A stretch of 64,000 nucleotides of DNA, taken from positions 205,478-269,477 of the forward strand of contig NZ_LT635492.1 in the NCBI RefSeq assembly GCF_900120405.1. Direction: 5' to 3'. Positions within the stretch are counted from its first letter, which is position 1. Every line of letters begins with the position of its first letter. Shown here piece by piece: positions 1 to 64,000 of this stretch. The translations under genes and the position numbers were made by a program. Origin of the DNA: Urinicoccus massiliensis. GTDB taxonomy: Bacteria; Bacillota; Clostridia; Tissierellales; Peptoniphilaceae. The notes beneath the pieces were generated by a model, which was not told where the DNA came from, did no database searches, and was given only the letters and a program-made list of their open reading frames with translations.

Positions 1-1
1 A

Positions 2-820
2 AATCAAGGCTTTCAAGTCAAGACTCTAAAAGTGGATTCCTTGGGAAATATCGATTTGGGGGACTTAAAGGAAAAAGTAGACCAGGGGGCAGACCTATTG
101 GCCCTAACCCATGTGAACTCTGAATTGGGAAATATTTTGCCCCTGGACCGGGTTTTGGAAATTATTGAAGGAAGGGGGATCCACTTTCACCTAGATGGGG
201 TTCAGGCCTTTGGAAAGATTCCTGTGAGCTTAAAGGGAGTTGACTCCTATGTCTTTTCTGGTCATAAGATCCATGGGCCCAAGGGCATTGGAGGTCTTTA
301 TATCCGAAATGGTATTAAGGTTCACCCCCTGGTTTATGGTGGTGGACAGGAAGGAAATTTCCGGTCTGGAACAGAAAATGTGCCAGGAATTTTTGGCCTT
401 TACGAAGCAGTCAAGGAAGCCCGGGACCAGCTAGAAGAAAACTACAGTAAGGTTTTGGGTTTAAAAAACTACCTGCTGGAAAATTTGGAAGAAAAAATTC
501 AAGGACTCCACATCCATGGGGACTTAAACCAGTCCAGTCCCTACATCCTGTCTTTAGCAGTTGAGGGGACTAGGGGAGAGGTCCTACTTCATATGCTGGA
601 GCAGGATGAAATATATCTTTCAACGGCTAGTGCTTGTTCTAGTCATAAAAAAGAGGGGAAAAATCCCATCCATCAAGCCATTGGACTAGATTCGGCAGAG
701 TCTATTGCCACAATACGCATTTGCTTGAATGATGAGCTTTCCAAAGAGGACATGGATGTATTTTTAACCCGCTTTAAAGAACACGTGGAAACTTTACAGG
801 CAATTATAGGAAGGTGCTAA
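2..820 (+). CDS. iscS: Cysteine desulfurase (IscS/NifS family), 5' end cut by window
   Basis: PLP-dependent cysteine desulfurase that takes sulfur from L-cysteine as a persulfide and passes it to acceptors, here probably ThiI. The frame is open from base 2, so the N-terminus lies outside the window. Visible: the Schiff-base lysine in SGHKIHGPKG (codons near 257-286), the conserved RSGTENVPGIFG segment, and the catalytic-loop cysteine in STASACSSHKK near 630-660. The gene ends at the TAA that overlaps the thiI ATG by one base, so the two are translationally coupled. This iscS-thiI pairing is common in Firmicutes and suggests a dedicated desulfurase for tRNA 4-thiouridine or thiamine. The family is secure; the choice among IscS/NifS/NifZ-type names is inferred from the neighbour. 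Confidence 0.93.
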   Translation, partial: NQGFQVKTLKVDSLGNIDLGDLKEKVDQGADLLALTHVNSELGNILPLDRVLEIIEGRGIHFHLDGVQAFGKIPVSLKGVDSYVFSGHKIHGPKGIGGLYIRNGIKVHPLVYGGGQEGNFRSGTENVPGIFGLYEAVKEARDQLEENYSKVLGLKNYLLENLEEKIQGLHIHGDLNQSSPYILSLAVEGTRGEVLLHMLEQDEIYLSTASACSSHKKEGKNPIHQAIGLDSAESIATIRICLNDELSKEDMDVFLTRFKEHVETLQAIIGRC

Positions 821-1983
821 TGTATTATATAAGTTTAAGCTTGGGAGAGCTGATTTTAAAAGGGAAAAATAGACAAAGCTTTGTCCATAAGCTAAGAAAA
901 GATATTTCAAGAGTCTTAAAAGATGAATCGATTGAAGAGATTTACCAAGAAATGGGCAAAATTTATATCAAAACCGACAAGGATCAAATTCAGGAAAGGG
1001 TCAAAAAATTAAAGCATTTATTTGGCATCGTCTATATCAGTCCATGTATCCGGGTTGACAAGGACCTTGACTCAATGAAAAAAGCCTCGGTAGATTTTGT
1101 GGGGGACTATTTAAAAGACCATCCATCTAAGACTTTTAAGGTGGAAAGTTCAAGAGCAGATAAGCAATTTGCTTTAAAATCACCAGAATTGAACCAGTTA
1201 TTTGGGGCCACAATCTTGCAAAATATTCAGGGCCTATCTGTAGATGTCCATCATCCAGATTTTCACCTATATTGTGATGTAAAAAAATATGTTTACTTCT
1301 ATATTGACAAAATAAAAGCGTATGGGGGACTTCCTATGGGTACAAATGGAAGAGGACTCTTGTTGCTTTCTGGAGGTATTGATTCTCCCGTAGCCGGGTT
1401 TTTAATGGGGAAGAGGGGCGTACAAATCGATGCCGTTCACTTCCACTCCTATCCCTTTACCAGTCCTAGAGGGGAAGAAAAGGTAAAGGAACTGGCTAGA
1501 ATCTTATCCACTTATACAGGTCGCTTGACCCTATATAGTATCAACCTTCTGGAGATTCAAAAAGCAATTAACAAAAATTGTCCTTATGATGAAATGACCA
1601 TACTGTCTCGTCGATTTATGATGCGGATTGCACAAAAAATTTGTGATGACTATAGCTATGACTCCATGATTACAGGAGAAAATCTAGGTCAAGTGGCCAG
1701 TCAAACTATCCATGGATTGACGGTGTCCCAAGATGCTGTTCATAGCCTAGTTTTCCGTCCCTTAATTGGGATGGACAAGGTGGACATCATTAAGATTTCG
1801 GAAGAAATAGGGACCTACGAGACATCTATCCAACCCTTTGAGGATTGTTGCACTGTCTTTTTACCAAAGCATCCCGTCCTAAAGCCTACAGTTGAACAAA
1901 TGGGAAAGTCAGAGGGGGAATTGGCTGTAGAAGGTTTGGTCAATGAAGCTGTAAAATCAATGAAGGTATACCACATTTCATAG
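820..1983 (+). CDS. thiI: tRNA 4-thiouridine synthase ThiI (rhodanese-less form)
   Basis: ATP-dependent sulfurtransferase making 4-thiouridine in tRNA and, in some species, feeding thiamine thiazole synthesis. About 387 residues: N-terminal ferredoxin-like and THUMP RNA-binding region (about 1-165), then a PP-loop adenylation domain with SGGIDS near residues 184-189. It ends without the C-terminal rhodanese domain found in E. coli, as in Bacillus-type ThiI, so it is not truncated. A GTG six bases upstream is in frame but falls inside the ribosome-binding site (AGGAAGG, 808-814). The ATG at 820 overlapping the iscS stop is therefore the better start. The upstream desulfurase is its likely sulfur donor. 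Confidence 0.95.
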   Translation: MYYISLSLGELILKGKNRQSFVHKLRKDISRVLKDESIEEIYQEMGKIYIKTDKDQIQERVKKLKHLFGIVYISPCIRVDKDLDSMKKASVDFVGDYLKDHPSKTFKVESSRADKQFALKSPELNQLFGATILQNIQGLSVDVHHPDFHLYCDVKKYVYFYIDKIKAYGGLPMGTNGRGLLLLSGGIDSPVAGFLMGKRGVQIDAVHFHSYPFTSPRGEEKVKELARILSTYTGRLTLYSINLLEIQKAINKNCPYDEMTILSRRFMMRIAQKICDDYSYDSMITGENLGQVASQTIHGLTVSQDAVHSLVFRPLIGMDKVDIIKISEEIGTYETSIQPFEDCCTVFLPKHPVLKPTVEQMGKSEGELAVEGLVNEAVKSMKVYHIS

Positions 1984-1991
1984 GAGGTAGT

Positions 1992-2552
1992 ATGAAAAAA
2001 TCTTTACCAATTATTATCCTTGTTCTTGTCCTAGTTTTGTTGGCAGGAAGAGGCGTGTCCACTTACAATCGTTTGGTAGCCAAGGACGAAGCTGTTAATC
2101 ACCAATGGGCCCAAGTTGAAAATGTCCTAAAGAGAAGGGCAGATTTGATTCCAAACTTAGTCAATACAGTAAAGGGCTACGCAGGTCACGAATCTCAAGT
2201 TTTAACGGATATTACCAAGGCTCGATCTTCAGTTAGTGCAGCCAAGGGTCCTGAAGAACAAGAAAAAGCCAATGCAGAACTTAATAAGGCCCTGGGTAAT
2301 ATCAATGTAGTTGTAGAAGCCTATCCTGAATTAAAGGCCGATAAGAACTTTCAAGACCTACAAGCCGAGTTGGCGGGAACAGAAAATCGGATTGCTGTAG
2401 AGCGTAAGCGGTACAATGACCAAGTGTCTGAGTTTAACCAAGATGTCCGTCGTTTTCCAACCAAGCTCATTGCATCCCTTCTAGGCTTCCAGGAAAAGCA
2501 ATATTTTGAAATTTCCCAAGCAGAAGCCCAAGTCCCGGAAGTGAGTTTTTAG
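1992..2552 (+). CDS. lemA: LemA family membrane protein
   Basis: LemA-type protein of 186 residues. An N-terminal membrane segment (about residues 5-22) is followed by the family's recognisable YNRLVAKDEAVNHQWAQVEN region and the RRADLIPNLVNTVKGYA helix, then long antiparallel helices. The family is widespread but its function is not settled. Structure predictions and its Thermotoga homologue show a four-helix bundle facing outside. A strong ribosome-binding site (AGGAGG at 1982-1987) precedes the ATG. Its stop codon abuts the start of the TPM-domain gene with no spacer, a pairing that recurs in bacteria and suggests the two act together at the envelope. Confidence 0.93.
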   Translation: MKKSLPIIILVLVLVLLAGRGVSTYNRLVAKDEAVNHQWAQVENVLKRRADLIPNLVNTVKGYAGHESQVLTDITKARSSVSAAKGPEEQEKANAELNKALGNINVVVEAYPELKADKNFQDLQAELAGTENRIAVERKRYNDQVSEFNQDVRRFPTKLIASLLGFQEKQYFEISQAEAQVPEVSF

Positions 2553-3368
2553 ATGAAGAGGCTAAGGGCCCTTGTAATCACAATTTTACTCCTCTTTTCT
2601 TTGCAAGGGCTTGTATTTGCCGCCCAATCCCTTCCAGACCCATCCTATGAAGGCTATGTCTATGATGAGGTGGGTCTCTTAGATGCAAGTACAAAAAATA
2701 AAATCATTGCATCGGCCAAGGAACTTGACCGGGCAACTAAGGCACAAATTGTTGTGGCTATCGTTAAGGACCTGCAAGGACTTCCCATAGAGGACTATAG
2801 CCAGGAACTCTTTCAAAAATGGAAGATAGGGAACCGTCAAGACCAAGGGGTTTTGCTATTAATTGCTTTTGACGACCACAAAATTCGTATTGAAACAGGC
2901 TATGGCTTGGAAGGAGCCTTGCCAGATATGGTTTGCAAGCGAATCATTAATGAAATGGCCCCTTCTTTTCAAGACCAAGATTATAATGGAGGGATTCTAA
3001 AGGCCTATACCCATATTTTTTCAAAAGTAAGCGATGAAGTTGGCTTTGATAAGGACTCCATTCAAAATTTGGACCAGGAAGATTTAAATACAGAGGTTGA
3101 AGAGGAAGAAAACAGCGGAAGCTCTGTAAATTTTAGAATTATTTTTATCCTGGTTATCTTAATTATTCTCTTTTCCGGCCCAAGAGGTGGCCGAAGGAGA
3201 AGAAGCTTTGGTGGAGGATTCTTCTTCCCTGGCGGAGGCTGGTTTAGTGGTGGATCCGGCGGTTGGCCCGGTGGAGGATCTTCCGGAGGCGGTTGGTCAT
3301 CCGGCGGTGGTGGCTGGTCCGGAGGTGGAGGATCTTCCGGTGGCGGTGGAGCCAGCGGAGGATGGTAA
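2553..3368 (+). CDS. TPM-domain membrane protein with glycine-rich tail
   Basis: Protein of 271 residues. It has a cleavable-looking signal peptide (about 1-24, ending VFAAQS), an extracytoplasmic TPM domain (about 33-180, containing YVYDEVGLLD and GVLLLIAFDDHKIRIETG), one membrane helix (about 193-208) and a tail of about 60 residues made almost only of Gly, Ser and Trp. TPM domains of this class (YgcG type) are implicated in membrane-protein quality control and, in plants, in photosystem repair; the activity here is unknown. It starts directly after the lemA stop, so the pair is one operon. The Gly/Ser/Trp tail is typical of bacterial homologues. An opposite-strand proline-rich open frame here is only its shadow. 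Confidence 0.9.
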   Translation: MKRLRALVITILLLFSLQGLVFAAQSLPDPSYEGYVYDEVGLLDASTKNKIIASAKELDRATKAQIVVAIVKDLQGLPIEDYSQELFQKWKIGNRQDQGVLLLIAFDDHKIRIETGYGLEGALPDMVCKRIINEMAPSFQDQDYNGGILKAYTHIFSKVSDEVGFDKDSIQNLDQEDLNTEVEEEENSGSSVNFRIIFILVILIILFSGPRGGRRRRSFGGGFFFPGGGWFSGGSGGWPGGGSSGGGWSSGGGGWSGGGGSSGGGGASGGW

Positions 3369-3376
3369 AATAGAAG

Positions 3377-3457
3377 AGAAGCTCTTAATGAACTGACCCT
3401 CAAAAGTTGGACTTAAAAACCAACGAATGGAGGTTAGTTCATAAGGGGCTTCTTTTT
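3377..3457 (+). terminator. Long hairpin with T-tract, end of lemA-TPM operon
   Basis: Arms 3377-3410 and 3420-3453 are 34 bases each and match at 25 positions, with four further G-U pairs in RNA; the loop is 9 bases. The right arm runs into TTTTT ending at 3457. It starts 8 bases after the TPM stop codon, so it is a plausible intrinsic terminator, unusually long for one. The insertion sequence begins at the very next base, and a run of T resumes on its far side (4808-4814). The element therefore appears to have landed in this T-tract. Alternatively the hairpin is a small mobile-element relic. Confidence 0.6.
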
Positions 3458-3480
3458 GGCTCTTTGTCAAATGTTGGGGT
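3458..3480. repeat. Left terminal inverted repeat of the ISL3 element
   Basis: 23 bases starting GGCTCTTTG and ending AAATGTTGGGGT. They match the reverse complement of 4785-4807 at most positions, with the inner 12 bases AAATGTTGGGGT identical. An adjoining inner palindrome (GGGGTGAGA/TCTCGCCCC, 3476-3498) lies next to the transposase stop codon. Confidence 0.82.
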
Positions 3481-3502
3481 GAGATTCATTCTCGCCCCTT
3501 TC

Positions 3503-4684
3503 TTATGCTCGAAAGACCATTAAAATGCGACTCTTAAAGTTCTCAAAATTCCGATACCCATAGGAAACCCGTTTAATCACTTTGATTTTGTTGTTAAAGC
3601 CTTCTGTTTGTCCATTGGTGATGCCTGTGGAAAAGGCGTTTAGGATTTCTTCTTTCCAGTTTTCATAGGCCCGAATACTGGCTTTAAATTCCTTTAATCC
3701 ACTTTCTTTAGCAACCCACAGCCACTTGTCTAAGGCCTGTCTTGCTTCTTCTTTGCTGGAGGCATCTAAGACGTCATAAAAGCGTTCTTTTAAAAGATAA
3801 GCTTCTTTGATTTCCTTGTCTTGCCAAAGCATTAGCTCCAATTTTTCTTTTTCTTCGGGGCTTAGCCGACTGCCTTTTTTCCGTAGGATGGACTTGGACC
3901 GTTTAAAGTAGAGACGATACTTTGCATCCCTTGTCTTTTGTCGTGTCTTGCGGACATTCTCTAAGGCCCAAAAGACTTGTCTGGCAAAATGAAACTTATC
4001 CGCAATGAAGGTTGCCTGAGGGAAGAATTCCTTTAAGACGGCGTAGAAAAGATGACTCATATCCATAACCACATACTTCACCCTTCTTCGTTCTTCCTTG
4101 GGAAAAGAAGAAAAGTAGTCCATTAAAGCCTTCTTTCGTCGAGAGGGTAAAATATCCAGTACCTGGTGATGGATTGGATCCACTAAAATACATTGGTATT
4201 TATCCCCACCAGCATTTCCCTTAAACTCATCCATACTTAAGACCCGAGGAAGATTTGGCCGCCTCCTTGGAGCCAACTTTAGATAGCTTGTGAGACAAGA
4301 GGAAGATAAACCCAAGTCCTTGGCAATAGAAGATAAAGACCGGACCTGTTTTAATTGGTCTTGGATAAAGAAGTGGAGATCCTTAGTCCGTCTAGAATAG
4401 GGAGCTAAGAAATCCAAAGACTCATAAAAACGCTTCTGACAATGAGGACAAACAAAGCGCTTCTTCCGAAGAAAAAGAAAGACCTTCCGCAAGCCAATGG
4501 GCGTATGTTGGATCCTTTGCAGACGATAATCATGGATGCGAGAGGTCTTATGCCCACAAACAGGACAAAGTCCCTCCTTGTATAAAGAATGGAGTTTTAC
4601 ATCAATGTGATCATCAAAAGAGACCACCTCGTCAATAGAGACACCTTTTAAATTCAATAGATTTGTGTTAGTATAGTTTTGCAC
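3503..4684 (-). CDS. ISL3 family transposase
   Basis: DDE transposase of 393 residues that moves its own element. The N-terminus has a zinc-finger pair (CPVCGHK about residue 38 and CPHC about 79) typical of ISL3 proteins, then a helix-turn-helix region and the ISL3-type DDE domain: an acidic residue in LSMDEFKG, DMSHLFYAVLKEFFP, the conserved ADKFHFARQV, and near the C-terminus TNGQTEGFNNKIKVIKR with the last acidic residue. The GTG start is preceded by a GGGTGAG ribosome-binding site. Both lie in the inner arm of an 11-bp inverted repeat, so translation may be repressed on read-through transcripts. No frameshift or stop is seen. Confidence 0.95.
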   Translation of the reverse strand: MQNYTNTNLLNLKGVSIDEVVSFDDHIDVKLHSLYKEGLCPVCGHKTSRIHDYRLQRIQHTPIGLRKVFLFLRKKRFVCPHCQKRFYESLDFLAPYSRRTKDLHFFIQDQLKQVRSLSSIAKDLGLSSSCLTSYLKLAPRRRPNLPRVLSMDEFKGNAGGDKYQCILVDPIHHQVLDILPSRRKKALMDYFSSFPKEERRRVKYVVMDMSHLFYAVLKEFFPQATFIADKFHFARQVFWALENVRKTRQKTRDAKYRLYFKRSKSILRKKGSRLSPEEKEKLELMLWQDKEIKEAYLLKERFYDVLDASSKEEARQALDKWLWVAKESGLKEFKASIRAYENWKEEILNAFSTGITNGQTEGFNNKIKVIKRVSYGYRNFENFKSRILMVFRA

Positions 4685-4745
4685 TTATCTCACCCTTTCA
4701 TTTTGTTGTGGTAACTTTATTGTAAAGGAAAAAAGAGATAAGTGC
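4681..4745 (-). promoter_or_regulatory. 11-bp inverted repeat enclosing transposase start and RBS
   Basis: Perfect 11-base arms at 4681-4691 (GCACTTATCTC) and 4735-4745 (GAGATAAGTGC) flank 43 bases. Read on the minus strand, the inner arm includes the GTG start codon and part of the ribosome-binding site. A long transcript entering from outside could fold and hide the start, while one beginning between the arms would not. Insertion-sequence transposase genes such as IS10 are protected from read-through in a similar way; here it is inference. Confidence 0.5.
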
Positions 4746-4757
4746 ATTTTTTATGGC

Positions 4758-4799
4758 AAAAAATAAATGTTGGAGTCTAGGGGGACCCCAACATTTATT
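4758..4799 (-). terminator. Inward-facing terminator hairpin at IS right end
   Basis: Read on the minus strand, arms 4788-4799 and 4762-4773 form a perfect 12-bp stem, followed by TTTTTT (complement of 4758-4763). It sits upstream of the transposase and overlaps the right terminal repeat. It would stop outside transcription before it reaches the transposase gene. Confidence 0.6.
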
Positions 4800-4807
4800 A
4801 TAGAACC
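4785..4807. repeat. Right terminal inverted repeat of the ISL3 element
   Basis: 23 bases ending ATAGAACC. The reverse complement begins GGTTCT and shares AAATGTTGGGGT with the left end. It forms one arm of the inward-facing hairpin at 4762-4799. Confidence 0.82.
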
Positions 4808-4921
4808 TTTTTTTGTAGAGAATTGTAAGAAGGAGTTACAACAGGTATTTAAATTGATTTTTACTAGAATAGGGAAAGACAAGACTATAGTAGAGGGAAA
4901 ACACTTATAACTTGCCTTTCG

Positions 4922-4950
4922 TTGACCGATTCTAGGATAAATGATAAAAT
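4922..4950 (+). promoter_or_regulatory. Sigma-A promoter for the HAD-rbgA-rnhB operon
   Basis: TTGACC at 4922-4927 and TAAAAT at 4945-4950, separated by 17 bases, lie 60 bases before the HAD gene start. This is a near-consensus housekeeping promoter. The rest of 4808-5009 shows no gene and no other structure. Confidence 0.7.
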
Positions 4951-5009
4951 ATGAGTGATTTACAAGCGTCCTAAGAGAAGTATTCTTTTGTAAATGTATA
5001 GGTGATAGG

Positions 5010-5858
5010 GTGGGCAAGTTCATTTTATTTGATTTAGATGGAACTTTATTAACAGATGATAAAAAAATTGGCCAAGAGGATATTGAAAGACTGGGCTGTT
5101 TTATTCAAGAGGGGCACCATTTAGCCGTTGCAACTGGACGGCGGTATTTTAGTGCCCGGGAAATTTTGAACCGCTATGGAATCAAGATGCCAATTATAGC
5201 CAATAACGGGGCGGTAATCCGAGACCAGGACGACCGTCTTATTTTCCGGAAGGCTTTGGATATGAACCTTATTGAAAAAATTATAGAAACAAGCAGGGAT
5301 TTTCCTGTCTGCCCCGTCTTTCATATTGATGGTTTTCATAAGGCCTATGACATGGTCTATCATGCTAAGAATTTCAATTCAGATCTGTTAGACTATTTAG
5401 AGGATGAACCTATTCGGGTTTTAAAGATAGACAACTACTTGGACCTAAAAGATGAGGAGGTTTTATCGACAATTTATTTTGGTCGAGATGACATTTTGGA
5501 GGACTTTCAAGAGAAACTGCAAGAACACTATCCGAATTCTCTGTCCATGCATATTCTTAGAAATTTAGATCAACATGTGGGAATTTTGGAAATTATGCCC
5601 CACCAAGTCAATAAATTTTTTGGAGCACAAATTATGGCTCAAAGGCTCCACAAGGGGCCTTGTGACATGATTACTATTGGAGACGATGTAAATGACCTTG
5701 TCTTGATTCAAAATGCAAGAGTGGGGATTGCTATGGCCAATGGACCGGCCAGTGTAAAATCTATTGCAGATTTTGTTAGTGATTATGACAACAACCACTG
5801 TGGTGCCACCCAAGCCATTGAAAAATATTTAAAAGGAGGGTTTTGCCATGAATATTAA
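5010..5858 (+). CDS. Cof-type HAD-IIB family phosphatase
   Basis: Cytosolic haloacid-dehalogenase phosphatase of 282 residues acting on small phosphorylated metabolites; the substrate cannot be told from sequence. Visible motifs: the nucleophile motif FDLDGTLLTDD at the N-terminus, the ATGRR motif typical of the Cof/YbiV subgroup (about 38-42), and motif III/IV GDDVNDLVLIQNA with AMANG near residues 223-250. A large C2-type cap lies between. The start is GTG, with a weak site (ATAGGG) just before. It opens an operon and its last 11 bases overlap the rbgA start. Confidence 0.9.
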   Translation: MGKFILFDLDGTLLTDDKKIGQEDIERLGCFIQEGHHLAVATGRRYFSAREILNRYGIKMPIIANNGAVIRDQDDRLIFRKALDMNLIEKIIETSRDFPVCPVFHIDGFHKAYDMVYHAKNFNSDLLDYLEDEPIRVLKIDNYLDLKDEEVLSTIYFGRDDILEDFQEKLQEHYPNSLSMHILRNLDQHVGILEIMPHQVNKFFGAQIMAQRLHKGPCDMITIGDDVNDLVLIQNARVGIAMANGPASVKSIADFVSDYDNNHCGATQAIEKYLKGGFCHEY

Positions 5859-6702
5859 CTGGTTTCCCGGACATATGAAAAAAACCATGGATGACTTGTC
5901 AACCAAGGCAAATATGATTGACTTTATGATTGAAATGTTGGATGCAAGAATTCCCTTTAGTTCTCAAAACCCTAAACTATCAGACTTATTGCCAGATAAA
6001 AACCGCCTAGTCTTAATCAATAAAAGTGACCTTGCAGATCCTAAGATGAACCAGGACTGGCTAGACCGCCTTAATGGAGAAAGGAATACTCGGGCAATTT
6101 TGTATAACAGCAAAGACAGCAAGATGAAGCAGCTTCTGAAGCAGGAGGCCTACAAACTCAACCAAGACTTGTTGGAGAAAAAGGAGAAAAGAGGCTTAAA
6201 AAACCACTCCCTAAGGGCCATGGTTATTGGGATTCCCAATGTTGGGAAGTCAACCTTTATTAATTCCTACATTGGCAAGAAAAGTGCACGGATTGGCAAT
6301 AGGCCTGGGATTACTAAGACTAACCAATGGATCCGGTTAGGGGACGGGATTGACCTATTGGATACGCCTGGAGTCTTGTGGCCCAAATTTGAAAGTGAAA
6401 GGGTGGCCAAGCACTTGGCTTATGTAGGGTCTATCAAGGATGAACTATTGGATTTAGAAACCCTGTCTCTCCACTTTATTCAGGAGATTTTAAATCTTGA
6501 TCCAAAAATTCTTGAAGGCAGGTATGGGGTCCGGACAGACCAGGCTCCCTTGGAGATTTTAGATGAAATTGGGGAAAAAAGAGGAGCCATCATGAAGGGT
6601 GGCTATGTGGATTATGAAAAAGTATCCAATCTTTTATTTGATGATTTTCGCAAGGGGCGACTAGGACGAATTACCTTGGAGGATGCACATGAATGGCTGT
6701 GA
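5848..6702 (+). CDS. rbgA: Ribosome biogenesis GTPase YlqF/RbgA
   Basis: Circularly permuted GTPase needed for late 50S subunit maturation in Gram-positive bacteria. The motifs occur in permuted order: G4 NKSD at 58-61, then G1 GIPNVGKST about 128-136, a conserved threonine in RPGITKTNQW, and G3 DTPGV at 172-176. The N-terminal NWFPGHMKK signature and a C-terminal helical domain complete the family's usual length (284 residues). A good ribosome-binding site (AAAGGAGGG) lies in the end of the HAD gene. The C-terminus overlaps rnhB, an rbgA-rnhB linkage seen in many Firmicutes. Confidence 0.96.
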   Translation: MNINWFPGHMKKTMDDLSTKANMIDFMIEMLDARIPFSSQNPKLSDLLPDKNRLVLINKSDLADPKMNQDWLDRLNGERNTRAILYNSKDSKMKQLLKQEAYKLNQDLLEKKEKRGLKNHSLRAMVIGIPNVGKSTFINSYIGKKSARIGNRPGITKTNQWIRLGDGIDLLDTPGVLWPKFESERVAKHLAYVGSIKDELLDLETLSLHFIQEILNLDPKILEGRYGVRTDQAPLEILDEIGEKRGAIMKGGYVDYEKVSNLLFDDFRKGRLGRITLEDAHEWL

Positions 6703-7315
6703 ATTTGATGGAGTTTATTATAAAGAGGGTTATGGGTCTATTGTAGGGATTGACGAAGTGGGTCGAGGCTGCTTATTTGGTGATGTGGTAGCCTGTGCCA
6801 TAGTTATGCCCAAGGAATCTTCTATCCTTGGGGTCAAAGATTCAAAAAAATTATCGGAAAAACGCAGAGAAACCCTCTATGAAGAAATTTTAAAGGAATG
6901 TAAGGCCCTAGGCATTGGTCGGGTGGATGCAAAAGTTATTGATGAAATCAATATCAAGCAGGCCAGCAGGCTGGCCATGAAAAGGGCTCTAGAAAACTTA
7001 AGAGACCAAGAGGGACAAGTCTTTAAACCGGACTTGGCCTTGATTGATGCAGAAAATATTGATTCAGATATAGAGCAAAAAGCCATTATCCATGGGGATG
7101 ACCTAAGTTATAGTATCTCCTGTGCCTCTATTGTTGCCAAGGTTTATCGAGACCGCCTTTGTATCGGATGGAGCAAGGATTATCCCGGCTATGGCATTGA
7201 AAAACACAAGGGATATGCAACTTCTTTGCACAGGGGAGCCATTAAGGCGCTGGGCCCCAGTCCTATGCACAGGAAGACTTTTTTAAGGAAGATTTTGTCC
7301 AATGAACCACATTAG
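6689..7315 (+). CDS. rnhB: Ribonuclease HII
   Basis: Endonuclease that cuts the RNA strand of RNA-DNA hybrids and removes misincorporated ribonucleotides. About 208 residues with the type 2 RNase H core: GIDEVGRG near the N-terminus carrying the first two acidic ligands, DSKKLSEKRRE, the later aspartate in LALIDAENID, and SIVAKVYRD. Two in-frame ATGs occur at 6683 and 6689. The ribosome-binding site GGAGG ends directly at the first, so the second, with about 6 bases spacing, is preferred. The start overlaps rbgA and the end overlaps yraN, giving tight coupling. Confidence 0.94.
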   Translation: MNGCEFDGVYYKEGYGSIVGIDEVGRGCLFGDVVACAIVMPKESSILGVKDSKKLSEKRRETLYEEILKECKALGIGRVDAKVIDEINIKQASRLAMKRALENLRDQEGQVFKPDLALIDAENIDSDIEQKAIIHGDDLSYSISCASIVAKVYRDRLCIGWSKDYPGYGIEKHKGYATSLHRGAIKALGPSPMHRKTFLRKILSNEPH

Positions 7316-7652
7316 TTTTGGGGCCAGGGGCGAAGAAATTGCCGCCAATTATCTTAGCAATCTAGGCTATAAAATTTTACGCAGAAATTATAAAAATTCC
7401 ATTGGAGAGTTGGATATTATTGCCTTGGATGGAATCACCCTGGTGGTTGTAGAGGTAAAAACTCGAAAAAATGACCGTTATGGGCATGCCTTTGAGGCGG
7501 TTCACGAATCCAAGCAAAGAAAGATTAAAGATACAACTCTTTTATTTTTACAAGAAGAAGGGAATCGCTTTTTAGAATGCCGGTTTGATGTCATAGAAGT
7601 TTATCCCTATAGGGAAAAACAGTGCAATCATTTTATTGATGCTTTTTGGTAG
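7302..7652 (+). CDS. YraN family (UPF0102) endonuclease-like protein
   Basis: Small protein (116 residues) with the restriction-endonuclease-like fold of the UPF0102 family. Visible: GARGEEIAANYL at the N-terminus, GELDIIA with the acidic residue, and VVVEVKTRK, together forming the D-(E/Q)xK nuclease motif. The biological role is not established; genetic context in many bacteria (rnhB-yraN-comM-dprA) suggests DNA or nucleic-acid processing. It begins 14 bases inside rnhB and ends 9 bases before comM. Confidence 0.9.
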   Translation: MNHISFGARGEEIAANYLSNLGYKILRRNYKNSIGELDIIALDGITLVVVEVKTRKNDRYGHAFEAVHESKQRKIKDTTLLFLQEEGNRFLECRFDVIEVYPYREKQCNHFIDAFW

Positions 7653-7661
7653 GAGGGCAAG

Positions 7662-9191
7662 ATGTATTCGAGAATTAAGACATGTACATTAGAAGGTCTT
7701 GAAGGACATATCGTTCAGGTTGAATGTGATTTATCTAGAGGATTACCCAAAATAAATATTGTAGGGCTTCCGGATGCAGCAATTAAGGAGTCGTCTGAAA
7801 GAGCCAGGGCGGCAATTAAAAACAGTCAATTAGATTTTCCTTTGAAGCGAATTACCATCAACTTAAGCCCTGCCAGTCTAAAAAAAGATGGAACGCAAAT
7901 GGATCTCGCTATTTGCATTGCAATCTTGGCTGCCAATGGAGAAGTGGCAGAAGATAAGATTGAAGACTACATATACATAGGTGAGGTCAACCTGGATGGC
8001 CAGGTAACGGCCATAGAAGGGGCCCTACCTATGATTATCTCTTTAAGGGAAAAGGGCTATCGAAAAGTCATCGTCCCCTATAAGAATCGGAAAGAATGTG
8101 CAGCTATTTCTGATATGGAAATTTATCCAGTAAATTCACTAGTGGAAGTGGTGGAGTTTATTAATGGGGAAAGGGAAATTAAGCCCCAAGCTGCAGAAAT
8201 TTTTCAAGAGTCAAGTAAACGTTATGATGTAGACTTTTCTGAAATTAGGGGTCAACACCTATTAAAGAGAGCCATGGAAATTGCGGCTGCTGGCGGACAC
8301 AATCTATTAATGATTGGGTCTCCTGGTTGTGGAAAGAGCATGGCGGCAAAAAGGCTATCAACCATCCTTCCTCCTTTAACCTTTGAAGAGTCCATAGAAG
8401 TGACAAAAATATATAGTGTAGCGGGACTTTTAAAGGACGAAAATTTAATTAAAGAGCGGCCCTTTCGGTCTCCCCACCACACCAGTTCTTCTGTTTCCTT
8501 GATAGGAGGAGGACGGATTCCAAAACCGGGGGAAGTATCCTTGGCCCATAATGGAGTCCTCTACCTGGATGAATTGGCTGAATTTTCTAGAAATGTCCTG
8601 GAAGTTTTACGCCAACCCATGGAAGATCACTCTATTCATATAGCCAGAGCACAAGCTTCCCTTACTTACCCTGCAAACTTCATGTTTGTAGGATCTATGA
8701 ACCCTTGCCCATGTGGTTATTATGGCCACCCTACTGAACCTTGCCAATGCTCCACCCAGAGCATACAAAGATACCTGGGAAAAATCAGCCATCCCCTTTT
8801 GGACCGAATTGATATCCACGTAGAATTGTCGCCGGTTAAATTTAAGGATATTTCAGCGGATATAAAGGAAGAAACCAGTGAAGAAATTCGCAAGAGGGTC
8901 ATTGGAGCAAGAAACCGTCAAATTGAACGATTTAAAGAGTCTAATTATTTCTGCAATGCCAATATTAAGGATAGAGAAATAAAAAAATACTGTAAGATTG
9001 ACCGGGATAGTGAAAAAATAATCGAGATGGCCTTTAAAAAATATCATTTTTCCGCCCGAAGCTACCATAAGATTTTAAAGGTTGCTAGGACCATTGCTGA
9101 CCTTAGTGGGTCAGAAAATATAAAGCAAGACCATTTATTGGAAGCCATTCGCTATCGAAGCGTGGAATCAAAATATTGGGGGAGTAGATGA
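7662..9191 (+). CDS. comM: ComM/YifB-family Mg-chelatase-like AAA+ ATPase
   Basis: AAA+ protein of 509 residues related to ComM, the branch-migration helicase that promotes recombination during natural transformation. N-terminal Lon-substrate-like/ChlI domain (about 1-170, with GLPDAAIKESSERARAA), Walker A GSPGCGKS near 219-226, Walker B LYLDELAEF near 300, and the family's cysteine cluster MNPCPCGYYGHP followed by CQC. C-terminal Mg-chelatase region with SARSYHKILKVARTIADL. It overlaps dprA by 4 bases. Neighbouring dprA and the pilus genes make a role in handling incoming DNA plausible, but that is context, not proof. Confidence 0.94.
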   Translation: MYSRIKTCTLEGLEGHIVQVECDLSRGLPKINIVGLPDAAIKESSERARAAIKNSQLDFPLKRITINLSPASLKKDGTQMDLAICIAILAANGEVAEDKIEDYIYIGEVNLDGQVTAIEGALPMIISLREKGYRKVIVPYKNRKECAAISDMEIYPVNSLVEVVEFINGEREIKPQAAEIFQESSKRYDVDFSEIRGQHLLKRAMEIAAAGGHNLLMIGSPGCGKSMAAKRLSTILPPLTFEESIEVTKIYSVAGLLKDENLIKERPFRSPHHTSSSVSLIGGGRIPKPGEVSLAHNGVLYLDELAEFSRNVLEVLRQPMEDHSIHIARAQASLTYPANFMFVGSMNPCPCGYYGHPTEPCQCSTQSIQRYLGKISHPLLDRIDIHVELSPVKFKDISADIKEETSEEIRKRVIGARNRQIERFKESNYFCNANIKDREIKKYCKIDRDSEKIIEMAFKKYHFSARSYHKILKVARTIADLSGSENIKQDHLLEAIRYRSVESKYWGSR

Positions 9192-10270
9192 AAACAGTCA
9201 GAGAAGGAAAGATAGCCCTTTCTCTTTTGGGATTTACTGCCGAGCAAATCCATAAAATCGAGGAGGACCTACCTAGCTATTTTCAAAATAAGGAGCTTTT
9301 TCTAGAGCAAGTCAAAAAGAATCTAGGGCCCAATCTGGTTCAGAAGATAAAAAATGCAGATGAAGAGGCCTTGCTGGCCAAGCTTAGAGAGGATATGAAC
9401 CGTTTGAAATTCCAAGTCTCGGTGGACCAGGATGAGGACTATCCTGATGAATTTAACTATATTGAAAATCCACCAGTAGTCTTATATATTAGAGGAGACC
9501 TAAGGCGTGTTTTGGAAAAAGAGCGTTGTGGTATTGTAGGAGCCAGATCTCATACAGCCTATGGCAAGGCTGTAGCCCAGGATATCTCTCGTGGGTTAGT
9601 GGATCGGGATGTGGCAGTTGTAAGTGGGATGGCTTTAGGCATTGATGCCATTTCTCAATGGGCCTGTCTGGACCAAGGAGGACGATCTATTGGCGTTTTA
9701 GGAACTGGGGTGGATGTTATTTATCCCACCAGAAACAAGGATTTATACTATAAGCTGGTGGAAGAAGGGGCTATTATAACAGAGTATCCTCCGGGATCCC
9801 AAGCCCTTCCACATCATTTTCCCCTGAGGAATCGAATTATTTCAGCTTTGAGCCAATGCGTCATTGTCATTGAAGCAAAAGAAAAGTCAGGGTCCTTGAT
9901 TACGGCCCGGTATGCAGCAGAACAGGGCAAGGACATTTTTGCCGTTCCAGGAAATATTAACTCTCCCTACAGCCAGGGAACAAATCTTTTAATCAGAGAT
10001 GGTGCCTTGATATATACCAAGCAAGAAGACCTGGATTTTATCTTTAAAAAGAAGACGAGACAAGCTGTTGACTTGGATATTGATGAAGATGAAAGACTAT
10101 ACTTGCAATGGATAGCCCAGGGCATGAATACAGCAAACTTGATATGTTTAAAAACTGGACATAAAATTGCAACAGTAAATATGATTCTTACCTTGTTAGA
10201 GATGAAGGGAATTATCCAGTCTCAAGGAACGGATCAATTTGTCCTATGTGCAGGCGTTCAAATTGATTAA
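9188..10270 (+). CDS. dprA: DNA processing protein DprA
   Basis: Loads RecA on incoming single-stranded DNA during natural transformation. 360 residues: N-terminal helical (SAM-like) region, central Rossmann-type domain with VGARSHTAYG, VVSGMALGIDAISQ, GTGVDVIYP and LRNRIIS, the KSGSLITARYA helix, and a short C-terminal winged-helix region (about 300-360). The start overlaps comM (ATGA). All hallmark segments are intact, so the product is likely functional. With comM and the downstream pilus cluster it forms a DNA-uptake-like block on the same strand. Confidence 0.96.
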   Translation: MKTVREGKIALSLLGFTAEQIHKIEEDLPSYFQNKELFLEQVKKNLGPNLVQKIKNADEEALLAKLREDMNRLKFQVSVDQDEDYPDEFNYIENPPVVLYIRGDLRRVLEKERCGIVGARSHTAYGKAVAQDISRGLVDRDVAVVSGMALGIDAISQWACLDQGGRSIGVLGTGVDVIYPTRNKDLYYKLVEEGAIITEYPPGSQALPHHFPLRNRIISALSQCVIVIEAKEKSGSLITARYAAEQGKDIFAVPGNINSPYSQGTNLLIRDGALIYTKQEDLDFIFKKKTRQAVDLDIDEDERLYLQWIAQGMNTANLICLKTGHKIATVNMILTLLEMKGIIQSQGTDQFVLCAGVQID

Positions 10271-10313
10271 GGCGCTGGAGCATAAAATCTAACAGATAGG
10301 GTTGAGGTGTTAA

Positions 10314-12380
10314 ATGAAGAATTTAGTAATTGTGGAGTCGCCAACTAAGGCCAAGGCAATAAAAAAAATGTTAGGAAGAAATTATAAGGTATTGGCTTCT
10401 GTTGGTCACGTTCGAGACTTACCCAAAAGTACCTTTGGTATCGACATTGAAAATGATTTTGAGCCAAAATACATCAACATTCGGGGAAAGGGCCCCTTGA
10501 TTAATGAGTTAAAGGCAGAAGCCAAAAAAGTGGACAGAGTCCTCTTGGCAACAGACCCCGACCGGGAAGGAGAGGCCATTTCGTGGCATTTAGCCTATAT
10601 ATTAGACCTGGATTTAAACGACGAAATCCGAGTGGAGTTTAATGAAATTACAGAAGAAACAGTTAAAAGACAAATAAAGTTACCTAGAAAAATCGATGAA
10701 GATTTAGTCGATGCCCAACAAGCCAGAAGAATTTTAGACCGGATTGTGGGTTATAAGATCAGCCCTCTTTTGTGGAAAAAGGTAAAAAGTGGCCTTTCAG
10801 CTGGTCGTGTTCAATCAGTGGTCTTAAAGCTTATTTGCGAAAGAGAAGAAGAAATTGAACAGTTTGAGCCGGAAGAATCCTGGACCATAGAAGCAGTCTT
10901 AAAAAAATCTAGGAATAAGTTCAATGCCAGCTATATTGGGCAACGAGTAGGGGATAAGATTGAAAAGAGGACTTTTGAAACACAAGAGCAAGCACAAAAA
11001 ATCTACAATGAAGTCAGGGTAAAGGAACTTGAAGTATATAGCCTGCAAGAATCTAAAAAGAACCGAGTGACCTTTAAACCATTTACGACATCAACCCTAC
11101 AACAGGAAGGTTCTCGGAGGTTAAACTTTAATACTAGAAGAACTATGCAGGTGGCCCAGGGTTTGTATGAAGGGATTGACATTCCGGGAGAAAAAACAGT
11201 GGGTTTAATTACCTACATGCGTACAGATTCAACTCGAATGTCAGACCAGGCCAGGAATGCTTGCCGGACTTTTATTAAAGACAACTATGGACCTGAATAT
11301 TTAGGACCAAACTATAGAGCGAGTGGAAAAAAAGAAGGGGTTCAAGATGCCCATGAGTGTATTCGCCCTACAGATGTAAGTCGAACTCCGGCAAAAATTA
11401 AGGATTCTTTAACCAAGGAACAATTCCAGCTATATGAATTAATTTGGAACCGTTTTGTAGCATCACAAATGGCACCTGCCCAAATCCAGTCCATGACGGC
11501 CCTATTTAATACAAAAGACCATATCTTTAAAAGTACAGGGTCAAGAATTGCCTTTGATGGATTTTTAAGAGTCTACCATTATGCCAAGAGCAAGGATGCC
11601 TATTTACCAGCATTGGAGGAAAAAGAACGAGTAAATGTCTTATCCATGGAGTGTGAGCAGCACTTTACTCAACCGCCGGCAAGGTACAATGAAGCCTCCC
11701 TAATTAAGACCCTAGAAGATCTACAAATCGGGCGTCCTTCAACCTATGCATCCATGGTTAGCACTCTTTTAACTCGTTATTATGCAGTTTTAGAACAGAA
11801 AAAAATCACACCAACAGAATTGGGGATGACTGTCAATGATCTTTTAAGCAATTATTTCCCAGACTTGGTCAATGTAGACTTTACAGCAGGAATGGAAAAG
11901 TCCCTAGATGAAATTGCAGAAGGAGAAATTCCCTGGAAGGAGCTGGTTCGGGAGGTCTATAAGGTTTTAGAAAAAGACCTGGTGAAGGCAGAAAAAGAAA
12001 TTGACCGCATTAAAATTCGAGATGAAGAAACCGATGAAAAGTGTGAAAAATGTGGCCGAAATATGGTCATCAAAATGGGAAGATATGGCAAATTTTTAGC
12101 CTGCCCTGGTTTTCCAGAATGTCGTAACGCAAGGCCCTTGGAAGAAAAAATAGGTCTTGCCTGTCCCAAGTGTAAGAGCGGGGAAATTGTTGTGCGTAGA
12201 AGCAAAAAGGGTCGTGTATTTTATGGATGTAGCAACTATCCAAAGTGCGATTTTGTTTCCTGGCACGAACCCACCAATGAAAAGTGCCCAAAATGTGGCG
12301 ATATTATGACTAAAAGGGTCACTCGAAAGGGAACGAGACTTCAGTGCAACAACAAGGAATGTTCTTATATCAAAAAATGA
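10314..12380 (+). CDS. topA: DNA topoisomerase I
   Basis: Type IA topoisomerase that relaxes negative supercoils. 688 residues: TOPRIM domain with the acidic triad DPDRE near 80-85, the active-site tyrosine Y301 in TYMRTDST, and three C-terminal four-cysteine zinc ribbons between about residue 575 and the end (CEKCGRN, CPKCKSG and CPKCGDI, each completed by a second Cys pair). The number of zinc ribbons is usual for Firmicutes. Transcribed with dprA, 43 bases apart; pilB follows 7 bases after the stop. Confidence 0.97.
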   Translation: MKNLVIVESPTKAKAIKKMLGRNYKVLASVGHVRDLPKSTFGIDIENDFEPKYINIRGKGPLINELKAEAKKVDRVLLATDPDREGEAISWHLAYILDLDLNDEIRVEFNEITEETVKRQIKLPRKIDEDLVDAQQARRILDRIVGYKISPLLWKKVKSGLSAGRVQSVVLKLICEREEEIEQFEPEESWTIEAVLKKSRNKFNASYIGQRVGDKIEKRTFETQEQAQKIYNEVRVKELEVYSLQESKKNRVTFKPFTTSTLQQEGSRRLNFNTRRTMQVAQGLYEGIDIPGEKTVGLITYMRTDSTRMSDQARNACRTFIKDNYGPEYLGPNYRASGKKEGVQDAHECIRPTDVSRTPAKIKDSLTKEQFQLYELIWNRFVASQMAPAQIQSMTALFNTKDHIFKSTGSRIAFDGFLRVYHYAKSKDAYLPALEEKERVNVLSMECEQHFTQPPARYNEASLIKTLEDLQIGRPSTYASMVSTLLTRYYAVLEQKKITPTELGMTVNDLLSNYFPDLVNVDFTAGMEKSLDEIAEGEIPWKELVREVYKVLEKDLVKAEKEIDRIKIRDEETDEKCEKCGRNMVIKMGRYGKFLACPGFPECRNARPLEEKIGLACPKCKSGEIVVRRSKKGRVFYGCSNYPKCDFVSWHEPTNEKCPKCGDIMTKRVTRKGTRLQCNNKECSYIKK

Positions 12381-12387
12381 GGCTATT

Positions 12388-13761
12388 ATGAATGAGATCA
12401 TCACAAAAGAGAAATTAAAACAATGGAATTTAGAAGTCGTCAAAAAAGAAGATGGGAAAATCTACTTGATGAGTTTCGAGGATTCGGACAAGTATAGGGA
12501 AGCCATTGAGTGTTTAACCGACTTAGAAGTTGTTTTTATGGATCAAAAGGGTCAGATTATCTGTAAAAAAGATGGGGCCGACATGCTGGATGAAGAGGAT
12601 GTGGCCCCGGTCTATGAAGAGGAAGAGCATGAGCTCATCCAGGTCAGTAACCAAATGATTAAAGATGGTCTGGCAGTCGGAGCCTCAGATATTCACATTG
12701 AACCCCTATCAGACAAGCTAAGAATTCGCTTTAGAATTGATGGGAAGTTAAAAAACTATAAGTTTATGCCCCTGGCCTATAGTGATAAATTACTTGTCCG
12801 CTTAAAAATTCTAGCCGGTCTGGATATTTCCCAAAAGAAACTTCCCCAAGACGGGCGGTTTTTCATAGAGGACAAGCAGGGCCAGGTGGATATTCGCCTG
12901 TCTACTTCTCCTGTCTATCGGGGAGAAAAAATAGTTTTGCGTTTATTAAAAAAGAAACCGGAGCTTTTAACCATGGAGGGCTTGGGATTAAATAGCCAGC
13001 AAAGAGAGGACCTGACTTTCTTACTTAAACAAAGCAATGGTTTAATTTTATTTACGGGACCTACAAATTCAGGGAAAACTACCTCGATTTACACTCTTTT
13101 GCAAGAAATAAATAGGGAATCTATGAACATTATGACCATAGAAGACCCCATCGAATACCAAATTGAAGGCATCAACCAAATGCAGGTGAACCCGGTTGTC
13201 CACATGGACTTTACCCAGGGATTAAGAACCATGCTAAGGCAGGATCCGGATGTTTTAATGGTAGGGGAAATCAGAAATCCCGAAACTGCAAAAATAGCTA
13301 TTCGAGCAGCGATTACAGGTCGTCTGATTTTTTCCACTATACATACAAGGGATGCTATTTCTGCAGTCTATCGGTTGGAGGAAATGGGGATTCAGCCTTA
13401 TTATATTGCAGATGGTCTTTTGGGGATTGTGGCCCAAAGGCTTCTTACGACTCTTTGCCCCCATTGTAAGGAGCCTGTGAAGATGAAAGTTCCAGCTTTT
13501 TTTGACCAGGAAGTTGTACTTTACCAGGCTCGTGGATGTCCACATTGTAACCAAGGCTATTTGGGCCGCAAGGCTGTGTTTGAGATTATTCTCTTTAAAG
13601 ATTGGTTGGTGGACTGTATCAACCGGGGAAAAGACTTGGCTTATATGAGGAACGAGCTAAAAAAACGTGGAATTCCTAGCCTTAAAGACCGGATTACGGA
13701 AGAATTACTTAATGGAACCATCAGCTTAGATGAAGCCTACCGCTGTTTAAATACCATTTAG
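12388..13761 (+). CDS. pilB: Type II secretion/type IV pilus assembly ATPase (PilB/GspE/ComGA-like)
   Basis: Hexameric ATPase powering pilin polymerisation at the inner face of the membrane. 457 residues: short N-terminal domain, then ASDIHIEP and RIRFRIDGKL, Walker A GPTNSGKTTS near 225, the Asp box IMTIEDPIEYQ, Walker B VLMVGEIRN, the His box STIHTRDAI, and a C-terminal zinc-binding tetracysteine (CPHC about 357 and GCPHCNQGY). The N-terminal region is shorter than in E. coli PilB, nearer to ComGA. First gene of a five-gene pilus block following topA. It could drive either a type IV pilus or a competence pseudopilus. Confidence 0.93.
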   Translation: MNEIITKEKLKQWNLEVVKKEDGKIYLMSFEDSDKYREAIECLTDLEVVFMDQKGQIICKKDGADMLDEEDVAPVYEEEEHELIQVSNQMIKDGLAVGASDIHIEPLSDKLRIRFRIDGKLKNYKFMPLAYSDKLLVRLKILAGLDISQKKLPQDGRFFIEDKQGQVDIRLSTSPVYRGEKIVLRLLKKKPELLTMEGLGLNSQQREDLTFLLKQSNGLILFTGPTNSGKTTSIYTLLQEINRESMNIMTIEDPIEYQIEGINQMQVNPVVHMDFTQGLRTMLRQDPDVLMVGEIRNPETAKIAIRAAITGRLIFSTIHTRDAISAVYRLEEMGIQPYYIADGLLGIVAQRLLTTLCPHCKEPVKMKVPAFFDQEVVLYQARGCPHCNQGYLGRKAVFEIILFKDWLVDCINRGKDLAYMRNELKKRGIPSLKDRITEELLNGTISLDEAYRCLNTI

Positions 13762-13770
13762 GAGATTAAG

Positions 13771-14949
13771 GTGAAGTTTAAATATAAGGGTTTTAGTAAA
13801 GACCAGGAAATTATTTCAGGGGAAATCACCTGTAGGAATAAGGAAGAGGCTCTTCTTTATTTAAAAAATAGGGAAATTTTACCTATTAAAATTAGCCAGG
13901 TATTTCTTTCGCTGAGTCCCCGTGTGTTTTCAGAGTATGAGTTAAGTAACTTTTCAAGAGAGTGCTACTTTTTATTATCAGGGGGTCTTAGCCTGACGGA
14001 GACCTTTAAATTATTGAAGGGTCAAGCAAGGAAAAAGAAGCATGCCTTATTTTATCAAGACTGCCTAGACCAGCTGTATTTAGGGGAAAATTTGTCGGCG
14101 ATTTTTAAAAAGTGGAGGTTGCCAGATCTTTTTATTTCTTCTTTTGAAGTGGCGGAAAATTCAGGTTTATTACTGGACATGTTTAAAGAACTGGGAGAAT
14201 ACTACCAACAGCAAAGCGACATCAAAAAAGCTTTTATCAATGCCATTAGCTATCCGGTTCTCTTGATTATAGTAATGACAGGAATGGTTCAATTTTTATC
14301 TATTCATGTCTTACCGATTTTTGAGGAACTTTTTATTCAGAGGCAGGTAATCTTACCTTGGCAGACCAAGGTTCTCCTATTTCTAGCTCGTGGGGTTCGA
14401 AATTATTCTGTGGCTTTTCTTATTGCCTTTTTAGGACTCCTTCTAGCATTTTACCTGGCCTTAAAAAATAAGAACTTTAAGTACAGGGTAGACTATCTTG
14501 TCTACCATTTTCCGATTTTTTCAAAAATAAGTCAGCACCAGCTAACCATGCGTCTATCCAGAAACCTCTACCTGCTATTACAGGGAGGTCAGGACATCTT
14601 AACCGCTTTTGCCATTATGGAAAAATCCACCGACAACCTATATCTCAAGGATGTTTATGGTCAAATTCAAAAGGAATTAGTGGCGGGGAGGGACTTATGG
14701 CACAGCCTGGGCCAGCAAAAGATTTTTCTTCCAACCTTTCCAGCCTTGGTTCGAGTTGGAGAAGAGGCAGGATCTTTAAAAGAAACCTTCAGCCATAGCT
14801 CTCTACTTTATCAAAATGACTTTTTAAACCTATGTAAAAAATTAAATACCTTGATCGAACCGGTCCTGTTAATTTTACTTTCTGTCGTTGTTGCCTTTAT
14901 TGTCATCAGTATTATTAGTCCCATGTTTGAAATGATTAATCAATTCTAG
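13771..14949 (+). CDS. pilC: Type IV pilus/type II secretion platform protein (PilC/GspF/ComGB-like)
   Basis: Integral membrane platform protein that couples the assembly ATPase to pilin insertion. 392 residues with two T2SSF repeats: one at about 50-180 (FSRECYFLLSGG) and one at about 250-375 (LSRNLYLLLQGG). There are three membrane helices (about 160-185, 208-230 and 360-385). The start is GTG, 9 bases after pilB, with an AGGAG-type site. It shares its partners with pilB; the pilin gene follows at once. Confidence 0.93.
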   Translation: MKFKYKGFSKDQEIISGEITCRNKEEALLYLKNREILPIKISQVFLSLSPRVFSEYELSNFSRECYFLLSGGLSLTETFKLLKGQARKKKHALFYQDCLDQLYLGENLSAIFKKWRLPDLFISSFEVAENSGLLLDMFKELGEYYQQQSDIKKAFINAISYPVLLIIVMTGMVQFLSIHVLPIFEELFIQRQVILPWQTKVLLFLARGVRNYSVAFLIAFLGLLLAFYLALKNKNFKYRVDYLVYHFPIFSKISQHQLTMRLSRNLYLLLQGGQDILTAFAIMEKSTDNLYLKDVYGQIQKELVAGRDLWHSLGQQKIFLPTFPALVRVGEEAGSLKETFSHSSLLYQNDFLNLCKKLNTLIEPVLLILLSVVVAFIVISIISPMFEMINQF

Positions 14950-14958
14950 GAGGAAGAA

Positions 14959-15309
14959 ATGAAAAAGAAAAAAGGTTTTACTCTATTGGAAATGGTCATT
15001 GTAATAGGCATCATCGCCTTGCTTTTATCCATTGCCATTCCAAGATTTCAAAAAACCAATCGGTCGGCAGAGATATTAACCCATGATGCCAATGTGAAGA
15101 TGTTAAAAAATGCAGCCATCCTATACTTAAATGACCATCCTGAAGCCGATACGGTGCCGATAGACCAACTCAAGGTCTATATTGAAGGGGACATTCCAAA
15201 ACCTGCCCGCTTTTTACCGGAAAAATCTTTTTCGATAAAGTATGATAAGTCCAAAGGAACCATCGAGGTTATACCGGGAGAGGTTGATAAGAGCAAGTAC
15301 AATGGGTAA
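14959..15309 (+). CDS. Type IV pilin / pseudopilin (ComGC-like)
   Basis: Prepilin of 116 residues with a class III signal: basic leader MKKKKG, cleavage before the Phe of FTLLEMVIVIG (Glu at +5), then a hydrophobic helix to about residue 28, followed by a small C-terminal globular part (about 85 residues). It has no cysteine, so no disulfide loop. It is the only pilin visible in the window and thus probably the major one. The preceding AGGAGG site is strong. The next gene, the likely prepilin peptidase, starts 8 bases before its end. Confidence 0.92.
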   Translation: MKKKKGFTLLEMVIVIGIIALLLSIAIPRFQKTNRSAEILTHDANVKMLKNAAILYLNDHPEADTVPIDQLKVYIEGDIPKPARFLPEKSFSIKYDKSKGTIEVIPGEVDKSKYNG

Positions 15310-15913
15310 CTTGTTAATGTTAATTTTAATAAATAGCCTTTTTTATTTCTTTCGATATAAGAAAATAAAAGGGAATGGAGCAGGGGATAGGGAGTTAAGA
15401 ATCATCTATCTTATCTATTTGGTCTATATTTTTGCCTATGGAATCCATGGACACTTTCATGAAATACCAAAACTCGAACCCCAGCTAGCCCTGACCTATA
15501 TTTTTTTCATAGGCCAGGGAATCTCCATGGCCATAGGGGACCTGGTTAAGGGAGATTTTTATCTTTTCGACTTAATCTGGCTTTTTTTACAGGGGCTTTT
15601 TATCTTGGTCCAAAGAGGCAGCTACTATTTAGTTTTGCCTGGATTTTGCGTTTTTTTGTTTTTCTGGATTATTGAAAGGGCCTTTGGGGGCTTTGGAGAT
15701 GGAGATAAGGACTATGCATGTGCCTTGGCCCTAGCCTGCCAATCAAGTTTGGGCATTTATGGATATTTGACAAGCTCTTTTATCTTGGCGGGAGCCGTGG
15801 GCTTGGTAGGACTTTTGTGTCTGGGCTGGACCCGGGATAAAAAGCTTCCCTTGGGACCTTTTTTAATGCTGGGTTGGATTCTTGTAAATACTCTAAGGTG
15901 GTGGAAAATATGA
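15302..15913 (+). CDS. Short prepilin peptidase-like membrane protein (A24 type)
   Basis: About 203 residues, nearly all hydrophobic, with six or so membrane helices. One aspartate lies in GDLVKGDFYLFDL (about 75-88) and a GxGD-type motif lies in GGFGDGDKDY (about 129-138), the second catalytic aspartate of A24 aspartic peptidases. The N-terminal cysteine-rich N-methyltransferase domain of classical PilD/ComC is absent. ATG 15302 is chosen over an upstream in-frame ATG at 15242, which lies deep in the pilin gene. The position directly after the pilin supports the call. Sequence is divergent, so assignment rests on the motif plus context. Confidence 0.75.
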   Translation: MGNLLMLILINSLFYFFRYKKIKGNGAGDRELRIIYLIYLVYIFAYGIHGHFHEIPKLEPQLALTYIFFIGQGISMAIGDLVKGDFYLFDLIWLFLQGLFILVQRGSYYLVLPGFCVFLFFWIIERAFGGFGDGDKDYACALALACQSSLGIYGYLTSSFILAGAVGLVGLLCLGWTRDKKLPLGPFLMLGWILVNTLRWWKI

Positions 15914-17088
15914 GGGGAATTTTAAGGATAGAAAACGGAAGGTTTCTTTTGTCCAGCCAGGCAGGGAACCTAGAATACTTTTTTCCTTGGGATATTGTAA
16001 AACAGGGGAAGATTCGGGACTATTATCAATTTTACTACCATATTCATCAATTTTTAGATGGACATAAAGACATCCAGGAATTAGTGGTTTTTATGCCTAT
16101 GAAAAATCTTAAGACCTTTCAATATCCTACAGACAAGCTGACAAAAGCCGAAGGTAAAGACCTGGAAAGCCTCCAAGAAGAAAAATTGTCCATTGACTTG
16201 GAACAAAGCAAAAAATTGACCTACAAGTCCTGGAATAAAAAGTGTTATATGTCTTATTATCCCAAGGAGACGGTGGATTTATTGGAAAAATGCTTTGTAG
16301 ATTTACCCTTACAGGTGAAATTGACAGATCGGCCCCTTTCAGACCATTCTTTTATCTATACTTCCATCGATATTATTTTTTATCAAAATAAAGATAGCTT
16401 TAAAACACAGAGCTTTTCAAATGGGGATTGGGTTGAATATTTAAAGAAAGAAAAAATAAGTCCGGAAAGGGCTTATAAATTTATGTCCCAGCGACTAAAT
16501 TTAGAAAATCAAGAAGTTTTAGACCAATACTATATGGTCTACTTTATGGAGGGGATATCTCAAGTAAAAAAATCCCTAAGTCAAGAAAATCTCTTGGAGG
16601 TGAATTCGGAAACCAGGGGAGACCTCTTAAAAAGATTTCAAGTAGAAAATATCCAAGAATTGAAATTCCTAACGACTACTTGGGAAGATGGGGAAGAGAG
16701 AAGAGCCCCAGGCTTTAAAAAACTTCATGTGGATTTATACAAGCTGGCTATGTCGGCCTTAATTTTCTTTACCATTTTAGGCATGTTGATTCATTATGCC
16801 TCCTTAAAAAGAGACTATAAAAAACTTCTTCATGCAAAGGCTAATCCTGTGACAAATCAAGTCCAGACAAGGATTGATCTGGGACCCCTTCTAGACTTTC
16901 AAGATCAACGCCTCATTGAATATGAAATTACAGAAAAAGATAAAACCTTTGACTTAAAAGCAAAAAGCAATTCTCTAGACTACCTACACTACTTAAAAGA
17001 GGAAGTTGCAAAAAAGGGCTATCATATTTTAGAGGATGAGCTATCTTATGAAGATGAAAGTTACTGCTTAAAAATCAAGGGGCAATAA
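15910..17088 (+). CDS. Bitopic protein of the pilus cluster, possible PilM/PilN-like assembly factor
   Basis: 392 residues; not recognised by family. It has a cytoplasmic-type N-terminal region of about 275 residues (few hydrophobic stretches, charged), a single membrane helix near 279-297 (AMSALIFFTILGMLI) and about 95 residues outside. This layout resembles GspL or a PilM-PilN fusion, which link the assembly ATPase to the envelope parts of a pilus machine. Start ATG 15910 overlaps the peptidase stop (ATGA) and has AGGTGG at 15896-15901, better than the earlier in-frame ATG. As last gene of the pilus operon it is expected to be an assembly component; this is inference from topology and place. 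Confidence 0.6.
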   Translation: MRGILRIENGRFLLSSQAGNLEYFFPWDIVKQGKIRDYYQFYYHIHQFLDGHKDIQELVVFMPMKNLKTFQYPTDKLTKAEGKDLESLQEEKLSIDLEQSKKLTYKSWNKKCYMSYYPKETVDLLEKCFVDLPLQVKLTDRPLSDHSFIYTSIDIIFYQNKDSFKTQSFSNGDWVEYLKKEKISPERAYKFMSQRLNLENQEVLDQYYMVYFMEGISQVKKSLSQENLLEVNSETRGDLLKRFQVENIQELKFLTTTWEDGEERRAPGFKKLHVDLYKLAMSALIFFTILGMLIHYASLKRDYKKLLHAKANPVTNQVQTRIDLGPLLDFQDQRLIEYEITEKDKTFDLKAKSNSLDYLHYLKEEVAKKGYHILEDELSYEDESYCLKIKGQ

Positions 17089-17121
17089 TTATTACAAAAT
17101 AGTAACAACGGTTAAGAATTA

Positions 17122-17150
17122 TTGACATTCGCCAGCTTAAAGTGTATTCT
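17122..17150 (+). promoter_or_regulatory. Sigma-A promoter for the amidase gene
   Basis: TTGACA at 17122-17127 and TATTCT at 17145-17150 with a 17-base spacer, 24 bases before the ATG of the amidase. The -35 box is perfect consensus. It separates amidase-rdgB from the pilus operon. Confidence 0.75.
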
Positions 17151-17174
17151 CAAATATGTTAAAAGGAGGATGCT

Positions 17175-18380
17175 ATGAAAAAAATAGTCGGTTTATTACT
17201 TTGTTTTATACTTTTTTCACAAAACATATATGCCAATCCAACATTTGTGCTTATTCAAAACAAAAGGACAAGTGTTGATCCTGTCAAAGTTGAAGTCAAT
17301 GGAAATACCTTACAGTCAGTATTTCAGCCCTTTGCCTATGGGAATAGGACTCTAGTACCTATTCGAGAAATTACAGAATCCATGGGGGCAAATGTAGCTT
17401 GGAATAATCAAAATAAAACAGCACAAATTTCCCTAGGAGACAATAAGGTTGTCCTACAAATTAATAGTCGGGCAGTTTACATCAACGGAAAGAAAAAACT
17501 CATTGATAAGAGTTCTATTCCTGTGTTTGCAACCTATCCAAAGGAAAATGAAACCAAAACCATGGTTCCCTTGCGTTTTTTGTCCGAGGCCTTGAATTTT
17601 AATGTGGACTGGAATCAAGAAAAACAGCAAGCCTCAATCTCTAATGTTAAGACGGTCTCTGTCATCAATACAAAAGATGTTTCAGAAGATAGTGGAAAGA
17701 AAACATCAGACAAGGCAGTGGATTTGACAAAAAAACCTGATGACAAAAATACAGATCAAGGGGAAAAAAGAGAAATTGCCAAAAAAGTAAAGGCGACAGG
17801 ACCTGTAACAGTAGTTATTGACGCAGGACATGGTGGCAAGGATAGTGGGGCTATTTCTCCCATAGACCCAAGTGTTAAAGAAAAAGATTTAACCTTAAAA
17901 GTAACAGGAATCCTAAAAGACCTCCTAAGAGCGAAAAACTATGAAGTTATTGAGACCAGGACCAGGGATGAATACATCGGTCTTGCTCAAAGAGCGGAAA
18001 TTGCCAATAGCAACCAAGCAGAAATTTTTGTAAGTATCCACTTTAATTCATCTACCAGCGGAATTGCCAGTGGGATTGAAGTCCTGTATGCACCTGAGGA
18101 TAGGGTAAAAATTAAAAAACATGAACAAATCCACCTAGCTAGAGCCTTGAATGACGAATTGAAAAAAGCTACAGGCTCAAGCATGAGAACTATGAAAAAA
18201 AGGCCGGATTTAGCTGTTCTTCGTTTGACAGAAATGCCTGCAGCCCTTTGTGAATTGGGCTTTGTTTCCAGCCCGACAGACCTAGAAAATATCACTCAAG
18301 ATAGCTATATTGAAAAATTAGCTCAAGGGGTAGCCAATGGTATTGAAAGATATGTAAATAACTATGTGGAGTTTGAATGA
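17175..18380 (+). CDS. N-acetylmuramoyl-L-alanine amidase with N-terminal copper-amine-oxidase-like domain
   Basis: Secreted, zinc-dependent cell-wall hydrolase cutting the amide bond between MurNAc and the stem peptide. 401 residues: signal peptide (about 1-20, ending IYANP), a copper amine oxidase N-terminal-type domain (about 35-160, with RTLVPIREITESMGANVAW and MVPLRFLSEAL) used as a wall/repeat module in Clostridia, a charged linker (about 165-210), and an Amidase_3 domain with VIDAGHGGKDSG (zinc His), a downstream Glu, SIHFNSS and the late catalytic Glu in ALCELGFVSS. Ends overlapping rdgB by 4 bases. Confidence 0.94.
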   Translation: MKKIVGLLLCFILFSQNIYANPTFVLIQNKRTSVDPVKVEVNGNTLQSVFQPFAYGNRTLVPIREITESMGANVAWNNQNKTAQISLGDNKVVLQINSRAVYINGKKKLIDKSSIPVFATYPKENETKTMVPLRFLSEALNFNVDWNQEKQQASISNVKTVSVINTKDVSEDSGKKTSDKAVDLTKKPDDKNTDQGEKREIAKKVKATGPVTVVIDAGHGGKDSGAISPIDPSVKEKDLTLKVTGILKDLLRAKNYEVIETRTRDEYIGLAQRAEIANSNQAEIFVSIHFNSSTSGIASGIEVLYAPEDRVKIKKHEQIHLARALNDELKKATGSSMRTMKKRPDLAVLRLTEMPAALCELGFVSSPTDLENITQDSYIEKLAQGVANGIERYVNNYVEFE

Positions 18381-18982
18381 AAAAGCTTATCTTATCAACA
18401 GACAATAAAAACAAAGTACTTGAAATAAAAGAGGCCTTGGCAGGACTCCCCTTAGAAGTTTATGCTAAGTCAGATTTTGTGGATAGGGAAATTCAGGTGG
18501 ATGAAAAGTATGACAGCCTAGAGGAAAATGCGAGAGTAAAGGCAGAAGCTTTGAAAAAATACGCTTCGGATTGCCTTATCCTGGCAGATGATACGGGACT
18601 CTTTATCCAAGCCTTGGGAGGAGAACCGGGCGTTCATTCTGCCCGCTATGCTGGAAACCATGATGACGATGCAAATATTAAAAAGGTTCTGGAAAAGCTA
18701 AAAGACCAAGAAAATCGGTCGGCCTATTTTAAAACAGTATTCGTTTTGCTGGACCCAGAAGGCGGAGAAAAGATTATTGAGGGAATCTGCCAGGGAAATA
18801 TTCTAAAAGACATTCAGGGACCCAGGACCTTTGGATATGATCCAATTTTCCAACCCAAAGGCAGAGAGTCTTCTTTTGCTGAAATGACCATTCATGAGAA
18901 AAATGAGATTAGCCATCGGGGCAAGGCTCTTGAAGGCTTGAGAAAATACCTAAAGAATCTTTTAGGAGAAAGTCAAAATTAA
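18377..18982 (+). CDS. rdgB: XTP/dITP pyrophosphatase (RdgB/HAM1 family)
   Basis: House-cleaning pyrophosphatase that converts dITP, ITP and XTP to monophosphates so that deaminated purines are not incorporated. 201 residues: STDNKNKVLEIKEAL at the N-terminus binds the triphosphate, LADDTGLFIQALGGEPGVHSAR holds the catalytic acidic residues, and FGYDPIF and SHRGKAL complete the family pattern. Translationally coupled to the amidase by a 4-base ATGA overlap. Only 17 bases separate its stop codon from the tRNA promoter. Confidence 0.96.
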   Translation: MKKLILSTDNKNKVLEIKEALAGLPLEVYAKSDFVDREIQVDEKYDSLEENARVKAEALKKYASDCLILADDTGLFIQALGGEPGVHSARYAGNHDDDANIKKVLEKLKDQENRSAYFKTVFVLLDPEGGEKIIEGICQGNILKDIQGPRTFGYDPIFQPKGRESSFAEMTIHEKNEISHRGKALEGLRKYLKNLLGESQN

Positions 18983-18999
18983 AAAATCAAAAATAAAGC

Positions 19000-19028
19000 T
19001 TGACACTATCTAGGATCGATGATAAGAT
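19000..19028 (+). promoter_or_regulatory. Promoter of the tRNA cluster
   Basis: TTGACA at 19000-19005 and TAAGAT at 19023-19028, spacer 17 bases, about 32 bases upstream of tRNA-His. A consensus -35 box fits a strong stable-RNA promoter. Confidence 0.75.
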
Positions 19029-19060
19029 ATTTTATGTTGTCAATACAATTTTGACAGATG

Positions 19061-19137
19061 GTGGGTATGGCCTAGTTGGTTAGGGCGCCAGATTGTGGCT
19101 CTGGAGGTCGTGGGTTCGAATCCCACTATCCACCCCA
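19061..19137 (+). tRNA. tRNA-His (anticodon GTG)
   Basis: Full cloverleaf: acceptor GTGGGTA pairs with TATCCAC, discriminator C73 and encoded CCA at 19135-19137. The anticodon stem CCAGA/TCTGG carries loop TTGTGGC, giving anticodon GTG. The G at 19060 is the expected extra G-1 of tRNA-His, opposite C73. Confidence 0.97.
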
Positions 19138-19139
19138 GA

Positions 19140-19215
19140 GATCCATTAGCTCAGTCGGTAGAGCACCTGACTTTTAATCAGGGTGTCCCGCGTTCGAGTC
19201 GCGGATGGATCACCA
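19140..19215 (+). tRNA. tRNA-Lys (anticodon TTT)
   Basis: Acceptor GATCCAT pairs with ATGGATC, discriminator A, encoded CCA to 19215. Anticodon stem CCTGA/TCAGG encloses loop CTTTTAA, anticodon TTT. Two bases after tRNA-His. Confidence 0.97.
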
Positions 19216-19219
19216 AGAT

Positions 19220-19303
19220 GCGGGAATGGCGGAATTGGCAGACGCGCTAGACTTAGGATCTAGTGTCTTTGACGTGGGGGTTCAAGTCCTCTTTCCCGCA
19301 CCA
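19220..19303 (+). tRNA. tRNA-Leu (anticodon TAG)
   Basis: Acceptor GCGGGAA pairs with TTCCCGC, discriminator A, encoded CCA to 19303. Anticodon stem CTAGA/TCTAG with loop CTTAGGA gives TAG. The long variable arm (84 bases in all) is as expected for leucine. Confidence 0.97.
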
Positions 19304-19304
19304 T

Positions 19305-19354
19305 AAGAATAAAAAAGCGTGTACAGTTTTTACTGTACACGCTTTTTTATTCTT
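19305..19354. terminator. Terminator of the tRNA operon (bidirectional)
   Basis: Perfect 22-bp stem, arms 19305-19326 and 19333-19354, loop 6 bases. A/T-rich stem ends give T-runs in both directions and the core is GCGTGTACAG. Directly follows the tRNA-Leu CCA. Confidence 0.93.
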
Positions 19355-19637
19355 AACCACTTTTAGGCAGAAAATAGGGTGCCTATAATAACCGCTGGGA
19401 CAAGGATTCATAGATCCTAAAAACTAGATTTGGCTGGAAAATCTGGAGGGTCTATGTCTTTGAAAATTTCCTTAAATATCAATTCTATGTGGTATAATAT
19501 AGCTGATAAGAAATATCAAATTTATTCTATTTTGCGTAAAGGTTCTTATATTATTTTGTAAAGAGGCCATGCTCAGTATTGTCTTATGTAGAATATTTAA
19601 AAATAAGAGGATTATTGGGGCGTGGAGGAGGTGAAAA
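19355..19637. other. Intergenic region between tRNA terminator and hydrolase gene
   Basis: About 280 AT-rich bases without an open frame of note. A TATAAT at 19493-19498 may be a -10 box, but no good -35 lies at the right distance. No repeat or further hairpin seen. Confidence 0.6.
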
Positions 19638-20576
19638 ATGACTCTAACATATAAAATAGCAGCAGGGATTGTAAGCTTGTTGGGAGTAAAAAAGATTTTT
19701 AGAAGGTCTAAAGAAGATATATTGAACTATGCCAAGAAACAAAATGCCAAGTCAACCTTTGATATAAACAAGGCCATGAAAAGGGCGAGTAGGAAGAAAT
19801 ATTTTCTTTTTGACAGAAAGGTCCAGGAATATAGGCTTTTAACTTATCAAAAAAGCGAAGAGCCAGCAGAAGGGGCAGTCTTCTACCTATTTGGTGGAGG
19901 GATGATTACAGGGCCGGATAAGTTGGATTTTTCCCTTGCTGAAAGAATCATGAACAAAACCGGTAAGGACGTTTACTTTTTATTTTATCCCCTATGCACT
20001 GAAGATGGAAATATAAGAAAAACTTATGAGGTTTGTTTCGAAAGCTATAAAATAATGACAGGGGTATATAGGGCGGAAAATATAGGGATATTGGGCTTTT
20101 CGTCCGGGGCTTGCCTAGCCCTTGGAATTTTCTTGCATAACAATGCCTTGGGGAGGCCCCTTCCCATGCCGGGGAAAATTATCGCTGTTTCTCCAGGTGG
20201 ACTTCCGGATTTAAGGCTGGATAAGAATAAGGAAATTTGGAGAAAAGTAAATGCCTTGAGCCATAAGGACATCATCCTGGATCCAACTTACTTCAAAACA
20301 GCCAGAGAAATTTTAAGAAATTCGGAAGACTTGCCTGAATATATGCTAGATGGAACAGTGGGGGACTTTACAGATTTTCCAAAGACCTATTTGTATTATG
20401 GTGGAAATGAATGTCTTTATGCCTTTGCAGAATATTTCAAAAAATCCATGGAAAAGTACAAGGCTCCATATAAAGTCGTTATTGGAGAAGGAATGTGCCA
20501 TTGCTATCCCCTATTAAGATTTTTCAAAGAAGGTAGGGATGCACAAGATGCCATTATTGGATTGTTAAAGGCTTAA
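19638..20576 (+). CDS. Alpha/beta hydrolase (HSL/acetyl-esterase type)
   Basis: Esterase/lipase-like hydrolase of 312 residues, probably acting on small esters. The oxyanion motif appears as FGGGM instead of HGGG (about residue 82). The nucleophile elbow GFSSGA (about 151-156) supplies Ser, with the acidic residue likely in the GGNECLY segment and His in GMCHCYP (about 288-293). The N-terminal stretch (TYKIAAGIVSLLG) is hydrophobic and may be a membrane anchor. It has a strong AGGAGGTG site. It pairs with the methyltransferase-like gene 115 bases downstream; both sit between core operons and look like accessory genes. Substrate unknown. Confidence 0.85.
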   Translation: MTLTYKIAAGIVSLLGVKKIFRRSKEDILNYAKKQNAKSTFDINKAMKRASRKKYFLFDRKVQEYRLLTYQKSEEPAEGAVFYLFGGGMITGPDKLDFSLAERIMNKTGKDVYFLFYPLCTEDGNIRKTYEVCFESYKIMTGVYRAENIGILGFSSGACLALGIFLHNNALGRPLPMPGKIIAVSPGGLPDLRLDKNKEIWRKVNALSHKDIILDPTYFKTAREILRNSEDLPEYMLDGTVGDFTDFPKTYLYYGGNECLYAFAEYFKKSMEKYKAPYKVVIGEGMCHCYPLLRFFKEGRDAQDAIIGLLKA

Positions 20577-20691
20577 TCCGACAATAAAAATAGGCAAGTA
20601 AGAATCCAAGAATCAAGTCAAAAAATATTTTTGTATGGGCATTAAACTCATCTTCCCTACGAAGAGTGGAATTAAATGGAGAGAGTGGAAA

Positions 20692-21183
20692 ATGAAATCA
20701 AAAGAATTTGAAATGCCCGCTTTTGGAGTAGGGCCAATCTATGTTTTAACTTGTTTGTTACTGACTATAGGAGGACTATACTTACATTTTAAAGGCTTTT
20801 TGAGTCTAGGCCAATGTAAACAGGGACAATTCATTTTTAGGATTACGGGTCTTGTCTTAATATTGGCAGGTTTATATTTATGGATACAAGCAGTTATAGT
20901 CGAGAAGATAAACAGGAAAACCCATGAAGGCAAATTGATTACTACAGGCGTCTATAGTCTTGTTAGAAATCCAGTCTATACAGCCTTTATATTTGTCTTT
21001 ACAGGTATATTGCTTTTGACAGGCAACATCATTTTATTGGGACTTCCAGTATTCTTTTGGGCTTTTTTAACCATACTGATGAAAAAAACTGAGGAAAAAT
21101 GGTTGAAGAATAAATTTGGCCAGGAATATCAAATATATTCAAGTAAAGTCAATAGGGTAATACCTTGGTTTAAGAGGAAATAG
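20692..21183 (+). CDS. Isoprenylcysteine carboxyl methyltransferase-family membrane protein
   Basis: About 163 residues with four membrane helices and the SAM-binding signature of the ICMT/PEMT family: GKLITTGVYSLVRNPVYTAF (about 80-99) followed after a helix by the conserved Glu of KKTEEKWLKNKFGQEYQIY. Bacterial relatives methylate lipids or unknown small molecules; protein prenylation is not expected here. An in-frame ATG at 20635 lacks a ribosome-binding site, while ATG 20692 follows GAGAGTGG, so the shorter form is preferred. It probably shares a transcript with the hydrolase and ends at the bidirectional terminator at 21213-21254. Confidence 0.82.
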   Translation: MKSKEFEMPAFGVGPIYVLTCLLLTIGGLYLHFKGFLSLGQCKQGQFIFRITGLVLILAGLYLWIQAVIVEKINRKTHEGKLITTGVYSLVRNPVYTAFIFVFTGILLLTGNIILLGLPVFFWAFLTILMKKTEEKWLKNKFGQEYQIYSSKVNRVIPWFKRK

Positions 21184-21212
21184 CTTCTATAATGGAACAT
21201 GAAGCTAGAAAC

Positions 21213-21254
21213 AAAATGAACCACCTGGGATATAAAATCCAGGTGGTTCATTTT
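21213..21254. terminator. Bidirectional terminator between convergent genes
   Basis: Perfect 16-bp stem, arms 21213-21228 and 21239-21254, containing GAACCACCTGG and flanked by A4/T4. It serves both the methyltransferase gene and the oppositely transcribed M29 aminopeptidase, whose stop is 11 bases away. Confidence 0.9.
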
Positions 21255-21264
21255 GCTTGTATAT

Positions 21265-22494
21265 TTAAAATTCCTTGGCAAAGTTTCCGTTTTCAAAAAT
21301 TTGAATTCTTTTGCCATCTTTTGTTAGGCCAATAATGCTCAGGTCTTTTGACCCTACCATAAAGTCTTCGTGGACCAAGGAGTCGTTAGCCCCTCTTTCA
21401 AGAAGATCTTGGGAAGACAGGTTTCCAAACCCTTCTAAACAAGTGGGATAGGCCTTGCCAATAGCTAAGTGGCATGAGGCATTTTCATCGTATAGGGTGT
21501 TGTAAAAAAGCAAGTTTGTGTTGGAAATAGGAGAGTCGTAGGGGACCAGGGCTACTTCTCCCAGTCGTTTAGATCCCTCATCAGTGTCGATTAATTTAGC
21601 CAAGATATCTCGACCTTCTTTAGCATCAAACTCTACGACTTTTCCTCCTTCAAAACGAAGTTTAAAATCACGAATAATATTTCCGCCATAGTTAAAAGGT
21701 TTTGTCGAATAAACGACACCATCCACTCGGTCCCTATGAGGGAGAGTAAAGACTTCTTCTGTTGGAATATTTGGCACAAAGGGAATATCTTTTGGAGTCT
21801 TTGAATCGGCAGCAGACCAAATATGGTTTTCTGGCAGGCCAATGGTAAGGTCTGTTCCAAGAGAGTTTTTGTAGATTAAAGAATCAAATTGGTAGTGGTT
21901 TAATTTATCTGCCAGGGCATTGAGACGGTTGAGGTGGTTTTCCCAATTTTCTAAGGTATGGTCATCAATCCGGCTAGTGGAAAAAATTTGTTCCCAAAGT
22001 TTTTCCAGGGCTTGGTCATGACTTAATTCAGGGAAGAGGTGGGTGGCCCAACTTTTTACAGCGACACCGGCAACACACCATTGGTGTTGGTCGCTCATCA
22101 TGTCTTCGTTGAAATTTTTTAAGGCAATGGAACGGGCGGTACTAGCACCTTTAATCTTATTGGCATCAATTTCTTTTAATAAAGAGGGGTCTTGTCCCAC
22201 CAGACTTAATAGGGCGATGTTGTCTTGACGATATTCTTCGTATTGGGTTTGCAGAGTCTTACTTACTTTTGAAAGATTTTCTTGGGACATGTATTGGTAG
22301 TTTAAGAGAGTGAGCTTTTCATCATTCCAAAGAACTTCTACTTCTCTGGCACCTTGTTCATAGGCGACTTTAGCACACATTTCAGCAAAAAAGGCGACTT
22401 CAATCGGGCAGCGAATGACTAACTTTTGACCTATTTGTATATTAACCCCCTTAAGGATTAGAACTTTAGCATATTCATTAAAACGAAAATCCAT
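21265..22494 (-). CDS. M29 family metallo-aminopeptidase (AmpS/PepS/AmpT-like)
   Basis: Cytosolic dimetal aminopeptidase of 409 residues, the family's usual length. Family hallmarks: GQKLVIRCPIE in the N-terminal domain, then in the metal-binding C-terminal domain NIPTEEVFTLPHRDRVDG (metal-binding Glu), FEGGKVVEFDAKEG, RLGEVALVP with Glu, CHLAIGKAYP with His and NDSLVHEDFMVGS with His and Asp. Strong AGGAGGT site before the ATG. It is transcribed alone, divergently from rpsB and convergent with the accessory pair. Confidence 0.94.
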   Translation of the reverse strand: MDFRFNEYAKVLILKGVNIQIGQKLVIRCPIEVAFFAEMCAKVAYEQGAREVEVLWNDEKLTLLNYQYMSQENLSKVSKTLQTQYEEYRQDNIALLSLVGQDPSLLKEIDANKIKGASTARSIALKNFNEDMMSDQHQWCVAGVAVKSWATHLFPELSHDQALEKLWEQIFSTSRIDDHTLENWENHLNRLNALADKLNHYQFDSLIYKNSLGTDLTIGLPENHIWSAADSKTPKDIPFVPNIPTEEVFTLPHRDRVDGVVYSTKPFNYGGNIIRDFKLRFEGGKVVEFDAKEGRDILAKLIDTDEGSKRLGEVALVPYDSPISNTNLLFYNTLYDENASCHLAIGKAYPTCLEGFGNLSSQDLLERGANDSLVHEDFMVGSKDLSIIGLTKDGKRIQIFENGNFAKEF

Positions 22495-22529
22495 TTTTAC
22501 CTCCTATATATTTTCAAACTAACATATCT

Positions 22530-22557
22530 ATTATATACTAAAAAATTCTAAGTTAAA
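22530..22557 (-). promoter_or_regulatory. Likely promoter of the M29 aminopeptidase gene
   Basis: On the minus strand TTTAAC (22552-22557) and TATAAT (22530-22535) are separated by 16 bases, about 35 bases before the ATG. The -10 box is perfect and the -35 weak. Confidence 0.5.
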
Positions 22558-22570
22558 ACTATGAAATTTC

Positions 22571-22599
22571 TTGTATTCACACCTCTTCTATGGTAGAAT
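22571..22599 (+). promoter_or_regulatory. Promoter of the rpsB operon
   Basis: TTGTAT at 22571-22576 and TAGAAT at 22594-22599 with a 17-base spacer. The start of transcription would fall near 22606, giving a leader of about 90 bases before rpsB. Confidence 0.65.
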
Positions 22600-22605
22600 A
22601 ACAAA

Positions 22606-22698
22606 GAAATGAATACACACATCTTTCGATGTTTTGTAGTTGCCTTTCAGGTTTGCAAAACGCTAAAAAAGATGGAGGAAAAAACAAAAGGAGGAACT
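22606..22698 (+). promoter_or_regulatory. rpsB 5' leader, possible S2 autoregulatory structure
   Basis: An untranslated leader of about 90 bases. It contains a hairpin with GTTTTG pairing to CAAAAC across a loop holding GCCTTTCAGGT, located before the AAAGGAGG site. Ribosomal protein S2 leaders act in feedback control in several bacteria; whether this one does is only inferred. Confidence 0.35.
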
Positions 22699-23454
22699 AT
22701 GTCAGTAGTTAGTATGAAAAGCCTATTAGAGGCAGGTGTACATTTTGGACACCAAACAAGAAGATGGAACCCTAAAATGGCAAAGTATATCTTTACAGAA
22801 AGAAATGGGATTTATATCATTGACCTACAAAAAACTGTAAAGAAAATTGAAGAAGCCTATGATTATGTTCGAGAAGTTGCAGCAAACGGTGGGGAAATTT
22901 TGTTTGTAGGAACAAAAAAACAAGCCCAAGATGCAATTGGTAAAGAAGCAAGCAAATGTGGCATGCCTTACATCAACCAACGTTGGTTAGGGGGCCTATT
23001 AACGAATTATAAAACAATCCGTAAGAGAATTGACCGTCTAGAAGAATTAGAACGCATGGAAGAAGATGGCACTTTTGATGTACTTCCAAAGAAAGAAGTT
23101 ATTAAATTACGCCATGAAGCAGAACGTCTTGAAAAATTCTTAGGTGGAATCAAGAATATGAATGGGACACCAGATGCAATTTATATTGTTGACCCCAAGA
23201 AAGAACAAATTGCAGTAAAAGAAGCTCAAATTTTAGGAATTCCTGTAATTGGAATCTTAGATACAAACTGCGATCCAGACGAAGTTGACTACCCAATTCC
23301 TGGAAACGATGATGCAATTCGTGCGGTAAAATTAATTACTGAAACTATGGCCAATGCAGTTATTGAAGGAAAACAAGGTCTTCAAGACTCTGAAGAAGTA
23401 AGCCAAGAATCAGAAGACAAGGAAGAAGAAACAACAGAAGAAGTCGAAGCTTAA
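22699..23454 (+). CDS. rpsB: 30S ribosomal protein S2
   Basis: Structural protein of the small ribosomal subunit, 251 residues. Typical segments: [61 protein letters not shown] and [25 protein letters not shown]. The C-terminal tail is acidic (rich in Glu). An in-frame ATG 90 bases upstream would add 30 residues unlike S2; the ATG at 22699 directly follows AAAGGAGG and matches the family N-terminus. It opens the conserved rpsB-tsf-pyrH-frr order; an attenuator-like hairpin follows. Confidence 0.97.
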
Positions 23455-23465
23455 GCAATTAAATA

Positions 23466-23494
23466 GGGTTCCTGCCTTTGGGAACTCTTTTTTT
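23466..23494 (+). terminator. Hairpin terminator/attenuator between rpsB and tsf
   Basis: Stem GGGTTCC (23466-23472) with GGAACTC (23481-23487), loop of 8, then seven T (23488-23494). In-operon terminators here probably set the ratio of S2 to EF-Ts. Confidence 0.8.
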
Positions 23495-23514
23495 ATGAAA
23501 GGATGGAGGATATT

Positions 23515-24168
23515 ATGGCAGTTACAGCAAAAATGGTAAAAGAATTACGTGAACAAACCGGTGCAGGAATGATGGACTGTAAAAAAGTTCTAACAGAAAC
23601 CAATGGAGACATTGACAAGGCAGTTGACCTATTAAGAGAAAAGGGTCTAGCAAGTGTTGCTAAAAAAGCCGGAAGAATTGCATCTGAAGGATTGGTAGAT
23701 TCTTATATTCACGCTGGACGTATTGGGGTTTTAATTGAAGTAAACTCTGAAACTGATTTTGTTGCAAAAAATGAAGAGTTCAAGAGCTTCGTTAAAGACA
23801 TGGCTATGCAAGTTGCAGCAGTAAACCCTCAATATGTTTCTAGAGAAGAAGTACCTGCTGAATTGGTTGAACATGAAAAAGAAGTTTTAACTGAACAAGC
23901 TAGACATGAAAACAAACCTGAAAAAATCATCGAAAAAATGGTTCAAGGTCGTCTTGAAAAATACTATGAAGAAATTTGCCTTCTTGATCAACACTTTATC
24001 AAAGATGGTGATTTAAAAGTACAGGATGTTCTAAACAACCTAATTGCTAAAATTGGTGAAAACATTAAAATTCGTCGATTTGTACGTTTTGAAGTTGGCG
24101 AAGGTCTAGAAAAGAAAGAAGAAGATTTTGCTGAAGAAGTAGCAAAACAAATGGGAACAAACGCATAA
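23515..24168 (+). CDS. tsf: Elongation factor Ts
   Basis: Nucleotide exchange factor for EF-Tu, about 217 residues, shorter than the E. coli protein, as often in Firmicutes. N-terminal UBA-like domain with [19 protein letters not shown] and [11 protein letters not shown]. Core with [19 protein letters not shown], the segment that contacts EF-Tu. ATG 23515 follows GGAGG with suitable spacing; the ATG at 23503 lies in the ribosome-binding site itself. Part of the rpsB-tsf-pyrH-frr block. Confidence 0.97.
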
Positions 24169-24180
24169 TAAGGAGGTCTT

Positions 24181-24888
24181 ATGGGTCCTAAGTATTCCAG
24201 AATAGTTCTTAAACTCAGTGGAGAAGCAATGGCTGGGAATGCAGGGGTCGGAATTGACACCGACATTGTCCAAGTGATTGCAAAAAAAGTTAAAGAAGTG
24301 CATGATTTGGGAGTTGAAACGAGTATCGTAGTTGGTGGTGGAAATTTTTGGCGGGGACGAGATTCCGGAGACATGGACCGCGCAACCTCTGATTATATGG
24401 GAATGCTTGGAACGGTAATGAATGCCTTGGCCTTGCAGGATGCCCTCGAGGGCTTAAATGCCGTAACAAGGGTACAAACGGCCATTGAAATGAAACAAGT
24501 GGCTGAACCCTATATTCGAAGAAGAGCCATACGCCATCTTGAAAAAGGGCGGATTGTCATCTTTGCCGGAGGCACAGGCAACCCATACTTCTCTACAGAC
24601 ACGACGGCAGCATTAAGGGCTGCAGAAATAGATGCGGATGTAATCTTATTAGCTAAAAAAGGTGTGGATGGAATCTATGATTCTGACCCTAAAACCAATG
24701 AAAAGGCAAAGAAGTTTGATGAGTTGACGTATTTTGAAATTCTGAAAAGGGAATTAAAAATTATGGATTCAACGGCTACAAGCCTGTGTATGGATAATAA
24801 GATTCCTTTAATTGTTTTTGGTATTGATGAACCTTCCAATATTGTAGATGTTGTAAAGGGATCTACAATAGGAACAAATGTAAAGTAA
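24181..24888 (+). CDS. pyrH: UMP kinase
   Basis: Hexameric bacterial UMP kinase of the amino-acid-kinase fold, phosphorylating UMP to UDP. 235 residues: [13 protein letters not shown] near the N-terminus, [11 protein letters not shown], the uridine-binding region with [32 protein letters not shown], and [10 protein letters not shown]. Complete, with AAGGAGG before the ATG, 12 bases after tsf. Confidence 0.97.
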
Positions 24889-24898
24889 GGAGATTCTT

Positions 24899-25456
24899 AT
24901 GATTTCTGATATAAAAAATGATGCTACTGGTCGCATGAAAAAGACAATCCAAGTCTTAGAGGAAGACCTGCAATCCATTCGAGCTGGACGGGCCAATCCA
25001 AGCTTATTGGACCGTATTCACGTTGACTATTATGGACAAAGTACACCATTAAACCAAATGGCTGGAATATCAGCACCAGAACCAAGACTCTTAGCCATTC
25101 AACCTTGGGATGCAAATGCAATACCAGAAATTGAAAAGGCAATTTTAAAAAGCGATCTTGGCTTAAACCCCTCCAATGATGGCAAAATTGTTCGATTGGT
25201 GATTCCACAACTGACTGAGGAAAGAAGAAAAGACTTAATCAAGGTTGTGAAAAAAGATGGAGAAGATTCCAAAATCGCGATTCGAAACATAAGACGTGAA
25301 ATGGTTGATTCTGTGAAAAAAATGGAAAAAGATAAGGAAATTTCCGAAGATGAATTAAAAGTCGCAGAAAAAGAGATTCAAGACCTTACAGACAAGTATA
25401 TTAAAGAAATTGATGCTGTAGTGGAGAGAAAAGAAAAAGAATTGTTGGAAATATAA
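24899..25456 (+). CDS. frr: Ribosome recycling factor
   Basis: Splits post-termination ribosomes with EF-G. 185 residues, standard length: [40 protein letters not shown], the [19 protein letters not shown] segment, [11 protein letters not shown] and the long C-terminal helix. It begins 10 bases after pyrH. A terminator-like hairpin follows before uppS. Confidence 0.97.
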
Positions 25457-25457
25457 G

Positions 25458-25480
25458 AAACTCCCTTAAGGGAGTTTTTT
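25458..25480 (+). terminator. Terminator hairpin between frr and uppS
   Basis: AAACTCCC-TTAA-GGGAGTTT (arms 25458-25465 and 25470-25477) then T's to 25480. The next gene starts 16 bases later without an evident promoter, so it may be partial attenuation within a longer operon. Confidence 0.8.
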
Positions 25481-25496
25481 ATATTAAGGAGATTTT

Positions 25497-26210
25497 ATGG
25501 AGCTTTTGAACTTACCAAAACACGTTGCGATTATCATGGATGGGAATGGTCGCTGGGCAAAAAAAAGAAATTTACCCAGGACAGCAGGACACAAGGCTGG
25601 GGCATCTAGGGTAAAGGAAATCATTGAGACCAGTGGGAATCTAGGAATAAAAAGTTTATCCTTGTTTGCTTTTTCAACAGAAAACTGGAAAAGACCTGAA
25701 AAAGAGGTTAAGAACATTATGAAGTTATTGGAGTACTATTTAAAAAATAACTCTGATGACTTGAAAGATAATGGTATCCGCTTGAATATACTTGGAGATT
25801 TGTCTAAGCTGTCAAAATCACTCCAGGAAGAAGTAAACTTGGCGTTGTTGAAAACAGAAAATAATGATAAAATGATATTAAATATCGGGTTAAATTATGG
25901 GAGCCAAGATGAAATTTTCCGAGCCATGAAAAAGACACTGGAGGACTTTATTGACCAGGGGAAAGACCCCCTTACAATCAGTCAAGAGGATTTTGAAAAC
26001 CATTTAGATACTAAGGGTCAAGACATGGTCGACTTTTTAATTAGACCAAGTGGCGAGTATCGGATAAGCAACTTTTTATTGTACCAATGTGCCTATGCAG
26101 AGTTTTGGTTTTCAGATATTTTATGGCCGGATTTCACCAAGGAAAAGTATATGGAAGCCTTAGATGAATATTCCAAAAGACAGAGACGATTTGGAGGAAT
26201 AAATGTCTAA
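25497..26210 (+). CDS. uppS: Undecaprenyl diphosphate synthase (cis-prenyltransferase)
   Basis: Makes the C55 lipid carrier for peptidoglycan from farnesyl and isopentenyl diphosphates. 237 residues: the MDGNGRWA motif with catalytic Asp at the N-terminus, LSLFAFSTENW, and the C-terminal IRPSGEYRISNFLLYQ and AEFWF substrate-binding motifs. The C-terminus overlaps cdsA by 8 bases. Together with cdsA, rseP and ispG it forms the usual envelope/isoprenoid block. Confidence 0.96.
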   Translation: MELLNLPKHVAIIMDGNGRWAKKRNLPRTAGHKAGASRVKEIIETSGNLGIKSLSLFAFSTENWKRPEKEVKNIMKLLEYYLKNNSDDLKDNGIRLNILGDLSKLSKSLQEEVNLALLKTENNDKMILNIGLNYGSQDEIFRAMKKTLEDFIDQGKDPLTISQEDFENHLDTKGQDMVDFLIRPSGEYRISNFLLYQCAYAEFWFSDILWPDFTKEKYMEALDEYSKRQRRFGGINV

Positions 26211-26976
26211 TTTTATAAAAAGAACAATTACAGCAGTTATAGGAATCATTATTTTCGCCTTGATCTTGACTCAAGGGGGTTACCTATTAAAGGCAGCTTT
26301 ATTTGTCCTGTCTTTAGGCATGCTTTGGGAGATTCGAAATAGTCTGAAAAATATAGAGATTGACCTATCTTTTCCCCTGCTTGCCCTATTTAATATGATT
26401 CTTTTTTTGGCAATTTCCGTCTACAATAATTTGGCCTTAGGGTTTTTATCAATTTTATTTATTTTGATTATTGTCTTTGTCTTGCTGGATAAAGTTAAAC
26501 TGGCGGATTTGGGTCTATATAGTCTAGTTGTAACCTATATTCCTTTTAGTATTTTTCAATTAGCTCATCTGGACCACACTATATGGATGTATTGGATTTG
26601 GATATTGGCCTTTGGAACAGATACCTTTGCTTATTTAACTGGAATGTTGTTTGGCAAGCACAAGTTGATTCCTAAATTAAGTCCCAAGAAATCTATTGAG
26701 GGAGCCCTGGGTGGAATTCTTGGAGCTCTTGTCTTAAGTTGGGTCTATTTTCAATACGTCAATGTAAACTATAATTTGACCCTGGTTCTTCTTACCCTAA
26801 TGGCTTCGGTAGTTTCTCAGTTTGGAGACTTGTTTGCTTCAAAAATAAAGAGGATAACAGGGATTAAAGACTACGGGAAAATACTGCCGGGGCATGGGGG
26901 CTTTTTAGACCGGTTTGATTCGAGTATTCCTGTTATTGCACTCATTTCAATTTTTGTGCAAGTGATGATTAAATAG
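26203..26976 (+). CDS. cdsA: Phosphatidate cytidylyltransferase (CDP-diacylglycerol synthase)
   Basis: Membrane enzyme converting phosphatidate and CTP to CDP-diacylglycerol, the branch point of phospholipid synthesis. 257 residues with about seven membrane helices and the family signature near the C-terminus: SKIKRITGIKDYGKILPGHG followed by GFLDRFD. Its substrate feeds PgsA, encoded at 47.5 kb. In many Firmicutes dxr comes next; here the next gene is rseP. Confidence 0.95.
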   Translation: MSNFIKRTITAVIGIIIFALILTQGGYLLKAALFVLSLGMLWEIRNSLKNIEIDLSFPLLALFNMILFLAISVYNNLALGFLSILFILIIVFVLLDKVKLADLGLYSLVVTYIPFSIFQLAHLDHTIWMYWIWILAFGTDTFAYLTGMLFGKHKLIPKLSPKKSIEGALGGILGALVLSWVYFQYVNVNYNLTLVLLTLMASVVSQFGDLFASKIKRITGIKDYGKILPGHGGFLDRFDSSIPVIALISIFVQVMIK

Positions 26977-26988
26977 TTGGGAGTGAAT

Positions 26989-27981
26989 ATGGCAACATTA
27001 ATTGGTTCAATTGTTGTATTTTTATTAGTCGTATTATTGCATGAATTTGGACATTTTTTTGTCGCAAAAAAAGTTGGGATTCGGGTTAATGAATTCTCTG
27101 TAGGCATGGGACCAAAAATTTACCAAAAGAAAAAAGGTGAAACAATGTATTCCTTGCGGGCCTTGCCTATAGGTGGCTATTGCGCCATGGAAGGAGAAAA
27201 TGGGGAGTCTCAAGATCCAAGAAGTTTTGAGAAGGCTCCAATCCTATCGAGGGCTATGGTCGTTGTGGCTGGGGCTGCTATGAATTTTGTCCTGGCCCTG
27301 GTTGCTTTTTTTCTAGCCTTACTTCTTATGGGAACGCCCACCAATATTATTGGACAAACCATGGATAAATATCCAGCAGTAGAAGCAGGACTAAAACCTG
27401 GAGATCAAATTATTGAAGTAAACAGCTTTAAGGTTGGATCTGGCAAGGAGGTTACAGAAAAAATTTCCCATGCCACGTCTGTGGATTTAACGTATAAGCG
27501 GGATGGACAAATAAGAAAGGTCAAACTGGAAACCAAAACAGAAAATAACCGACAAGTTGTAGGAATTACTTTTCAAAATCAACACAATCCCTTAGAGGCT
27601 TTAAAGGGGTCTTTTTCCATGACCCTTGGAGTCGTTGTAGGAATTTTTAGTGTATTTAAGATGCTTTTTTCCGGAAGCTTTCAAACGCAAATGTTGGCTG
27701 GACCAGTAGGAGTGATCCAAGTTATCGGTCAATCAGCTTCCATGGGAATTGGGTCTCTCCTTTACATTCTAGGGATTATCAGTGCAAATTTGGGAGTAGT
27801 TAACCTTTTGCCGATTCCAGCCCTGGATGGAGGAAAGCTAGTCTTTCTTTTGATTGAAGCAGTTCGAGGCAAGCCCGTTGATGGAAACAAGGAAGCCTTA
27901 ATTACTATGGCGGGGATGGCCTTATTGTTTGGCCTAATGCTTTATATAACTATTTTTAGTGATTTAAAGAGAATTTTTTAA
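26989..27981 (+). CDS. rseP: RIP metalloprotease RseP (site-2 protease)
   Basis: Membrane-embedded zinc protease that cleaves anti-sigma factors or remnant signal peptides within the membrane. About 330 residues: zinc motif HEFGH (about 18-22), a PDZ domain (about 110-180, with AVEAGLKPGDQIIEVN), and NLLPIPALDGGK with the third ligand (about 275-286). A TTG at 26977 precedes in frame, but the ATG at 26989 follows GGGAGTGA and fits the family N-terminus. It directly follows cdsA. Confidence 0.94.
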   Translation: MATLIGSIVVFLLVVLLHEFGHFFVAKKVGIRVNEFSVGMGPKIYQKKKGETMYSLRALPIGGYCAMEGENGESQDPRSFEKAPILSRAMVVVAGAAMNFVLALVAFFLALLLMGTPTNIIGQTMDKYPAVEAGLKPGDQIIEVNSFKVGSGKEVTEKISHATSVDLTYKRDGQIRKVKLETKTENNRQVVGITFQNQHNPLEALKGSFSMTLGVVVGIFSVFKMLFSGSFQTQMLAGPVGVIQVIGQSASMGIGSLLYILGIISANLGVVNLLPIPALDGGKLVFLLIEAVRGKPVDGNKEALITMAGMALLFGLMLYITIFSDLKRIF

Positions 27982-27996
27982 AGGTTGAGGGGATTT

Positions 27997-29043
27997 ATGC
28001 GTAGAAAAACGAGACAAATTTTTGTAGGGGATGTTGCCATTGGTGGTGATGCCCCTATTTCTATTCAATCCATGACAAACACAAAGACCAGTGATTTGGA
28101 GGGAACGGTGAAGCAAATCTTAGCTTTGGAGGAAGCTGGCTGTGACATTGTTCGCTTTGCCGTTAATTCAGAGGAAGACGCCAAGACCATTCCTGAAATT
28201 AAAAAGCGAATTCATATTCCCACCATTGCAGATATTCAATTTAATTACCAGCTAGCTCTCTATGCCATTGAATATGGTGCCGATGGCCTGCGGATTAATC
28301 CTGGGAATATTGGAGAAAAATGGAAGGTTAAGGAAGTTGTAGATGCGGCCAAAGGGGCGGGAATCTCCATTCGGGTTGGTGTCAACTCTGGGTCTGTTCA
28401 TCAAGAGTATATTGAAAAATACCATGGGGTTAATGTAGACTCCTTATGTTATAGTGCCTTAGATGAAGTAAGAGTTTTGGAATCTCTGGGATTTTCAGAT
28501 ATTAAGGTCTCCATAAAATCTTCAGATGTAAATCAAAGTATTGAAGTGAACCGAAAGTTTGCTTCTATGACTGACTACCCCTTGCACCTAGGCATTACCG
28601 AAGCAGGGAATAAGGAACAGGGCTTGATTAAGTCCTCTGTAGGGATAGGATCTCTTTTGCATGATGGGATTGGGGATACTATTCGAATTTCCTTAACGGA
28701 CGATCCTTGTAGAGAGGTAGAAGCTGGAAAAATATTACTCAGGACCCTGGGGCTGAGAAAGGAAGGGGTAGAAATTATTTCCTGCCCAACCTGTGCCCGA
28801 ACAGATATAAACTTAATCCCCCTTGTCAATGAGGCTCAAGAAGCCTTTAAAAGCTATAAGAAGCCTTTAAAGATAGCCATTATGGGTTGCCCGGTTAATG
28901 GTCCAGGAGAGGCAAAGGAAGCTGATTTTGGTATTAGTGGAGGCAAGGGCAAGGGAATTATTTTTAGTAAGGGGAAAATTATTCGTACAGTAGAAGAAGA
29001 AAACCTGTTAAAGGCCTTACTTGAAGAAATGGAAAGATATTAA
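27997..29043 (+). CDS. ispG: 4-hydroxy-3-methylbut-2-enyl diphosphate synthase (flavodoxin/ferredoxin)
   Basis: Iron-sulfur enzyme of the MEP isoprenoid pathway (also gcpE). About 348 residues: TIM-barrel region beginning RKTRQIFVGDVAIGG and SIQSMTNTKT, then the [4Fe-4S] ligands: the pair in SCPTCART and the third Cys in MGCPVNGPGEA with the later Glu. The ATG at 27997 after GAGGGGAT is preferred over an in-frame TTG at 27985. This supports a MEP pathway even though dxr is not adjacent. polC starts one base after its stop. Confidence 0.95.
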   Translation: MRRKTRQIFVGDVAIGGDAPISIQSMTNTKTSDLEGTVKQILALEEAGCDIVRFAVNSEEDAKTIPEIKKRIHIPTIADIQFNYQLALYAIEYGADGLRINPGNIGEKWKVKEVVDAAKGAGISIRVGVNSGSVHQEYIEKYHGVNVDSLCYSALDEVRVLESLGFSDIKVSIKSSDVNQSIEVNRKFASMTDYPLHLGITEAGNKEQGLIKSSVGIGSLLHDGIGDTIRISLTDDPCREVEAGKILLRTLGLRKEGVEIISCPTCARTDINLIPLVNEAQEAFKSYKKPLKIAIMGCPVNGPGEAKEADFGISGGKGKGIIFSKGKIIRTVEEENLLKALLEEMERY

Positions 29044-29044
29044 A

Positions 29045-32000
29045 ATGAACCTTTTAGAATTATTCCAAAAACTGGGACTTGATCCAGCAACAGAAAAAGC
29101 TGTAGATATAAGAATTGAAAAGGTCTATTATTTTGAAGACCAAAAGAAGCTAGAAATTCTTTTTAAGGGAGAAGAGGATGTAGAGCTTTTAAAAAAATGT
29201 CAAACAGGGCTTGAAAAGAAATTTCAAGACCACAAAGTTCTTTGGCAAAGGCTTCAAGAAGCTTCAGAGGAAACTTGTAGACAATATATCCTTAGTTATA
29301 TCTATGACAAGGAACCTTCATCTTGTGCTTGGTTGAGAGACCAAGGTCTGGTTGAAAAAGATGATTTGATAGAGGTTGTGGTTCCAAACCAAGTTCTATA
29401 TGAAAATTATAGCAGGAGCCAATATTTTAAGGATTTAGTGGAAGAAGTTGCCAGGATTTACAAGAAAAAACTTTCCCTAGTTTTAGCAGAAGAAAATCCA
29501 GACCTGAAAGACTATGTTGAGGATTTGAAAAAAGCAGAATCCACCATGGCCAAAGAGACGCAAATCCACTGTCCTATCCCTAAAAAACAACCCATCGCCA
29601 AATCTTTAGAGGGTGGTTACCAAATTGGAAAGAAGCGGTCCTACCCCTTAATGTCCTTTGATGAAATTGATATTTATAGCAAGGGATTTTATTTGCAAGG
29701 GGAAGTTTTTGAGTTGGACTGCATTGAGTTTAGCCGAAACAATAAAAAAAGCTATATTGTCAAATTTTCTTTAACAGATAAAAAAACTTCCTACACTGCA
29801 AAAACATTTTTTTCTGATGGAAAGAAAAAAGATGAATTCTTTGAGAATGTAAAAAAGGGTAGTACAGTCCTCATTGCTGGAAAATTAGAAATGGATTCTT
29901 TTGAACATGGGCCTGTGATTAAATTGGAACACCTGGAGTTACAGGACAAGATCCAAAGGCAAGATAGTTCTGAAGAAAAGCGTATTGAATTACACTTGCA
30001 TACGAAGATGAGCTCTATGGATGGGATGAATACAGCCAAAGAATTTATTAAACAAGCAGCTGAATGGGGGCATCCGGCCATTGCCATTACAGACCATGCT
30101 GTGGTTCAAAGCTATCCGGAGGCCATGCAGGCAGCCAAAGACTTTGATATGCACGTAATTTATGGCATGGAAGCCAACCTGGTAGATGATGGGGTTCTCC
30201 TACTTCATGGAGAGGGACTTTACGATAGGGAAAACCCAGAGTTTGTGGTTTTCGACGTTGAAACTACAGGGTTTTCTCCAATTCATGACCGGATTACAGA
30301 AATTGGTGCTGTAAAAGTAAAAAATGGCAGGGTGGTTGACCGCTTTAGTCAACTAATCAACCCCTTAAAACCCATTCCACCAAGAGTTGTAGAATTAACT
30401 TCAATAAGTAATGAAATGGTGGCCAATGAGCCTAGCTTTGAAGGAGTTGCCCAAAACTTCTTGGACTTTACAAAAAATTGCATTATGGTAGCCCACAATG
30501 CATCTTTTGATATGGCTTTTATGACAAAGTCTTTTGAAAGAAATGGATACGAATTTCAAAGGGCCTATATGGATACCCTGGCCCTGGCTAAAAATTATAT
30601 TTTAAAAACAAAAAATTACAGGTTGGGAACCCTGTGTAAGAAAATGGGCATTTCACTTCTAAATGCCCATAGGGCTGTTCATGATGCGGAAGCTACAGCT
30701 GAATTATTTATAAAGCTAATGGTCCTGGCTGAAAAAGACGGCAAAAAATCGATCCAAGATTTTTTAGGAGCCAAGAGCCAGCAAGATTTTAAAAAAGAGA
30801 GACCCAGCCATCTTGTTCTTTTGGCGAAGAATAAAATCGGCTTAAAGAACCTATACCTACTGGTATCTAAGTCCCACATTGAAACTTTTTACAGGGAACC
30901 TAAAATCTTGAAATCAGACCTCTTAGAAATGAGGGAAGGGCTTTTGCTGGGAAGTGCCTGTCAAAATAGTGAATTTTTCGAAAAAATTCTTCAGGGGTCG
31001 GATTTTGACCAACTTTGTCAGCATGCAAAATTCTATGACTATTTAGAAGTTCAACCCTTGGACCAGTACCATAAGCTCATTCAATCTGGAATGATTTCTT
31101 CTGTAGAAGAATTAAAAAGCTTGATTAAGATGATTGTTGACATTGGAGAAAGGGTCAATATCCCCGTTGTTGCAACAGGAGATGTCCACTATTTAGAGCC
31201 GGAAGATGATATTTTCCGTAGAATTTTAATAGCGGGAACCTATACAAGCAAGCGGCCCTCCCAAATTCCTCATGAATCCCTCCATTTTAGAACAACAAAT
31301 GAAATGCTGGAGGACTTTAGCTTTTTAGGGGAAGACTTGGCTAGAAAAATTGTTATAGAAAATCCTCAAAAAATCCACGAGCAAATCGAAAGGTTTGATC
31401 CAATTCCTTCTGGGAAATACCCCCCATCCATTGATGGAGCGGAAGAAAATTTAAAGAGGATGACTTATGACAATGCCCATGAAAAATATGGAACCCCCTT
31501 GCCGGAGATTATAGAAAAAAGATTAGAAAAAGAGCTTAATTCCATTATATCCAATGGCTATGCCGTTATGTACATGATTGCCCATGAGCTTGTAGCCAAG
31601 TCCAATTCAGATGGCTATTATGTAGGTTCAAGGGGGTCTGTAGGATCCTCTTTGGTGGCGACTATGAGTGGGATTACAGAAGTAAATCCTCTACCTGCCC
31701 ACTATGTCTGTCCAAAGTGTAAGCACACGGAATTTTCAGACAATAAGACAGGGGGATCAGGGGTAGATTTACCTGATAAAAATTGCCCCCACTGCCATGT
31801 TCCCATGGTCAAAGAAGGCCATGACATCCCCTTTGAAGTTTTTTTGGGATTTTATGGAGACAAGGAACCGGATATTGACTTAAACTTTGCGGGTGAATAT
31901 CAACCTACGGCGCATAAGTATGTAGAAGAACTTTTCGGGGAAGGTTATGTTTTTCGGGCTGGGACCATAGGAACTTTGGCAGATAAAACAGCCTATGGAT

Positions 32001-33301
32001 TTGTTAAACACTTTATTGAAGACAGAGAAGAACAAACTCCTAGAGCGGAAATTAATCGTTTAGTTAGTGGCTGCGTAGGGGTAAAAAGAACCAGTGGCCA
32101 ACATCCTGGTGGGATTATGATTTGTCCTAAAAATATGGATATCCATGATTTTACTCCCATCCAATATCCGGCCAATGACAAGTCTTCCGGCCGAATTACA
32201 ACCCACTTTGAATATCACGCTATCAGTGAGAATATTTTAAAGCTGGATATTTTAGGCCACGATACCCCCACCATTATCAAGATGTTGGAAGATTACACTG
32301 GCTTTATGTCTAGTGAAATTCGTCTGGACGATGAAGAGGTTCTTTCTCTTTTTCGATCTACAGAGGCCCTAAATTGCGATGAATCTATTTTCCAATGCTC
32401 TACAGGAACTCTAGGGATTCCTGAATTTGGGACAGAATTTGTTCGTAAGATGCTAGTAGACACCAAACCCAAAAACTTTTCTGAATTGGTTCGAATTAGT
32501 GGGTTGTCTCATGGGACAGATGTTTGGATTGGGAATGCCCAAAGTCTAGTAGAAAACAACCAGGCGACATTAAGTGAGGTCATTTCTACCCGAGAAGATA
32601 TCATGGTTTATTTAATGAACGCCGGAGCGGACAATAAGATGGCTTTTGATGTCATGGAAAAAGTAAGAAAGGGAAAGGGAATTCCGGATAAATACTATGA
32701 GAAGATGCTAAAACTTCCCCTTCCAAAATGGTATATCAACTCTTGTGAAAAGATTAAGTATATGTTCCCCAAGGCTCATGCCGTGGCCTATGTCATGATG
32801 AGTTTTCGAATAGCCTACTATAAGATCAACTATCCCGAGGCCTTTTATGCCAGTTACTTTTCGCAAAAAGTAGCAGACTTTAATTCCGAGGTTTGCCTTA
32901 AAGGGGCACAAGCAGTACAAGACCGGCTAGACCAGCTGAAATTTGCCCAAAAAGAGACAAAACTTACGACCAAGGAAAAGAATGAACAAACTGTTTTAGA
33001 AGTGGCCCTAGAAATGCTTAGTCGGGGATATAAATTTTACAATGTTGACTTATACCAATCCATGGCCAGCAATTTCACAGTAAAAGACCAGGGTATTTTA
33101 CTCCCCTTACAGGCAATAGCAGGCCTGGGTCAAGCCGTCGCTGAGCAAATTGTAGAACAAAGGGAAGTCAGTGAATTTATTTCCATTGAAGACTTCACCA
33201 ATCGGACAAAGGCGTCAAAGACCGTTGTTGAACTTTTAAAAGAAAATCACTGCTTAGACAAATTGCCCGATAGTGACCAATTAAGTATATTTACACTTTA
33301 A
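29045..33301 (+). CDS. polC: DNA polymerase III alpha subunit, Gram-positive type PolC
   Basis: Replicative polymerase with built-in proofreading, about 1418 residues, full length. N-terminal domain, OB-fold (about 215-310), PHP segment beginning with LHLHTKMSSMDGM near 317, inserted DnaQ-like 3'-5' exonuclease starting VFDVETTGFSP near 405 with HNASFDMAF and HDAEATAEL, PHP remainder, polymerase palm with GSRGSVGSS and DIDLNFAGEYQ, a zinc-binding CPKCKHTEF/CPHC region near 889, and C-terminal helix-hairpin region. ATG 29045 is preferred over 29021, which lies inside ispG. Presence of PolC marks a low-GC Gram-positive host. Confidence 0.97.
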   Translation: MNLLELFQKLGLDPATEKAVDIRIEKVYYFEDQKKLEILFKGEEDVELLKKCQTGLEKKFQDHKVLWQRLQEASEETCRQYILSYIYDKEPSSCAWLRDQGLVEKDDLIEVVVPNQVLYENYSRSQYFKDLVEEVARIYKKKLSLVLAEENPDLKDYVEDLKKAESTMAKETQIHCPIPKKQPIAKSLEGGYQIGKKRSYPLMSFDEIDIYSKGFYLQGEVFELDCIEFSRNNKKSYIVKFSLTDKKTSYTAKTFFSDGKKKDEFFENVKKGSTVLIAGKLEMDSFEHGPVIKLEHLELQDKIQRQDSSEEKRIELHLHTKMSSMDGMNTAKEFIKQAAEWGHPAIAITDHAVVQSYPEAMQAAKDFDMHVIYGMEANLVDDGVLLLHGEGLYDRENPEFVVFDVETTGFSPIHDRITEIGAVKVKNGRVVDRFSQLINPLKPIPPRVVELTSISNEMVANEPSFEGVAQNFLDFTKNCIMVAHNASFDMAFMTKSFERNGYEFQRAYMDTLALAKNYILKTKNYRLGTLCKKMGISLLNAHRAVHDAEATAELFIKLMVLAEKDGKKSIQDFLGAKSQQDFKKERPSHLVLLAKNKIGLKNLYLLVSKSHIETFYREPKILKSDLLEMREGLLLGSACQNSEFFEKILQGSDFDQLCQHAKFYDYLEVQPLDQYHKLIQSGMISSVEELKSLIKMIVDIGERVNIPVVATGDVHYLEPEDDIFRRILIAGTYTSKRPSQIPHESLHFRTTNEMLEDFSFLGEDLARKIVIENPQKIHEQIERFDPIPSGKYPPSIDGAEENLKRMTYDNAHEKYGTPLPEIIEKRLEKELNSIISNGYAVMYMIAHELVAKSNSDGYYVGSRGSVGSSLVATMSGITEVNPLPAHYVCPKCKHTEFSDNKTGGSGVDLPDKNCPHCHVPMVKEGHDIPFEVFLGFYGDKEPDIDLNFAGEYQPTAHKYVEELFGEGYVFRAGTIGTLADKTAYGFVKHFIEDREEQTPRAEINRLVSGCVGVKRTSGQHPGGIMICPKNMDIHDFTPIQYPANDKSSGRITTHFEYHAISENILKLDILGHDTPTIIKMLEDYTGFMSSEIRLDDEEVLSLFRSTEALNCDESIFQCSTGTLGIPEFGTEFVRKMLVDTKPKNFSELVRISGLSHGTDVWIGNAQSLVENNQATLSEVISTREDIMVYLMNAGADNKMAFDVMEKVRKGKGIPDKYYEKMLKLPLPKWYINSCEKIKYMFPKAHAVAYVMMSFRIAYYKINYPEAFYASYFSQKVADFNSEVCLKGAQAVQDRLDQLKFAQKETKLTTKEKNEQTVLEVALEMLSRGYKFYNVDLYQSMASNFTVKDQGILLPLQAIAGLGQAVAEQIVEQREVSEFISIEDFTNRTKASKTVVELLKENHCLDKLPDSDQLSIFTL

Positions 33302-33316
33302 ATATATTTGTATTTG

Positions 33317-33325
33317 TGGTATACT
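33317..33325 (+). promoter_or_regulatory. Possible extended -10 promoter before rimP
   Basis: TGGTATACT (TG at 33317, TATACT 33320-33325) resembles an extended -10 element. No good -35 was found at 16-18 bases. It lies 16 bases after the polC stop. Confidence 0.35.
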
Positions 33326-33350
33326 TGTAATAAGAAATAGGTAGGATTGT

Positions 33351-33381
33351 AACTAGAGTGGGCACCCACTCTAGTTTTTTT
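33351..33381 (+). terminator. Strong hairpin terminator/attenuator upstream of rimP
   Basis: Twelve-base arms 33351-33362 and 33365-33376 around CTAGAGTGGG, then T's to 33381. It ends 14 bases before rimP. It may end the polC transcript or, with the possible promoter upstream, attenuate the rimP-nusA-infB operon. Confidence 0.85.
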
Positions 33382-33395
33382 ACGAAGGGAGGAGT

Positions 33396-33854
33396 ATGGA
33401 ACATTCAATTGTCAAAAAACTGGAAGAACTAGCAGAAAAGACCGCCTTGGAAATGGATGATGAGCTGGTTGAGTTAAACTGCACAAAGTCTGATGATGGG
33501 CTCCATATTGAAGTAATTATTTATAATGCTCAGGGGACAAGCCTAGACCATTGTGTTGAATTCAGCCGGGCCTACGACAAGAAAGTAGAAGAATTAAACA
33601 TTAGTGACGGTACTTATTTCATTGAAGTTGCATCTCCCGGTTTGGATCGGCCCATAAAAACAGATGATGATCTTAGACGAAATTTAGGCAAGAAGGTAGA
33701 AGTAAAGCTCTACAAAAAAATTAATAGTAAAAAAGACTTTATCGGGGAAATCCTAGATTATTCCAAGGAAGAAGTGGTTATTCGCACAGATTCTTCTGAG
33801 GAAAAAATTCCCAGAGAAGCCATATCCTTGATGCGACAAGTGATTGAGTTTTAG
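33396..33854 (+). CDS. rimP: Ribosome maturation factor RimP
   Basis: Assists 30S assembly. 152 residues, N-terminal alpha-beta domain with LELVELNC-like pattern (ELVELNCTKSDDG), the conserved SPGLDRPIKT turn (about 86-95) and a C-terminal SH3-like barrel. AGGGAGGAG before the ATG. First gene of the conserved rimP-nusA-rnpM-infB-rbfA operon. Confidence 0.94.
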   Translation: MEHSIVKKLEELAEKTALEMDDELVELNCTKSDDGLHIEVIIYNAQGTSLDHCVEFSRAYDKKVEELNISDGTYFIEVASPGLDRPIKTDDDLRRNLGKKVEVKLYKKINSKKDFIGEILDYSKEEVVIRTDSSEEKIPREAISLMRQVIEF

Positions 33855-33862
33855 GAGGTATA

Positions 33863-35116
33863 ATGAATCAAGAATTTATTTTAGCGCTTGGAGAAATAGA
33901 AAGAGAAAAGGGCGTAGACAAAGAGATTATTTTTGAAGCCCTGGAATCTGCAATGATTTCAAGTTATAAGAAAAACTTCGGATCTGCACAAAATGTAGAT
34001 GTGGAAATGAATCGGGAGACAGGGGATGTTGCCCTTTATGCTTTAAAAGAAGTTGTGGGAAACGAAGACCTTACAGACAGTAACCTGGAGATCACACTTT
34101 CAGATGCTCAAGCCATTAATGCCAGCTACCAACTCGGAGATACAGTTCGTATACGGTTGGAACCTGAAAACTTTGGTCGAATTGCGGCGCAAACAGCTAA
34201 GCAAGTAGTCATCCAAAGAATTAAGGATGCTGAAAGAGATGTTATTTTTGAAGACTATACCGATAGGGAAAATGAAATTATAACCGGAGAGGTGCGTCGG
34301 GTCAGCAATCGGAATGTATTTTTTGACCTTGGGAAAACAGAAGCCCTCCTGCCTTTTCAAGAGCAAATTCCGGGAGAGCACTATGGCCAAGGGGAAAGAT
34401 TTAAACTATTACTATTAGAAGTTCGTCGGACACCCAAGGGGCCACAAGTCATCCTATCAAGATCTCATCCAAACCTAATTAAGCGTTTGTTTGAAATGGA
34501 AGTGCCAGAAATCCTTGATGGAGTTGTTGAAATTTATTCCATCGCTAGAGAAGCGGGATCTAGGACTAAAATTGCAGTCTTTTCAAAGGATCCTTCTATT
34601 GACCCCCTAGGAGCATGTGTTGGCTTTAAAGGAAACCGCGTCAAGGCTATTGTCGACCAACTTTATAATGAAAAAATAGACATTGTGATTTACGAAAAAG
34701 ATATTGCAGAATTTATTGCCAACGCCTTAAGTCCATCCAAGGTTGTAGAAGTTTTTATCAAAGAACGAGAAAAAGAAGCCTTGGTTGTGGTTCCAGACTA
34801 TCAACTTAGCTTGGCCATTGGCAAAGAAGGACAAAATGCCCGCCTAGCAGCCAAGTTGACGAATTGGAAAATTGATATAAAGTCTGAAAGTCAATTTGCA
34901 GACTTTTTAGAAGAAGAAAATCTGACAAAGGAAGAATTGAAACAACAATTTGCAGAAGCAAGTAAGATCGATGAATTCCTTGAAGACCTTGACCAAGAAG
35001 ACCAGGAAGATAACCTAGAGACAGACTTAGAAGATGACTCAAACTTGGAAGTCGAGGATGCCACAGAAGAAATGGAAGAGGATGAAGACCAAACCATTGA
35101 TTCAGAAGATGAATAA
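33863..35116 (+). CDS. nusA: Transcription termination/antitermination factor NusA
   Basis: RNA polymerase-associated factor controlling pausing, termination and antitermination. 417 residues: N-terminal RNAP-binding domain (1-130), S1 domain (about 135-200), two KH domains (about 230-345, with GACVGFKGNRVKAIVDQL and AIGKEGQNARLAAKLT), and an acidic Asp/Glu-rich tail (about 375-417). The tail is not one of the E. coli-type C-terminal repeats. Usual Firmicute architecture plus an acidic extension. Starts 8 bases after rimP. Confidence 0.96.
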   Translation: MNQEFILALGEIEREKGVDKEIIFEALESAMISSYKKNFGSAQNVDVEMNRETGDVALYALKEVVGNEDLTDSNLEITLSDAQAINASYQLGDTVRIRLEPENFGRIAAQTAKQVVIQRIKDAERDVIFEDYTDRENEIITGEVRRVSNRNVFFDLGKTEALLPFQEQIPGEHYGQGERFKLLLLEVRRTPKGPQVILSRSHPNLIKRLFEMEVPEILDGVVEIYSIAREAGSRTKIAVFSKDPSIDPLGACVGFKGNRVKAIVDQLYNEKIDIVIYEKDIAEFIANALSPSKVVEVFIKEREKEALVVVPDYQLSLAIGKEGQNARLAAKLTNWKIDIKSESQFADFLEEENLTKEELKQQFAEASKIDEFLEDLDQEDQEDNLETDLEDDSNLEVEDATEEMEEDEDQTIDSEDE

Positions 35117-35150
35117 GAAAATGACAAATTGGTAATGTTTAGGGAGGATC

Positions 35151-35417
35151 ATGGCAAAGTTAAAAAAAACACCCATGCGACAATGCATCGGTTGTCATGA
35201 AAATAAAGAAAAGAAAGAATTAATACGCATTGTTAAAACCAATACCGGAGAAATCTTTGTAGATAAAAGCAATAAGAGCAATGGTAGGGGAGCGTATTTG
35301 TGTAATGACATTAATTGTTTAGAGAAAGCAATTCGTTCAAAGGCTCTGAATCGGTCTTTAAAGATTGAAGTGCCAGAAGAAATATTACACGAGTTGGAGG
35401 ATTCAATGAAAGAGTAA
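35151..35417 (+). CDS. rnpM: RNase P modulator RnpM (YlxR family)
   Basis: Small basic RNA-binding protein, 88 residues, with the YlxR-type pattern MRQCIGCHENKEKKELIRIV and GRGAYLCNDINCLEKAI. YlxR has been renamed RnpM for its control of RNase P in B. subtilis. It lies in its standard place between nusA and infB; the L7Ae-like gene (ylxQ) often found next is not present. Confidence 0.92.
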   Translation: MAKLKKTPMRQCIGCHENKEKKELIRIVKTNTGEIFVDKSNKSNGRGAYLCNDINCLEKAIRSKALNRSLKIEVPEEILHELEDSMKE

Positions 35418-35444
35418 TGTCCTAGTTTAAAGGAGGTGCGTCCA

Positions 35445-37793
35445 ATGGCGAAAATTAGAGTTCATGCATTGGCAAAAGAATTGGGTATCAGTAGTTCAGA
35501 CTTGTTGAAGGTACTTGAAAAGATAAATATACAAGCAAAGAGTAATTTAAGTTCTTTAGATGAAGAAGAAGTAAGCAAGGTAAAGAAGGCAATAAAATCG
35601 GAAAAACAACCGACTAAGTCTAAGTCGACTCAAGGTAAAAAGACTTCGGCTAAAGACGGTCAGGCAAAAAAAACTATTGATCAACCAAAAAAGAACAAAG
35701 AAAAGTCCTCCCATCATCAAAACACGCCAAAAAAACAAAGGGATCTAGACGACAAAACTTCAGGTGATGGTAAGAAAAAGGAGTCTAAAAAGTCTCCACA
35801 AAAGCCCCACCAACAAAATGAAGCTAAAAAAAATAAGCCAGTAGACAATAAAAAGCAAGATAAAGCAACAAACCAAGCGCATAAAAAAGCAGGAAACAAT
35901 GGCAAGCAAGCTACTGGAGAGACGAATAATGTAAACGACCAACGTCGCAAAAAAAGAAGACCCCATAAAACCGGGAAAACTGCTAGAGAAAAACAAAAAC
36001 AAAAAGAAAAAGAATTGAGAGAAAAGGAAAATACGGAAATTAAAATTCAAGCACCAATTTCAGTAAAAGACTTTGCTGAGGAAATCAAAACACCAGTAGC
36101 TCAAGTAATTACAAAACTTATGGGTCTTGGACTCATGATGACTCAAAACGAATCTTTAGATGAAGATTTAGTTATCTTACTAGGCGATGAGCTGGGCAAA
36201 GAAATTACAATTGAAGAACCGGAAGAAGCTGAAAGCATCGAAGAAAGTTATAATTTAGACTATGAGGACAATCCAAACTTCTTAAAGTCAAGACCTCCTG
36301 TTGTAACGGTTATGGGACACGTTGACCATGGTAAGACTTCCCTGTTGGATGTCATTAAGAAAAGCCGGGTTACTGAAGGTGAAGCAGGTGGAATTACCCA
36401 ACATATTGGTGCCTATATGGTTAATGTAGGCAATAAAAAGGTAACTTTCTTAGATACTCCAGGCCACGAAGCCTTTACTGCCATGCGGTTAAGAGGAGCT
36501 CAATCAACAGATATTGCTATTTTAGTAGTAGCCGCTGATGATGGGGTTATGCCTCAAACAGTAGAAGCGATTAACCATGCTAGGGCTGCCAATGTACCGA
36601 TTATAGTAGCTGTTACAAAAATCGATAAGGATACAGCCAATCCGGAAAGAGTCTACCAAGAATTATCTGAATATGAGTTAATTCCAGAGGCTTGGGGCGG
36701 AGACACCATTATGGTTCCCGTTAGCTCCAAAACCAAGGAAGGGATTCAAGAGTTACTTGAAATGATTCTTTTAGTTGCGGAAATGCAAGAGTTAAAGGCA
36801 AATCCAAACCGTAAGGCCGTAGGCACAGTCGTAGAAGCTCAATTGGATAAGGGGAAGGGCCCCATGGCCACTATTTTGGTCCAAAAGGGGACCCTACGTT
36901 TTGGCGACAGCATTGTTTCAGGACAGGCTCATGGTCGGATTCGAGCCATGCTAGATGATAAGCATCGAAATGTTAAAAAAGCAGGCCCATCTACTCCGGT
37001 AGTTGTACTGGGCTTAAATGAAGTTCCTAATGCTGGGGACCAAATTTATGCAGTGGAAGATGACAAGCTTGCAAGGGAAATTGCTGAAAAGAATATTGCC
37101 CAAAATCGGGAAGAAAAACTTTCTGCCTCCAATAAAGTTTCCTTAGACAATCTTTTTGACCGGATTAAAGAGGGTGAACTTAAGGATCTGAATATTATTG
37201 TTAAGGCAGACGTTAAAGGGTCTGTGGAAGCAGTTTGTCAATCCTTATTAAAATTATCCAACGAAGAAGTTAAGATTAATATTATCCACCAAGGAGCCGG
37301 TGGAATTAATGAGGGGGATATTAACCTAGCCAGTGCATCCAACGCCTTGGTTATAGGCTTTAATGTAAGGCCCAATATCAATGCCTTAGACCTGGCAAAA
37401 GAAGAGGAAGTTGATGTAAGAACTTACCGGGTTATTTATGATATTATCAACGACGTCAAGGCAGCTGTAAGCGGTATGTTGGATCCAGACATTGTGGAAG
37501 AGATAACTGGTAGGGCAGAAGTTCGTCAAACCTTTAAACTTCCAGGCCGCATTATTGTTGCGGGAATTTATGTAGTAAAGGGCAAGATGGTTCGCAACGG
37601 TCGTGTGAAGATCCTAAGGGATGACATAGTCATCCATGAAGGAGATATTGCATCCCTGAAAAGATTCAAAGACGACGCCAAGGAAATAGCAACAGGCTTT
37701 GAAGGTGGATTGGGTATAGAAAACTTCAATGATATCAAAGAAGGCGATGTTTTGGAATGTTATATCTTAAAAGAAATTAAGAAAGAGTTATAA
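35445..37793 (+). CDS. infB: Translation initiation factor IF-2
   Basis: GTPase that brings initiator tRNA to the 30S subunit. About 782 residues: small N-terminal IF2N domain (about 1-50), a Lys/Gln/Asn-rich low-complexity linker (about 50-190), second IF2N segment, then the GTPase with [12 protein letters not shown] (about 291-302), DTPGHEAF and TKIDKD, followed by domains II-IV. An in-frame GTG at 35436 is part of the AAAGGAGGTG ribosome-binding site, so ATG 35445 is the start. One base separates its stop from rbfA. Confidence 0.97.
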
Positions 37794-37794
37794 T

Positions 37795-38151
37795 ATGAAA
37801 GAAAAGCGTTTAAATCGCATTACAGAAGAAATTAAAAGGGAGCTATCCGATATCATACAAAATAAGCTTAAGGATCCACGAGTCCATTCTATTGTCAGTG
37901 TCAACCAAGTTGACCTGGCGGGAGACCTATCTCAGGCGAGAATTGGGATTTCAACTCTAGGTACTCCAGACCAACAAAAAGAGACTCTAGAGGGGATTCA
38001 AAGTGCCAAGGGATTCATCAAAAAAGAATTGGGAAGGCAAACAAAGTTAAGAGCTATTCCGGAATTAATTTTTTACAATGATACCTCTATTGAAAAATCC
38101 ATCGAAATGTTTGAACTAATCCAAGAGGTAAACCATGGAAAAAATGAATGA
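37795..38151 (+). CDS. rbfA: Ribosome-binding factor A
   Basis: Small KH-fold protein (118 residues) for 16S rRNA 5' end maturation and cold adaptation of the 30S subunit. Family segments: RLNRITEEIKRELSDIIQ at the N-terminus, LKDPRVHSIVSVNQVDLAGD, and LGRQTKLRAIPELIFYNDTS. Overlaps nrnA by 17 bases. Confidence 0.95.
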   Translation: MKEKRLNRITEEIKRELSDIIQNKLKDPRVHSIVSVNQVDLAGDLSQARIGISTLGTPDQQKETLEGIQSAKGFIKKELGRQTKLRAIPELIFYNDTSIEKSIEMFELIQEVNHGKNE

Positions 38152-39112
38152 ATTAAAGAAAGAAATTTTAGAAGCTACATCGATTGGTGTAGCTTCACAC
38201 ATTGACCCGGATGGGGATAACCTAGGTTCCATTTGTGCCTTAAAAAGGTCTTTGGAATTGTTTGGCAAGGATGTTTGCCTATACATTGATGATAAGATTC
38301 CTAGGTCTTACCAATTTTTACCGGGGGTAAAGGAAAGCTCGGAAATAGAACCAGGGAAGGTCCATGATTTATTTTTCGCCTTAGATTGTGCTGACCAAGG
38401 ACGCTTGGGAGAAAGAGTGGGCAAACTCTTTGAAGGTGCGAAAACAAGGGTTGTTATTGACCACCACCTAACCAATCAAGGCTATGGAGACTTGAACTTT
38501 ATCGAAATAATTTCAAGCACAGGAGAATTGTTATATGAACTCTTAAGTGCTATGGAGCTTCCTATAGATAAACAAGTTGCTACTTGTTTATACACAGCCA
38601 TATCCAGTGACACAGGATCCTTTAAATATGACTCAACCAGTCCCAGGACCCATGAGATTGCAGCAGATCTTTTAAGTCACCACATCGACTTGAATGAAAT
38701 TACAATCAACCTCTATCAAAGAAGGTCTTTGGCCAAAACCAACCTGCTTATGAGGGCCATGGAAAATTTAAAGATTTTAGAGGATGGGAAAATAGCCTTA
38801 ACCCGGATTTCTTTAGATGACCTTAACAATGTCAAAGCGGAACACTCAGATACAGATGGAATTGTCGAATTTATTCGGGATATTGACGGAGTGGACTTGG
38901 CCATTTTCTTAAAAGATAGTAAGCGGTCTGGTAGTAAGATTAGCATGAGGAGTAAGGGCGATATCGATGCCAGTAAAATTGCTATGAAATTTGGTGGAGG
39001 GGGCCATAAACGCGCTGCTGGAGCAAGTTTTAATGGGAATTTAGACCAATGTCAAGAAGCGATTTTAAAGGCGGTAAATGATGAAATCAATGCAGGGAAT
39101 TCTATTAATTAA
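38135..39112 (+). CDS. nrnA: DHH phosphoesterase NrnA (nano-RNase / pAp phosphatase)
   Basis: Manganese-dependent phosphodiesterase degrading very short RNAs and pAp. 325 residues: DHH domain with SHIDPDGDNLGS (about 23-34), ALDCADQGRL and the VIDHHLTN motif, then DHHA1 domain with the GGGGHKRAAGA substrate loop near the C-terminus. Second in-frame ATG 9 bases downstream is possible; the first has GAGG at suitable spacing. Its usual place in Firmicutes is between rbfA and truB, as here. Confidence 0.95.
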   Translation: MEKMNELKKEILEATSIGVASHIDPDGDNLGSICALKRSLELFGKDVCLYIDDKIPRSYQFLPGVKESSEIEPGKVHDLFFALDCADQGRLGERVGKLFEGAKTRVVIDHHLTNQGYGDLNFIEIISSTGELLYELLSAMELPIDKQVATCLYTAISSDTGSFKYDSTSPRTHEIAADLLSHHIDLNEITINLYQRRSLAKTNLLMRAMENLKILEDGKIALTRISLDDLNNVKAEHSDTDGIVEFIRDIDGVDLAIFLKDSKRSGSKISMRSKGDIDASKIAMKFGGGGHKRAAGASFNGNLDQCQEAILKAVNDEINAGNSIN

Positions 39113-39953
39113 TAAAGACAAGGGATTTACAAGTCACGATGTCGTAGCTCTATGTCGTAAGCATTTAGGCCTGAAAAAAATTGGTCACACAGGCACCCTG
39201 GACCCTATGGCTAGGGGAGTTTTGCCTATCTTAGTTGGGAAAGCAACTAAGATATCAAACTATCTAATGGGGCAAGACAAGGTTTATGAAGGCACCATGC
39301 AGTTTGGCTATCGAACAGACACCTTGGATGCAGATGGAGAAATCTTAGAAGTATCTCCCAATAAAATTTTTACCGAAAAAAACCTTTTAGAAGCCATGAA
39401 ACTTTTTACAGGGACAATAGACCAAGTTCCACCCATGTATTCTGCCATTAAAATAAAAGGGAAAAAGCTTTACGAATATGCCAGGCAGGGGCAGGAGGTC
39501 GAAAGAAAAACAAGACAAGTTGAAATTTATTCTTTCGATTTATTAGACCTATCTGGGGACCAGATATCCTTTCGGGTGTCTTGCTCCAGTGGAACCTATA
39601 TCCGGTCTTTAGTAGATGACCTGGCCAGGGAATTAAAAAGTTTGGCTACGCTGGTTGACTTAAACAGGGTGCAAGTTGGCAATTTTAGCCTAGACCAATG
39701 TCACAGTATCTCAGATTTGAAAGAAGGAAAATTAAGTGCCGGGGATTTAATTCCCATGGATCAAGGCCTGGACTTACAAAAAATAGAAGTACAAGAGGAC
39801 TATTTTAATGCCCTGATGTTTGGTCAATCCGTTCCCTGTTCCCAGTCCCTGGATAAAGAATTTAAGGTTTATTGCAAGAATCAATTTGTTGGAATTGGGA
39901 TTTCTCCCTACCCCGGATTCATTCGTATAAATAAGTGCCTACTGGAAGTGTAA
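39078..39953 (+). CDS. truB: tRNA pseudouridine-55 synthase
   Basis: Makes the universal pseudouridine in the T-loop of tRNA. 291 residues: GILLINKDKGFTSHDVV at the N-terminus, the catalytic GTLDPMARGVLPI segment with Asp (about 43-55), YEGTMQFGYRTDTLDADG, and YIRSLVDDLARELK. C-terminal PUA-like domain short. ATGs at 39078, 39081 and 39090 are all in frame. The first follows AAAGGCGG and overlaps nrnA; the exact start is uncertain by a few residues. Confidence 0.95.
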   Translation: MMKSMQGILLINKDKGFTSHDVVALCRKHLGLKKIGHTGTLDPMARGVLPILVGKATKISNYLMGQDKVYEGTMQFGYRTDTLDADGEILEVSPNKIFTEKNLLEAMKLFTGTIDQVPPMYSAIKIKGKKLYEYARQGQEVERKTRQVEIYSFDLLDLSGDQISFRVSCSSGTYIRSLVDDLARELKSLATLVDLNRVQVGNFSLDQCHSISDLKEGKLSAGDLIPMDQGLDLQKIEVQEDYFNALMFGQSVPCSQSLDKEFKVYCKNQFVGIGISPYPGFIRINKCLLEV

Positions 39954-39965
39954 ACTGGAGGTTTC

Positions 39966-40877
39966 ATGGAGATTATACAAATACATCCACAAGATAAAAT
40001 AGATAAGGAAATTGTTGTTGCTTTGGGGAATTTTGATGGGATTCATTTAGCCCACCAAGAGCTTATCCGGCAGGCTATAAAAATTGCCAAGAAAAAAAAG
40101 CTAACAGCAAGCGTGTTGATGTTTACTGAACACACAAAAAAAGCCCTCCTTCATACAGAGCAAAATCTTTTAATGAGTCGCAGGCAAAAATTAGATCTTC
40201 TAGAAAAGCTAGGAATAGAGCTTGTTGTAGAAATTGAATTTTCTGAAATCATGAAGATGAGTCCGGAATATTTTGTCAATGAATTTTTAGCTAAACACTT
40301 AAAGGCCAGGGCGATTGTTGTAGGTTATGACTACCGCTTTGGCTACAAGGCCAAGGGAAATATAGACCTACTTCTTGCATATGCAGAAGATTTGGGCCTG
40401 GATGTAAAGGTTGTTGAAGCTATTAAAAAGAAAAAAAATATTATTTCCAGCACTCGAATTCGAGATGGAATTCAAAAGGGAAAGATGGGCCTGGCTAACG
40501 CTTTGCTAGGAAGACCCTTTACCATCCAGGGACGAGTGGTTCATGGGAAGAGTCTTGGCAAGAAAATGGGATATCCAACAGCTAATCTACAGCCCCTGGC
40601 CCACTATGTTGTTCCTAAATATGGAGTTTATGATACCAATGTCTTGGTAAATGGACATTTATACAAGGCTGCGACTAGCGTTGGAACCAATCCCACCTTA
40701 AAAGAATCGGGTTTAAAAATCGAAGCCCATATCCTAGATTTTGACCAAGATATTTATAATCAAGAAGTGGACTTACAATTTTTAACTTTTTTGAGAAAAG
40801 AGAAAAGCTTTAAAAATGTAGATGAACTATTTAAACAAATCGAGAAGGACACCAACCGGGTCCGAGCTAGAAAATAA
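39966..40877 (+). CDS. ribF: Bifunctional riboflavin kinase / FAD synthetase
   Basis: Converts riboflavin to FMN and FMN to FAD. 303 residues: N-terminal adenylyltransferase domain with ALGNFDGIHLAHQELI (about 19-34), VVGYDYRFGYKAKG and the SSTRIRDGI motif. C-terminal flavokinase domain with GRVVHGKSLGKKMGYPTANL, YGVYDTNVLVNG and SVGTNPTL. In many Firmicutes ribF stands between truB and rpsO, as here. Confidence 0.96.
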   Translation: MEIIQIHPQDKIDKEIVVALGNFDGIHLAHQELIRQAIKIAKKKKLTASVLMFTEHTKKALLHTEQNLLMSRRQKLDLLEKLGIELVVEIEFSEIMKMSPEYFVNEFLAKHLKARAIVVGYDYRFGYKAKGNIDLLLAYAEDLGLDVKVVEAIKKKKNIISSTRIRDGIQKGKMGLANALLGRPFTIQGRVVHGKSLGKKMGYPTANLQPLAHYVVPKYGVYDTNVLVNGHLYKAATSVGTNPTLKESGLKIEAHILDFDQDIYNQEVDLQFLTFLRKEKSFKNVDELFKQIEKDTNRVRARK

Positions 40878-40879
40878 GC

Positions 40880-40908
40880 TTGTAAAAATTCTCTATCTAT
40901 GGTAAAAT
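40880..40908 (+). promoter_or_regulatory. Promoter of rpsO
   Basis: TTGTAA (40880-40885) and TAAAAT (40903-40908), spacer exactly 17 bases. It starts three bases after the ribF stop codon and gives rpsO a leader of about 70 bases. Confidence 0.7.
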
Positions 40909-40917
40909 CAATATGTT

Positions 40918-40961
40918 CCACAACTAGGTAAAACGATCCTCGACGTCTACTCAGTTGTGGT
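40918..40961 (+). promoter_or_regulatory. Structured rpsO leader, candidate S15 autoregulatory RNA
   Basis: The outer stem CCACAACT at the 5' side pairs with AGTTGTGG at the 3' side. Inside are GTA/TAC and CGA-TCC-TCG elements that can form a branched fold. S15 leaders in Firmicutes are branched RNAs bound by S15, and the location between promoter and ribosome-binding site fits. Specific S15 contacts cannot be shown from sequence alone. Confidence 0.5.
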
Positions 40962-40985
40962 GGATAAAAATTTTAGGAGGAAATT

Positions 40986-41252
40986 ATGATTTCAAAAGAA
41001 GTAAAAGAAAAAATTATTAATGATTACAAGTTATCTGAAAAGGATACTGGTTCACCAGAAGTTCAAATTGCTATTTTAACACATAGAATCAATAGCCTAA
41101 ATGAACATTTAAAAGATCATAAAAAAGACCACCACTCACGCAGAGGTCTGTTGAAGATGGTTGGTACACGTAGAAATCTTTTAAGATACTTACAAAAGAA
41201 AGATATTGAAAGATATCGTTCATTAATTGAAAGATTAAATATCAGAGGTTAG
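40986..41252 (+). CDS. rpsO: 30S ribosomal protein S15
   Basis: Primary 16S-binding protein of 88 residues, standard length. Family segments: [39 protein letters not shown] and [12 protein letters not shown]. Preceded by AGGAGG and the structured leader, followed by a terminator and pnp, the classic rpsO-pnp pair. Confidence 0.97.
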
Positions 41253-41253
41253 T

Positions 41254-41278
41254 AAGAGCGGGGAATCCGCTCTTTTAT
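41254..41278 (+). terminator. Terminator/attenuator between rpsO and pnp
   Basis: AAGAGCGG (41254-41261) pairs with CCGCTCTT (41267-41274), followed by a T-rich run. pnp has no clear promoter of its own in the 20 bases left, so partial read-through is likely. Confidence 0.8.
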
Positions 41279-41298
41279 TTTATACAAAGGAGGTAAGA

Positions 41299-43398
41299 AT
41301 GGAAAAAACATTTGAGTATAACTTGGCTGGTCGCCCATTCAAAGTTGTTATTGGAAAGGTAGCTGAACAAGCCAATGGGGAATGTTTCATCTACTATGGG
41401 GATACAGTAGTTTTGGTTACAGCTACAGCATCAAAAGAAGCAAAAGATGGGATTGACTTCTTCCCATTAAGTGTTGATTATGAAGAAAAAATGTATGCTG
41501 TGGGAAAATTACCAGGAGGCTTTATAAAAAGAGAGGGAAGACCTAGTGAAAAGGCCACTCTAACAGCTAGGCTCATTGACCGCCCTATTCGACCCTTGTT
41601 TCCAGAAGGATTTCGAAACAGCGTACAAGTGATAGCAACAGTATTTTCTGTAGAACAAGACTGTCCGCCAGAAATAGCTGCTATGATTGGTTCATCCATT
41701 GCCCTGTCCATTTCGAACATTCCCTTCAATGGACCGACAGCTTCTGTTCATGTTGGCTATATTGACGGAAACTATATTATTAACCCAGATGTTGAACAAA
41801 GGGCCAAGTCAAAAATTGACTTAACGGTATCCGGAACCAAGGATGCCATTATGATGGTAGAAGCAGGATCCGATATTGTCAGTGAAGATGAAATGTTGGG
41901 GGCTATTTTATTTGCCCATGAAGAAATTAAAAAAATCTGCCAATTTATTGAGGGCATTATAGCAGAGTTTGGTCAAGAAAAAATGACCTATACTGTGGCT
42001 GAACCCAACCAAGAAATCTATAATAAAGTTTATAATTTTGCAAATGAGCTTTTGACGGATGCTATCCACCAAAAGACAAAAACAGAAAGAGAAGAAGCCC
42101 AAGAAGCTGCCAAAGAAAAAATATACGAAGAATTTAAGGATGACCTGGAAGAATATGAAAAAGACATCAACGAAGTCATTGATGAGATTATCCGAAAAGA
42201 AGTTAGGGTAGGAATTTTAAATGACAGACGGCCGGATGACCGAGCCATGGATGAAATTAGACCCTTAAGTGCTGAAGTTGGTATCCTTCCAAGAACTCAT
42301 GGTTCAGGTTTATTCAAAAGAGGCCAAACTCAAGTCCTATCTGTGGCAACTCTAGCAGGACTTTCTGAAGTTCAAATTATTGATGGTCTGGGGGATGATA
42401 CGCCAAAACGTTATATCCACCATTATAATTTCCCACCCTACTGTGTAGGGGATACAAGACCCATGCGGAGTCCTGGACGAAGGGAAATTGGCCATGGAGC
42501 CTTGGCAGAAAGAGCCCTAATTCCTGTTCTACCTACAGAAGATGAATTTCCTTATACTATCCGGGTTGTGAGTGAAGTTTTAAGTTCCAATGGATCATCT
42601 TCACAAGCAAGTATTTGCGGGTCTACTCTCTCCCTTATGGATGCAGGGGTTCCCATTAAGGCGCCTGTTGCAGGGATTGCCATGGGACTCATTAAGGAAG
42701 GGCAAGACGTAAAAATCTTAACAGATATTCAAGGCTTGGAAGATCACCTTGGAGATATGGATTTTAAAGTGGCAGGAACAAAAGAAGGAATCACTGCCTT
42801 GCAAATGGATATAAAAATTGATGGAATCAATAAAGAAATCTTAGAGGAAGCCCTATTAAAGGCAAAAAAAGCAAGAATGACCATTCTTGAGACCTTAACA
42901 AATACAATAGATAAACCAAGAGAGGACCTTTCTCCCTATGCACCCTTGATTTATACAATTAAGATTAAGCCTGAGAAAATTGGTGAAGTTATAGGGTCTG
43001 GTGGTAAGGTGATCAACAGTATTATTGAGGAAACCAATGTTAAAATTGACATTGAGGATGACGGAAGAGTTTCCATCCTAAGCCAAGATAAAGACTGTGC
43101 CCTAGCAGCCATTAGCCGGATAGAAGAAATTGTCAAAGATGTTGAAGTGGGCGAAACCTACAAGGGCAAGGTCAAAAAAATTGTTAAATTTGGTGCCTTT
43201 GTAGAAGTTTTAAAGGGCCGTGAAGGTCTCCTCCACATTTCCAACATATCCAAAGACCATGTGAAAAATGTGGAAGATGTATTAAAAGAAGGCCAAGAAG
43301 TAGAAGTCAAGGTCATAGGCATTGATCAACAAGGGAAAATAAGTTTAAGTCGAAAAGAGTTACTCAAGGATTCTGAGGATCAAAGCGAGCACCAATAA
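41299..43398 (+). CDS. pnp: Polyribonucleotide nucleotidyltransferase
   Basis: Phosphorolytic 3'-5' exoribonuclease of the RNA degradosome. 699 residues: two RNase PH domains (about 10-210 and 300-530, with [34 protein letters not shown] and [13 protein letters not shown]). A helical insert lies between them, with a KH domain (about 555-610, [14 protein letters not shown]) and an S1 domain (about 620-690, [20 protein letters not shown]). Complete. RNase Y, the other main mRNA decay enzyme, is encoded at 53.9 kb. Confidence 0.97.
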
Positions 43399-43406
43399 AG
43401 ATTGAT

Positions 43407-43436
43407 AAAGCATGAACCCTTGGTTCATGCTTTTTT
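43407..43436 (+). terminator. Terminator after pnp
   Basis: Twelve-base arms 43407-43418 and 43422-43433 around GCATGAACC, three-base loop, T's to 43436. The dut ribosome-binding site begins at once, so some read-through into dut is probable. Confidence 0.85.
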
Positions 43437-43449
43437 AAGGAGAGATAAA

Positions 43450-43881
43450 ATGGAAATTAAGATTTTAAATAAATCTAAACACCCCCTGCCGACCTATAAG
43501 ACCAAGGGGGCCAGCGGCGTTGATTTACATGCAAATCTTGATAAAGCAGTTTGTTTAAAGTCATTAGATCGGGCCTTAATTCCCACAGGCTTATATGTTG
43601 AAATACCCCAAGGGTATGAGGCACAAGTACGGGCCAGGTCAGGTTTAGCCCTAAAAAAAGGTTTGAGCCTGCCTAATGGAATTGGAACAATTGATTCAGA
43701 CTATCGGGGAGAATTAAAAGTTATTGTGGTGAACCTGGGTAGAGAAGATCTGGTCATTGAAGATGGGGACCGTATAGCTCAAATGGTTATAATGAAAATT
43801 GAACAAGCTGATTTTATAGAAGTCAAAGAACTTTCAGACAGCGAAAGAGGAGAAGGTGGATTCGGACATACAGGTGTATAA
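43450..43881 (+). CDS. dut: dUTP diphosphatase (dUTPase)
   Basis: Trimeric dUTPase that keeps uracil out of DNA and supplies dUMP. About 143 residues with the five family motifs: GASGVDLHA (I), RARSGLALK (II), GTIDSDYRGELKV (III), GDRIAQMVI (IV) and the C-terminal glycine-rich RGEGGFGHTG (V). ATG 43450 after AAGGAGAG is preferred over the ORF start at 43402, which lies in the pnp terminator. Confidence 0.96.
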   Translation: MEIKILNKSKHPLPTYKTKGASGVDLHANLDKAVCLKSLDRALIPTGLYVEIPQGYEAQVRARSGLALKKGLSLPNGIGTIDSDYRGELKVIVVNLGREDLVIEDGDRIAQMVIMKIEQADFIEVKELSDSERGEGGFGHTGV

Positions 43882-43894
43882 AAACATGTGTTTG

Positions 43895-43903
43895 TGTTAT
43901 AAT
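43895..43903 (+). promoter_or_regulatory. Extended -10 promoter before ftsK
   Basis: TG-T-TATAAT: TG at 43895-43896 and TATAAT at 43898-43903. The extended -10 compensates for the lack of a clear -35. It is 30 bases upstream of the ftsK ATG. Confidence 0.5.
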
Positions 43904-43932
43904 AATTTTAGAAATTTTGTGAGGATGAAATT

Positions 43933-46179
43933 ATGGCAAGGAAAAGCAATAAAAAGGCTCCAAAAAGGAAAAATAAAAAGAATAGACAAGTAGATTTTTC
44001 TTTTACTAAATCAGACCTTGAGATGCTAGGTCTATTTCTAATTGTGCTGTCAATCTTGAGCATCATTAGTCTTTTTAGTGAAAATATGGGGATTTTTGGC
44101 GATATTTTGAATCGAATCCTAATTGTTTTAGGAGGGAGAGGCCGAGCCCTTCTAGCCATTTATCTTGGAGTCATTGGGCTTATGTTAGCTATTAATGAAT
44201 ACGGCTTTTCCAAGCGAAGATTAATTCTCTTGATTTCTTGGTTCATTATGTCCCTTTTAATTTATTATGAAGCCAAGGATGTTAGCACATTTTCAATGCT
44301 GGAAAAAGCACAATTTATTTTAGGTCAAAGCGCACCGATCTATGGTGGATTAATTGGTGTATTTTTTGGTTCTTTCTTCTATAAAATTTTTGGCAGCACA
44401 GGAACAGCTATTGTCTTAAGTATCGTTTTTATTGTTCTTTTCCTTTATTTCTTGCCGTTTTCTCTGAAAAGCCTCTTTACTTATCTTAAACTAAAAAGTG
44501 ATCAAAGGAATCAAGACAGGGCCATAAGGAAAAAAGAAAAAGAGAAAAGAGACAAGATAAAAGCAAATAAGATTAAAAAGCAAGCTAAAATAGAACCTGA
44601 AAAGAAAGAGTTTACGTTAAAAAGGGATACAGAATTAGAAATTAATGATTATGCAAAAAAAGAAGAAGAGGAAGTTGTACAGAAGGTCAGTCCTTTGACA
44701 AAAAGTGAAATCAAAGATTTTGAAAAAGAAGTGGCCTTGAATGAGACGATGACCCAGTACACCTTTCCCCCAAAAAGTCTTTTGAATCCCCCCAAGAAAA
44801 GTAAGGGGATTGGTCAAAATGCCATGCGACACCAGGCCCAAGTCATTGAAGAAACCATGAATGAATTTAACATTGAATGCCAGGTTGTGGCTATTAATCG
44901 GGGGCCGGTAATTACCTGTTATGAATTACAGATTGCGCCGGGGGTGAAGCTCAATAAAATTGTTAGCCTACAGGACAACTTGGCCCTAGCCTTAGCTTCT
45001 TCGGATATTCGTATCGAAGCTCCTATTCCAGGCAAGTCTGCAGTGGGTATAGAGGTGCCCAATGAAGAAAAGGACAGTGTATCTTTCAGTGAGATTCTGG
45101 ATAGTCCTGGCTTTAAAAAGTCTACAACTACTCCCTTGGCCTTAGGAAAGGATGTAAGTGGAGAAATTGTCGTTTCTTCTATTGATAAAATGCCCCACCT
45201 CCTTATTGCAGGAGCAACAGGGTCAGGGAAAAGCGTCTGTATTAATACTATTATTACCAGTATTTTATATCGGTCTAGGCCAGATGAAGTAAAGCTGATC
45301 TTAATTGACCCCAAGGTTGTAGAATTGAGTGTATATAATGGAATTCCACATCTACTGATTCCGGTGGTAACAGACCCTAAAAAAGCCGCCTTTGCCTTAA
45401 AGTGGGCTGTAGATGAAATGGAAAAAAGATATAAGCTCTTTGCCCAGGAAAAAGCTCGTGATATGAAGTCTTACAATTTAAAAATGCAAGAAGAAAACAG
45501 GCTATCTGAAATTATGCCTAAAATTATTGTTATTGTAGATGAGTTGGCTGACTTAATGATGGTGGCAGCCAATGAGATTGAAGATTATATTGCCCGACTG
45601 GCCCAAATGGCCAGGGCGGCAGGAATTCATATGATTTTGGCAACCCAAAGGCCCTCTGTAGATGTTATTACAGGGACGATTAAGGCAAATATTCCTTCAA
45701 GGATTGCCTTTGCTGTTTCATCAGGTGTAGACTCTAGAACAATTCTTGATTCTAATGGAGCCGAGGCCTTATTGGGACAAGGGGATATGCTTTTCTATCC
45801 TAGCTTTTATAGTAAACCTCGGAGACTGCAAGGGGCTTTCATTAGCGACAAAGAAGTAGAGGCGGTTATTAGTTTTATCCGAGATAGCTCAGGGAAAGAT
45901 TATGACCAAGAAGCCGTTGAGGCCATTGAAAAAACAATTAACACTAGCGTAGAGAATCAAGATGATCTTTATGTCCAGGCAGTTGAATATGTATTGAATG
46001 ATGGGCAGGCCAGTATCTCCTATCTTCAAAGGAAATTAAAGATTGGCTATTCAAGAGCTGCCCGAATTATTGACATGATGGAAGAACAGGGAATTATAGG
46101 CCCTCACGAAGGGACAAAACCCAGGAAGTTGGCCATGAGTGAAGAAGAAATAAAGGAGTTTTTACAGATTGATCAATAA
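43933..46179 (+). CDS. ftsK: DNA translocase FtsK/SpoIIIE
   Basis: Septum-anchored ATPase that pumps chromosomal DNA during division. 748 residues: basic N-terminus, four membrane helices (about 30-180), charged linker (about 190-280), and a motor domain with IAINRGPVITCYE, Walker A GATGSGKSVC near 427-436, Walker B IVIVDELADLMM, HMILATQRPSVDVITG, and a C-terminal gamma winged helix (about 680-745, YLQRKLKIGYSRAARIIDMME). Whether it is the SpoIIIE or division form cannot be told here. Confidence 0.96.
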   Translation: MARKSNKKAPKRKNKKNRQVDFSFTKSDLEMLGLFLIVLSILSIISLFSENMGIFGDILNRILIVLGGRGRALLAIYLGVIGLMLAINEYGFSKRRLILLISWFIMSLLIYYEAKDVSTFSMLEKAQFILGQSAPIYGGLIGVFFGSFFYKIFGSTGTAIVLSIVFIVLFLYFLPFSLKSLFTYLKLKSDQRNQDRAIRKKEKEKRDKIKANKIKKQAKIEPEKKEFTLKRDTELEINDYAKKEEEEVVQKVSPLTKSEIKDFEKEVALNETMTQYTFPPKSLLNPPKKSKGIGQNAMRHQAQVIEETMNEFNIECQVVAINRGPVITCYELQIAPGVKLNKIVSLQDNLALALASSDIRIEAPIPGKSAVGIEVPNEEKDSVSFSEILDSPGFKKSTTTPLALGKDVSGEIVVSSIDKMPHLLIAGATGSGKSVCINTIITSILYRSRPDEVKLILIDPKVVELSVYNGIPHLLIPVVTDPKKAAFALKWAVDEMEKRYKLFAQEKARDMKSYNLKMQEENRLSEIMPKIIVIVDELADLMMVAANEIEDYIARLAQMARAAGIHMILATQRPSVDVITGTIKANIPSRIAFAVSSGVDSRTILDSNGAEALLGQGDMLFYPSFYSKPRRLQGAFISDKEVEAVISFIRDSSGKDYDQEAVEAIEKTINTSVENQDDLYVQAVEYVLNDGQASISYLQRKLKIGYSRAARIIDMMEEQGIIGPHEGTKPRKLAMSEEEIKEFLQIDQ

Positions 46180-47479
46180 AATATATTTCCATACCCTGGG
46201 GTGTGCCAAAAATGATGTGGATACCCAGGTTATGGAAGGCATATTGGAAAAAAACAAGTATGAAATAGTTTCTAAACCTGATCAAGCAGATGCTATATTT
46301 GTCAACACCTGTGGTTTCATTGAGTCGGCAAAAGAAGAATCTATTGATTGGATTTTAAACCTGGCCCAGTATAAAAAGCACGGTAGGTTGCAGAAACTCT
46401 ACTTAACAGGATGTCTGGCTCAACGGTATCCAGATGAGTTGCGTGCCGAAATTCCGGAAATTGATGGGATATTAGGGCCGGGCTATATACAGGATATTGC
46501 CAGCTATATTCAGTCGGATGACGCTAGGTCTTTAACAGAGACCGTGTCTATGGACTATATTGAAAATTCCAGACGAATAGAGGGAACTAAAACGGCCTAT
46601 GTTAAAATTTCAGAAGGTTGCAACAACCGATGTAGTTACTGTATTATTCCCTATTTAAGGGGAAATAATCGGTCTAGAAAAATTGAAGACATTGTGGATG
46701 AGGTAAAAAGATTAGCAGAAGCTGGTACAGAAGAAGTTATTTTAGTGGCTCAAAACACAACAGATTATGGGATTGATTTATATAAAGAGTATTCCTTGGC
46801 TGCCTTGTTAAAAGAGCTAGTAAAGATAAGACAGATTAAATGGATTCGCCTCCTATATGCTTATCCAGACCACTTTACAGATGAGTTGATTGACCTTATG
46901 GCCGGGGACAACAACCTAATTCCCTATATCGACATGCCTCTTCAACATGCATCCGATAGAGTTTTGGAAAGAATGAATCGGACATCCAGGCAAGAAGATA
47001 TTCTTAAATTAATCACGAAACTTAGGAAAAAGATAAAAAATTTAGTCCTTCGGTCAACCTTCATTGTAGGCTTTCCTGGGGAAGAGGAAGAAGACTTTCA
47101 AGAACTACTTTCCTTTATTGAAAGGGTTAAGTTCGACCGTCTAGGAGTCTTCACTTATTCTAAGGAAGAAAATACAAGGGCCTACAGCATGGATGGTCAA
47201 GTAAGTGAAAGCTTAAAAATCGATCGCTATAATAAACTTATGATGAAGCAACAAAAGATATCGGAAGAAAAGCTCAGAGAGAAAATTTCTTCCAAGCTGG
47301 ATATTTTAGTAGAGGATAGGTTAGAAAAAGGCCTCTATTTAGGAAGATCCTATATGGATGCACCGGATGTAGATGGCCTAGTATACTTATCCAGTCAAGA
47401 GCCGTTAGAAATCGGAAAATTTTATCTTTCCGAAATTACAGATTCTACAGAATATGATCTACAAGGAGTTGTCCTATGA
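46169..47479 (+). CDS. rimO: Ribosomal protein S12 methylthiotransferase RimO
   Basis: Radical-SAM enzyme adding a methylthio group to an aspartate of S12. 436 residues: N-terminal UPF0004 domain with HTLGCAKNDVDTQ and VNTCGFIESAKEE, the radical-SAM motif GCNNRCSYCIIP (Cx3Cx2C, about 150-161), AQNTTDYG, and a C-terminal TRAM domain. ALGC/KNDVD spacing favours RimO over MiaB. The likely start is TTG overlapping ftsK by 11 bases, with GGAG upstream. It overlaps pgsA by 4 bases. Confidence 0.93.
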   Translation: MINKIYFHTLGCAKNDVDTQVMEGILEKNKYEIVSKPDQADAIFVNTCGFIESAKEESIDWILNLAQYKKHGRLQKLYLTGCLAQRYPDELRAEIPEIDGILGPGYIQDIASYIQSDDARSLTETVSMDYIENSRRIEGTKTAYVKISEGCNNRCSYCIIPYLRGNNRSRKIEDIVDEVKRLAEAGTEEVILVAQNTTDYGIDLYKEYSLAALLKELVKIRQIKWIRLLYAYPDHFTDELIDLMAGDNNLIPYIDMPLQHASDRVLERMNRTSRQEDILKLITKLRKKIKNLVLRSTFIVGFPGEEEEDFQELLSFIERVKFDRLGVFTYSKEENTRAYSMDGQVSESLKIDRYNKLMMKQQKISEEKLREKISSKLDILVEDRLEKGLYLGRSYMDAPDVDGLVYLSSQEPLEIGKFYLSEITDSTEYDLQGVVL

Positions 47480-48021
47480 ATATCGCCAATAAATTAACCC
47501 TATTAAGAATTTTACTCGTTCCTTTTTTTGTTGTTTTTGTCCTAGCTGAAGCAAGGGGGCTCAAATTGCTTGGCAGCTTGATTTTTGTAGGGGCAGCCTT
47601 AACAGATATGCTGGATGGCCATCTGGCAAGATCCAGGAACCTAGTGACAACCTTCGGCAAGTTCTTAGACCCCCTGGCGGATAAGATATTAACGTCAGCA
47701 GCTATGATTTTATTGGTAGAATTAGGTGTCATTAAAGGCTGGCTTGTTATTATCGTAATTTTTCGAGAATTTGCCATTACTGGACTTCGTGTAGTGGCTG
47801 CCAGTGAGCAAATTACTATAGCAGCAGGGACTTTAGGGAAAATAAAAACAATTTTTCAACTGGTTTCTCTCACAATTATTCTATTTGCCTTGCCCCTATC
47901 TATAGCTTGGATGCTTAGTTTGGGGAAAATTTTATTTTATATTTCCGTCTTTTTCACGGTATTATCCGGAATTGAATATATAGCTAAAAACATTAAAGTT
48001 TTCGATTTAAGCAATATATAG
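47476..48021 (+). CDS. pgsA: CDP-diacylglycerol-glycerol-3-phosphate phosphatidyltransferase
   Basis: Membrane enzyme making phosphatidylglycerol phosphate. 181 residues, about four to six membrane helices, with the CDP-alcohol phosphotransferase signature DGHLARSRNLVTTFGKFLDP plus LADK (about 44-67) whose aspartates bind metal and substrate. It uses the CDP-diacylglycerol made by CdsA. The order rimO-pgsA-cinA-recA is common in Firmicutes. Confidence 0.95.
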   Translation: MNIANKLTLLRILLVPFFVVFVLAEARGLKLLGSLIFVGAALTDMLDGHLARSRNLVTTFGKFLDPLADKILTSAAMILLVELGVIKGWLVIIVIFREFAITGLRVVAASEQITIAAGTLGKIKTIFQLVSLTIILFALPLSIAWMLSLGKILFYISVFFTVLSGIEYIAKNIKVFDLSNI

Positions 48022-48029
48022 GTGAGACA

Positions 48030-49250
48030 ATGAGAGCGATGATTATCAGTGTTGGCAAGGAGCTTTTATTAGGCGACATAGAAAATACCAATGAGGTTTA
48101 TATTGCCAGAGAACTAAGGAAAAGAGGGGTAGAAGTTATCAAGGAAATTACTCTAAATGATAACTTCAGCCAGTTAAGAAGAGAATTTCAGCAAGCGGTT
48201 CAGAAAATAGATTTGTTGATTATATCCGGGGGCCTTGGACCAACAGAGGATGACCTAACAAAGGAAGCCTTGGCTGGGGCCTTGAACCTAGACTTGGTAT
48301 TCAATGAAGACTTATATACTTCTTTTGTAGGTGAGAGAATAAAACTTGGGAGGAAAATAACCTCCAACTTAAAAAAACAGTTTTACACCATTGAAGGATC
48401 AGAGATTCTTTCAAATCAATGGGGAACAGCCCCAGGTGAGTATCTTACTTTTTTAAATTGTCATATTTTCTTGCTCCCTGGTCCGCCTTACGAACTAAGG
48501 AATATGTTTTCAAATTATGTTAAAGACTTTGTTAGGACAAGGGATTATATAGGACTACGGTCTTTATCTGTTGTAAATATGGGAGAAAGCCAGGTTGAGA
48601 CTCTCCTTCGACAAAAACTTAATCTACCTGAGCTGGAAGTAAACACCTATGTTCATGACAAACTTGTAGAAATCAAACTTCTTTCCAAGGGGCAAGATGA
48701 AAACAAGGTCAACAAGCGATTAGACCTGGCAGAAGAACAGCTATTGGAACTGTTTAGGGGAAATATTTATTCTTTTAAAATAGAAAATTTGCAAGAAAGA
48801 GTCGTGAAACTTTGTAGGGAAAAGAATCTTTTGATTTCTTTTGCAGAGTCAATAACAGGAGGCTTTCTGGCAAAGACAATTACAAGTTGCAGCGGAGCCA
48901 GCCATATCTTAAAATATAGTATAGTAAGCTATTCCAATGAAGTGAAACATGAAGAATTAAAGGTAGATCAAGACACTCTGGACCAACATGGTGCTGTCAG
49001 TTATGAGACAGCCTTGGAAATGGCAAGGGGGCTATACCAAAAAGGCTATTGCGACATTGCCATTGCAACAACGGGAGAGGCAGGCCCTTGCCCTGCAGAA
49101 AAAGAGGTTGGGAAGGTCTTCGCTGCTTTTTATTCGAAGGAAAAACAATTAATTCAGGAGTTTAATTTTTCAGGGAACCGGGAAGAAATCCAGGAGCAAA
49201 CAGTTAGACAAGTCTTATTTTTATTAGTAAAAGAATTTTTGGAGGGATAA
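48030..49250 (+). CDS. cinA: CinA family protein (nicotinamide mononucleotide deamidase-related)
   Basis: 406 residues: N-terminal MoCF-like domain with [36 protein letters not shown] and [14 protein letters not shown]-terminal CinA domain (about 250-406) with [22 protein letters not shown] and IATTGEAGP, the part with NMN deamidase or pyrophosphatase activity in studied homologues. In transforming Gram-positives cinA is often cotranscribed with recA as here. Role otherwise inferred. Confidence 0.94.
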
Positions 49251-49252
49251 AA

Positions 49253-50284
49253 ATGGATGAACAAAAAAAAGCTGCTTTAGAGAAAGCTTTAGCGTCAATT
49301 GAAAGACAGTATGGAAAAGGATCTGTTATGAGGTTGGGAGAACAAAAACACCTGGATATTGATGTAATACCAACAGGAAGTTTAGCTCTTGATTTAGCCC
49401 TTGGGATTGGAGGAATTCCAAGAGGACGCATTATTGAAATCTATGGTCCTGAGTCTTCTGGGAAGACAACCCTGGCCCTTCATATCTTGGCAGAAGCTCA
49501 AAAAAAAGGTGGGATTGCCGCCTTTGTTGATGCAGAGCATGCCTTGGATCCAGTTTATGCTAAAAATCTAGGGGTAGATACAGAAGAGTTGATTATTTCT
49601 CAACCGGACACTGGGGAACAAGCCTTGGAAATTACGGAGTCTCTTGTCCGCAGTAATGCCCTGGATGTTATTGTGGTGGACTCAGTAGCGGCCTTGGTTC
49701 CAAAGGCTGAAATCGAAGGCGAAATGGGTGACTCTCATATGGGATTACAGGCCAGACTCATGAGCCAAGGACTTAGAAAGCTCACAGGGGCCATTAATAA
49801 ATCTAAGGCATCCGTTATTTTCATAAACCAACTAAGAGAAAAAATAGGTGTTATGTTTGGAAATCCTGAAACGACTACTGGGGGACGTGCCTTAAAATTC
49901 TTCACTTCTGTTCGTATGGATATTCGGCGAATTGAAATCATTAAACGCGGGGATGAAATGATTGGGAACCGAGTTCGGGTTAAGGTAGTGAAAAATAAGG
50001 TGGCTCCGCCTTTCAAACAAGCAGAGTTTGACATTATGTATGGGAAGGGAATTTCTAAGCTTGGAAACCTTCTGGACGTGGGAACGGACTTAGATATTAT
50101 CAATAAGGCTGGTGCCTGGTATAGCTATAATGGAGAAAAGTTAGGACAAGGACGGGAAAATTCCAAAGAATTTTTAGCCCAAAATCCAGAACTGGCCAAA
50201 GAAATTGAAGATAAAATACGGGAGACCTTCCATTTAAATCAAGAAGGTCCAGCCGATAATCCCCAAGAAGAGACAGACAAGTGA
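49253..50284 (+). CDS. recA: Recombinase RecA
   Basis: Strand-exchange ATPase and SOS co-protease. 343 residues: N-terminal helix, Walker [10 protein letters not shown] (about 65-73), [32 protein letters not shown], the MAW-equivalent loop [14 protein letters not shown], and [22 protein letters not shown]-terminal acidic tail. AGGGAT before the ATG, two bases after cinA. No LexA-box-like sequence is visible just upstream. Its TGA overlaps the GTG of the nuclease gene, so the two are coupled. Confidence 0.98.
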
Positions 50285-51252
50285 AATTTCTATATCTGAC
50301 AGACTCTCATTTACGGGCGACATCTCCCAAGAGTCGCCTGGATAATTTTTTTGAAAGCTCCCTCTTAAAGCACAAGGAAGTATTTGATCTAGCTAATAAA
50401 TATGAAGTTGATGCAGTCCTTCACGGGGGAGACTTGTTTGATCGCCCGGATGTATCTATTGCAGTTGTTAGTGAGTTCTCAAAACTCCTAATGGATTTAA
50501 AGGCACCTTTTTATATTGTCAGTGGCAACCATGATATCTATGGACACAATCCTGAAACGATTCCAAGAACCATGTTGGGCCTATTGGATAGCATAGGTCT
50601 GGTTCATTTAATTAAGGATAAGCCGGTGGTCATAGAAAAAGATAAGAAGGTAAAAATATATGGGACTCCCTATATCTATGGTATGGATCGAGATGACCAT
50701 AAGGACGCTTACATTGTTCAAAACCGGTCAGATGAAGACTATATACTTCATATTATTCATGGGTTTTTAATCGATAAACCCATAAATGAGGTAATTTCCC
50801 ATACCTTGATTTCTGATATTGTTGAAACAAAGGCCGATATAACCTTAGCAGGTCATTATCACACTGGCTTTAAAACACAGTGTATCCAGGGAAAATACTT
50901 TATAAATCCTGGGGCCATTGTTCGGATTTCCAACAATCTGGTGGAAATGAAAAGACGCCCCAAGGTAGTCCTAATTAACTTGGAAGATGGAATACAACTG
51001 GAAGAAATTTATCTTAAGTCCGCCAAACCTGGGCCGGAAGTTTTGGACCGGTCAGAAATTGAACAACATCAATTTAAAAAGGCAAAGCTCCATGAGTTTC
51101 AAGAGCTCATTGAAGCAACGACAGACTTTTCAAAAACAGATGTCTTTGAATTAATTGATGAAATTTCTTCTACCAATGAAATCAGCCAAGAGATTCGAGA
51201 AGAAGCCTTAAAAAGAGTAAGTCAAGTTCAAGAGTCAGAAAGTAGCCAATAA
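50281..51252 (+). CDS. Mre11/SbcD-like metallophosphoesterase
   Basis: 323 residues; calcineurin-like phosphoesterase with all metal-binding motifs: DSHL (about 8-11), GGDLFD (about 48-53), SGNHD (about 80-84), a histidine in IIHGFL, and GHYHTG (about 185-190). The C-terminal about 90 residues are charged and helical and could bind the Rad50-like partner. The GTG start overlaps the recA TGA (GTGA). Two bases after its stop begins the Walker A half of a Rad50-like ATPase, so it most likely forms a nuclease-ATPase complex for DNA-end processing. Pairing is inferred from context; sequence similarity is clearest to the SbcD/Mre11 group. Confidence 0.82.
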
Positions 51253-51253
51253 A

Positions 51254-52693
51254 ATGAAAAAACAAATTAAGAGCCTACATTTAAAAAATTTTCAATCTCA
51301 TGAGGATACCGTGCTTGAATTTTTACCAGGTTTGAATGTTATATTAGGCAATTCTGACTCTGGGAAATCAGCTATCGTGCGAGGTTTACGTTGGTTATTC
51401 TATAACGAACCAATGGGAGCAGACTTTCTACAAAGAGGCAAGACCCAGGTAGAGGTAACAGCAGAATTTTATGATGGGACTATCCTAAAAAGATCTAGGC
51501 ATAAGGGAACCAATGCCTATGATTTAACCTTGTCCACGGGAGAAGCGATGCATTTTGAAGGCTTTGGGCGGACAGTCCCTAAAGAAATTGTAGATTATTT
51601 AAATTTAAAAAAATTTCCCTTGTCGCCGACGGATGACTTAACCTTGAATATTGCAGACCAGCTGGAAGGGCCCTTTCTATTACAGGAAAAGGATTCAAAT
51701 AAGGCCAATGCAATAGGTAGGCTGGTAGGAATCCACTATATCGACCAAGCCCAGAGAAATGTCAATAGAGATATAAAATCTCTAAACCAGGACCTAAAAT
51801 ATGAAGAAAATTCGCTAGAAGAATTACTGGAAAAGAAAAAAGAATATGACTTTATTGAGGACAAGACAAGACTTTTAAAGAATCTTCAAGAAATTATTGA
51901 AAAAGGCAAAAAGGCAGAAGAAAAAAAGGAATGCATTGAAAGCCATCTAAAAACCTATCAAGCCATAAGGGAAGATATTGACCAGTGTCAGAAAAGGCTT
52001 ATTGACTACAAGGGAATCGACCAATTAAAAGCCCACCTCCTGGACTTGAAAGAAGCAAAAAAAAGGCATAGTCACTTACTAAGGATATACACTAGTTATG
52101 GGCTCATACAAGATAAAATGAGTCAATGCAAAGGTCTTTTAGACCAAGTAAAAGATTTGGACCGCGCAAAGGATAGCCTAAAGAAAACCCAACTTTTGGA
52201 CAAAGACTATAAGCAAATAATGACCCTAACAAGACTTTACCAATCCAATCAAGAGTCCCTAGAAGAGGTTCAAGGTCAATTAAAAGAGGCTAAAGAATTA
52301 AAAAAGGCGAAAAAGTATTTGGAAGAAGGGAAGGGGACCTATGAAGGATTGGTCCGGCTAAAGGGATATGCAGAGACCCTAAGGGACCTCAACCAAAGAT
52401 TTTCTATAGCAGACCAATACTTTAAGAAGTTTGCTGATTTTGATAAGGCAATAACATTGACAGAAACAATTAAGTTAAATGTAGGCAAACTGGAACAGTT
52501 GAAAAATCTCGAAGCTTCTTTAGTCAAATTAGGGGCAGAAAAACAAACAAATTTAATCCAATTGAAGTCCATGGAAAAATCTATTACAGGGGATAAGGCA
52601 AAATTAGAAAATATCCTAACCGAGTTAAAAATATGTCCCATCTGTAAACGACCAATGGATCAACACACGATAGAGACAATTATTTCGAATTAA
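51254..52693 (+). CDS. Rad50/SbcC-like ATPase, N-terminal half (Walker A plus zinc hook)
   Basis: 479 residues. The N-terminal ABC-type lobe opens IKSLHLKNFQSHEDTVLEF and has Walker A GNSDSGKS at 32-39, then a Q-loop region near 143. From about 165 to 455 it is almost wholly helical and charged, with four or five imperfect repeats of about 43-50 residues marked by Y235, Y282, Y329 and Y372. It ends with the zinc-hook motif CPICKRP at 461-467, only 15 residues before the stop. No signature motif, Walker B or H-loop is present; these are in the gene at 52950. This is thus half a Rad50 head plus arm as a separate protein. Confidence 0.8.
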   Translation: MKKQIKSLHLKNFQSHEDTVLEFLPGLNVILGNSDSGKSAIVRGLRWLFYNEPMGADFLQRGKTQVEVTAEFYDGTILKRSRHKGTNAYDLTLSTGEAMHFEGFGRTVPKEIVDYLNLKKFPLSPTDDLTLNIADQLEGPFLLQEKDSNKANAIGRLVGIHYIDQAQRNVNRDIKSLNQDLKYEENSLEELLEKKKEYDFIEDKTRLLKNLQEIIEKGKKAEEKKECIESHLKTYQAIREDIDQCQKRLIDYKGIDQLKAHLLDLKEAKKRHSHLLRIYTSYGLIQDKMSQCKGLLDQVKDLDRAKDSLKKTQLLDKDYKQIMTLTRLYQSNQESLEEVQGQLKEAKELKKAKKYLEEGKGTYEGLVRLKGYAETLRDLNQRFSIADQYFKKFADFDKAITLTETIKLNVGKLEQLKNLEASLVKLGAEKQTNLIQLKSMEKSITGDKAKLENILTELKICPICKRPMDQHTIETIISN

Positions 52694-52710
52694 AATGAAA
52701 GGGCTTAGCT

Positions 52711-52947
52711 ATGAATTATGAAGAACAAATCAGTGCTTTAGAACAAAAAATTTCTTATGCAACAGAACAGAAGAATAAGGCAGAAGCTCGCTTGGAAAGC
52801 TTACAAATTCAAGAAAAGGACTTGCTAAACCAGCTAGATGAAATTGGTTTAAAACCAGAAGACCTGGAAGGAGAAATCCAAAGACTGGAAAATGAAATTA
52901 AGATGAATTTAGAGGCAGCAAACCAATATTTACCCAAGGAAATTTAG
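52711..52947 (+). CDS. Small coiled-coil protein between Rad50-like halves
   Basis: 78 residues, predicted almost fully helical with heptad-like spacing (ISALEQKISYATEQKNKAEA, EGEIQRLENEIKMN). No known domain. It has its own ATG 17 bases after the upstream stop and ends 2 bases before the next gene. The three frames differ, so it is not a frameshifted piece of a single SbcC gene. It may supply the returning strand of the coiled-coil arm, or act as a linker between the two ATPase halves. Small size keeps confidence moderate, but spacing and composition fit a real gene. Confidence 0.65.
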   Translation: MNYEEQISALEQKISYATEQKNKAEARLESLQIQEKDLLNQLDEIGLKPEDLEGEIQRLENEIKMNLEAANQYLPKEI

Positions 52948-52949
52948 CC

Positions 52950-53648
52950 ATGTCCAGTGCTTTTAAGTTTCTTGAAGACTTTAAAGAAAAAGAACAATCC
53001 AGCCTGGACCAAGCCATTGGTCAAAGGAAATATATTGAAGATAGGATTGATCTTGTTCAAAAGAAGATTGATGATATTGATAAAAAAATTGTCCTCTATT
53101 CCAATGTTGTTCTTTTGTTGCAAAAGACAGCTACATATGCCAGGACTCAAGCCAAGGCTCAAGTAGAAGATATGGTTACCAAGTGCTTGCAATATGTATT
53201 TGAAAAAGATATTGAGTTTGTAATAGATTTTCAAGAATTAAGAAACAATCCCAGTGCAGAATTTTACATTTCTTCCATATTTGATGAAGAAAAGATACTA
53301 ACAGATCCCCAATCAGCCCATGGAGGCGGAGTTGTGGATGTTTTAAGTCTAGCCTTAAGGACAGCCTTTTTAGAACTTCAAGATCCGCCCTTTGAAGGCC
53401 CCTTAATCTTAGATGAACCTGGCAAACATGTTAGTAGCGATTATATTTTTAATCTGGGAGAATTTATTCAACAGTCAACAATAAGTTTTGGACGACAAGT
53501 TATCATGGTTACCCACAACAACCACCTGGCTCAAATGGGAGATTGTACCTATTTAGTGGATATACGTAACGGAAAAAGTATCGTTAAATTAAAGGAAGAG
53601 GACCAGGCAGAAGCCAAGTCTAGCCTGACAAATATGGTGAGTGAATGA
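52950..53648 (+). CDS. Rad50/SbcC-like ATPase, C-terminal half (signature, Walker B)
   Basis: 232 residues. An N-terminal coiled coil of about 75 residues leads into the C-terminal ABC lobe: signature-type motif SAHGGGVVDVLSLALRTA (122-139), Walker B LILDEP (152-157), a D-loop-like KHVSSD, and H-loop VTHN (187-190). No Walker A. Together with the 51254-52693 product it would rebuild one complete Rad50-type ATPase site. AAGGA lies 9 bases upstream of the ATG. Downstream, 53649-53856 has no gene but contains a TATAAT (53831-53836) likely belonging to rny. Confidence 0.8.
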   Translation: MSSAFKFLEDFKEKEQSSLDQAIGQRKYIEDRIDLVQKKIDDIDKKIVLYSNVVLLLQKTATYARTQAKAQVEDMVTKCLQYVFEKDIEFVIDFQELRNNPSAEFYISSIFDEEKILTDPQSAHGGGVVDVLSLALRTAFLELQDPPFEGPLILDEPGKHVSSDYIFNLGEFIQQSTISFGRQVIMVTHNNHLAQMGDCTYLVDIRNGKSIVKLKEEDQAEAKSSLTNMVSE

Positions 53649-53856
53649 GGAGTCTTTAAAGGGAGAATTCTAACAATATATTTTTCAAGAAAGCTTGAAT
53701 TAGTCCTCAGTCACTGCAATGACTAAAATTATAAAACAAACAAATAGGATAAAGAATAGAAATGCCTAACTAAGCTTCTTGACTAATCTTGTTAAAAACG
53801 ATACAATTTAATTGTATGATTTTTACAATGTATAATGAAAACTAAATAGGAGGTGC

Positions 53857-55404
53857 ATGCTTTTGCCAGCTATTTTACAATGGGTACTCTATATTTTAGG
53901 CATATTATTAGCCTGCTTTGCCGGCTACTTAATCCGAAAACATATAGGGGAAGGTAAAATAAACCAAGCGGAAGAGCAAGCAAAAAATATCCTCATTGAT
54001 GCACAAAGGGATGCTGAAACTACAAAAAAAGATCTTTTAAATGAAGCAAAAGATGAAATTCATCGTTTACGAAATAAAGTTACCGATGAAAACAATCGGC
54101 GGCAACAATCTTTAGAAGATATGGAAAAACGTCTTCTTAAAAAAGAAGAAACCATTGATAGGAAAAGTATTTCTTTAGAAAAAAAGGAAGAGCATTTAAT
54201 TAAAGAAATTGAACAAACCAATACTTTGAAAGAGGAAGCAGAAGAGCTTATATCTCAACGATTAAAAGAGTTGGAGCGAATTTCTGGACTTACTCAAGAT
54301 GAAGGGAAACAGCTTTTATTAAATGAGCTGGAAAGCGAAATTACCCAAGAATCTGCCTTGATTATTAAGGAAAAAGAGCAAGAAGTTAAAGATGAAGTTC
54401 AAAAGTATGCAAAAAATGCCATTGCTCTAGCAATTCAACGAATTGCAGCGGATACAGTAACAGAAGCTACTGTATCTGTAGTGAACCTTCCTAATGAGGA
54501 GATGAAAGGCCGAATTATTGGTCGAGAAGGCCGGAATATTCGTGCCATTGAGTCACTGACTGGTGTAGATTTAATTATAGATGATACGCCGGAAGCAGTT
54601 GTTTTATCTTGCTTTGACCCGATAAGACGTGAAGTTGCTAAGATTGCTTTAGAAAGACTTGTAACAGATGGTAGAATCCATCCTACAAAGATTGAAGAAG
54701 CGACAGAAAAAGCAAAACAAGAGGTAGATGCAACCATTAAAGAAAGTGGGGAACAGGCTGCTTATGATACAGGTATTCACGGTCTTCATCCAGAACTTAT
54801 TAAGTATTTGGGAAGATTAAAATACCGTACAAGTTATGGCCAAAATGTTCTAAAGCATTCTGTAGAAGTTGCACATATTGCAGGCCTTTTGGCAGAACAA
54901 ATTGGTGCTGATGTTAAGACGGCAAAACGTGGCGGACTACTGCATGATATTGGCAAGTCCATAGACCATGAAGTAGAGGGGCCCCATGTTGAATTAGGTG
55001 TAAATCTAGCTCGTAAGTATCGTGAAAACGAGGCTGTGATTCATTGTATTGAAGCCCACCACTATGATGTTGAATTCCATTCAGTAGAAGCCATCCTAGT
55101 CCAAGCAGCAGATGCAATTTCTGCAGCAAGACCTGGGGCACGGAGAGAAACAGTGGAATCCTATATCAAACGTCTTGAACAATTAGAAGCAATCGCCAAT
55201 AGCTTTGATGGAATTGAAAAATCTTTTGCTGTACAAGCAGGGCGTGAAGTCAGGATTATTGTTAAACCTGAACAAACCAGTGAAGCCGAAACTATATTAA
55301 TGGCTCGAAATATCAAAAAGAAAATTGAAACTGAATTAGATTATCCGGGACAAATAAAGGTTAATGTAATCAGAGAAACAAGAGCTGTTGAATATGCAAA
55401 ATAA
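53857..55404 (+). CDS. rny: Ribonuclease Y
   Basis: Membrane-anchored endoribonuclease starting mRNA decay in Firmicutes. 515 residues: N-terminal membrane helix (about 5-25), long coiled coil (about 30-200), KH domain with [17 protein letters not shown] (about 218-234), HD domain with [16 protein letters not shown] and [17 protein letters not shown] (about 340-385). The start is ambiguous: ATG 53857 is only 3 bases after AGGAGG, while the in-frame TTG at 53863 has the usual spacing. The difference is two residues. recA-rny vicinity is common in clostridia, here interrupted by the Rad50-like genes. Confidence 0.96.
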
Positions 55405-55431
55405 AACCTGCTAAGCAGGTTTTATTTTTTT
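55401..55431 (+). terminator. Terminator of rny
   Basis: Arms 55401-55411 and 55415-55425 around AAAACCTGC, three-base loop, then T's. The rny stop codon lies within the left arm. Confidence 0.85.
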
Positions 55432-55513
55432 ATCCATAGTGGTAAGGTCCTAAAGCTAAAGGAAGATCTTTTATTTGAAAAAAACTATGTGATTATTATT
55501 AAGAGGGGTTTTT

Positions 55514-56470
55514 GTGAAACTATCATATATTGATGAATTTATCAGCTATTTAAAGTCCATCAAGGGACATAGTCCCTTGACCATCAAAGAATATTATTAT
55601 GATATTCAAGGCTTCTATAAATTTATTTATCCCAAACTATATCCTGACTTTGATATGGAAGACTTTACAGCGGACCAGGTAACAAGCCAGGACTTAAATG
55701 CGGTAGATAAGCAAATGGTCTATTCCTACATATCTTATTTAGATATTGTTAAGAAGAATTCCAACAGAACAAAATATCGGAAGATATCCAGCTTAAGGGC
55801 TTTTTATAAATACCTATCTACAGTCATTGATGTTTGCAGTTACAATCCTGCTGAAACCATCGATATGCCCAAGATCGAAAAGTCTCTTCCGGTTTATTTG
55901 ACCCTAGAAGAAGCCAAGAGACTTTTACAGACCATTTTATCCTCTAAACAAAAGGATATCTATAAGTATAGGGACTATGCCATGGTAACCCTCTTTCTAA
56001 ATTGTGGAATGCGGTTGTCGGAATTAACAGCAATTGATCGCAAAGATATCACAGATGATGCTCGACTGAGGGTTGTGGGTAAGGGCAATAAAGAACGTAT
56101 GATTTATTTAAATGAAGCCTGTATGGATGCCGTAAATAGATATTTAAGCTATCGAAATGGGATTCTTTCCGATAATGATGCACTCTTCTTAAGCATGCGA
56201 AGAAATCGGATGAGTCATTCCGCTACACAAAGAACCATTGAAAAGCATTTAAAAAATGCCGGTTTCGATACCGATAAGTATACGGTCCATAAATTGAGGC
56301 ATACAGCTGCTACCTTAATGTACAAGTACGGATCTGGAGACCTAAGAGCCCTACAAGAAGTTTTAGGCCATGAGTCTGTTACTACTACACAAATCTATAC
56401 CCATGTAGATAATGAAGAAATTCGTCAAACAACTTTGGACAATCCCTTGTCTCATGAAAAAGCTGATTAA
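55514..56470 (+). CDS. Tyrosine recombinase (XerC/XerD-like)
   Basis: 318 residues: N-terminal SAM-like DNA-binding domain (about 5-115) and catalytic domain with Arg in GMRLSELTAID (about 187), Lys in GKGNKERMI, HxxR in HKLRHTAAT (about 259-267), His in LGHESVTTTQ and nucleophile Tyr in IYTHV (about 295). All catalytic residues are present. Slightly longer than E. coli XerC/D. A stand-alone chromosomal location near rny/lexA and no other phage genes favour a housekeeping dimer-resolution recombinase over an integrase, but no dif site is visible here. Start is GTG after AGAGGGG. Confidence 0.88.
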   Translation: MKLSYIDEFISYLKSIKGHSPLTIKEYYYDIQGFYKFIYPKLYPDFDMEDFTADQVTSQDLNAVDKQMVYSYISYLDIVKKNSNRTKYRKISSLRAFYKYLSTVIDVCSYNPAETIDMPKIEKSLPVYLTLEEAKRLLQTILSSKQKDIYKYRDYAMVTLFLNCGMRLSELTAIDRKDITDDARLRVVGKGNKERMIYLNEACMDAVNRYLSYRNGILSDNDALFLSMRRNRMSHSATQRTIEKHLKNAGFDTDKYTVHKLRHTAATLMYKYGSGDLRALQEVLGHESVTTTQIYTHVDNEEIRQTTLDNPLSHEKAD

Positions 56471-56542
56471 ATTTTCAATATCTCTTATATAAAGAAAGAG
56501 AGAGGGAGTTAAAAGGCATAAAAATAATAAAAGAAAGCATAC

Positions 56543-56580
56543 AAAAATAGCAACAAAATAATAATTTTGTTGCTATTTTT
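56543..56580. terminator. Terminator downstream of the recombinase gene
   Basis: Perfect 17-bp stem, arms 56543-56559 and 56564-56580 (AAAAATAGCAACAAAAT and its complement), loop AATA, T-run at the 3' end; works in both directions. Confidence 0.85.
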
Positions 56581-57060
56581 ATGTTTCGTTTGGAATAAGA
56601 GAATAGGCTATTTAGCAAGCTTTTAATGATAAAATATAATTTAAATTTTATTTCATCTTATTTTTTATCTAGATTTTAAAGTCTACTGGCATGGTTTTTA
56701 TGAATGAATTCTTTACTTAAACTTTTGAATCATAGTTTTAAGATTTTAAAATAATTTCAGCTGGTATGTCGTGGATATTTTTTATTCTTTGAATCTTTAT
56801 TTTTATTTTGGCTTCATTTATTGATATGCTTCTAGATTAGGACGTCTCTGTTTTTTAATTAACTCAAAGAATTTTTATACTCACCAATTTTTATCTAATA
56901 AATGGACTTAAATAAACATTAAAAGATCCAATACACCTAAATCAGACCACTATAGAGAAATTTACCTACAAATAAAGGCCTAAAATCCACGTTTTCTGAT
57001 TTAAGGCCTTTATTTGTCGAAATTAGGTAGATATATACATATTTAATAGATTTGTATTAA
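56581..57060. other. AT-rich gene-poor gap with a decayed coding-like stretch and a hairpin
   Basis: No intact gene. On the minus strand, 56738-56824 reads as a protein-like run ending KNIHDIPAEIILKS and a stop. Just upstream in another frame lies FFELIKKQRRPNLEAYQ, as if one small gene had been broken by a frameshift. Origin not recognised. At 56963-57029 a hairpin with 20-base arms (56968-56987 and 56998-57017, one mismatch) is built on AAATAAAGGCC, with outer TACCTA/TAGGTA pairing. It is neither T-tailed nor next to a gene. Confidence 0.4.
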
Positions 57061-57070
57061 TAGATAGAAA

Positions 57071-57101
57071 TGAGGCCCTTAAAATCGATTTTGAGGCCTC
57101 A
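57071..57101 (-). terminator. Hairpin after the LysM (yneA-like) gene
   Basis: TGAGGCC at 57071-57077 pairs with GGCCTCA at 57095-57101, and an inner AAAATC/GATTTT extends the stem. On the minus strand it follows the LysM gene stop by 12 bases; T-run is weak. Confidence 0.6.
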
Positions 57102-57113
57102 AATTTATCATTA

Positions 57114-57404
57114 CTATTTATCCGAAGTTAAATCACTAATAAGTTCACTGGGTATTAAAATTTCATCTCCAGGATAAATAGTTTTTGAATCTAGGTTATT
57201 ATAGGTTTTTATTTTATCTAAGGTAACAAGGGTACTTTCATTTTCCATGGAGGAGTTCAGGGCGATGGACCACAAGGTATCTCCGCTGGTCACTGTATAG
57301 GGCACCCAGACTTCGAATTTATTTTCTTGGGCAATTAGGCCTCCAGATAATAAAAATCCCAGTAAAATAACAGCTGCAATACTTTTTATTTTTTTTAGCT
57401 TCAT
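57114..57404 (-). CDS. yneA: LysM protein, YneA-like SOS cell-division inhibitor
   Basis: 96 residues: basic start and hydrophobic segment (about 9-24, signal or membrane anchor), then one LysM domain beginning YTVTSGDTLWSIAL (about 36-49) and ending IYPGDEILIP. In Bacillus, YneA has the same size and layout, stands divergent from lexA, and halts division in the SOS response. The gene here is likewise divergent from lexA and shares a region with several LexA-box-like sequences. The family call rests on layout and context, since LysM alone is not specific. Confidence 0.72.
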   Translation of the reverse strand: MKLKKIKSIAAVILLGFLLSGGLIAQENKFEVWVPYTVTSGDTLWSIALNSSMENESTLVTLDKIKTYNNLDSKTIYPGDEILIPSELISDLTSDK

Positions 57405-57447
57405 TTGAAATCACCTCAAAAAATATTTTTATGTTCTAAACAATATA

Positions 57448-57541
57448 GAACATATATTCAGAATATTTGTTCTATATATAGAATATACGAACACAACTTA
57501 ATTGTCAAGAGAAAAAGAATATTTGTTTGAAATGTTTGTTC
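57448..57541. promoter_or_regulatory. Candidate LexA operators between yneA-like gene and lexA
   Basis: Several 12-base sites resemble the Gram-positive SOS box GAACN4GTTC with one or two changes: GAACATATATTC (57448-57459), GAATATTTGTTC (57461-57472), GAATATTTGTTT (57517-57528) and AAATGTTTGTTC (57530-57541). The first two lie on the yneA side, and the last two overlap the lexA -35 region. The clustering fits autoregulation of lexA and SOS control of the divergent gene. Confidence 0.6.
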
Positions 57542-57555
57542 TTTTTTGATATAAT
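57527..57555 (+). promoter_or_regulatory. lexA promoter
   Basis: TTGAAA (57527-57532) and TATAAT (57550-57555) with a 17-base spacer, about 29 bases before the start. Candidate LexA sites overlap the -35 box and the spacer. Confidence 0.75.
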
Positions 57556-57583
57556 ACAAACATAAAGCTATGAGGTGATAATG

Positions 57584-58201
57584 ATGTATGAAGATTTAAA
57601 GCAGCGAGAGATCGATATTTTATTTTTTATAAAAAAACAAATTGAACAAAATGGTTACCCTCCTACTGTTCGTGAAATTGCAGATGGAGTTAATGTGAAG
57701 AGTACATCTACGGTTCATAGCGCTTTAAGCAGTCTGGAGGAAAAAGACTATATTCGAAGAAATCCTACAAAGCCCAGAGCTATTGAACTTTTAGACCAGG
57801 AAGATGACTTATTAATGTCTAAAAAAAGGACAGTGGATGTCCCTATTTTAGGTCAAGTTACGGCTGGTGCCCCCATACTAGCTGTAGAAAACATAGATGA
57901 TACTATTCCCCTACCTATAGACTATACACAAGATCGGGACTTATTTGTTCTAAAAGTAAGAGGAGAGAGTATGATTAATATTGGGATTATGGATGGAGAC
58001 TATGTCATTATAGAACGTAGAAATTTCGCCAAAAATGGAGATCATGTTCTAGCCTTGTTAGATGATGAAGCGACAATAAAGACATTCTACAAAGAAGATG
58101 GCTGCGTTCGCCTTCAACCTGAGAACGACTTTATGGAGCCTATTTATGCACAAGAAGTAGCTGTTCTAGGCGTTATTGTGGGCCTGTATCGGTGGATGTA
58201 A
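57584..58201 (+). CDS. lexA: SOS repressor LexA
   Basis: Repressor of DNA-damage genes that cleaves itself when RecA filaments form. About 205 residues: N-terminal winged helix (about 1-65, with PPTVREIADGVNVKSTSTVHSAL), cleavage site Ala-Gly in VTAGAP, catalytic Ser in GESMI and Lys in EATIKTF. GTG 57575, ATG 57581 and ATG 57584 are in frame. The GAGGTGA ribosome-binding site best serves the last. It stands alone and ends at a T-tailed hairpin. Confidence 0.96.
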   Translation: MYEDLKQREIDILFFIKKQIEQNGYPPTVREIADGVNVKSTSTVHSALSSLEEKDYIRRNPTKPRAIELLDQEDDLLMSKKRTVDVPILGQVTAGAPILAVENIDDTIPLPIDYTQDRDLFVLKVRGESMINIGIMDGDYVIIERRNFAKNGDHVLALLDDEATIKTFYKEDGCVRLQPENDFMEPIYAQEVAVLGVIVGLYRWM

Positions 58202-58229
58202 TATCACAAGCATTATTTTTAAAAATCAG

Positions 58230-58254
58230 GGTGGAGCTGGACTCCACCTTTTTT
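58230..58254 (+). terminator. lexA terminator
   Basis: GGTGGAG (58230-58236) pairs with CTCCACC (58242-58248), loop of 5, followed by six T. Confidence 0.9.
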
Positions 58255-58295
58255 AAGAGTTTCTTCTAAAATTAATTAATTTTAAATATAGCTTT

Positions 58296-58398
58296 ACATT
58301 TATCTCATTCTTTTATAGTTACTTAGTTTTATTGGGGCAAGTGTATTTTTATTCGAAAAAAATAAATGCCAGGGTTTAGGACAACTCTGGCATTTATT
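58296..58398. mobile_element. Relic resembling the outer end of the ISL3 element
   Basis: This stretch can be aligned along its length to 4681-4799, the transposase-upstream end of the complete ISL3 element. Shared blocks are TTATCTCA, TTTATTG, AAGTG-ATTTTT and AAAAAATAAATG, ending with a palindrome. Bases in the hairpin differ in matched pairs (GTTGG/CCAAC in the element, GCCAG/CTGGC here). The terminal GGTTCT-like end is lost. No transposase remains. Probably a remnant of a related element, kept as a terminator. Confidence 0.5.
58357..58398 (-). terminator. hydA terminator (hairpin within the relic)
   Basis: Arms 58361-58374 and 58385-58398 form a 14-base stem (one G-U pair) around AAATGCCAG. 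On the minus strand it is followed by a T-run (complement of 58354-58362). It lies 38 bases after the hydA stop. Confidence 0.8.
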
Positions 58399-58435
58399 GA
58401 TGTTTTTTACGCTTTGTACTTGTGTAGATGAAGGA

Positions 58436-60169
58436 TTAAATTTTTTCCCTAGGAGTGTAAGTTGTATGCAATAATTCATGTGCTTTGGCTCCATAAACTT
58501 CACCCAAAAAGTCTTTATAAATCTTTTGAATCATTGGGTTTTCATGACTTTTACGGATAGGTTTATTTTTATCGATTTCATACAGCGCTTCTTGGCGTCG
58601 CTTGATAATCTCTGAATTACCATGATGGTAGGGCTGGCCAGCTCCTCCGATACAACCACCTGGACAGGCCATGATTTCGATGGCGTCGTATTTATTTTGG
58701 TCCTCTTCTACTTCTTCTAATAATTTTCGTGCATTACCGAGTCCGTGGGCAATTCCAATGGTAAAGTCTCGATTGCCTAGTTTTATGGTAGCACTACGAA
58801 TTCCTTTAAGTCCCCGTAATTCTTTAAAGTCGACATTTTCCAATTCCTTGCCAGTTAATAATTCGTAGGCTGTACGTACGGCTGCTTCAATAACACCACC
58901 GGTTGTTCCAAATATGGTTCCTGCACCTGTGGATTCACCCATCAGGTTGTCAAATTCAGATTCTTCTAAATTATCAAAATCAATTCCATAATAACGAATC
59001 ATTTGACCTAATTCCCGGGTGCTGATTACGTAGTCTACATCGCGGAAGCCGTCATTGGATAATTCGCTTCTCCTTGCTTCGGCCTTTTTAGCTGTACAGG
59101 GCATGACGGAAACAGTAACGATATTTGCAGGATCAATTCCCGTTTGCTTGGCATAGTAGGTTTTAACCATTGCCCCCATCATAATTTGGGGAGATTTACA
59201 GGATGAAGGAATATCTAATAGATTAGGAAAGTTTGTTTCAATGAATCGAACCCATGCGGGGCAACAACTGGTTAAGATGGGCATTGTTTTGTTGTTAACC
59301 ACTCGATCGACAAGTTCAGAGGCCTCTTCCATAATAGTCAGGTCTGCTGAAAAATCGGTATCAAAAACAGTATCAAAGCCAATGTCTCTCAAGGCGGTAA
59401 CGAGTTTTCCTGTAGTAATGCTTCCGGGGGCCTTATTAAATAATTCCCCTATAGCTACACGGATAGCTGGAGCTATTTGGACTACGACATGTTTATTTTC
59501 ATCTCGGATGGCCTTAAGAACTTCATGGGTTTCATCAACCTCTACAATAGCTCCTGTGGGACAAACAGCAGCACATTGGCCACAAAATGTACAGGAGGAT
59601 TCATTTAATTTCATTTGAAAGGCTGGAGCCACAATGGCATCAAAACCTCTATTTAAAGCAGATAGAGTTCCTACCGTTTGAACTTCATTACACATAGTTT
59701 CACAACGACGGCACATTACGCACTTTTCGGGAGTTCTAAGCAGAGAGGCACTTGACTTGTCAATTCGATGAGTCATTCTTTCTCCAGGATACTCTACCAT
59801 GCGGATACCTAAGCGATTGGCTAATTCCTGCAACTCACATTCTAGGTTTTTAGGGCAGACCAGACAATCTTTAGGATGGTTTGATAGGAGTAATTCCAGA
59901 TTTGTTTTTCGAGCTTCAACAGCACGAGGGGTATTGGTTTTTATAACCATACCCTCAGTAATTTCTTCTGAACATGCGGTACAAAGAGTTTTTCTCCCCT
60001 CCACTTCAACCATGCAAAGACGACAGCTGGAAGGTTTATTTTCATAACAAAAGTTATCCAGCTTCATATGGCATAGGGTAGGAATTTCAATACCTATTTC
60101 TCTAGCAAGGTCCAGAATCGTTGTTTTTGGCTTTACTTCTCTTTCTATACCATTAATATAACATTTCAT
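58436..60169 (-). CDS. hydA: [FeFe]-hydrogenase catalytic subunit (HydA, group A)
   Basis: H2-evolving or bifurcating hydrogenase of 577 residues. N-terminal [2Fe-2S] domain (Cys33, 49, 52, 66), His-ligated [4Fe-4S] site (H98, C102, C105, C111), two [4Fe-4S] clusters (C150-C160 and C193-C203). H-cluster motifs: TSCCPAW at 300-306, MPCTAKK at 356-362 and ACPGGCIGGAGQP at 501-513. A C-terminal small-subunit-like tail follows. Encoded last in an operon with HydC and HydB homologues, so the enzyme is probably an NAD(P)H- and ferredoxin-linked trimeric (electron-bifurcating type) hydrogenase. Needs maturases HydE/F/G, not in this window. Confidence 0.96.
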   Translation of the reverse strand: MKCYINGIEREVKPKTTILDLAREIGIEIPTLCHMKLDNFCYENKPSSCRLCMVEVEGRKTLCTACSEEITEGMVIKTNTPRAVEARKTNLELLLSNHPKDCLVCPKNLECELQELANRLGIRMVEYPGERMTHRIDKSSASLLRTPEKCVMCRRCETMCNEVQTVGTLSALNRGFDAIVAPAFQMKLNESSCTFCGQCAAVCPTGAIVEVDETHEVLKAIRDENKHVVVQIAPAIRVAIGELFNKAPGSITTGKLVTALRDIGFDTVFDTDFSADLTIMEEASELVDRVVNNKTMPILTSCCPAWVRFIETNFPNLLDIPSSCKSPQIMMGAMVKTYYAKQTGIDPANIVTVSVMPCTAKKAEARRSELSNDGFRDVDYVISTRELGQMIRYYGIDFDNLEESEFDNLMGESTGAGTIFGTTGGVIEAAVRTAYELLTGKELENVDFKELRGLKGIRSATIKLGNRDFTIGIAHGLGNARKLLEEVEEDQNKYDAIEIMACPGGCIGGAGQPYHHGNSEIIKRRQEALYEIDKNKPIRKSHENPMIQKIYKDFLGEVYGAKAHELLHTTYTPREKI

Positions 60170-60178
60170 GACAACCTC

Positions 60179-61945
60179 CTAAAGTTTTGATATGGCATTG
60201 ACTGGACAGTTGTGATAGCATGTCCCACAAGCAATGCACTTATCTAGATTAATAGAATGGGGCTTTTTAATTGATCCAGAAATGCAATTTACAGGACAGA
60301 ATCGGGCACATTTTGTACACCCAATACACTTGTCCGGATCAATAATATATCCCTTTTTCACAAGATGGTTGGCATAATTTACATACTCATCTTCAAAAAA
60401 TTCAAGAGTAGATAAGACCGGATTGGGTGCTGTTTGTCCAAGACCACAAGCGGCGGTATCCTTAATGGTTTGAGACAAGACCTTAATTTTTTGGACCAGG
60501 TCTATACTCCCCTTTTGATCCATTAATTTTGTTAACATTTCAAGTAAGCGCTTGGTACCAATTCGGCATGGTGTACACTTACCACAACTTTCATCTTGCG
60601 TGAATTCCAAGTAAAATTTTGCAATTCCTACCATGTCGTTGTCTTCGTCCATTACAATTAGGCCGCCAGACCCCATCATAGCATTGATTTTTTTTAAATT
60701 TTCATAGTCAATGGGGGTGTCGAGGTTTTCTTTTGTAATCATAGCCCCGGAAGGACCACCAATTTGTACAGCTTTTAGTTCTTTGTCATCGGGGATTCCT
60801 CCTCCAATATCATAGACAATTTCCCGGATGGTAATTCCCATGGGGACTTCCACCAGGCCTACATTATTCACATTTCCAGCTAGGGCAAAAACTTTGGTTC
60901 CACTGGAGGATTCAGTGCCAATGGAATTAAACCATTTTGCACCTTTTAAAATAATTTGAGGGATATTGGCATAAGTTTCTACGTTATTAACTGTTGTCGG
61001 GTAGCCTAGGTAACCGGATACACTCGGAAAAGGAGGCTTACGGGTTGGCTCTCCACGCTTTCCTTCAACAGAGTGAATCAAAGCAGTTTCTTCCCCGCAA
61101 ACAAAGGCTCCTGCACCAAGACGAATTTGGATGTCAAAGTCAAAGCCGCTGTTGAAAATATTTTTTCCAATAAAACCATATTTTTCTGCTTGAGAAATAG
61201 CGCGTTTTAGTCGGTTGATAGCTAGAGGATATTCTGCACGAATATAAATTTTGCCGTGGTTGGCTCCTGTAGCATAACCTCCAATAGCCATAGCTTCCAG
61301 AACACTATGGGGGTCCCCTTCTAAGATTGAACGGTCCATAAAGGCACCGGGGTCTCCTTCGTCAGCATTACAGAAGATAAATTTTTCTTTTGATTTGGAT
61401 TTGGCTGTATTTTCCCACTTAATTCCTGTTGGGAAACCTCCACCACCACGGCCTCGAAGACCTGAATCTTTGATGACTTGGACAACTTCTTCTGGAGTCA
61501 TAGATTCTAAAGCTTTTGCCAATGCTTGGTAACCGTCTTGAGCAATATACTCATCGATATTTTCAGGGTCAATGAGTCCACAGTTTTTCAAGACAATCCG
61601 CATTTGTTTTTTGTAGAAATTCATGTCGTCCTGGTCCGGTATATAACCTCCAGCATTGGACTTGTATAGTAACCGCTTAACAGGACGGCCATGCATAATG
61701 TGTTCATCTAAAATTTCTTCTACATCTTCAGGTTGAACTTTTACATAAAAGACATTGTCCGGATAAACTTTTACAATGGGTCCTTGTCCACAAAAACCCA
61801 GACAGCCTGTGCGTTTTGCTTCAACATCGCTGATAAACCGTTTTTTTAGGCCAACTTGAAACTCATCAAGTATTTCAATACTCCGAGCAGATGTACATCC
61901 TGTATCTTGGCAAACTAAAATTTGTTGTCGTATGTTAGAGGTCAT
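60179..61945 (-). CDS. hydB: Hydrogenase subunit HydB (NuoF-like, NADH-binding)
   Basis: About 588 residues. N-terminal thioredoxin-like [2Fe-2S] domain (VCQDTGCTSARS and GCLGFCGQGPIV), NuoF-type FMN/NADH module with GLRGRGGGGFPTGIKWE and FCNADEGDPGAFMDR, SLBB region, [4Fe-4S] motif ESCGKCTPCRIGTKR, and two C-terminal ferredoxin clusters (CIGCTKCARFCPVNC and CIACGTCYHNCPVNA). This is the electron-entry subunit passing electrons between NAD(P)H and HydA. ATG 61945 after AGGTG is chosen; the upstream in-frame GTG (61954) belongs to the ribosome-binding region. Start overlaps the end of the unknown gene. Confidence 0.95.
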   Translation of the reverse strand: MTSNIRQQILVCQDTGCTSARSIEILDEFQVGLKKRFISDVEAKRTGCLGFCGQGPIVKVYPDNVFYVKVQPEDVEEILDEHIMHGRPVKRLLYKSNAGGYIPDQDDMNFYKKQMRIVLKNCGLIDPENIDEYIAQDGYQALAKALESMTPEEVVQVIKDSGLRGRGGGGFPTGIKWENTAKSKSKEKFIFCNADEGDPGAFMDRSILEGDPHSVLEAMAIGGYATGANHGKIYIRAEYPLAINRLKRAISQAEKYGFIGKNIFNSGFDFDIQIRLGAGAFVCGEETALIHSVEGKRGEPTRKPPFPSVSGYLGYPTTVNNVETYANIPQIILKGAKWFNSIGTESSSGTKVFALAGNVNNVGLVEVPMGITIREIVYDIGGGIPDDKELKAVQIGGPSGAMITKENLDTPIDYENLKKINAMMGSGGLIVMDEDNDMVGIAKFYLEFTQDESCGKCTPCRIGTKRLLEMLTKLMDQKGSIDLVQKIKVLSQTIKDTAACGLGQTAPNPVLSTLEFFEDEYVNYANHLVKKGYIIDPDKCIGCTKCARFCPVNCISGSIKKPHSINLDKCIACGTCYHNCPVNAISKL

Positions 61946-62477
61946 TTTTATCACCTACTTGTCTCTGGCTGTCCTTTGCAGAAGTTTTGTTTGAAAGGGT
62001 CTCTGGTTTATCTGCTTTTTTCTTGTTTTCTTTTTGTGAAGGGGATTTTTTTTCATTTTTTGAATCAACAAGGTCATTATCTGTAAGATTGGGGTCTTGT
62101 TTTAAAGCGTTTTTAACAGAGCTGTCTTTGGAGCGCAGAGTATAAATTTCTTGAATTAAATCTCTAATTTTTTTGCTATAGATACTTGTTGAGTCTACAT
62201 CAATGGAAAATTTATAAGTAATATGAAAATTAAAATTTTCTTTTTGCTTAGGATCATCTTCATATAATATTTTTGCTCGATCCCCATTTAAACTATTTAC
62301 ATATTTCCGCAATTCATAGATTGCACGAGATACCTCTGTGTAATCAGCCTTTTCGTTGCCTTTAATGCAGATAGTTACAACTTCATCATTAGCCATATTG
62401 CCAATACTTCTAGGGGCCATCAAATCTTGGTACTTATCCTTAAGCTCAAGTAAATGTTTTCCACTATTAACTTTCAT
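61935..62477 (-). CDS. Uncharacterised protein of the hydrogenase operon
   Basis: About 180 residues; family not recognised. A folded part (about 1-125, with NDEVVTICIKGNEKADYTEV and HITYKFSIDVD) is followed by a hydrophilic, Lys/Asp/Ser-rich tail (about 125-180), probably disordered. It has no cysteine at all, so unlike its neighbours it binds no iron-sulfur cluster through Cys. It overlaps hydC by 11 bases and hydB by 11 bases, so it is coupled to both and is likely a subunit or assembly/regulatory partner. In other clostridial operons this place is often held by ATP-binding anti-sigma-like or [2Fe-2S] proteins; no such motif is visible. Confidence 0.75.
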   Translation of the reverse strand: MKVNSGKHLLELKDKYQDLMAPRSIGNMANDEVVTICIKGNEKADYTEVSRAIYELRKYVNSLNGDRAKILYEDDPKQKENFNFHITYKFSIDVDSTSIYSKKIRDLIQEIYTLRSKDSSVKNALKQDPNLTDNDLVDSKNEKKSPSQKENKKKADKPETLSNKTSAKDSQRQVGDKNDL

Positions 62478-62976
62478 CAGCCTTCTCCTTTTCTCGATAT
62501 TCCACAATAATATCGTCTACCATATCATTGGTAACGTGGCTAAAGATTTTATCATTAATTTTAACAACCGGCCCTAGGCCACAGGCGCCTAGACAGCGGA
62601 TACTGTTTAGAGTAAATAAGCCATCTTCGCTAATTCCCTCTTCATTGACCTTGAGTCTTTCGCTAAAGATATCGTAAAGATTTTGAGATCCCTTAACGAA
62701 GCAAGCAGTACCTCTGCAAACGTCTACAATATACTTAGTTACCTGCTTTTCACTAAAAAAAGAATAAAAGGATACAATTCCGTTGATTTTTACTGCAGGC
62801 ATATCAATTTTTCGAGCAATGTGCAGTTGCAATTCTTTAGGCAGATATTCAAAAACACTTTGGGCATAGTGTAAAATAGTAATGATGTTTAGTTGCTTAT
62901 CTTCAAAAGTGTCAATATAGGCATCTAACATGTCAAGTTTCTTCTTTTCTAAGATGCTCATGTCTAAATCAGACAT
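62467..62976 (-). CDS. hydC: Hydrogenase subunit HydC (NuoE-like, [2Fe-2S])
   Basis: 169 residues: N-terminal helical region with LNIITILHYAQSVFEYLP, then a thioredoxin-like [2Fe-2S] domain with ligands in VCRGTACFVKGS and CLGACGLGPVVKIN. Small electron-transfer subunit working with HydB. ATG 62976 follows GAGGGGTGAT; a TTG three bases earlier is in frame. First gene of the hydC-orf-hydB-hydA operon. Confidence 0.94.
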   Translation of the reverse strand: MSDLDMSILEKKKLDMLDAYIDTFEDKQLNIITILHYAQSVFEYLPKELQLHIARKIDMPAVKINGIVSFYSFFSEKQVTKYIVDVCRGTACFVKGSQNLYDIFSERLKVNEEGISEDGLFTLNSIRCLGACGLGPVVKINDKIFSHVTNDMVDDIIVEYREKEKADES

Positions 62977-63020
62977 CAAATCACCCCTCTCTACTATTAG
63001 GATACACCATAATTATAAAA

Positions 63021-63050
63021 AGTATAGTATATTAAGAATAAAATGCACAA
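63021..63050 (-). promoter_or_regulatory. Possible promoter of the hydrogenase operon
   Basis: On the minus strand TTGTGC (63045-63050) and TATACT (63021-63026), spacer 18 bases, about 44 bases upstream of hydC. A second TATACT overlaps (63026-63031). No clear Rex-type operator seen. Confidence 0.4.
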
Positions 63051-63111
63051 ACTAAGACTATTTTTTTACATATATTTGACAAAATTAAATATAATTGGGC
63101 ATATTAAAAAT

Positions 63112-63149
63112 AAAAGACGAAAAATGGACTAAGAAATCCAGTTTTCGTC
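63112..63149 (-). terminator. Terminator of the methionine-gamma-lyase-family gene
   Basis: Arms 63137-63149 and 63116-63128 match at 12 of 13 positions (GACGAAAACTGGA type). The stop codon lies in the loop, and on the minus strand a T-rich run follows. Confidence 0.8.
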
Positions 63150-64000
63150 CTTAAATCTTTTAAGGACATTTCTTAAACTAATTCGACAATGAGCATAGGT
63201 TAATCCGCCTTGGAAGTAGGCAATATAGGGTTGACGCATTGGGCCGTCAGCTGACAATTCAATAGAGCTACCTTCAATAAAACCACCTGCTGCCATAATG
63301 ACAGGATCTTCGTATCCAGGCATATCCCAGGGTGTTGGGATGAAGTGGGCGTCAACAGGTGAACTTTTTTGAATCTCTTCACAAAAAGCTTTTAATTTTT
63401 CGGGATCCTTAAAGACAATGGATTGGATAATATCGGACCTTGGATCCTTGGCTTGAGGAATACATGGATAGGATAAGGATTCAAAACATTTGGCAAACAA
63501 CAAGGCTCCCTTTAAGGCTTCAGAAACAACATGGGGGGCCATAAACAAGCCTTGGAGAATTTGCCGGGTCATGCCAAAGGAAAGGCCACATTCTTTACCA
63601 ATTCCTGGTGCAGTTAGGAGGTTGGCTATATGGTCAATGTACTTGGCCTTACCTACAATGTATCCTCCGCAATATGCCAAACCACCACCTGGATTTTTAA
63701 TAAGAGAGCCAGCCATAATATCCACACCAAGGTCAGTTGGCTCCAGAATTTCTGTAAATTCACCATAGCAGTTATCTACAAAAATCGGAAGCTTAGAATT
63801 GATTGATCGAATCCGGTCGACAGCTTCTTTTATTTCCTGAATTGTGAAGGCTCTTCTTTGGCTATAGCCTGTGGATCGTTGAATGACAACCAAACTTGTT
63901 TTTTCGCTAATAAAGTCTTTGAACAGATTAAGATTCATTTGACCATCTTTTAAGGGGACTTCTTGATAGGAAACACCTCTGCTAAGCAAGTTTCCACTTT
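63129..64000 (-). CDS. Methionine gamma-lyase family PLP enzyme (YnbB/aluminium-resistance type), partial
   Basis: The frame runs off the right edge of the window, so the N-terminus is missing; at least 290 residues are present. PLP fold type I: IFVDNCYGEF with the cofactor Asp, and the Schiff-base lysine in SLIKNPGGGLA. It continues with YIVGKAKYIDHIANLLTAPGIG and the family's C-terminal YIAYFQGGLTYAHCRISL. Proteins of this family are annotated as aluminium resistance or methionine gamma-lyase-like; the true substrate is unknown. In Bacillus, ynbB lies near glnR and hflX. Confidence 0.88.
   Translation of the reverse strand, partial: SGNLLSRGVSYQEVPLKDGQMNLNLFKDFISEKTSLVVIQRSTGYSQRRAFTIQEIKEAVDRIRSINSKLPIFVDNCYGEFTEILEPTDLGVDIMAGSLIKNPGGGLAYCGGYIVGKAKYIDHIANLLTAPGIGKECGLSFGMTRQILQGLFMAPHVVSEALKGALLFAKCFESLSYPCIPQAKDPRSDIIQSIVFKDPEKLKAFCEEIQKSSPVDAHFIPTPWDMPGYEDPVIMAAGGFIEGSSIELSADGPMRQPYIAYFQGGLTYAHCRISLRNVLKRFKDENWIS

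Follow-up and report, generated by a model that had tools for sequence, protein, structure and literature searches.

A locus in Urinicoccus massiliensis probably encodes a split Mre11-Rad50 (SbcCD-type) DNA-end-processing complex, in which the ATPase is formed from three chains (N, S and C) and the arm carried by N is modular and kinked. Whole segments of this arm have been gained and lost in evolution, in N alone. The locus lies in a window of 64,000 nucleotides, the whole stretch of DNA that was analyzed, to which the coordinates below refer.

The operon is on the + strand between a recA-like gene (49253-50284) and an rny-like gene (53857-55404), both named from their sequences, and reads M, N, S, C. 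M (50281..51252, +; 323 aa, GTG start) is a Mre11/SbcD-type metallophosphoesterase nuclease, and N (51254..52693, +; 479 aa) combines a Rad50-type ABC ATPase lobe I with an ascending arm and a zinc hook. S (52711..52947, +; 78 aa) is a small acidic coiled-coil subunit with a break at about residues 45-49 and would form the start of the descending arm, and C (52950..53648, +; 232 aa) contains a base coil at about residues 1-62 followed by lobe II. The start codon of M overlaps the stop of recA (50281-50284), which suggests that recA and the M nuclease are translationally coupled. Further downstream is a gene that, judged by reading only, resembles a tyrosine recombinase (55514-56470), and GC skew switches sign not far from it, near 58 kb (56000-60000). 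The genome is 2.09 Mb; its relative G001 belongs to the same genus, and the named relatives after it are Peptoniphilus and other Tissierellia.

M matched Pfam Metallophos (5.5e-11), and a profile of its family matched Mre11 (1ii7) at 3.4e-9. The metal residues of Mre11/SbcD metallophosphoesterases are present in M and were invariant in 15 aligned rows (D8, H10, D51, N83, H84, H160, H192 and H194). N matched Pfam AAA_23 (8.1e-18), and its lobe I (51254..51730, +) has the Walker A (residues 32-39) and Q-loop (Q136) of Rad50/SbcC, with G32, G37, K38 and Q136 invariant. In a structure search that probed mainly residues 1-198 of the AlphaFold2 model, this part of N resembled SMC/Rad50 heads with Z up to 12.2 (11.8 for Rad50); against the NCBIfam Rad50 models N stayed below the cut-off (best 60.2 bits vs 700). 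The single sequence of C (P0003) had no PDB match, and a profile of the C family matched the C-terminal lobe of Rad50 (3qkr_B) at 8.9e-10. The Walker B (DE, 53412-53417, +) and H-loop residues of C, Asp155, Glu156 and His189, were invariant in 30 rows. The GGG of the ABC signature (53322-53330, +) was invariant as well, and the position that HMMER aligns to the signature Ser was R, H, N or K in the same 30 rows; C does not have the LSGG signature of Rad50/SbcC with its Ser. In Rad50 the signature Ser touches ATP across the dimer. Because this residue is not conserved in C, the ATP chemistry may differ. The best PADLOC match was LmuB (5.3e-19), and matches to that collection appeared to be at the level of the ATPase. 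Among phage families in PHROGs, N corresponded to 16465 (1.2e-71), S to 18563 (1.9e-6) and C to 15167 (3.3e-59), which are annotated merely as exonuclease, unknown and ATPase, respectively. The present reading thus gives a likely role to proteins annotated solely as a phage exonuclease or ATPase.

The N chain ends shortly after the hook. As the earlier note on this DNA had pointed out, CPIC (residues 461-464 of 479; 52634..52645, +) leaves 15 residues to the C-terminus. Cys461, Pro462 and Cys464 were invariant in alignments of 33 and 78 rows, and CxxC was present in 182 of 182 N-halves with a measurable landmark (a 183rd, L037, has a gap at the landmark and was left out of the measured set), so CxxC is conserved in homologues, whose lack of it the note would have taken as a refutation. 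Pfam Rad50_zn_hook matched 16 of the 33 rows in alignment A1 at E up to 1 (best 1.2e-5) and was not listed for N itself (P0001) at that threshold. At the sequence level N therefore carries the putative CxxC zinc hook of Rad50/SbcC, and the chain is split after the hook instead of having it midway between equal strands of one chain. For comparison, arm lengths were estimated by fixed offsets in ordinary SbcC proteins (30 loci giving 14 complete ORFs, of which one without a signature was dropped). In these 13 proteins the N arm was 342-374 and the C arm 353-389 residues with the hook midway, in line with the equal arms that the note gives for Rad50. In the window, the N arm spans about residues 160-460, approximately 300 residues (about 290 in the note). 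The short return was correctly described for S at 78 aa; the coil of the C-half, given before as about 75 residues, is closer to 60 when the start of conservation is taken as its boundary. S and the C coil together amount to about 140 residues, vs about 300 for the N arm.

The N arm is built from a 47-residue repeat. The column profile of the 78-row N-half alignment over residues 176-455 gave autocorrelation peaks at lags 47, 94 and 141, and the lag-47 peak had z values of 9.7-14.9 across four block sizes, with none of 500 shuffles reaching it for any of them. Internal repeats, for which a detection run had been suggested, are therefore real; their spacing is exactly 47, not 43-50 as first described, and of the tyrosines proposed as markers, 235, 282 and 329 are in register and 372 is not (376 expected). 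Lag 47 was also the best lag within 20-129 in each of the four arm-length classes taken alone, with autocorrelations, on rows not reduced for redundancy, of 0.69 in the 203 class (33 phage rows), 0.65 in the 259 class (18 rows), 0.73 in the 306 class (137 rows) and 0.36 in the 352 class (18 rows). The 13 ordinary SbcC proteins had no 47-residue lag (0.01 and -0.08 in the two strands).

Five units were delimited by the profile, all on the + strand: unit 1, residues 207-253 (51872..52012); unit 2, residues 254-300 (52013..52153); unit 3, residues 301-347 (52154..52294); unit 4, residues 348-394 (52295..52435); and the hook-proximal unit 5, residues 395-441 (52436..52576). Over residues 207-441 they have one common hydrophobic profile, mainly a single stripe, and the consensus has polar residues at positions 3 (D/E), 18 (K/R) and 45 (K); position 29 is Tyr in 30% and Leu in 38% of the 306-class alignment. 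Identity to the N of the window over residues 252-459 is just 10-22%, and therefore the period is conserved while the letters drift. By profile comparison the unit showed no similarity to S or to C. Taken together, the locus resembles Mre11-Rad50/SbcCD in that a Mre11-type nuclease adjoins a Rad50-type ABC ATPase with its lobes, arm and CxxC hook, and differs in that the ATPase is in three chains, the hook is at a chain end, the strands are unequal, the arm has 47-residue units and the ABC signature is altered. The earlier suggestion that this arm is unlike the equal-strand coiled coil of Rad50 is thus supported by unequal strands, genuine repeats and a hook at the end of the N-half.

Arm lengths, measured from the lobe I landmark Gly155 to CxxC in 182 N-halves (138 at 70% identity), fall on a ladder. 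Values clustered at 154-156, 196-207 (mode 203), 212-213, 250, 258-260, 267, 303-310 and 352-357 residues, with one single length of 165 (L125, whose landmark is Asp). The main rungs are near 212, 259, 306 and 352 residues, and a phage series has rungs near 155, 203 and 250. For the rows whose landmark is not Asn (N), a period of 47.0-47.5 fitted best, with R 0.975 (103 rows, in which the 306 class is dominant). When the 306 class was set aside (75% redundancy, L037 excluded), the 24 remaining rows without Asn at the landmark deviated from whole units by a mean of 1.12 residues, compared with 11.5 for the null, and 0 of 20000 sets of uniform lengths did as well. The 26 phage rows in which Asn occupies the landmark make up a series of their own and stood outside this test. 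Arms of 207, 267 and 357 residues, and phage arms of 196-201 and 213, lie off the ladder.

On a tree built from lobes I and II with the arm excluded, the unit number changed at least 22 times, compared with 42-47 in 20 shuffles; 37 of the 100 inner branches had low support, and the unit numbers of phage rows with Asn at the landmark assume a fixed offset of 9 residues. Edge-cut or short ORFs were dropped, 208 rows were reduced to 103 at 75% redundancy, and L139, L063, L249, L250 and L214-L216 were excluded from the tree set. Reduced sets are quoted because the genome collections overlap, and one genome may occur in both (that of L003 and L133). Close relatives differ by single units: L030 and L025 have arms of 258 and 305 residues (fork support 98), and L243 differs by one unit from L240 and L198 (support 99). 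Neither of the other chains lengthens with N; on the rungs the median S is 77-86 aa and the median C 204-230 aa, where the S lengths come from 4 of the 30 rows on the 203 rung and from no row on the 156 rung. Among 43 loci with arms below 270 residues, 14 have a profile match to S and 29 have an ORF of 55-130 aa ending within 40 bases of C, some of which are not S-like. The result is a natural arm series that begins with the armless L249 and extends from one unit to five, varied within one gene. In Rad50 and SMC machines the importance of arm length and strand pairing is difficult to probe, as a change in one strand demands a matching change in the other; the separately encoded, swappable strands of this system make arm length a testable variable.

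AlphaFold2 predicted the arm as a succession of long helices. The full N-half (78 rows; pLDDT 81, pTM 0.36) had helices at residues 147-196, 199-251, 255-297, 305-392 and 396-458, followed by the hook and a short helix. For residues 252-459, comprising the last four units, confidence was higher locally and similar globally (pLDDT 92.6, pTM 0.34), and helices were placed at 255-299 (unit 2), from 302 unbroken through unit 4 to 393, and at 396-458 (unit 5). Two-residue kinks separate these predicted helices at 300-301 and 394-395; position 347 is not kinked. The predicted breaks near 253, 300 and 394 are thus spaced by whole multiples of 47, with the expected break at 347 absent.

We propose that a Rad50 chain has in effect been cut just past the hook, such that N would provide lobe I, the outgoing strand and the hook, S the first stretch of the returning strand, and C the base coil and lobe II. 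With two conserved Cys per N and none in S or C, a single zinc ion would be held jointly by the hooks of two N chains. The outgoing strand would be a long kinked helix of 47-residue segments, each about 7 nm as estimated from helix rise. The break in S, located at residues 45-49 by a conserved G-x-x-P (Pro49 is invariant in a 33-row alignment), is 60-64 residues past the hook, and the last kink of N is 67 residues before it. Because these two features are level by sequence arithmetic, S most likely pairs with the hook-proximal unit, and the C coil would pair with the base. An arm of one segment would then be strand-balanced (roughly 157 vs 140 residues), and at a 1:1:1 stoichiometry each extra segment would be unpaired, its partner being either further copies of S or a second N arm. 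By analogy with Mre11-Rad50, the action of the M nuclease on DNA ends would be driven by ATP binding across lobes I and II.

A second N arm is a possible answer, though less likely than not: the middle segments would be paired by the other N chain in a parallel homodimeric rod, clasped by the hooks and capped at its tip by S. Such an arrangement agrees with the mainly single hydrophobic stripe of each segment and with the variation of arm length in N alone, and parallel arms have been reported in Rad50 rings (PMC6969161). It fits less well with the middle units sharing their profile with the tip unit, the expected partner of S, and with the charge of the arm units, which are net positive on average (+1.0 to +2.8 each, with a spread between sequences of 2.5-3.3).

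The same two properties favor the other partner, with each further N segment docking one more S, a solution that we also regard as less likely than not. S is acidic (net charge -0.7 and -5.0 in its two parts), opposite to the average N arm unit, and the tip and middle units that it would have to recognize have one profile. Shine-Dalgarno pairing is also stronger for S than for any other gene of the operon, with medians over 69 loci of -9.7 kcal/mol for S, -7.7 for M, -7.3 for N and -3.6 for C (p 4e-6 vs N and 1e-11 vs C), where the loci are kin and the start sites were assigned by rule. No match to S was found in the 6 kb of the armless L249. Against tiling, each locus has a single S gene, S and the unit share no profile similarity, and S, at 78 aa, exceeds the 47-residue unit, so that copies would overlap. 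Shine-Dalgarno strength and opposite charges lean toward an excess of S but are far from proof. The fuller version, in which S subunits lined up one per N segment make up the returning strand and arm length is counted in subunits, is likewise unlikely, a little more so than tiling as such. If true, a subunit-tiled, modular Rad50 would represent a novel construction principle for SMC-type arms, in which the arm can grow by duplication of one segment in one gene.

It is also doubtful that superhelical phase sets the arm length, with 47 residues as a half turn. SMC arms likewise have discrete lengths across evolution, in steps of about 100 residues and with a functional period of 91 residues (PMC5344682), and two units (94 residues) lie near 91-99. 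The SMC steps are in mean strand length, whereas here just one strand varies, by 47, and the sequence itself repeats at that interval; the arm-length sections of PMC5344682 do not describe a sequence repeat. Duplication and loss of units suffice to explain the ladder without superhelical phase, although both may act.

The earlier note had favored stacked helical hairpins, which, as a stack or a zigzag helix bundle, now appear improbable. The repeats and their short breaks are in line with such a fold, as is the hydrophobic content of the arm helices (0.34-0.37), higher than in the S helices (0.26-0.27) and similar to the C coil (0.33). However, a helical-hairpin repeat has two antiparallel helices in each unit around a packed core; at most one helix was predicted per 47-residue unit, and for the last four units a pTM of 0.34 accompanied a pLDDT of 92.6. 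High local with low global confidence suits an extended chain of long helices more than a packed stack. The single N chain, modeled without a partner, showed no confident tertiary packing. A zigzag is further disfavored by the one-unit steps between close relatives such as L030 and L025, each of which would reverse the direction of the chain and thus of the hook. Covariation by mean-field DCA (117 sequences, effective 108) gave noise only on hairpin vs rod. The ladder as a set of helical hairpins was dropped after the AlphaFold2 arm predictions, which fit a kinked rod of long helices.

Among the 61 genomes searched, N and C matched an identical set of 33, including that of U. massiliensis (thresholds better than 1e-30 for N and 1e-25 for C). 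In a host collection of 34 loci, M, N, S and C were present in order in 32; the other two (L019 and L051, from one genome) are cut off within N. The first hook Cys is 18-30 residues before the end of the N-half in the complete loci. A second host collection of 80 loci had N in 75 and all four parts, in order, in 72. Searches of IMG/VR by tblastn yielded 475 stretches with N relatives, of which 80 were read; N was present in 80 of 80, N and C in 70, and all four parts in 41, just one of which has the host gene order. In host and viral loci alike, S was scored from a hit by its profile or by phmmer next to M, N and C. At the phylum level a threshold of 1e-20 gave N matches in 66 of 398 genomes; in at least five (G384, G523, G621, G632 and G693) the match covers lobe I only or lies within a much longer frame. 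C matched in 26 of 149 genomes, one match being an armless chain. Decay or misassembly of an ordinary rad50/sbcC, which would leave three ORFs where one is expected, was rejected as next to impossible, given the identical split point across Bacillota relatives and phages in host and viral loci and the unlinking of the C-half from M-N-S in Acetivibrio mesophilus. Judged from the sequences compared, the split is old and functional.

These bacteria probably use the split complex, encoded beside recA, as their resident Mre11-Rad50 for the processing of DNA ends, since SbcC and the C-half rarely co-occur and no SbcC of its own scored above the cut-off in this genome. The SbcC model TIGR00618 had no match over its cut-off there (a strict one, passed by 1 of 14 control genomes), and the best match was a 1189-aa, SMC-sized frame below it. 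Among 149 Bacillota genomes, the C-half (26 genomes) and SbcC (45 genomes, E up to 1e-40) overlapped in one, G436, where 7.9 were expected (hypergeometric 0.0005, uncorrected for kinship); the count is rough, as two 149-genome searches whose handles agree were treated as one sample. This would place a widespread Bacillota DNA-end machine beside recA in the genome of U. massiliensis.

The best viral structure match was A7KV18 (769 aa) of Bacillus phage 0305phi8-36, described in 2011 as a Mre11/Rad50 fusion for which one segment of the P-loop NTPase was not detected (PMC3175470). Locus L055 encodes an M-N fusion of A7KV18 length with separate S and C ORFs downstream, and from the protein length we infer that it is phage 0305phi8-36. 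The missing segment would then be explained, because the C-half of L055 is a separate ORF. The M-N fusion is shared with the Mre11/Rad50 fusions of the Mimivirus R555 study, whose account of them does not include a separate C-half, S or arm repeats (PMC3175470). SbcCD homologues are described as practically universal in jumbo phages (PMC7824862). Our search of titles and abstract openings found no three-way split Rad50 and no 47-residue Rad50 repeat or ladder.

Several loci depart from the common layout. M-N fusions occur in viral contigs L055, L056, L065, L066, L072 and L088, and the fused L125 continues for 141 residues past the hook, S-like by reading. L249 (G384, family f138) joins M, lobe I and lobe II in a single chain of 700 residues that has neither an arm nor CPxC; in G693 and G632, frames of 686 and 699 aa resemble it by length alone. 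In Acetivibrio mesophilus (L188 and L247) M, N and S are together with no C within 8 kb, and the C-half is elsewhere, between folD-like and rny-like genes. Similar C-halves are found in L178, L185 and L206 with no N within the stretch examined. The C-half of L008 (G014) is broken, with a 147-aa ORF and three internal TAA codons, owing to either decay or a sequencing error. In Bacillus phage vB_BboS-125 (L036), M lies in an unannotated gap (9247-10227) and an AP2-domain gene (7407-7979) is located between N and S.
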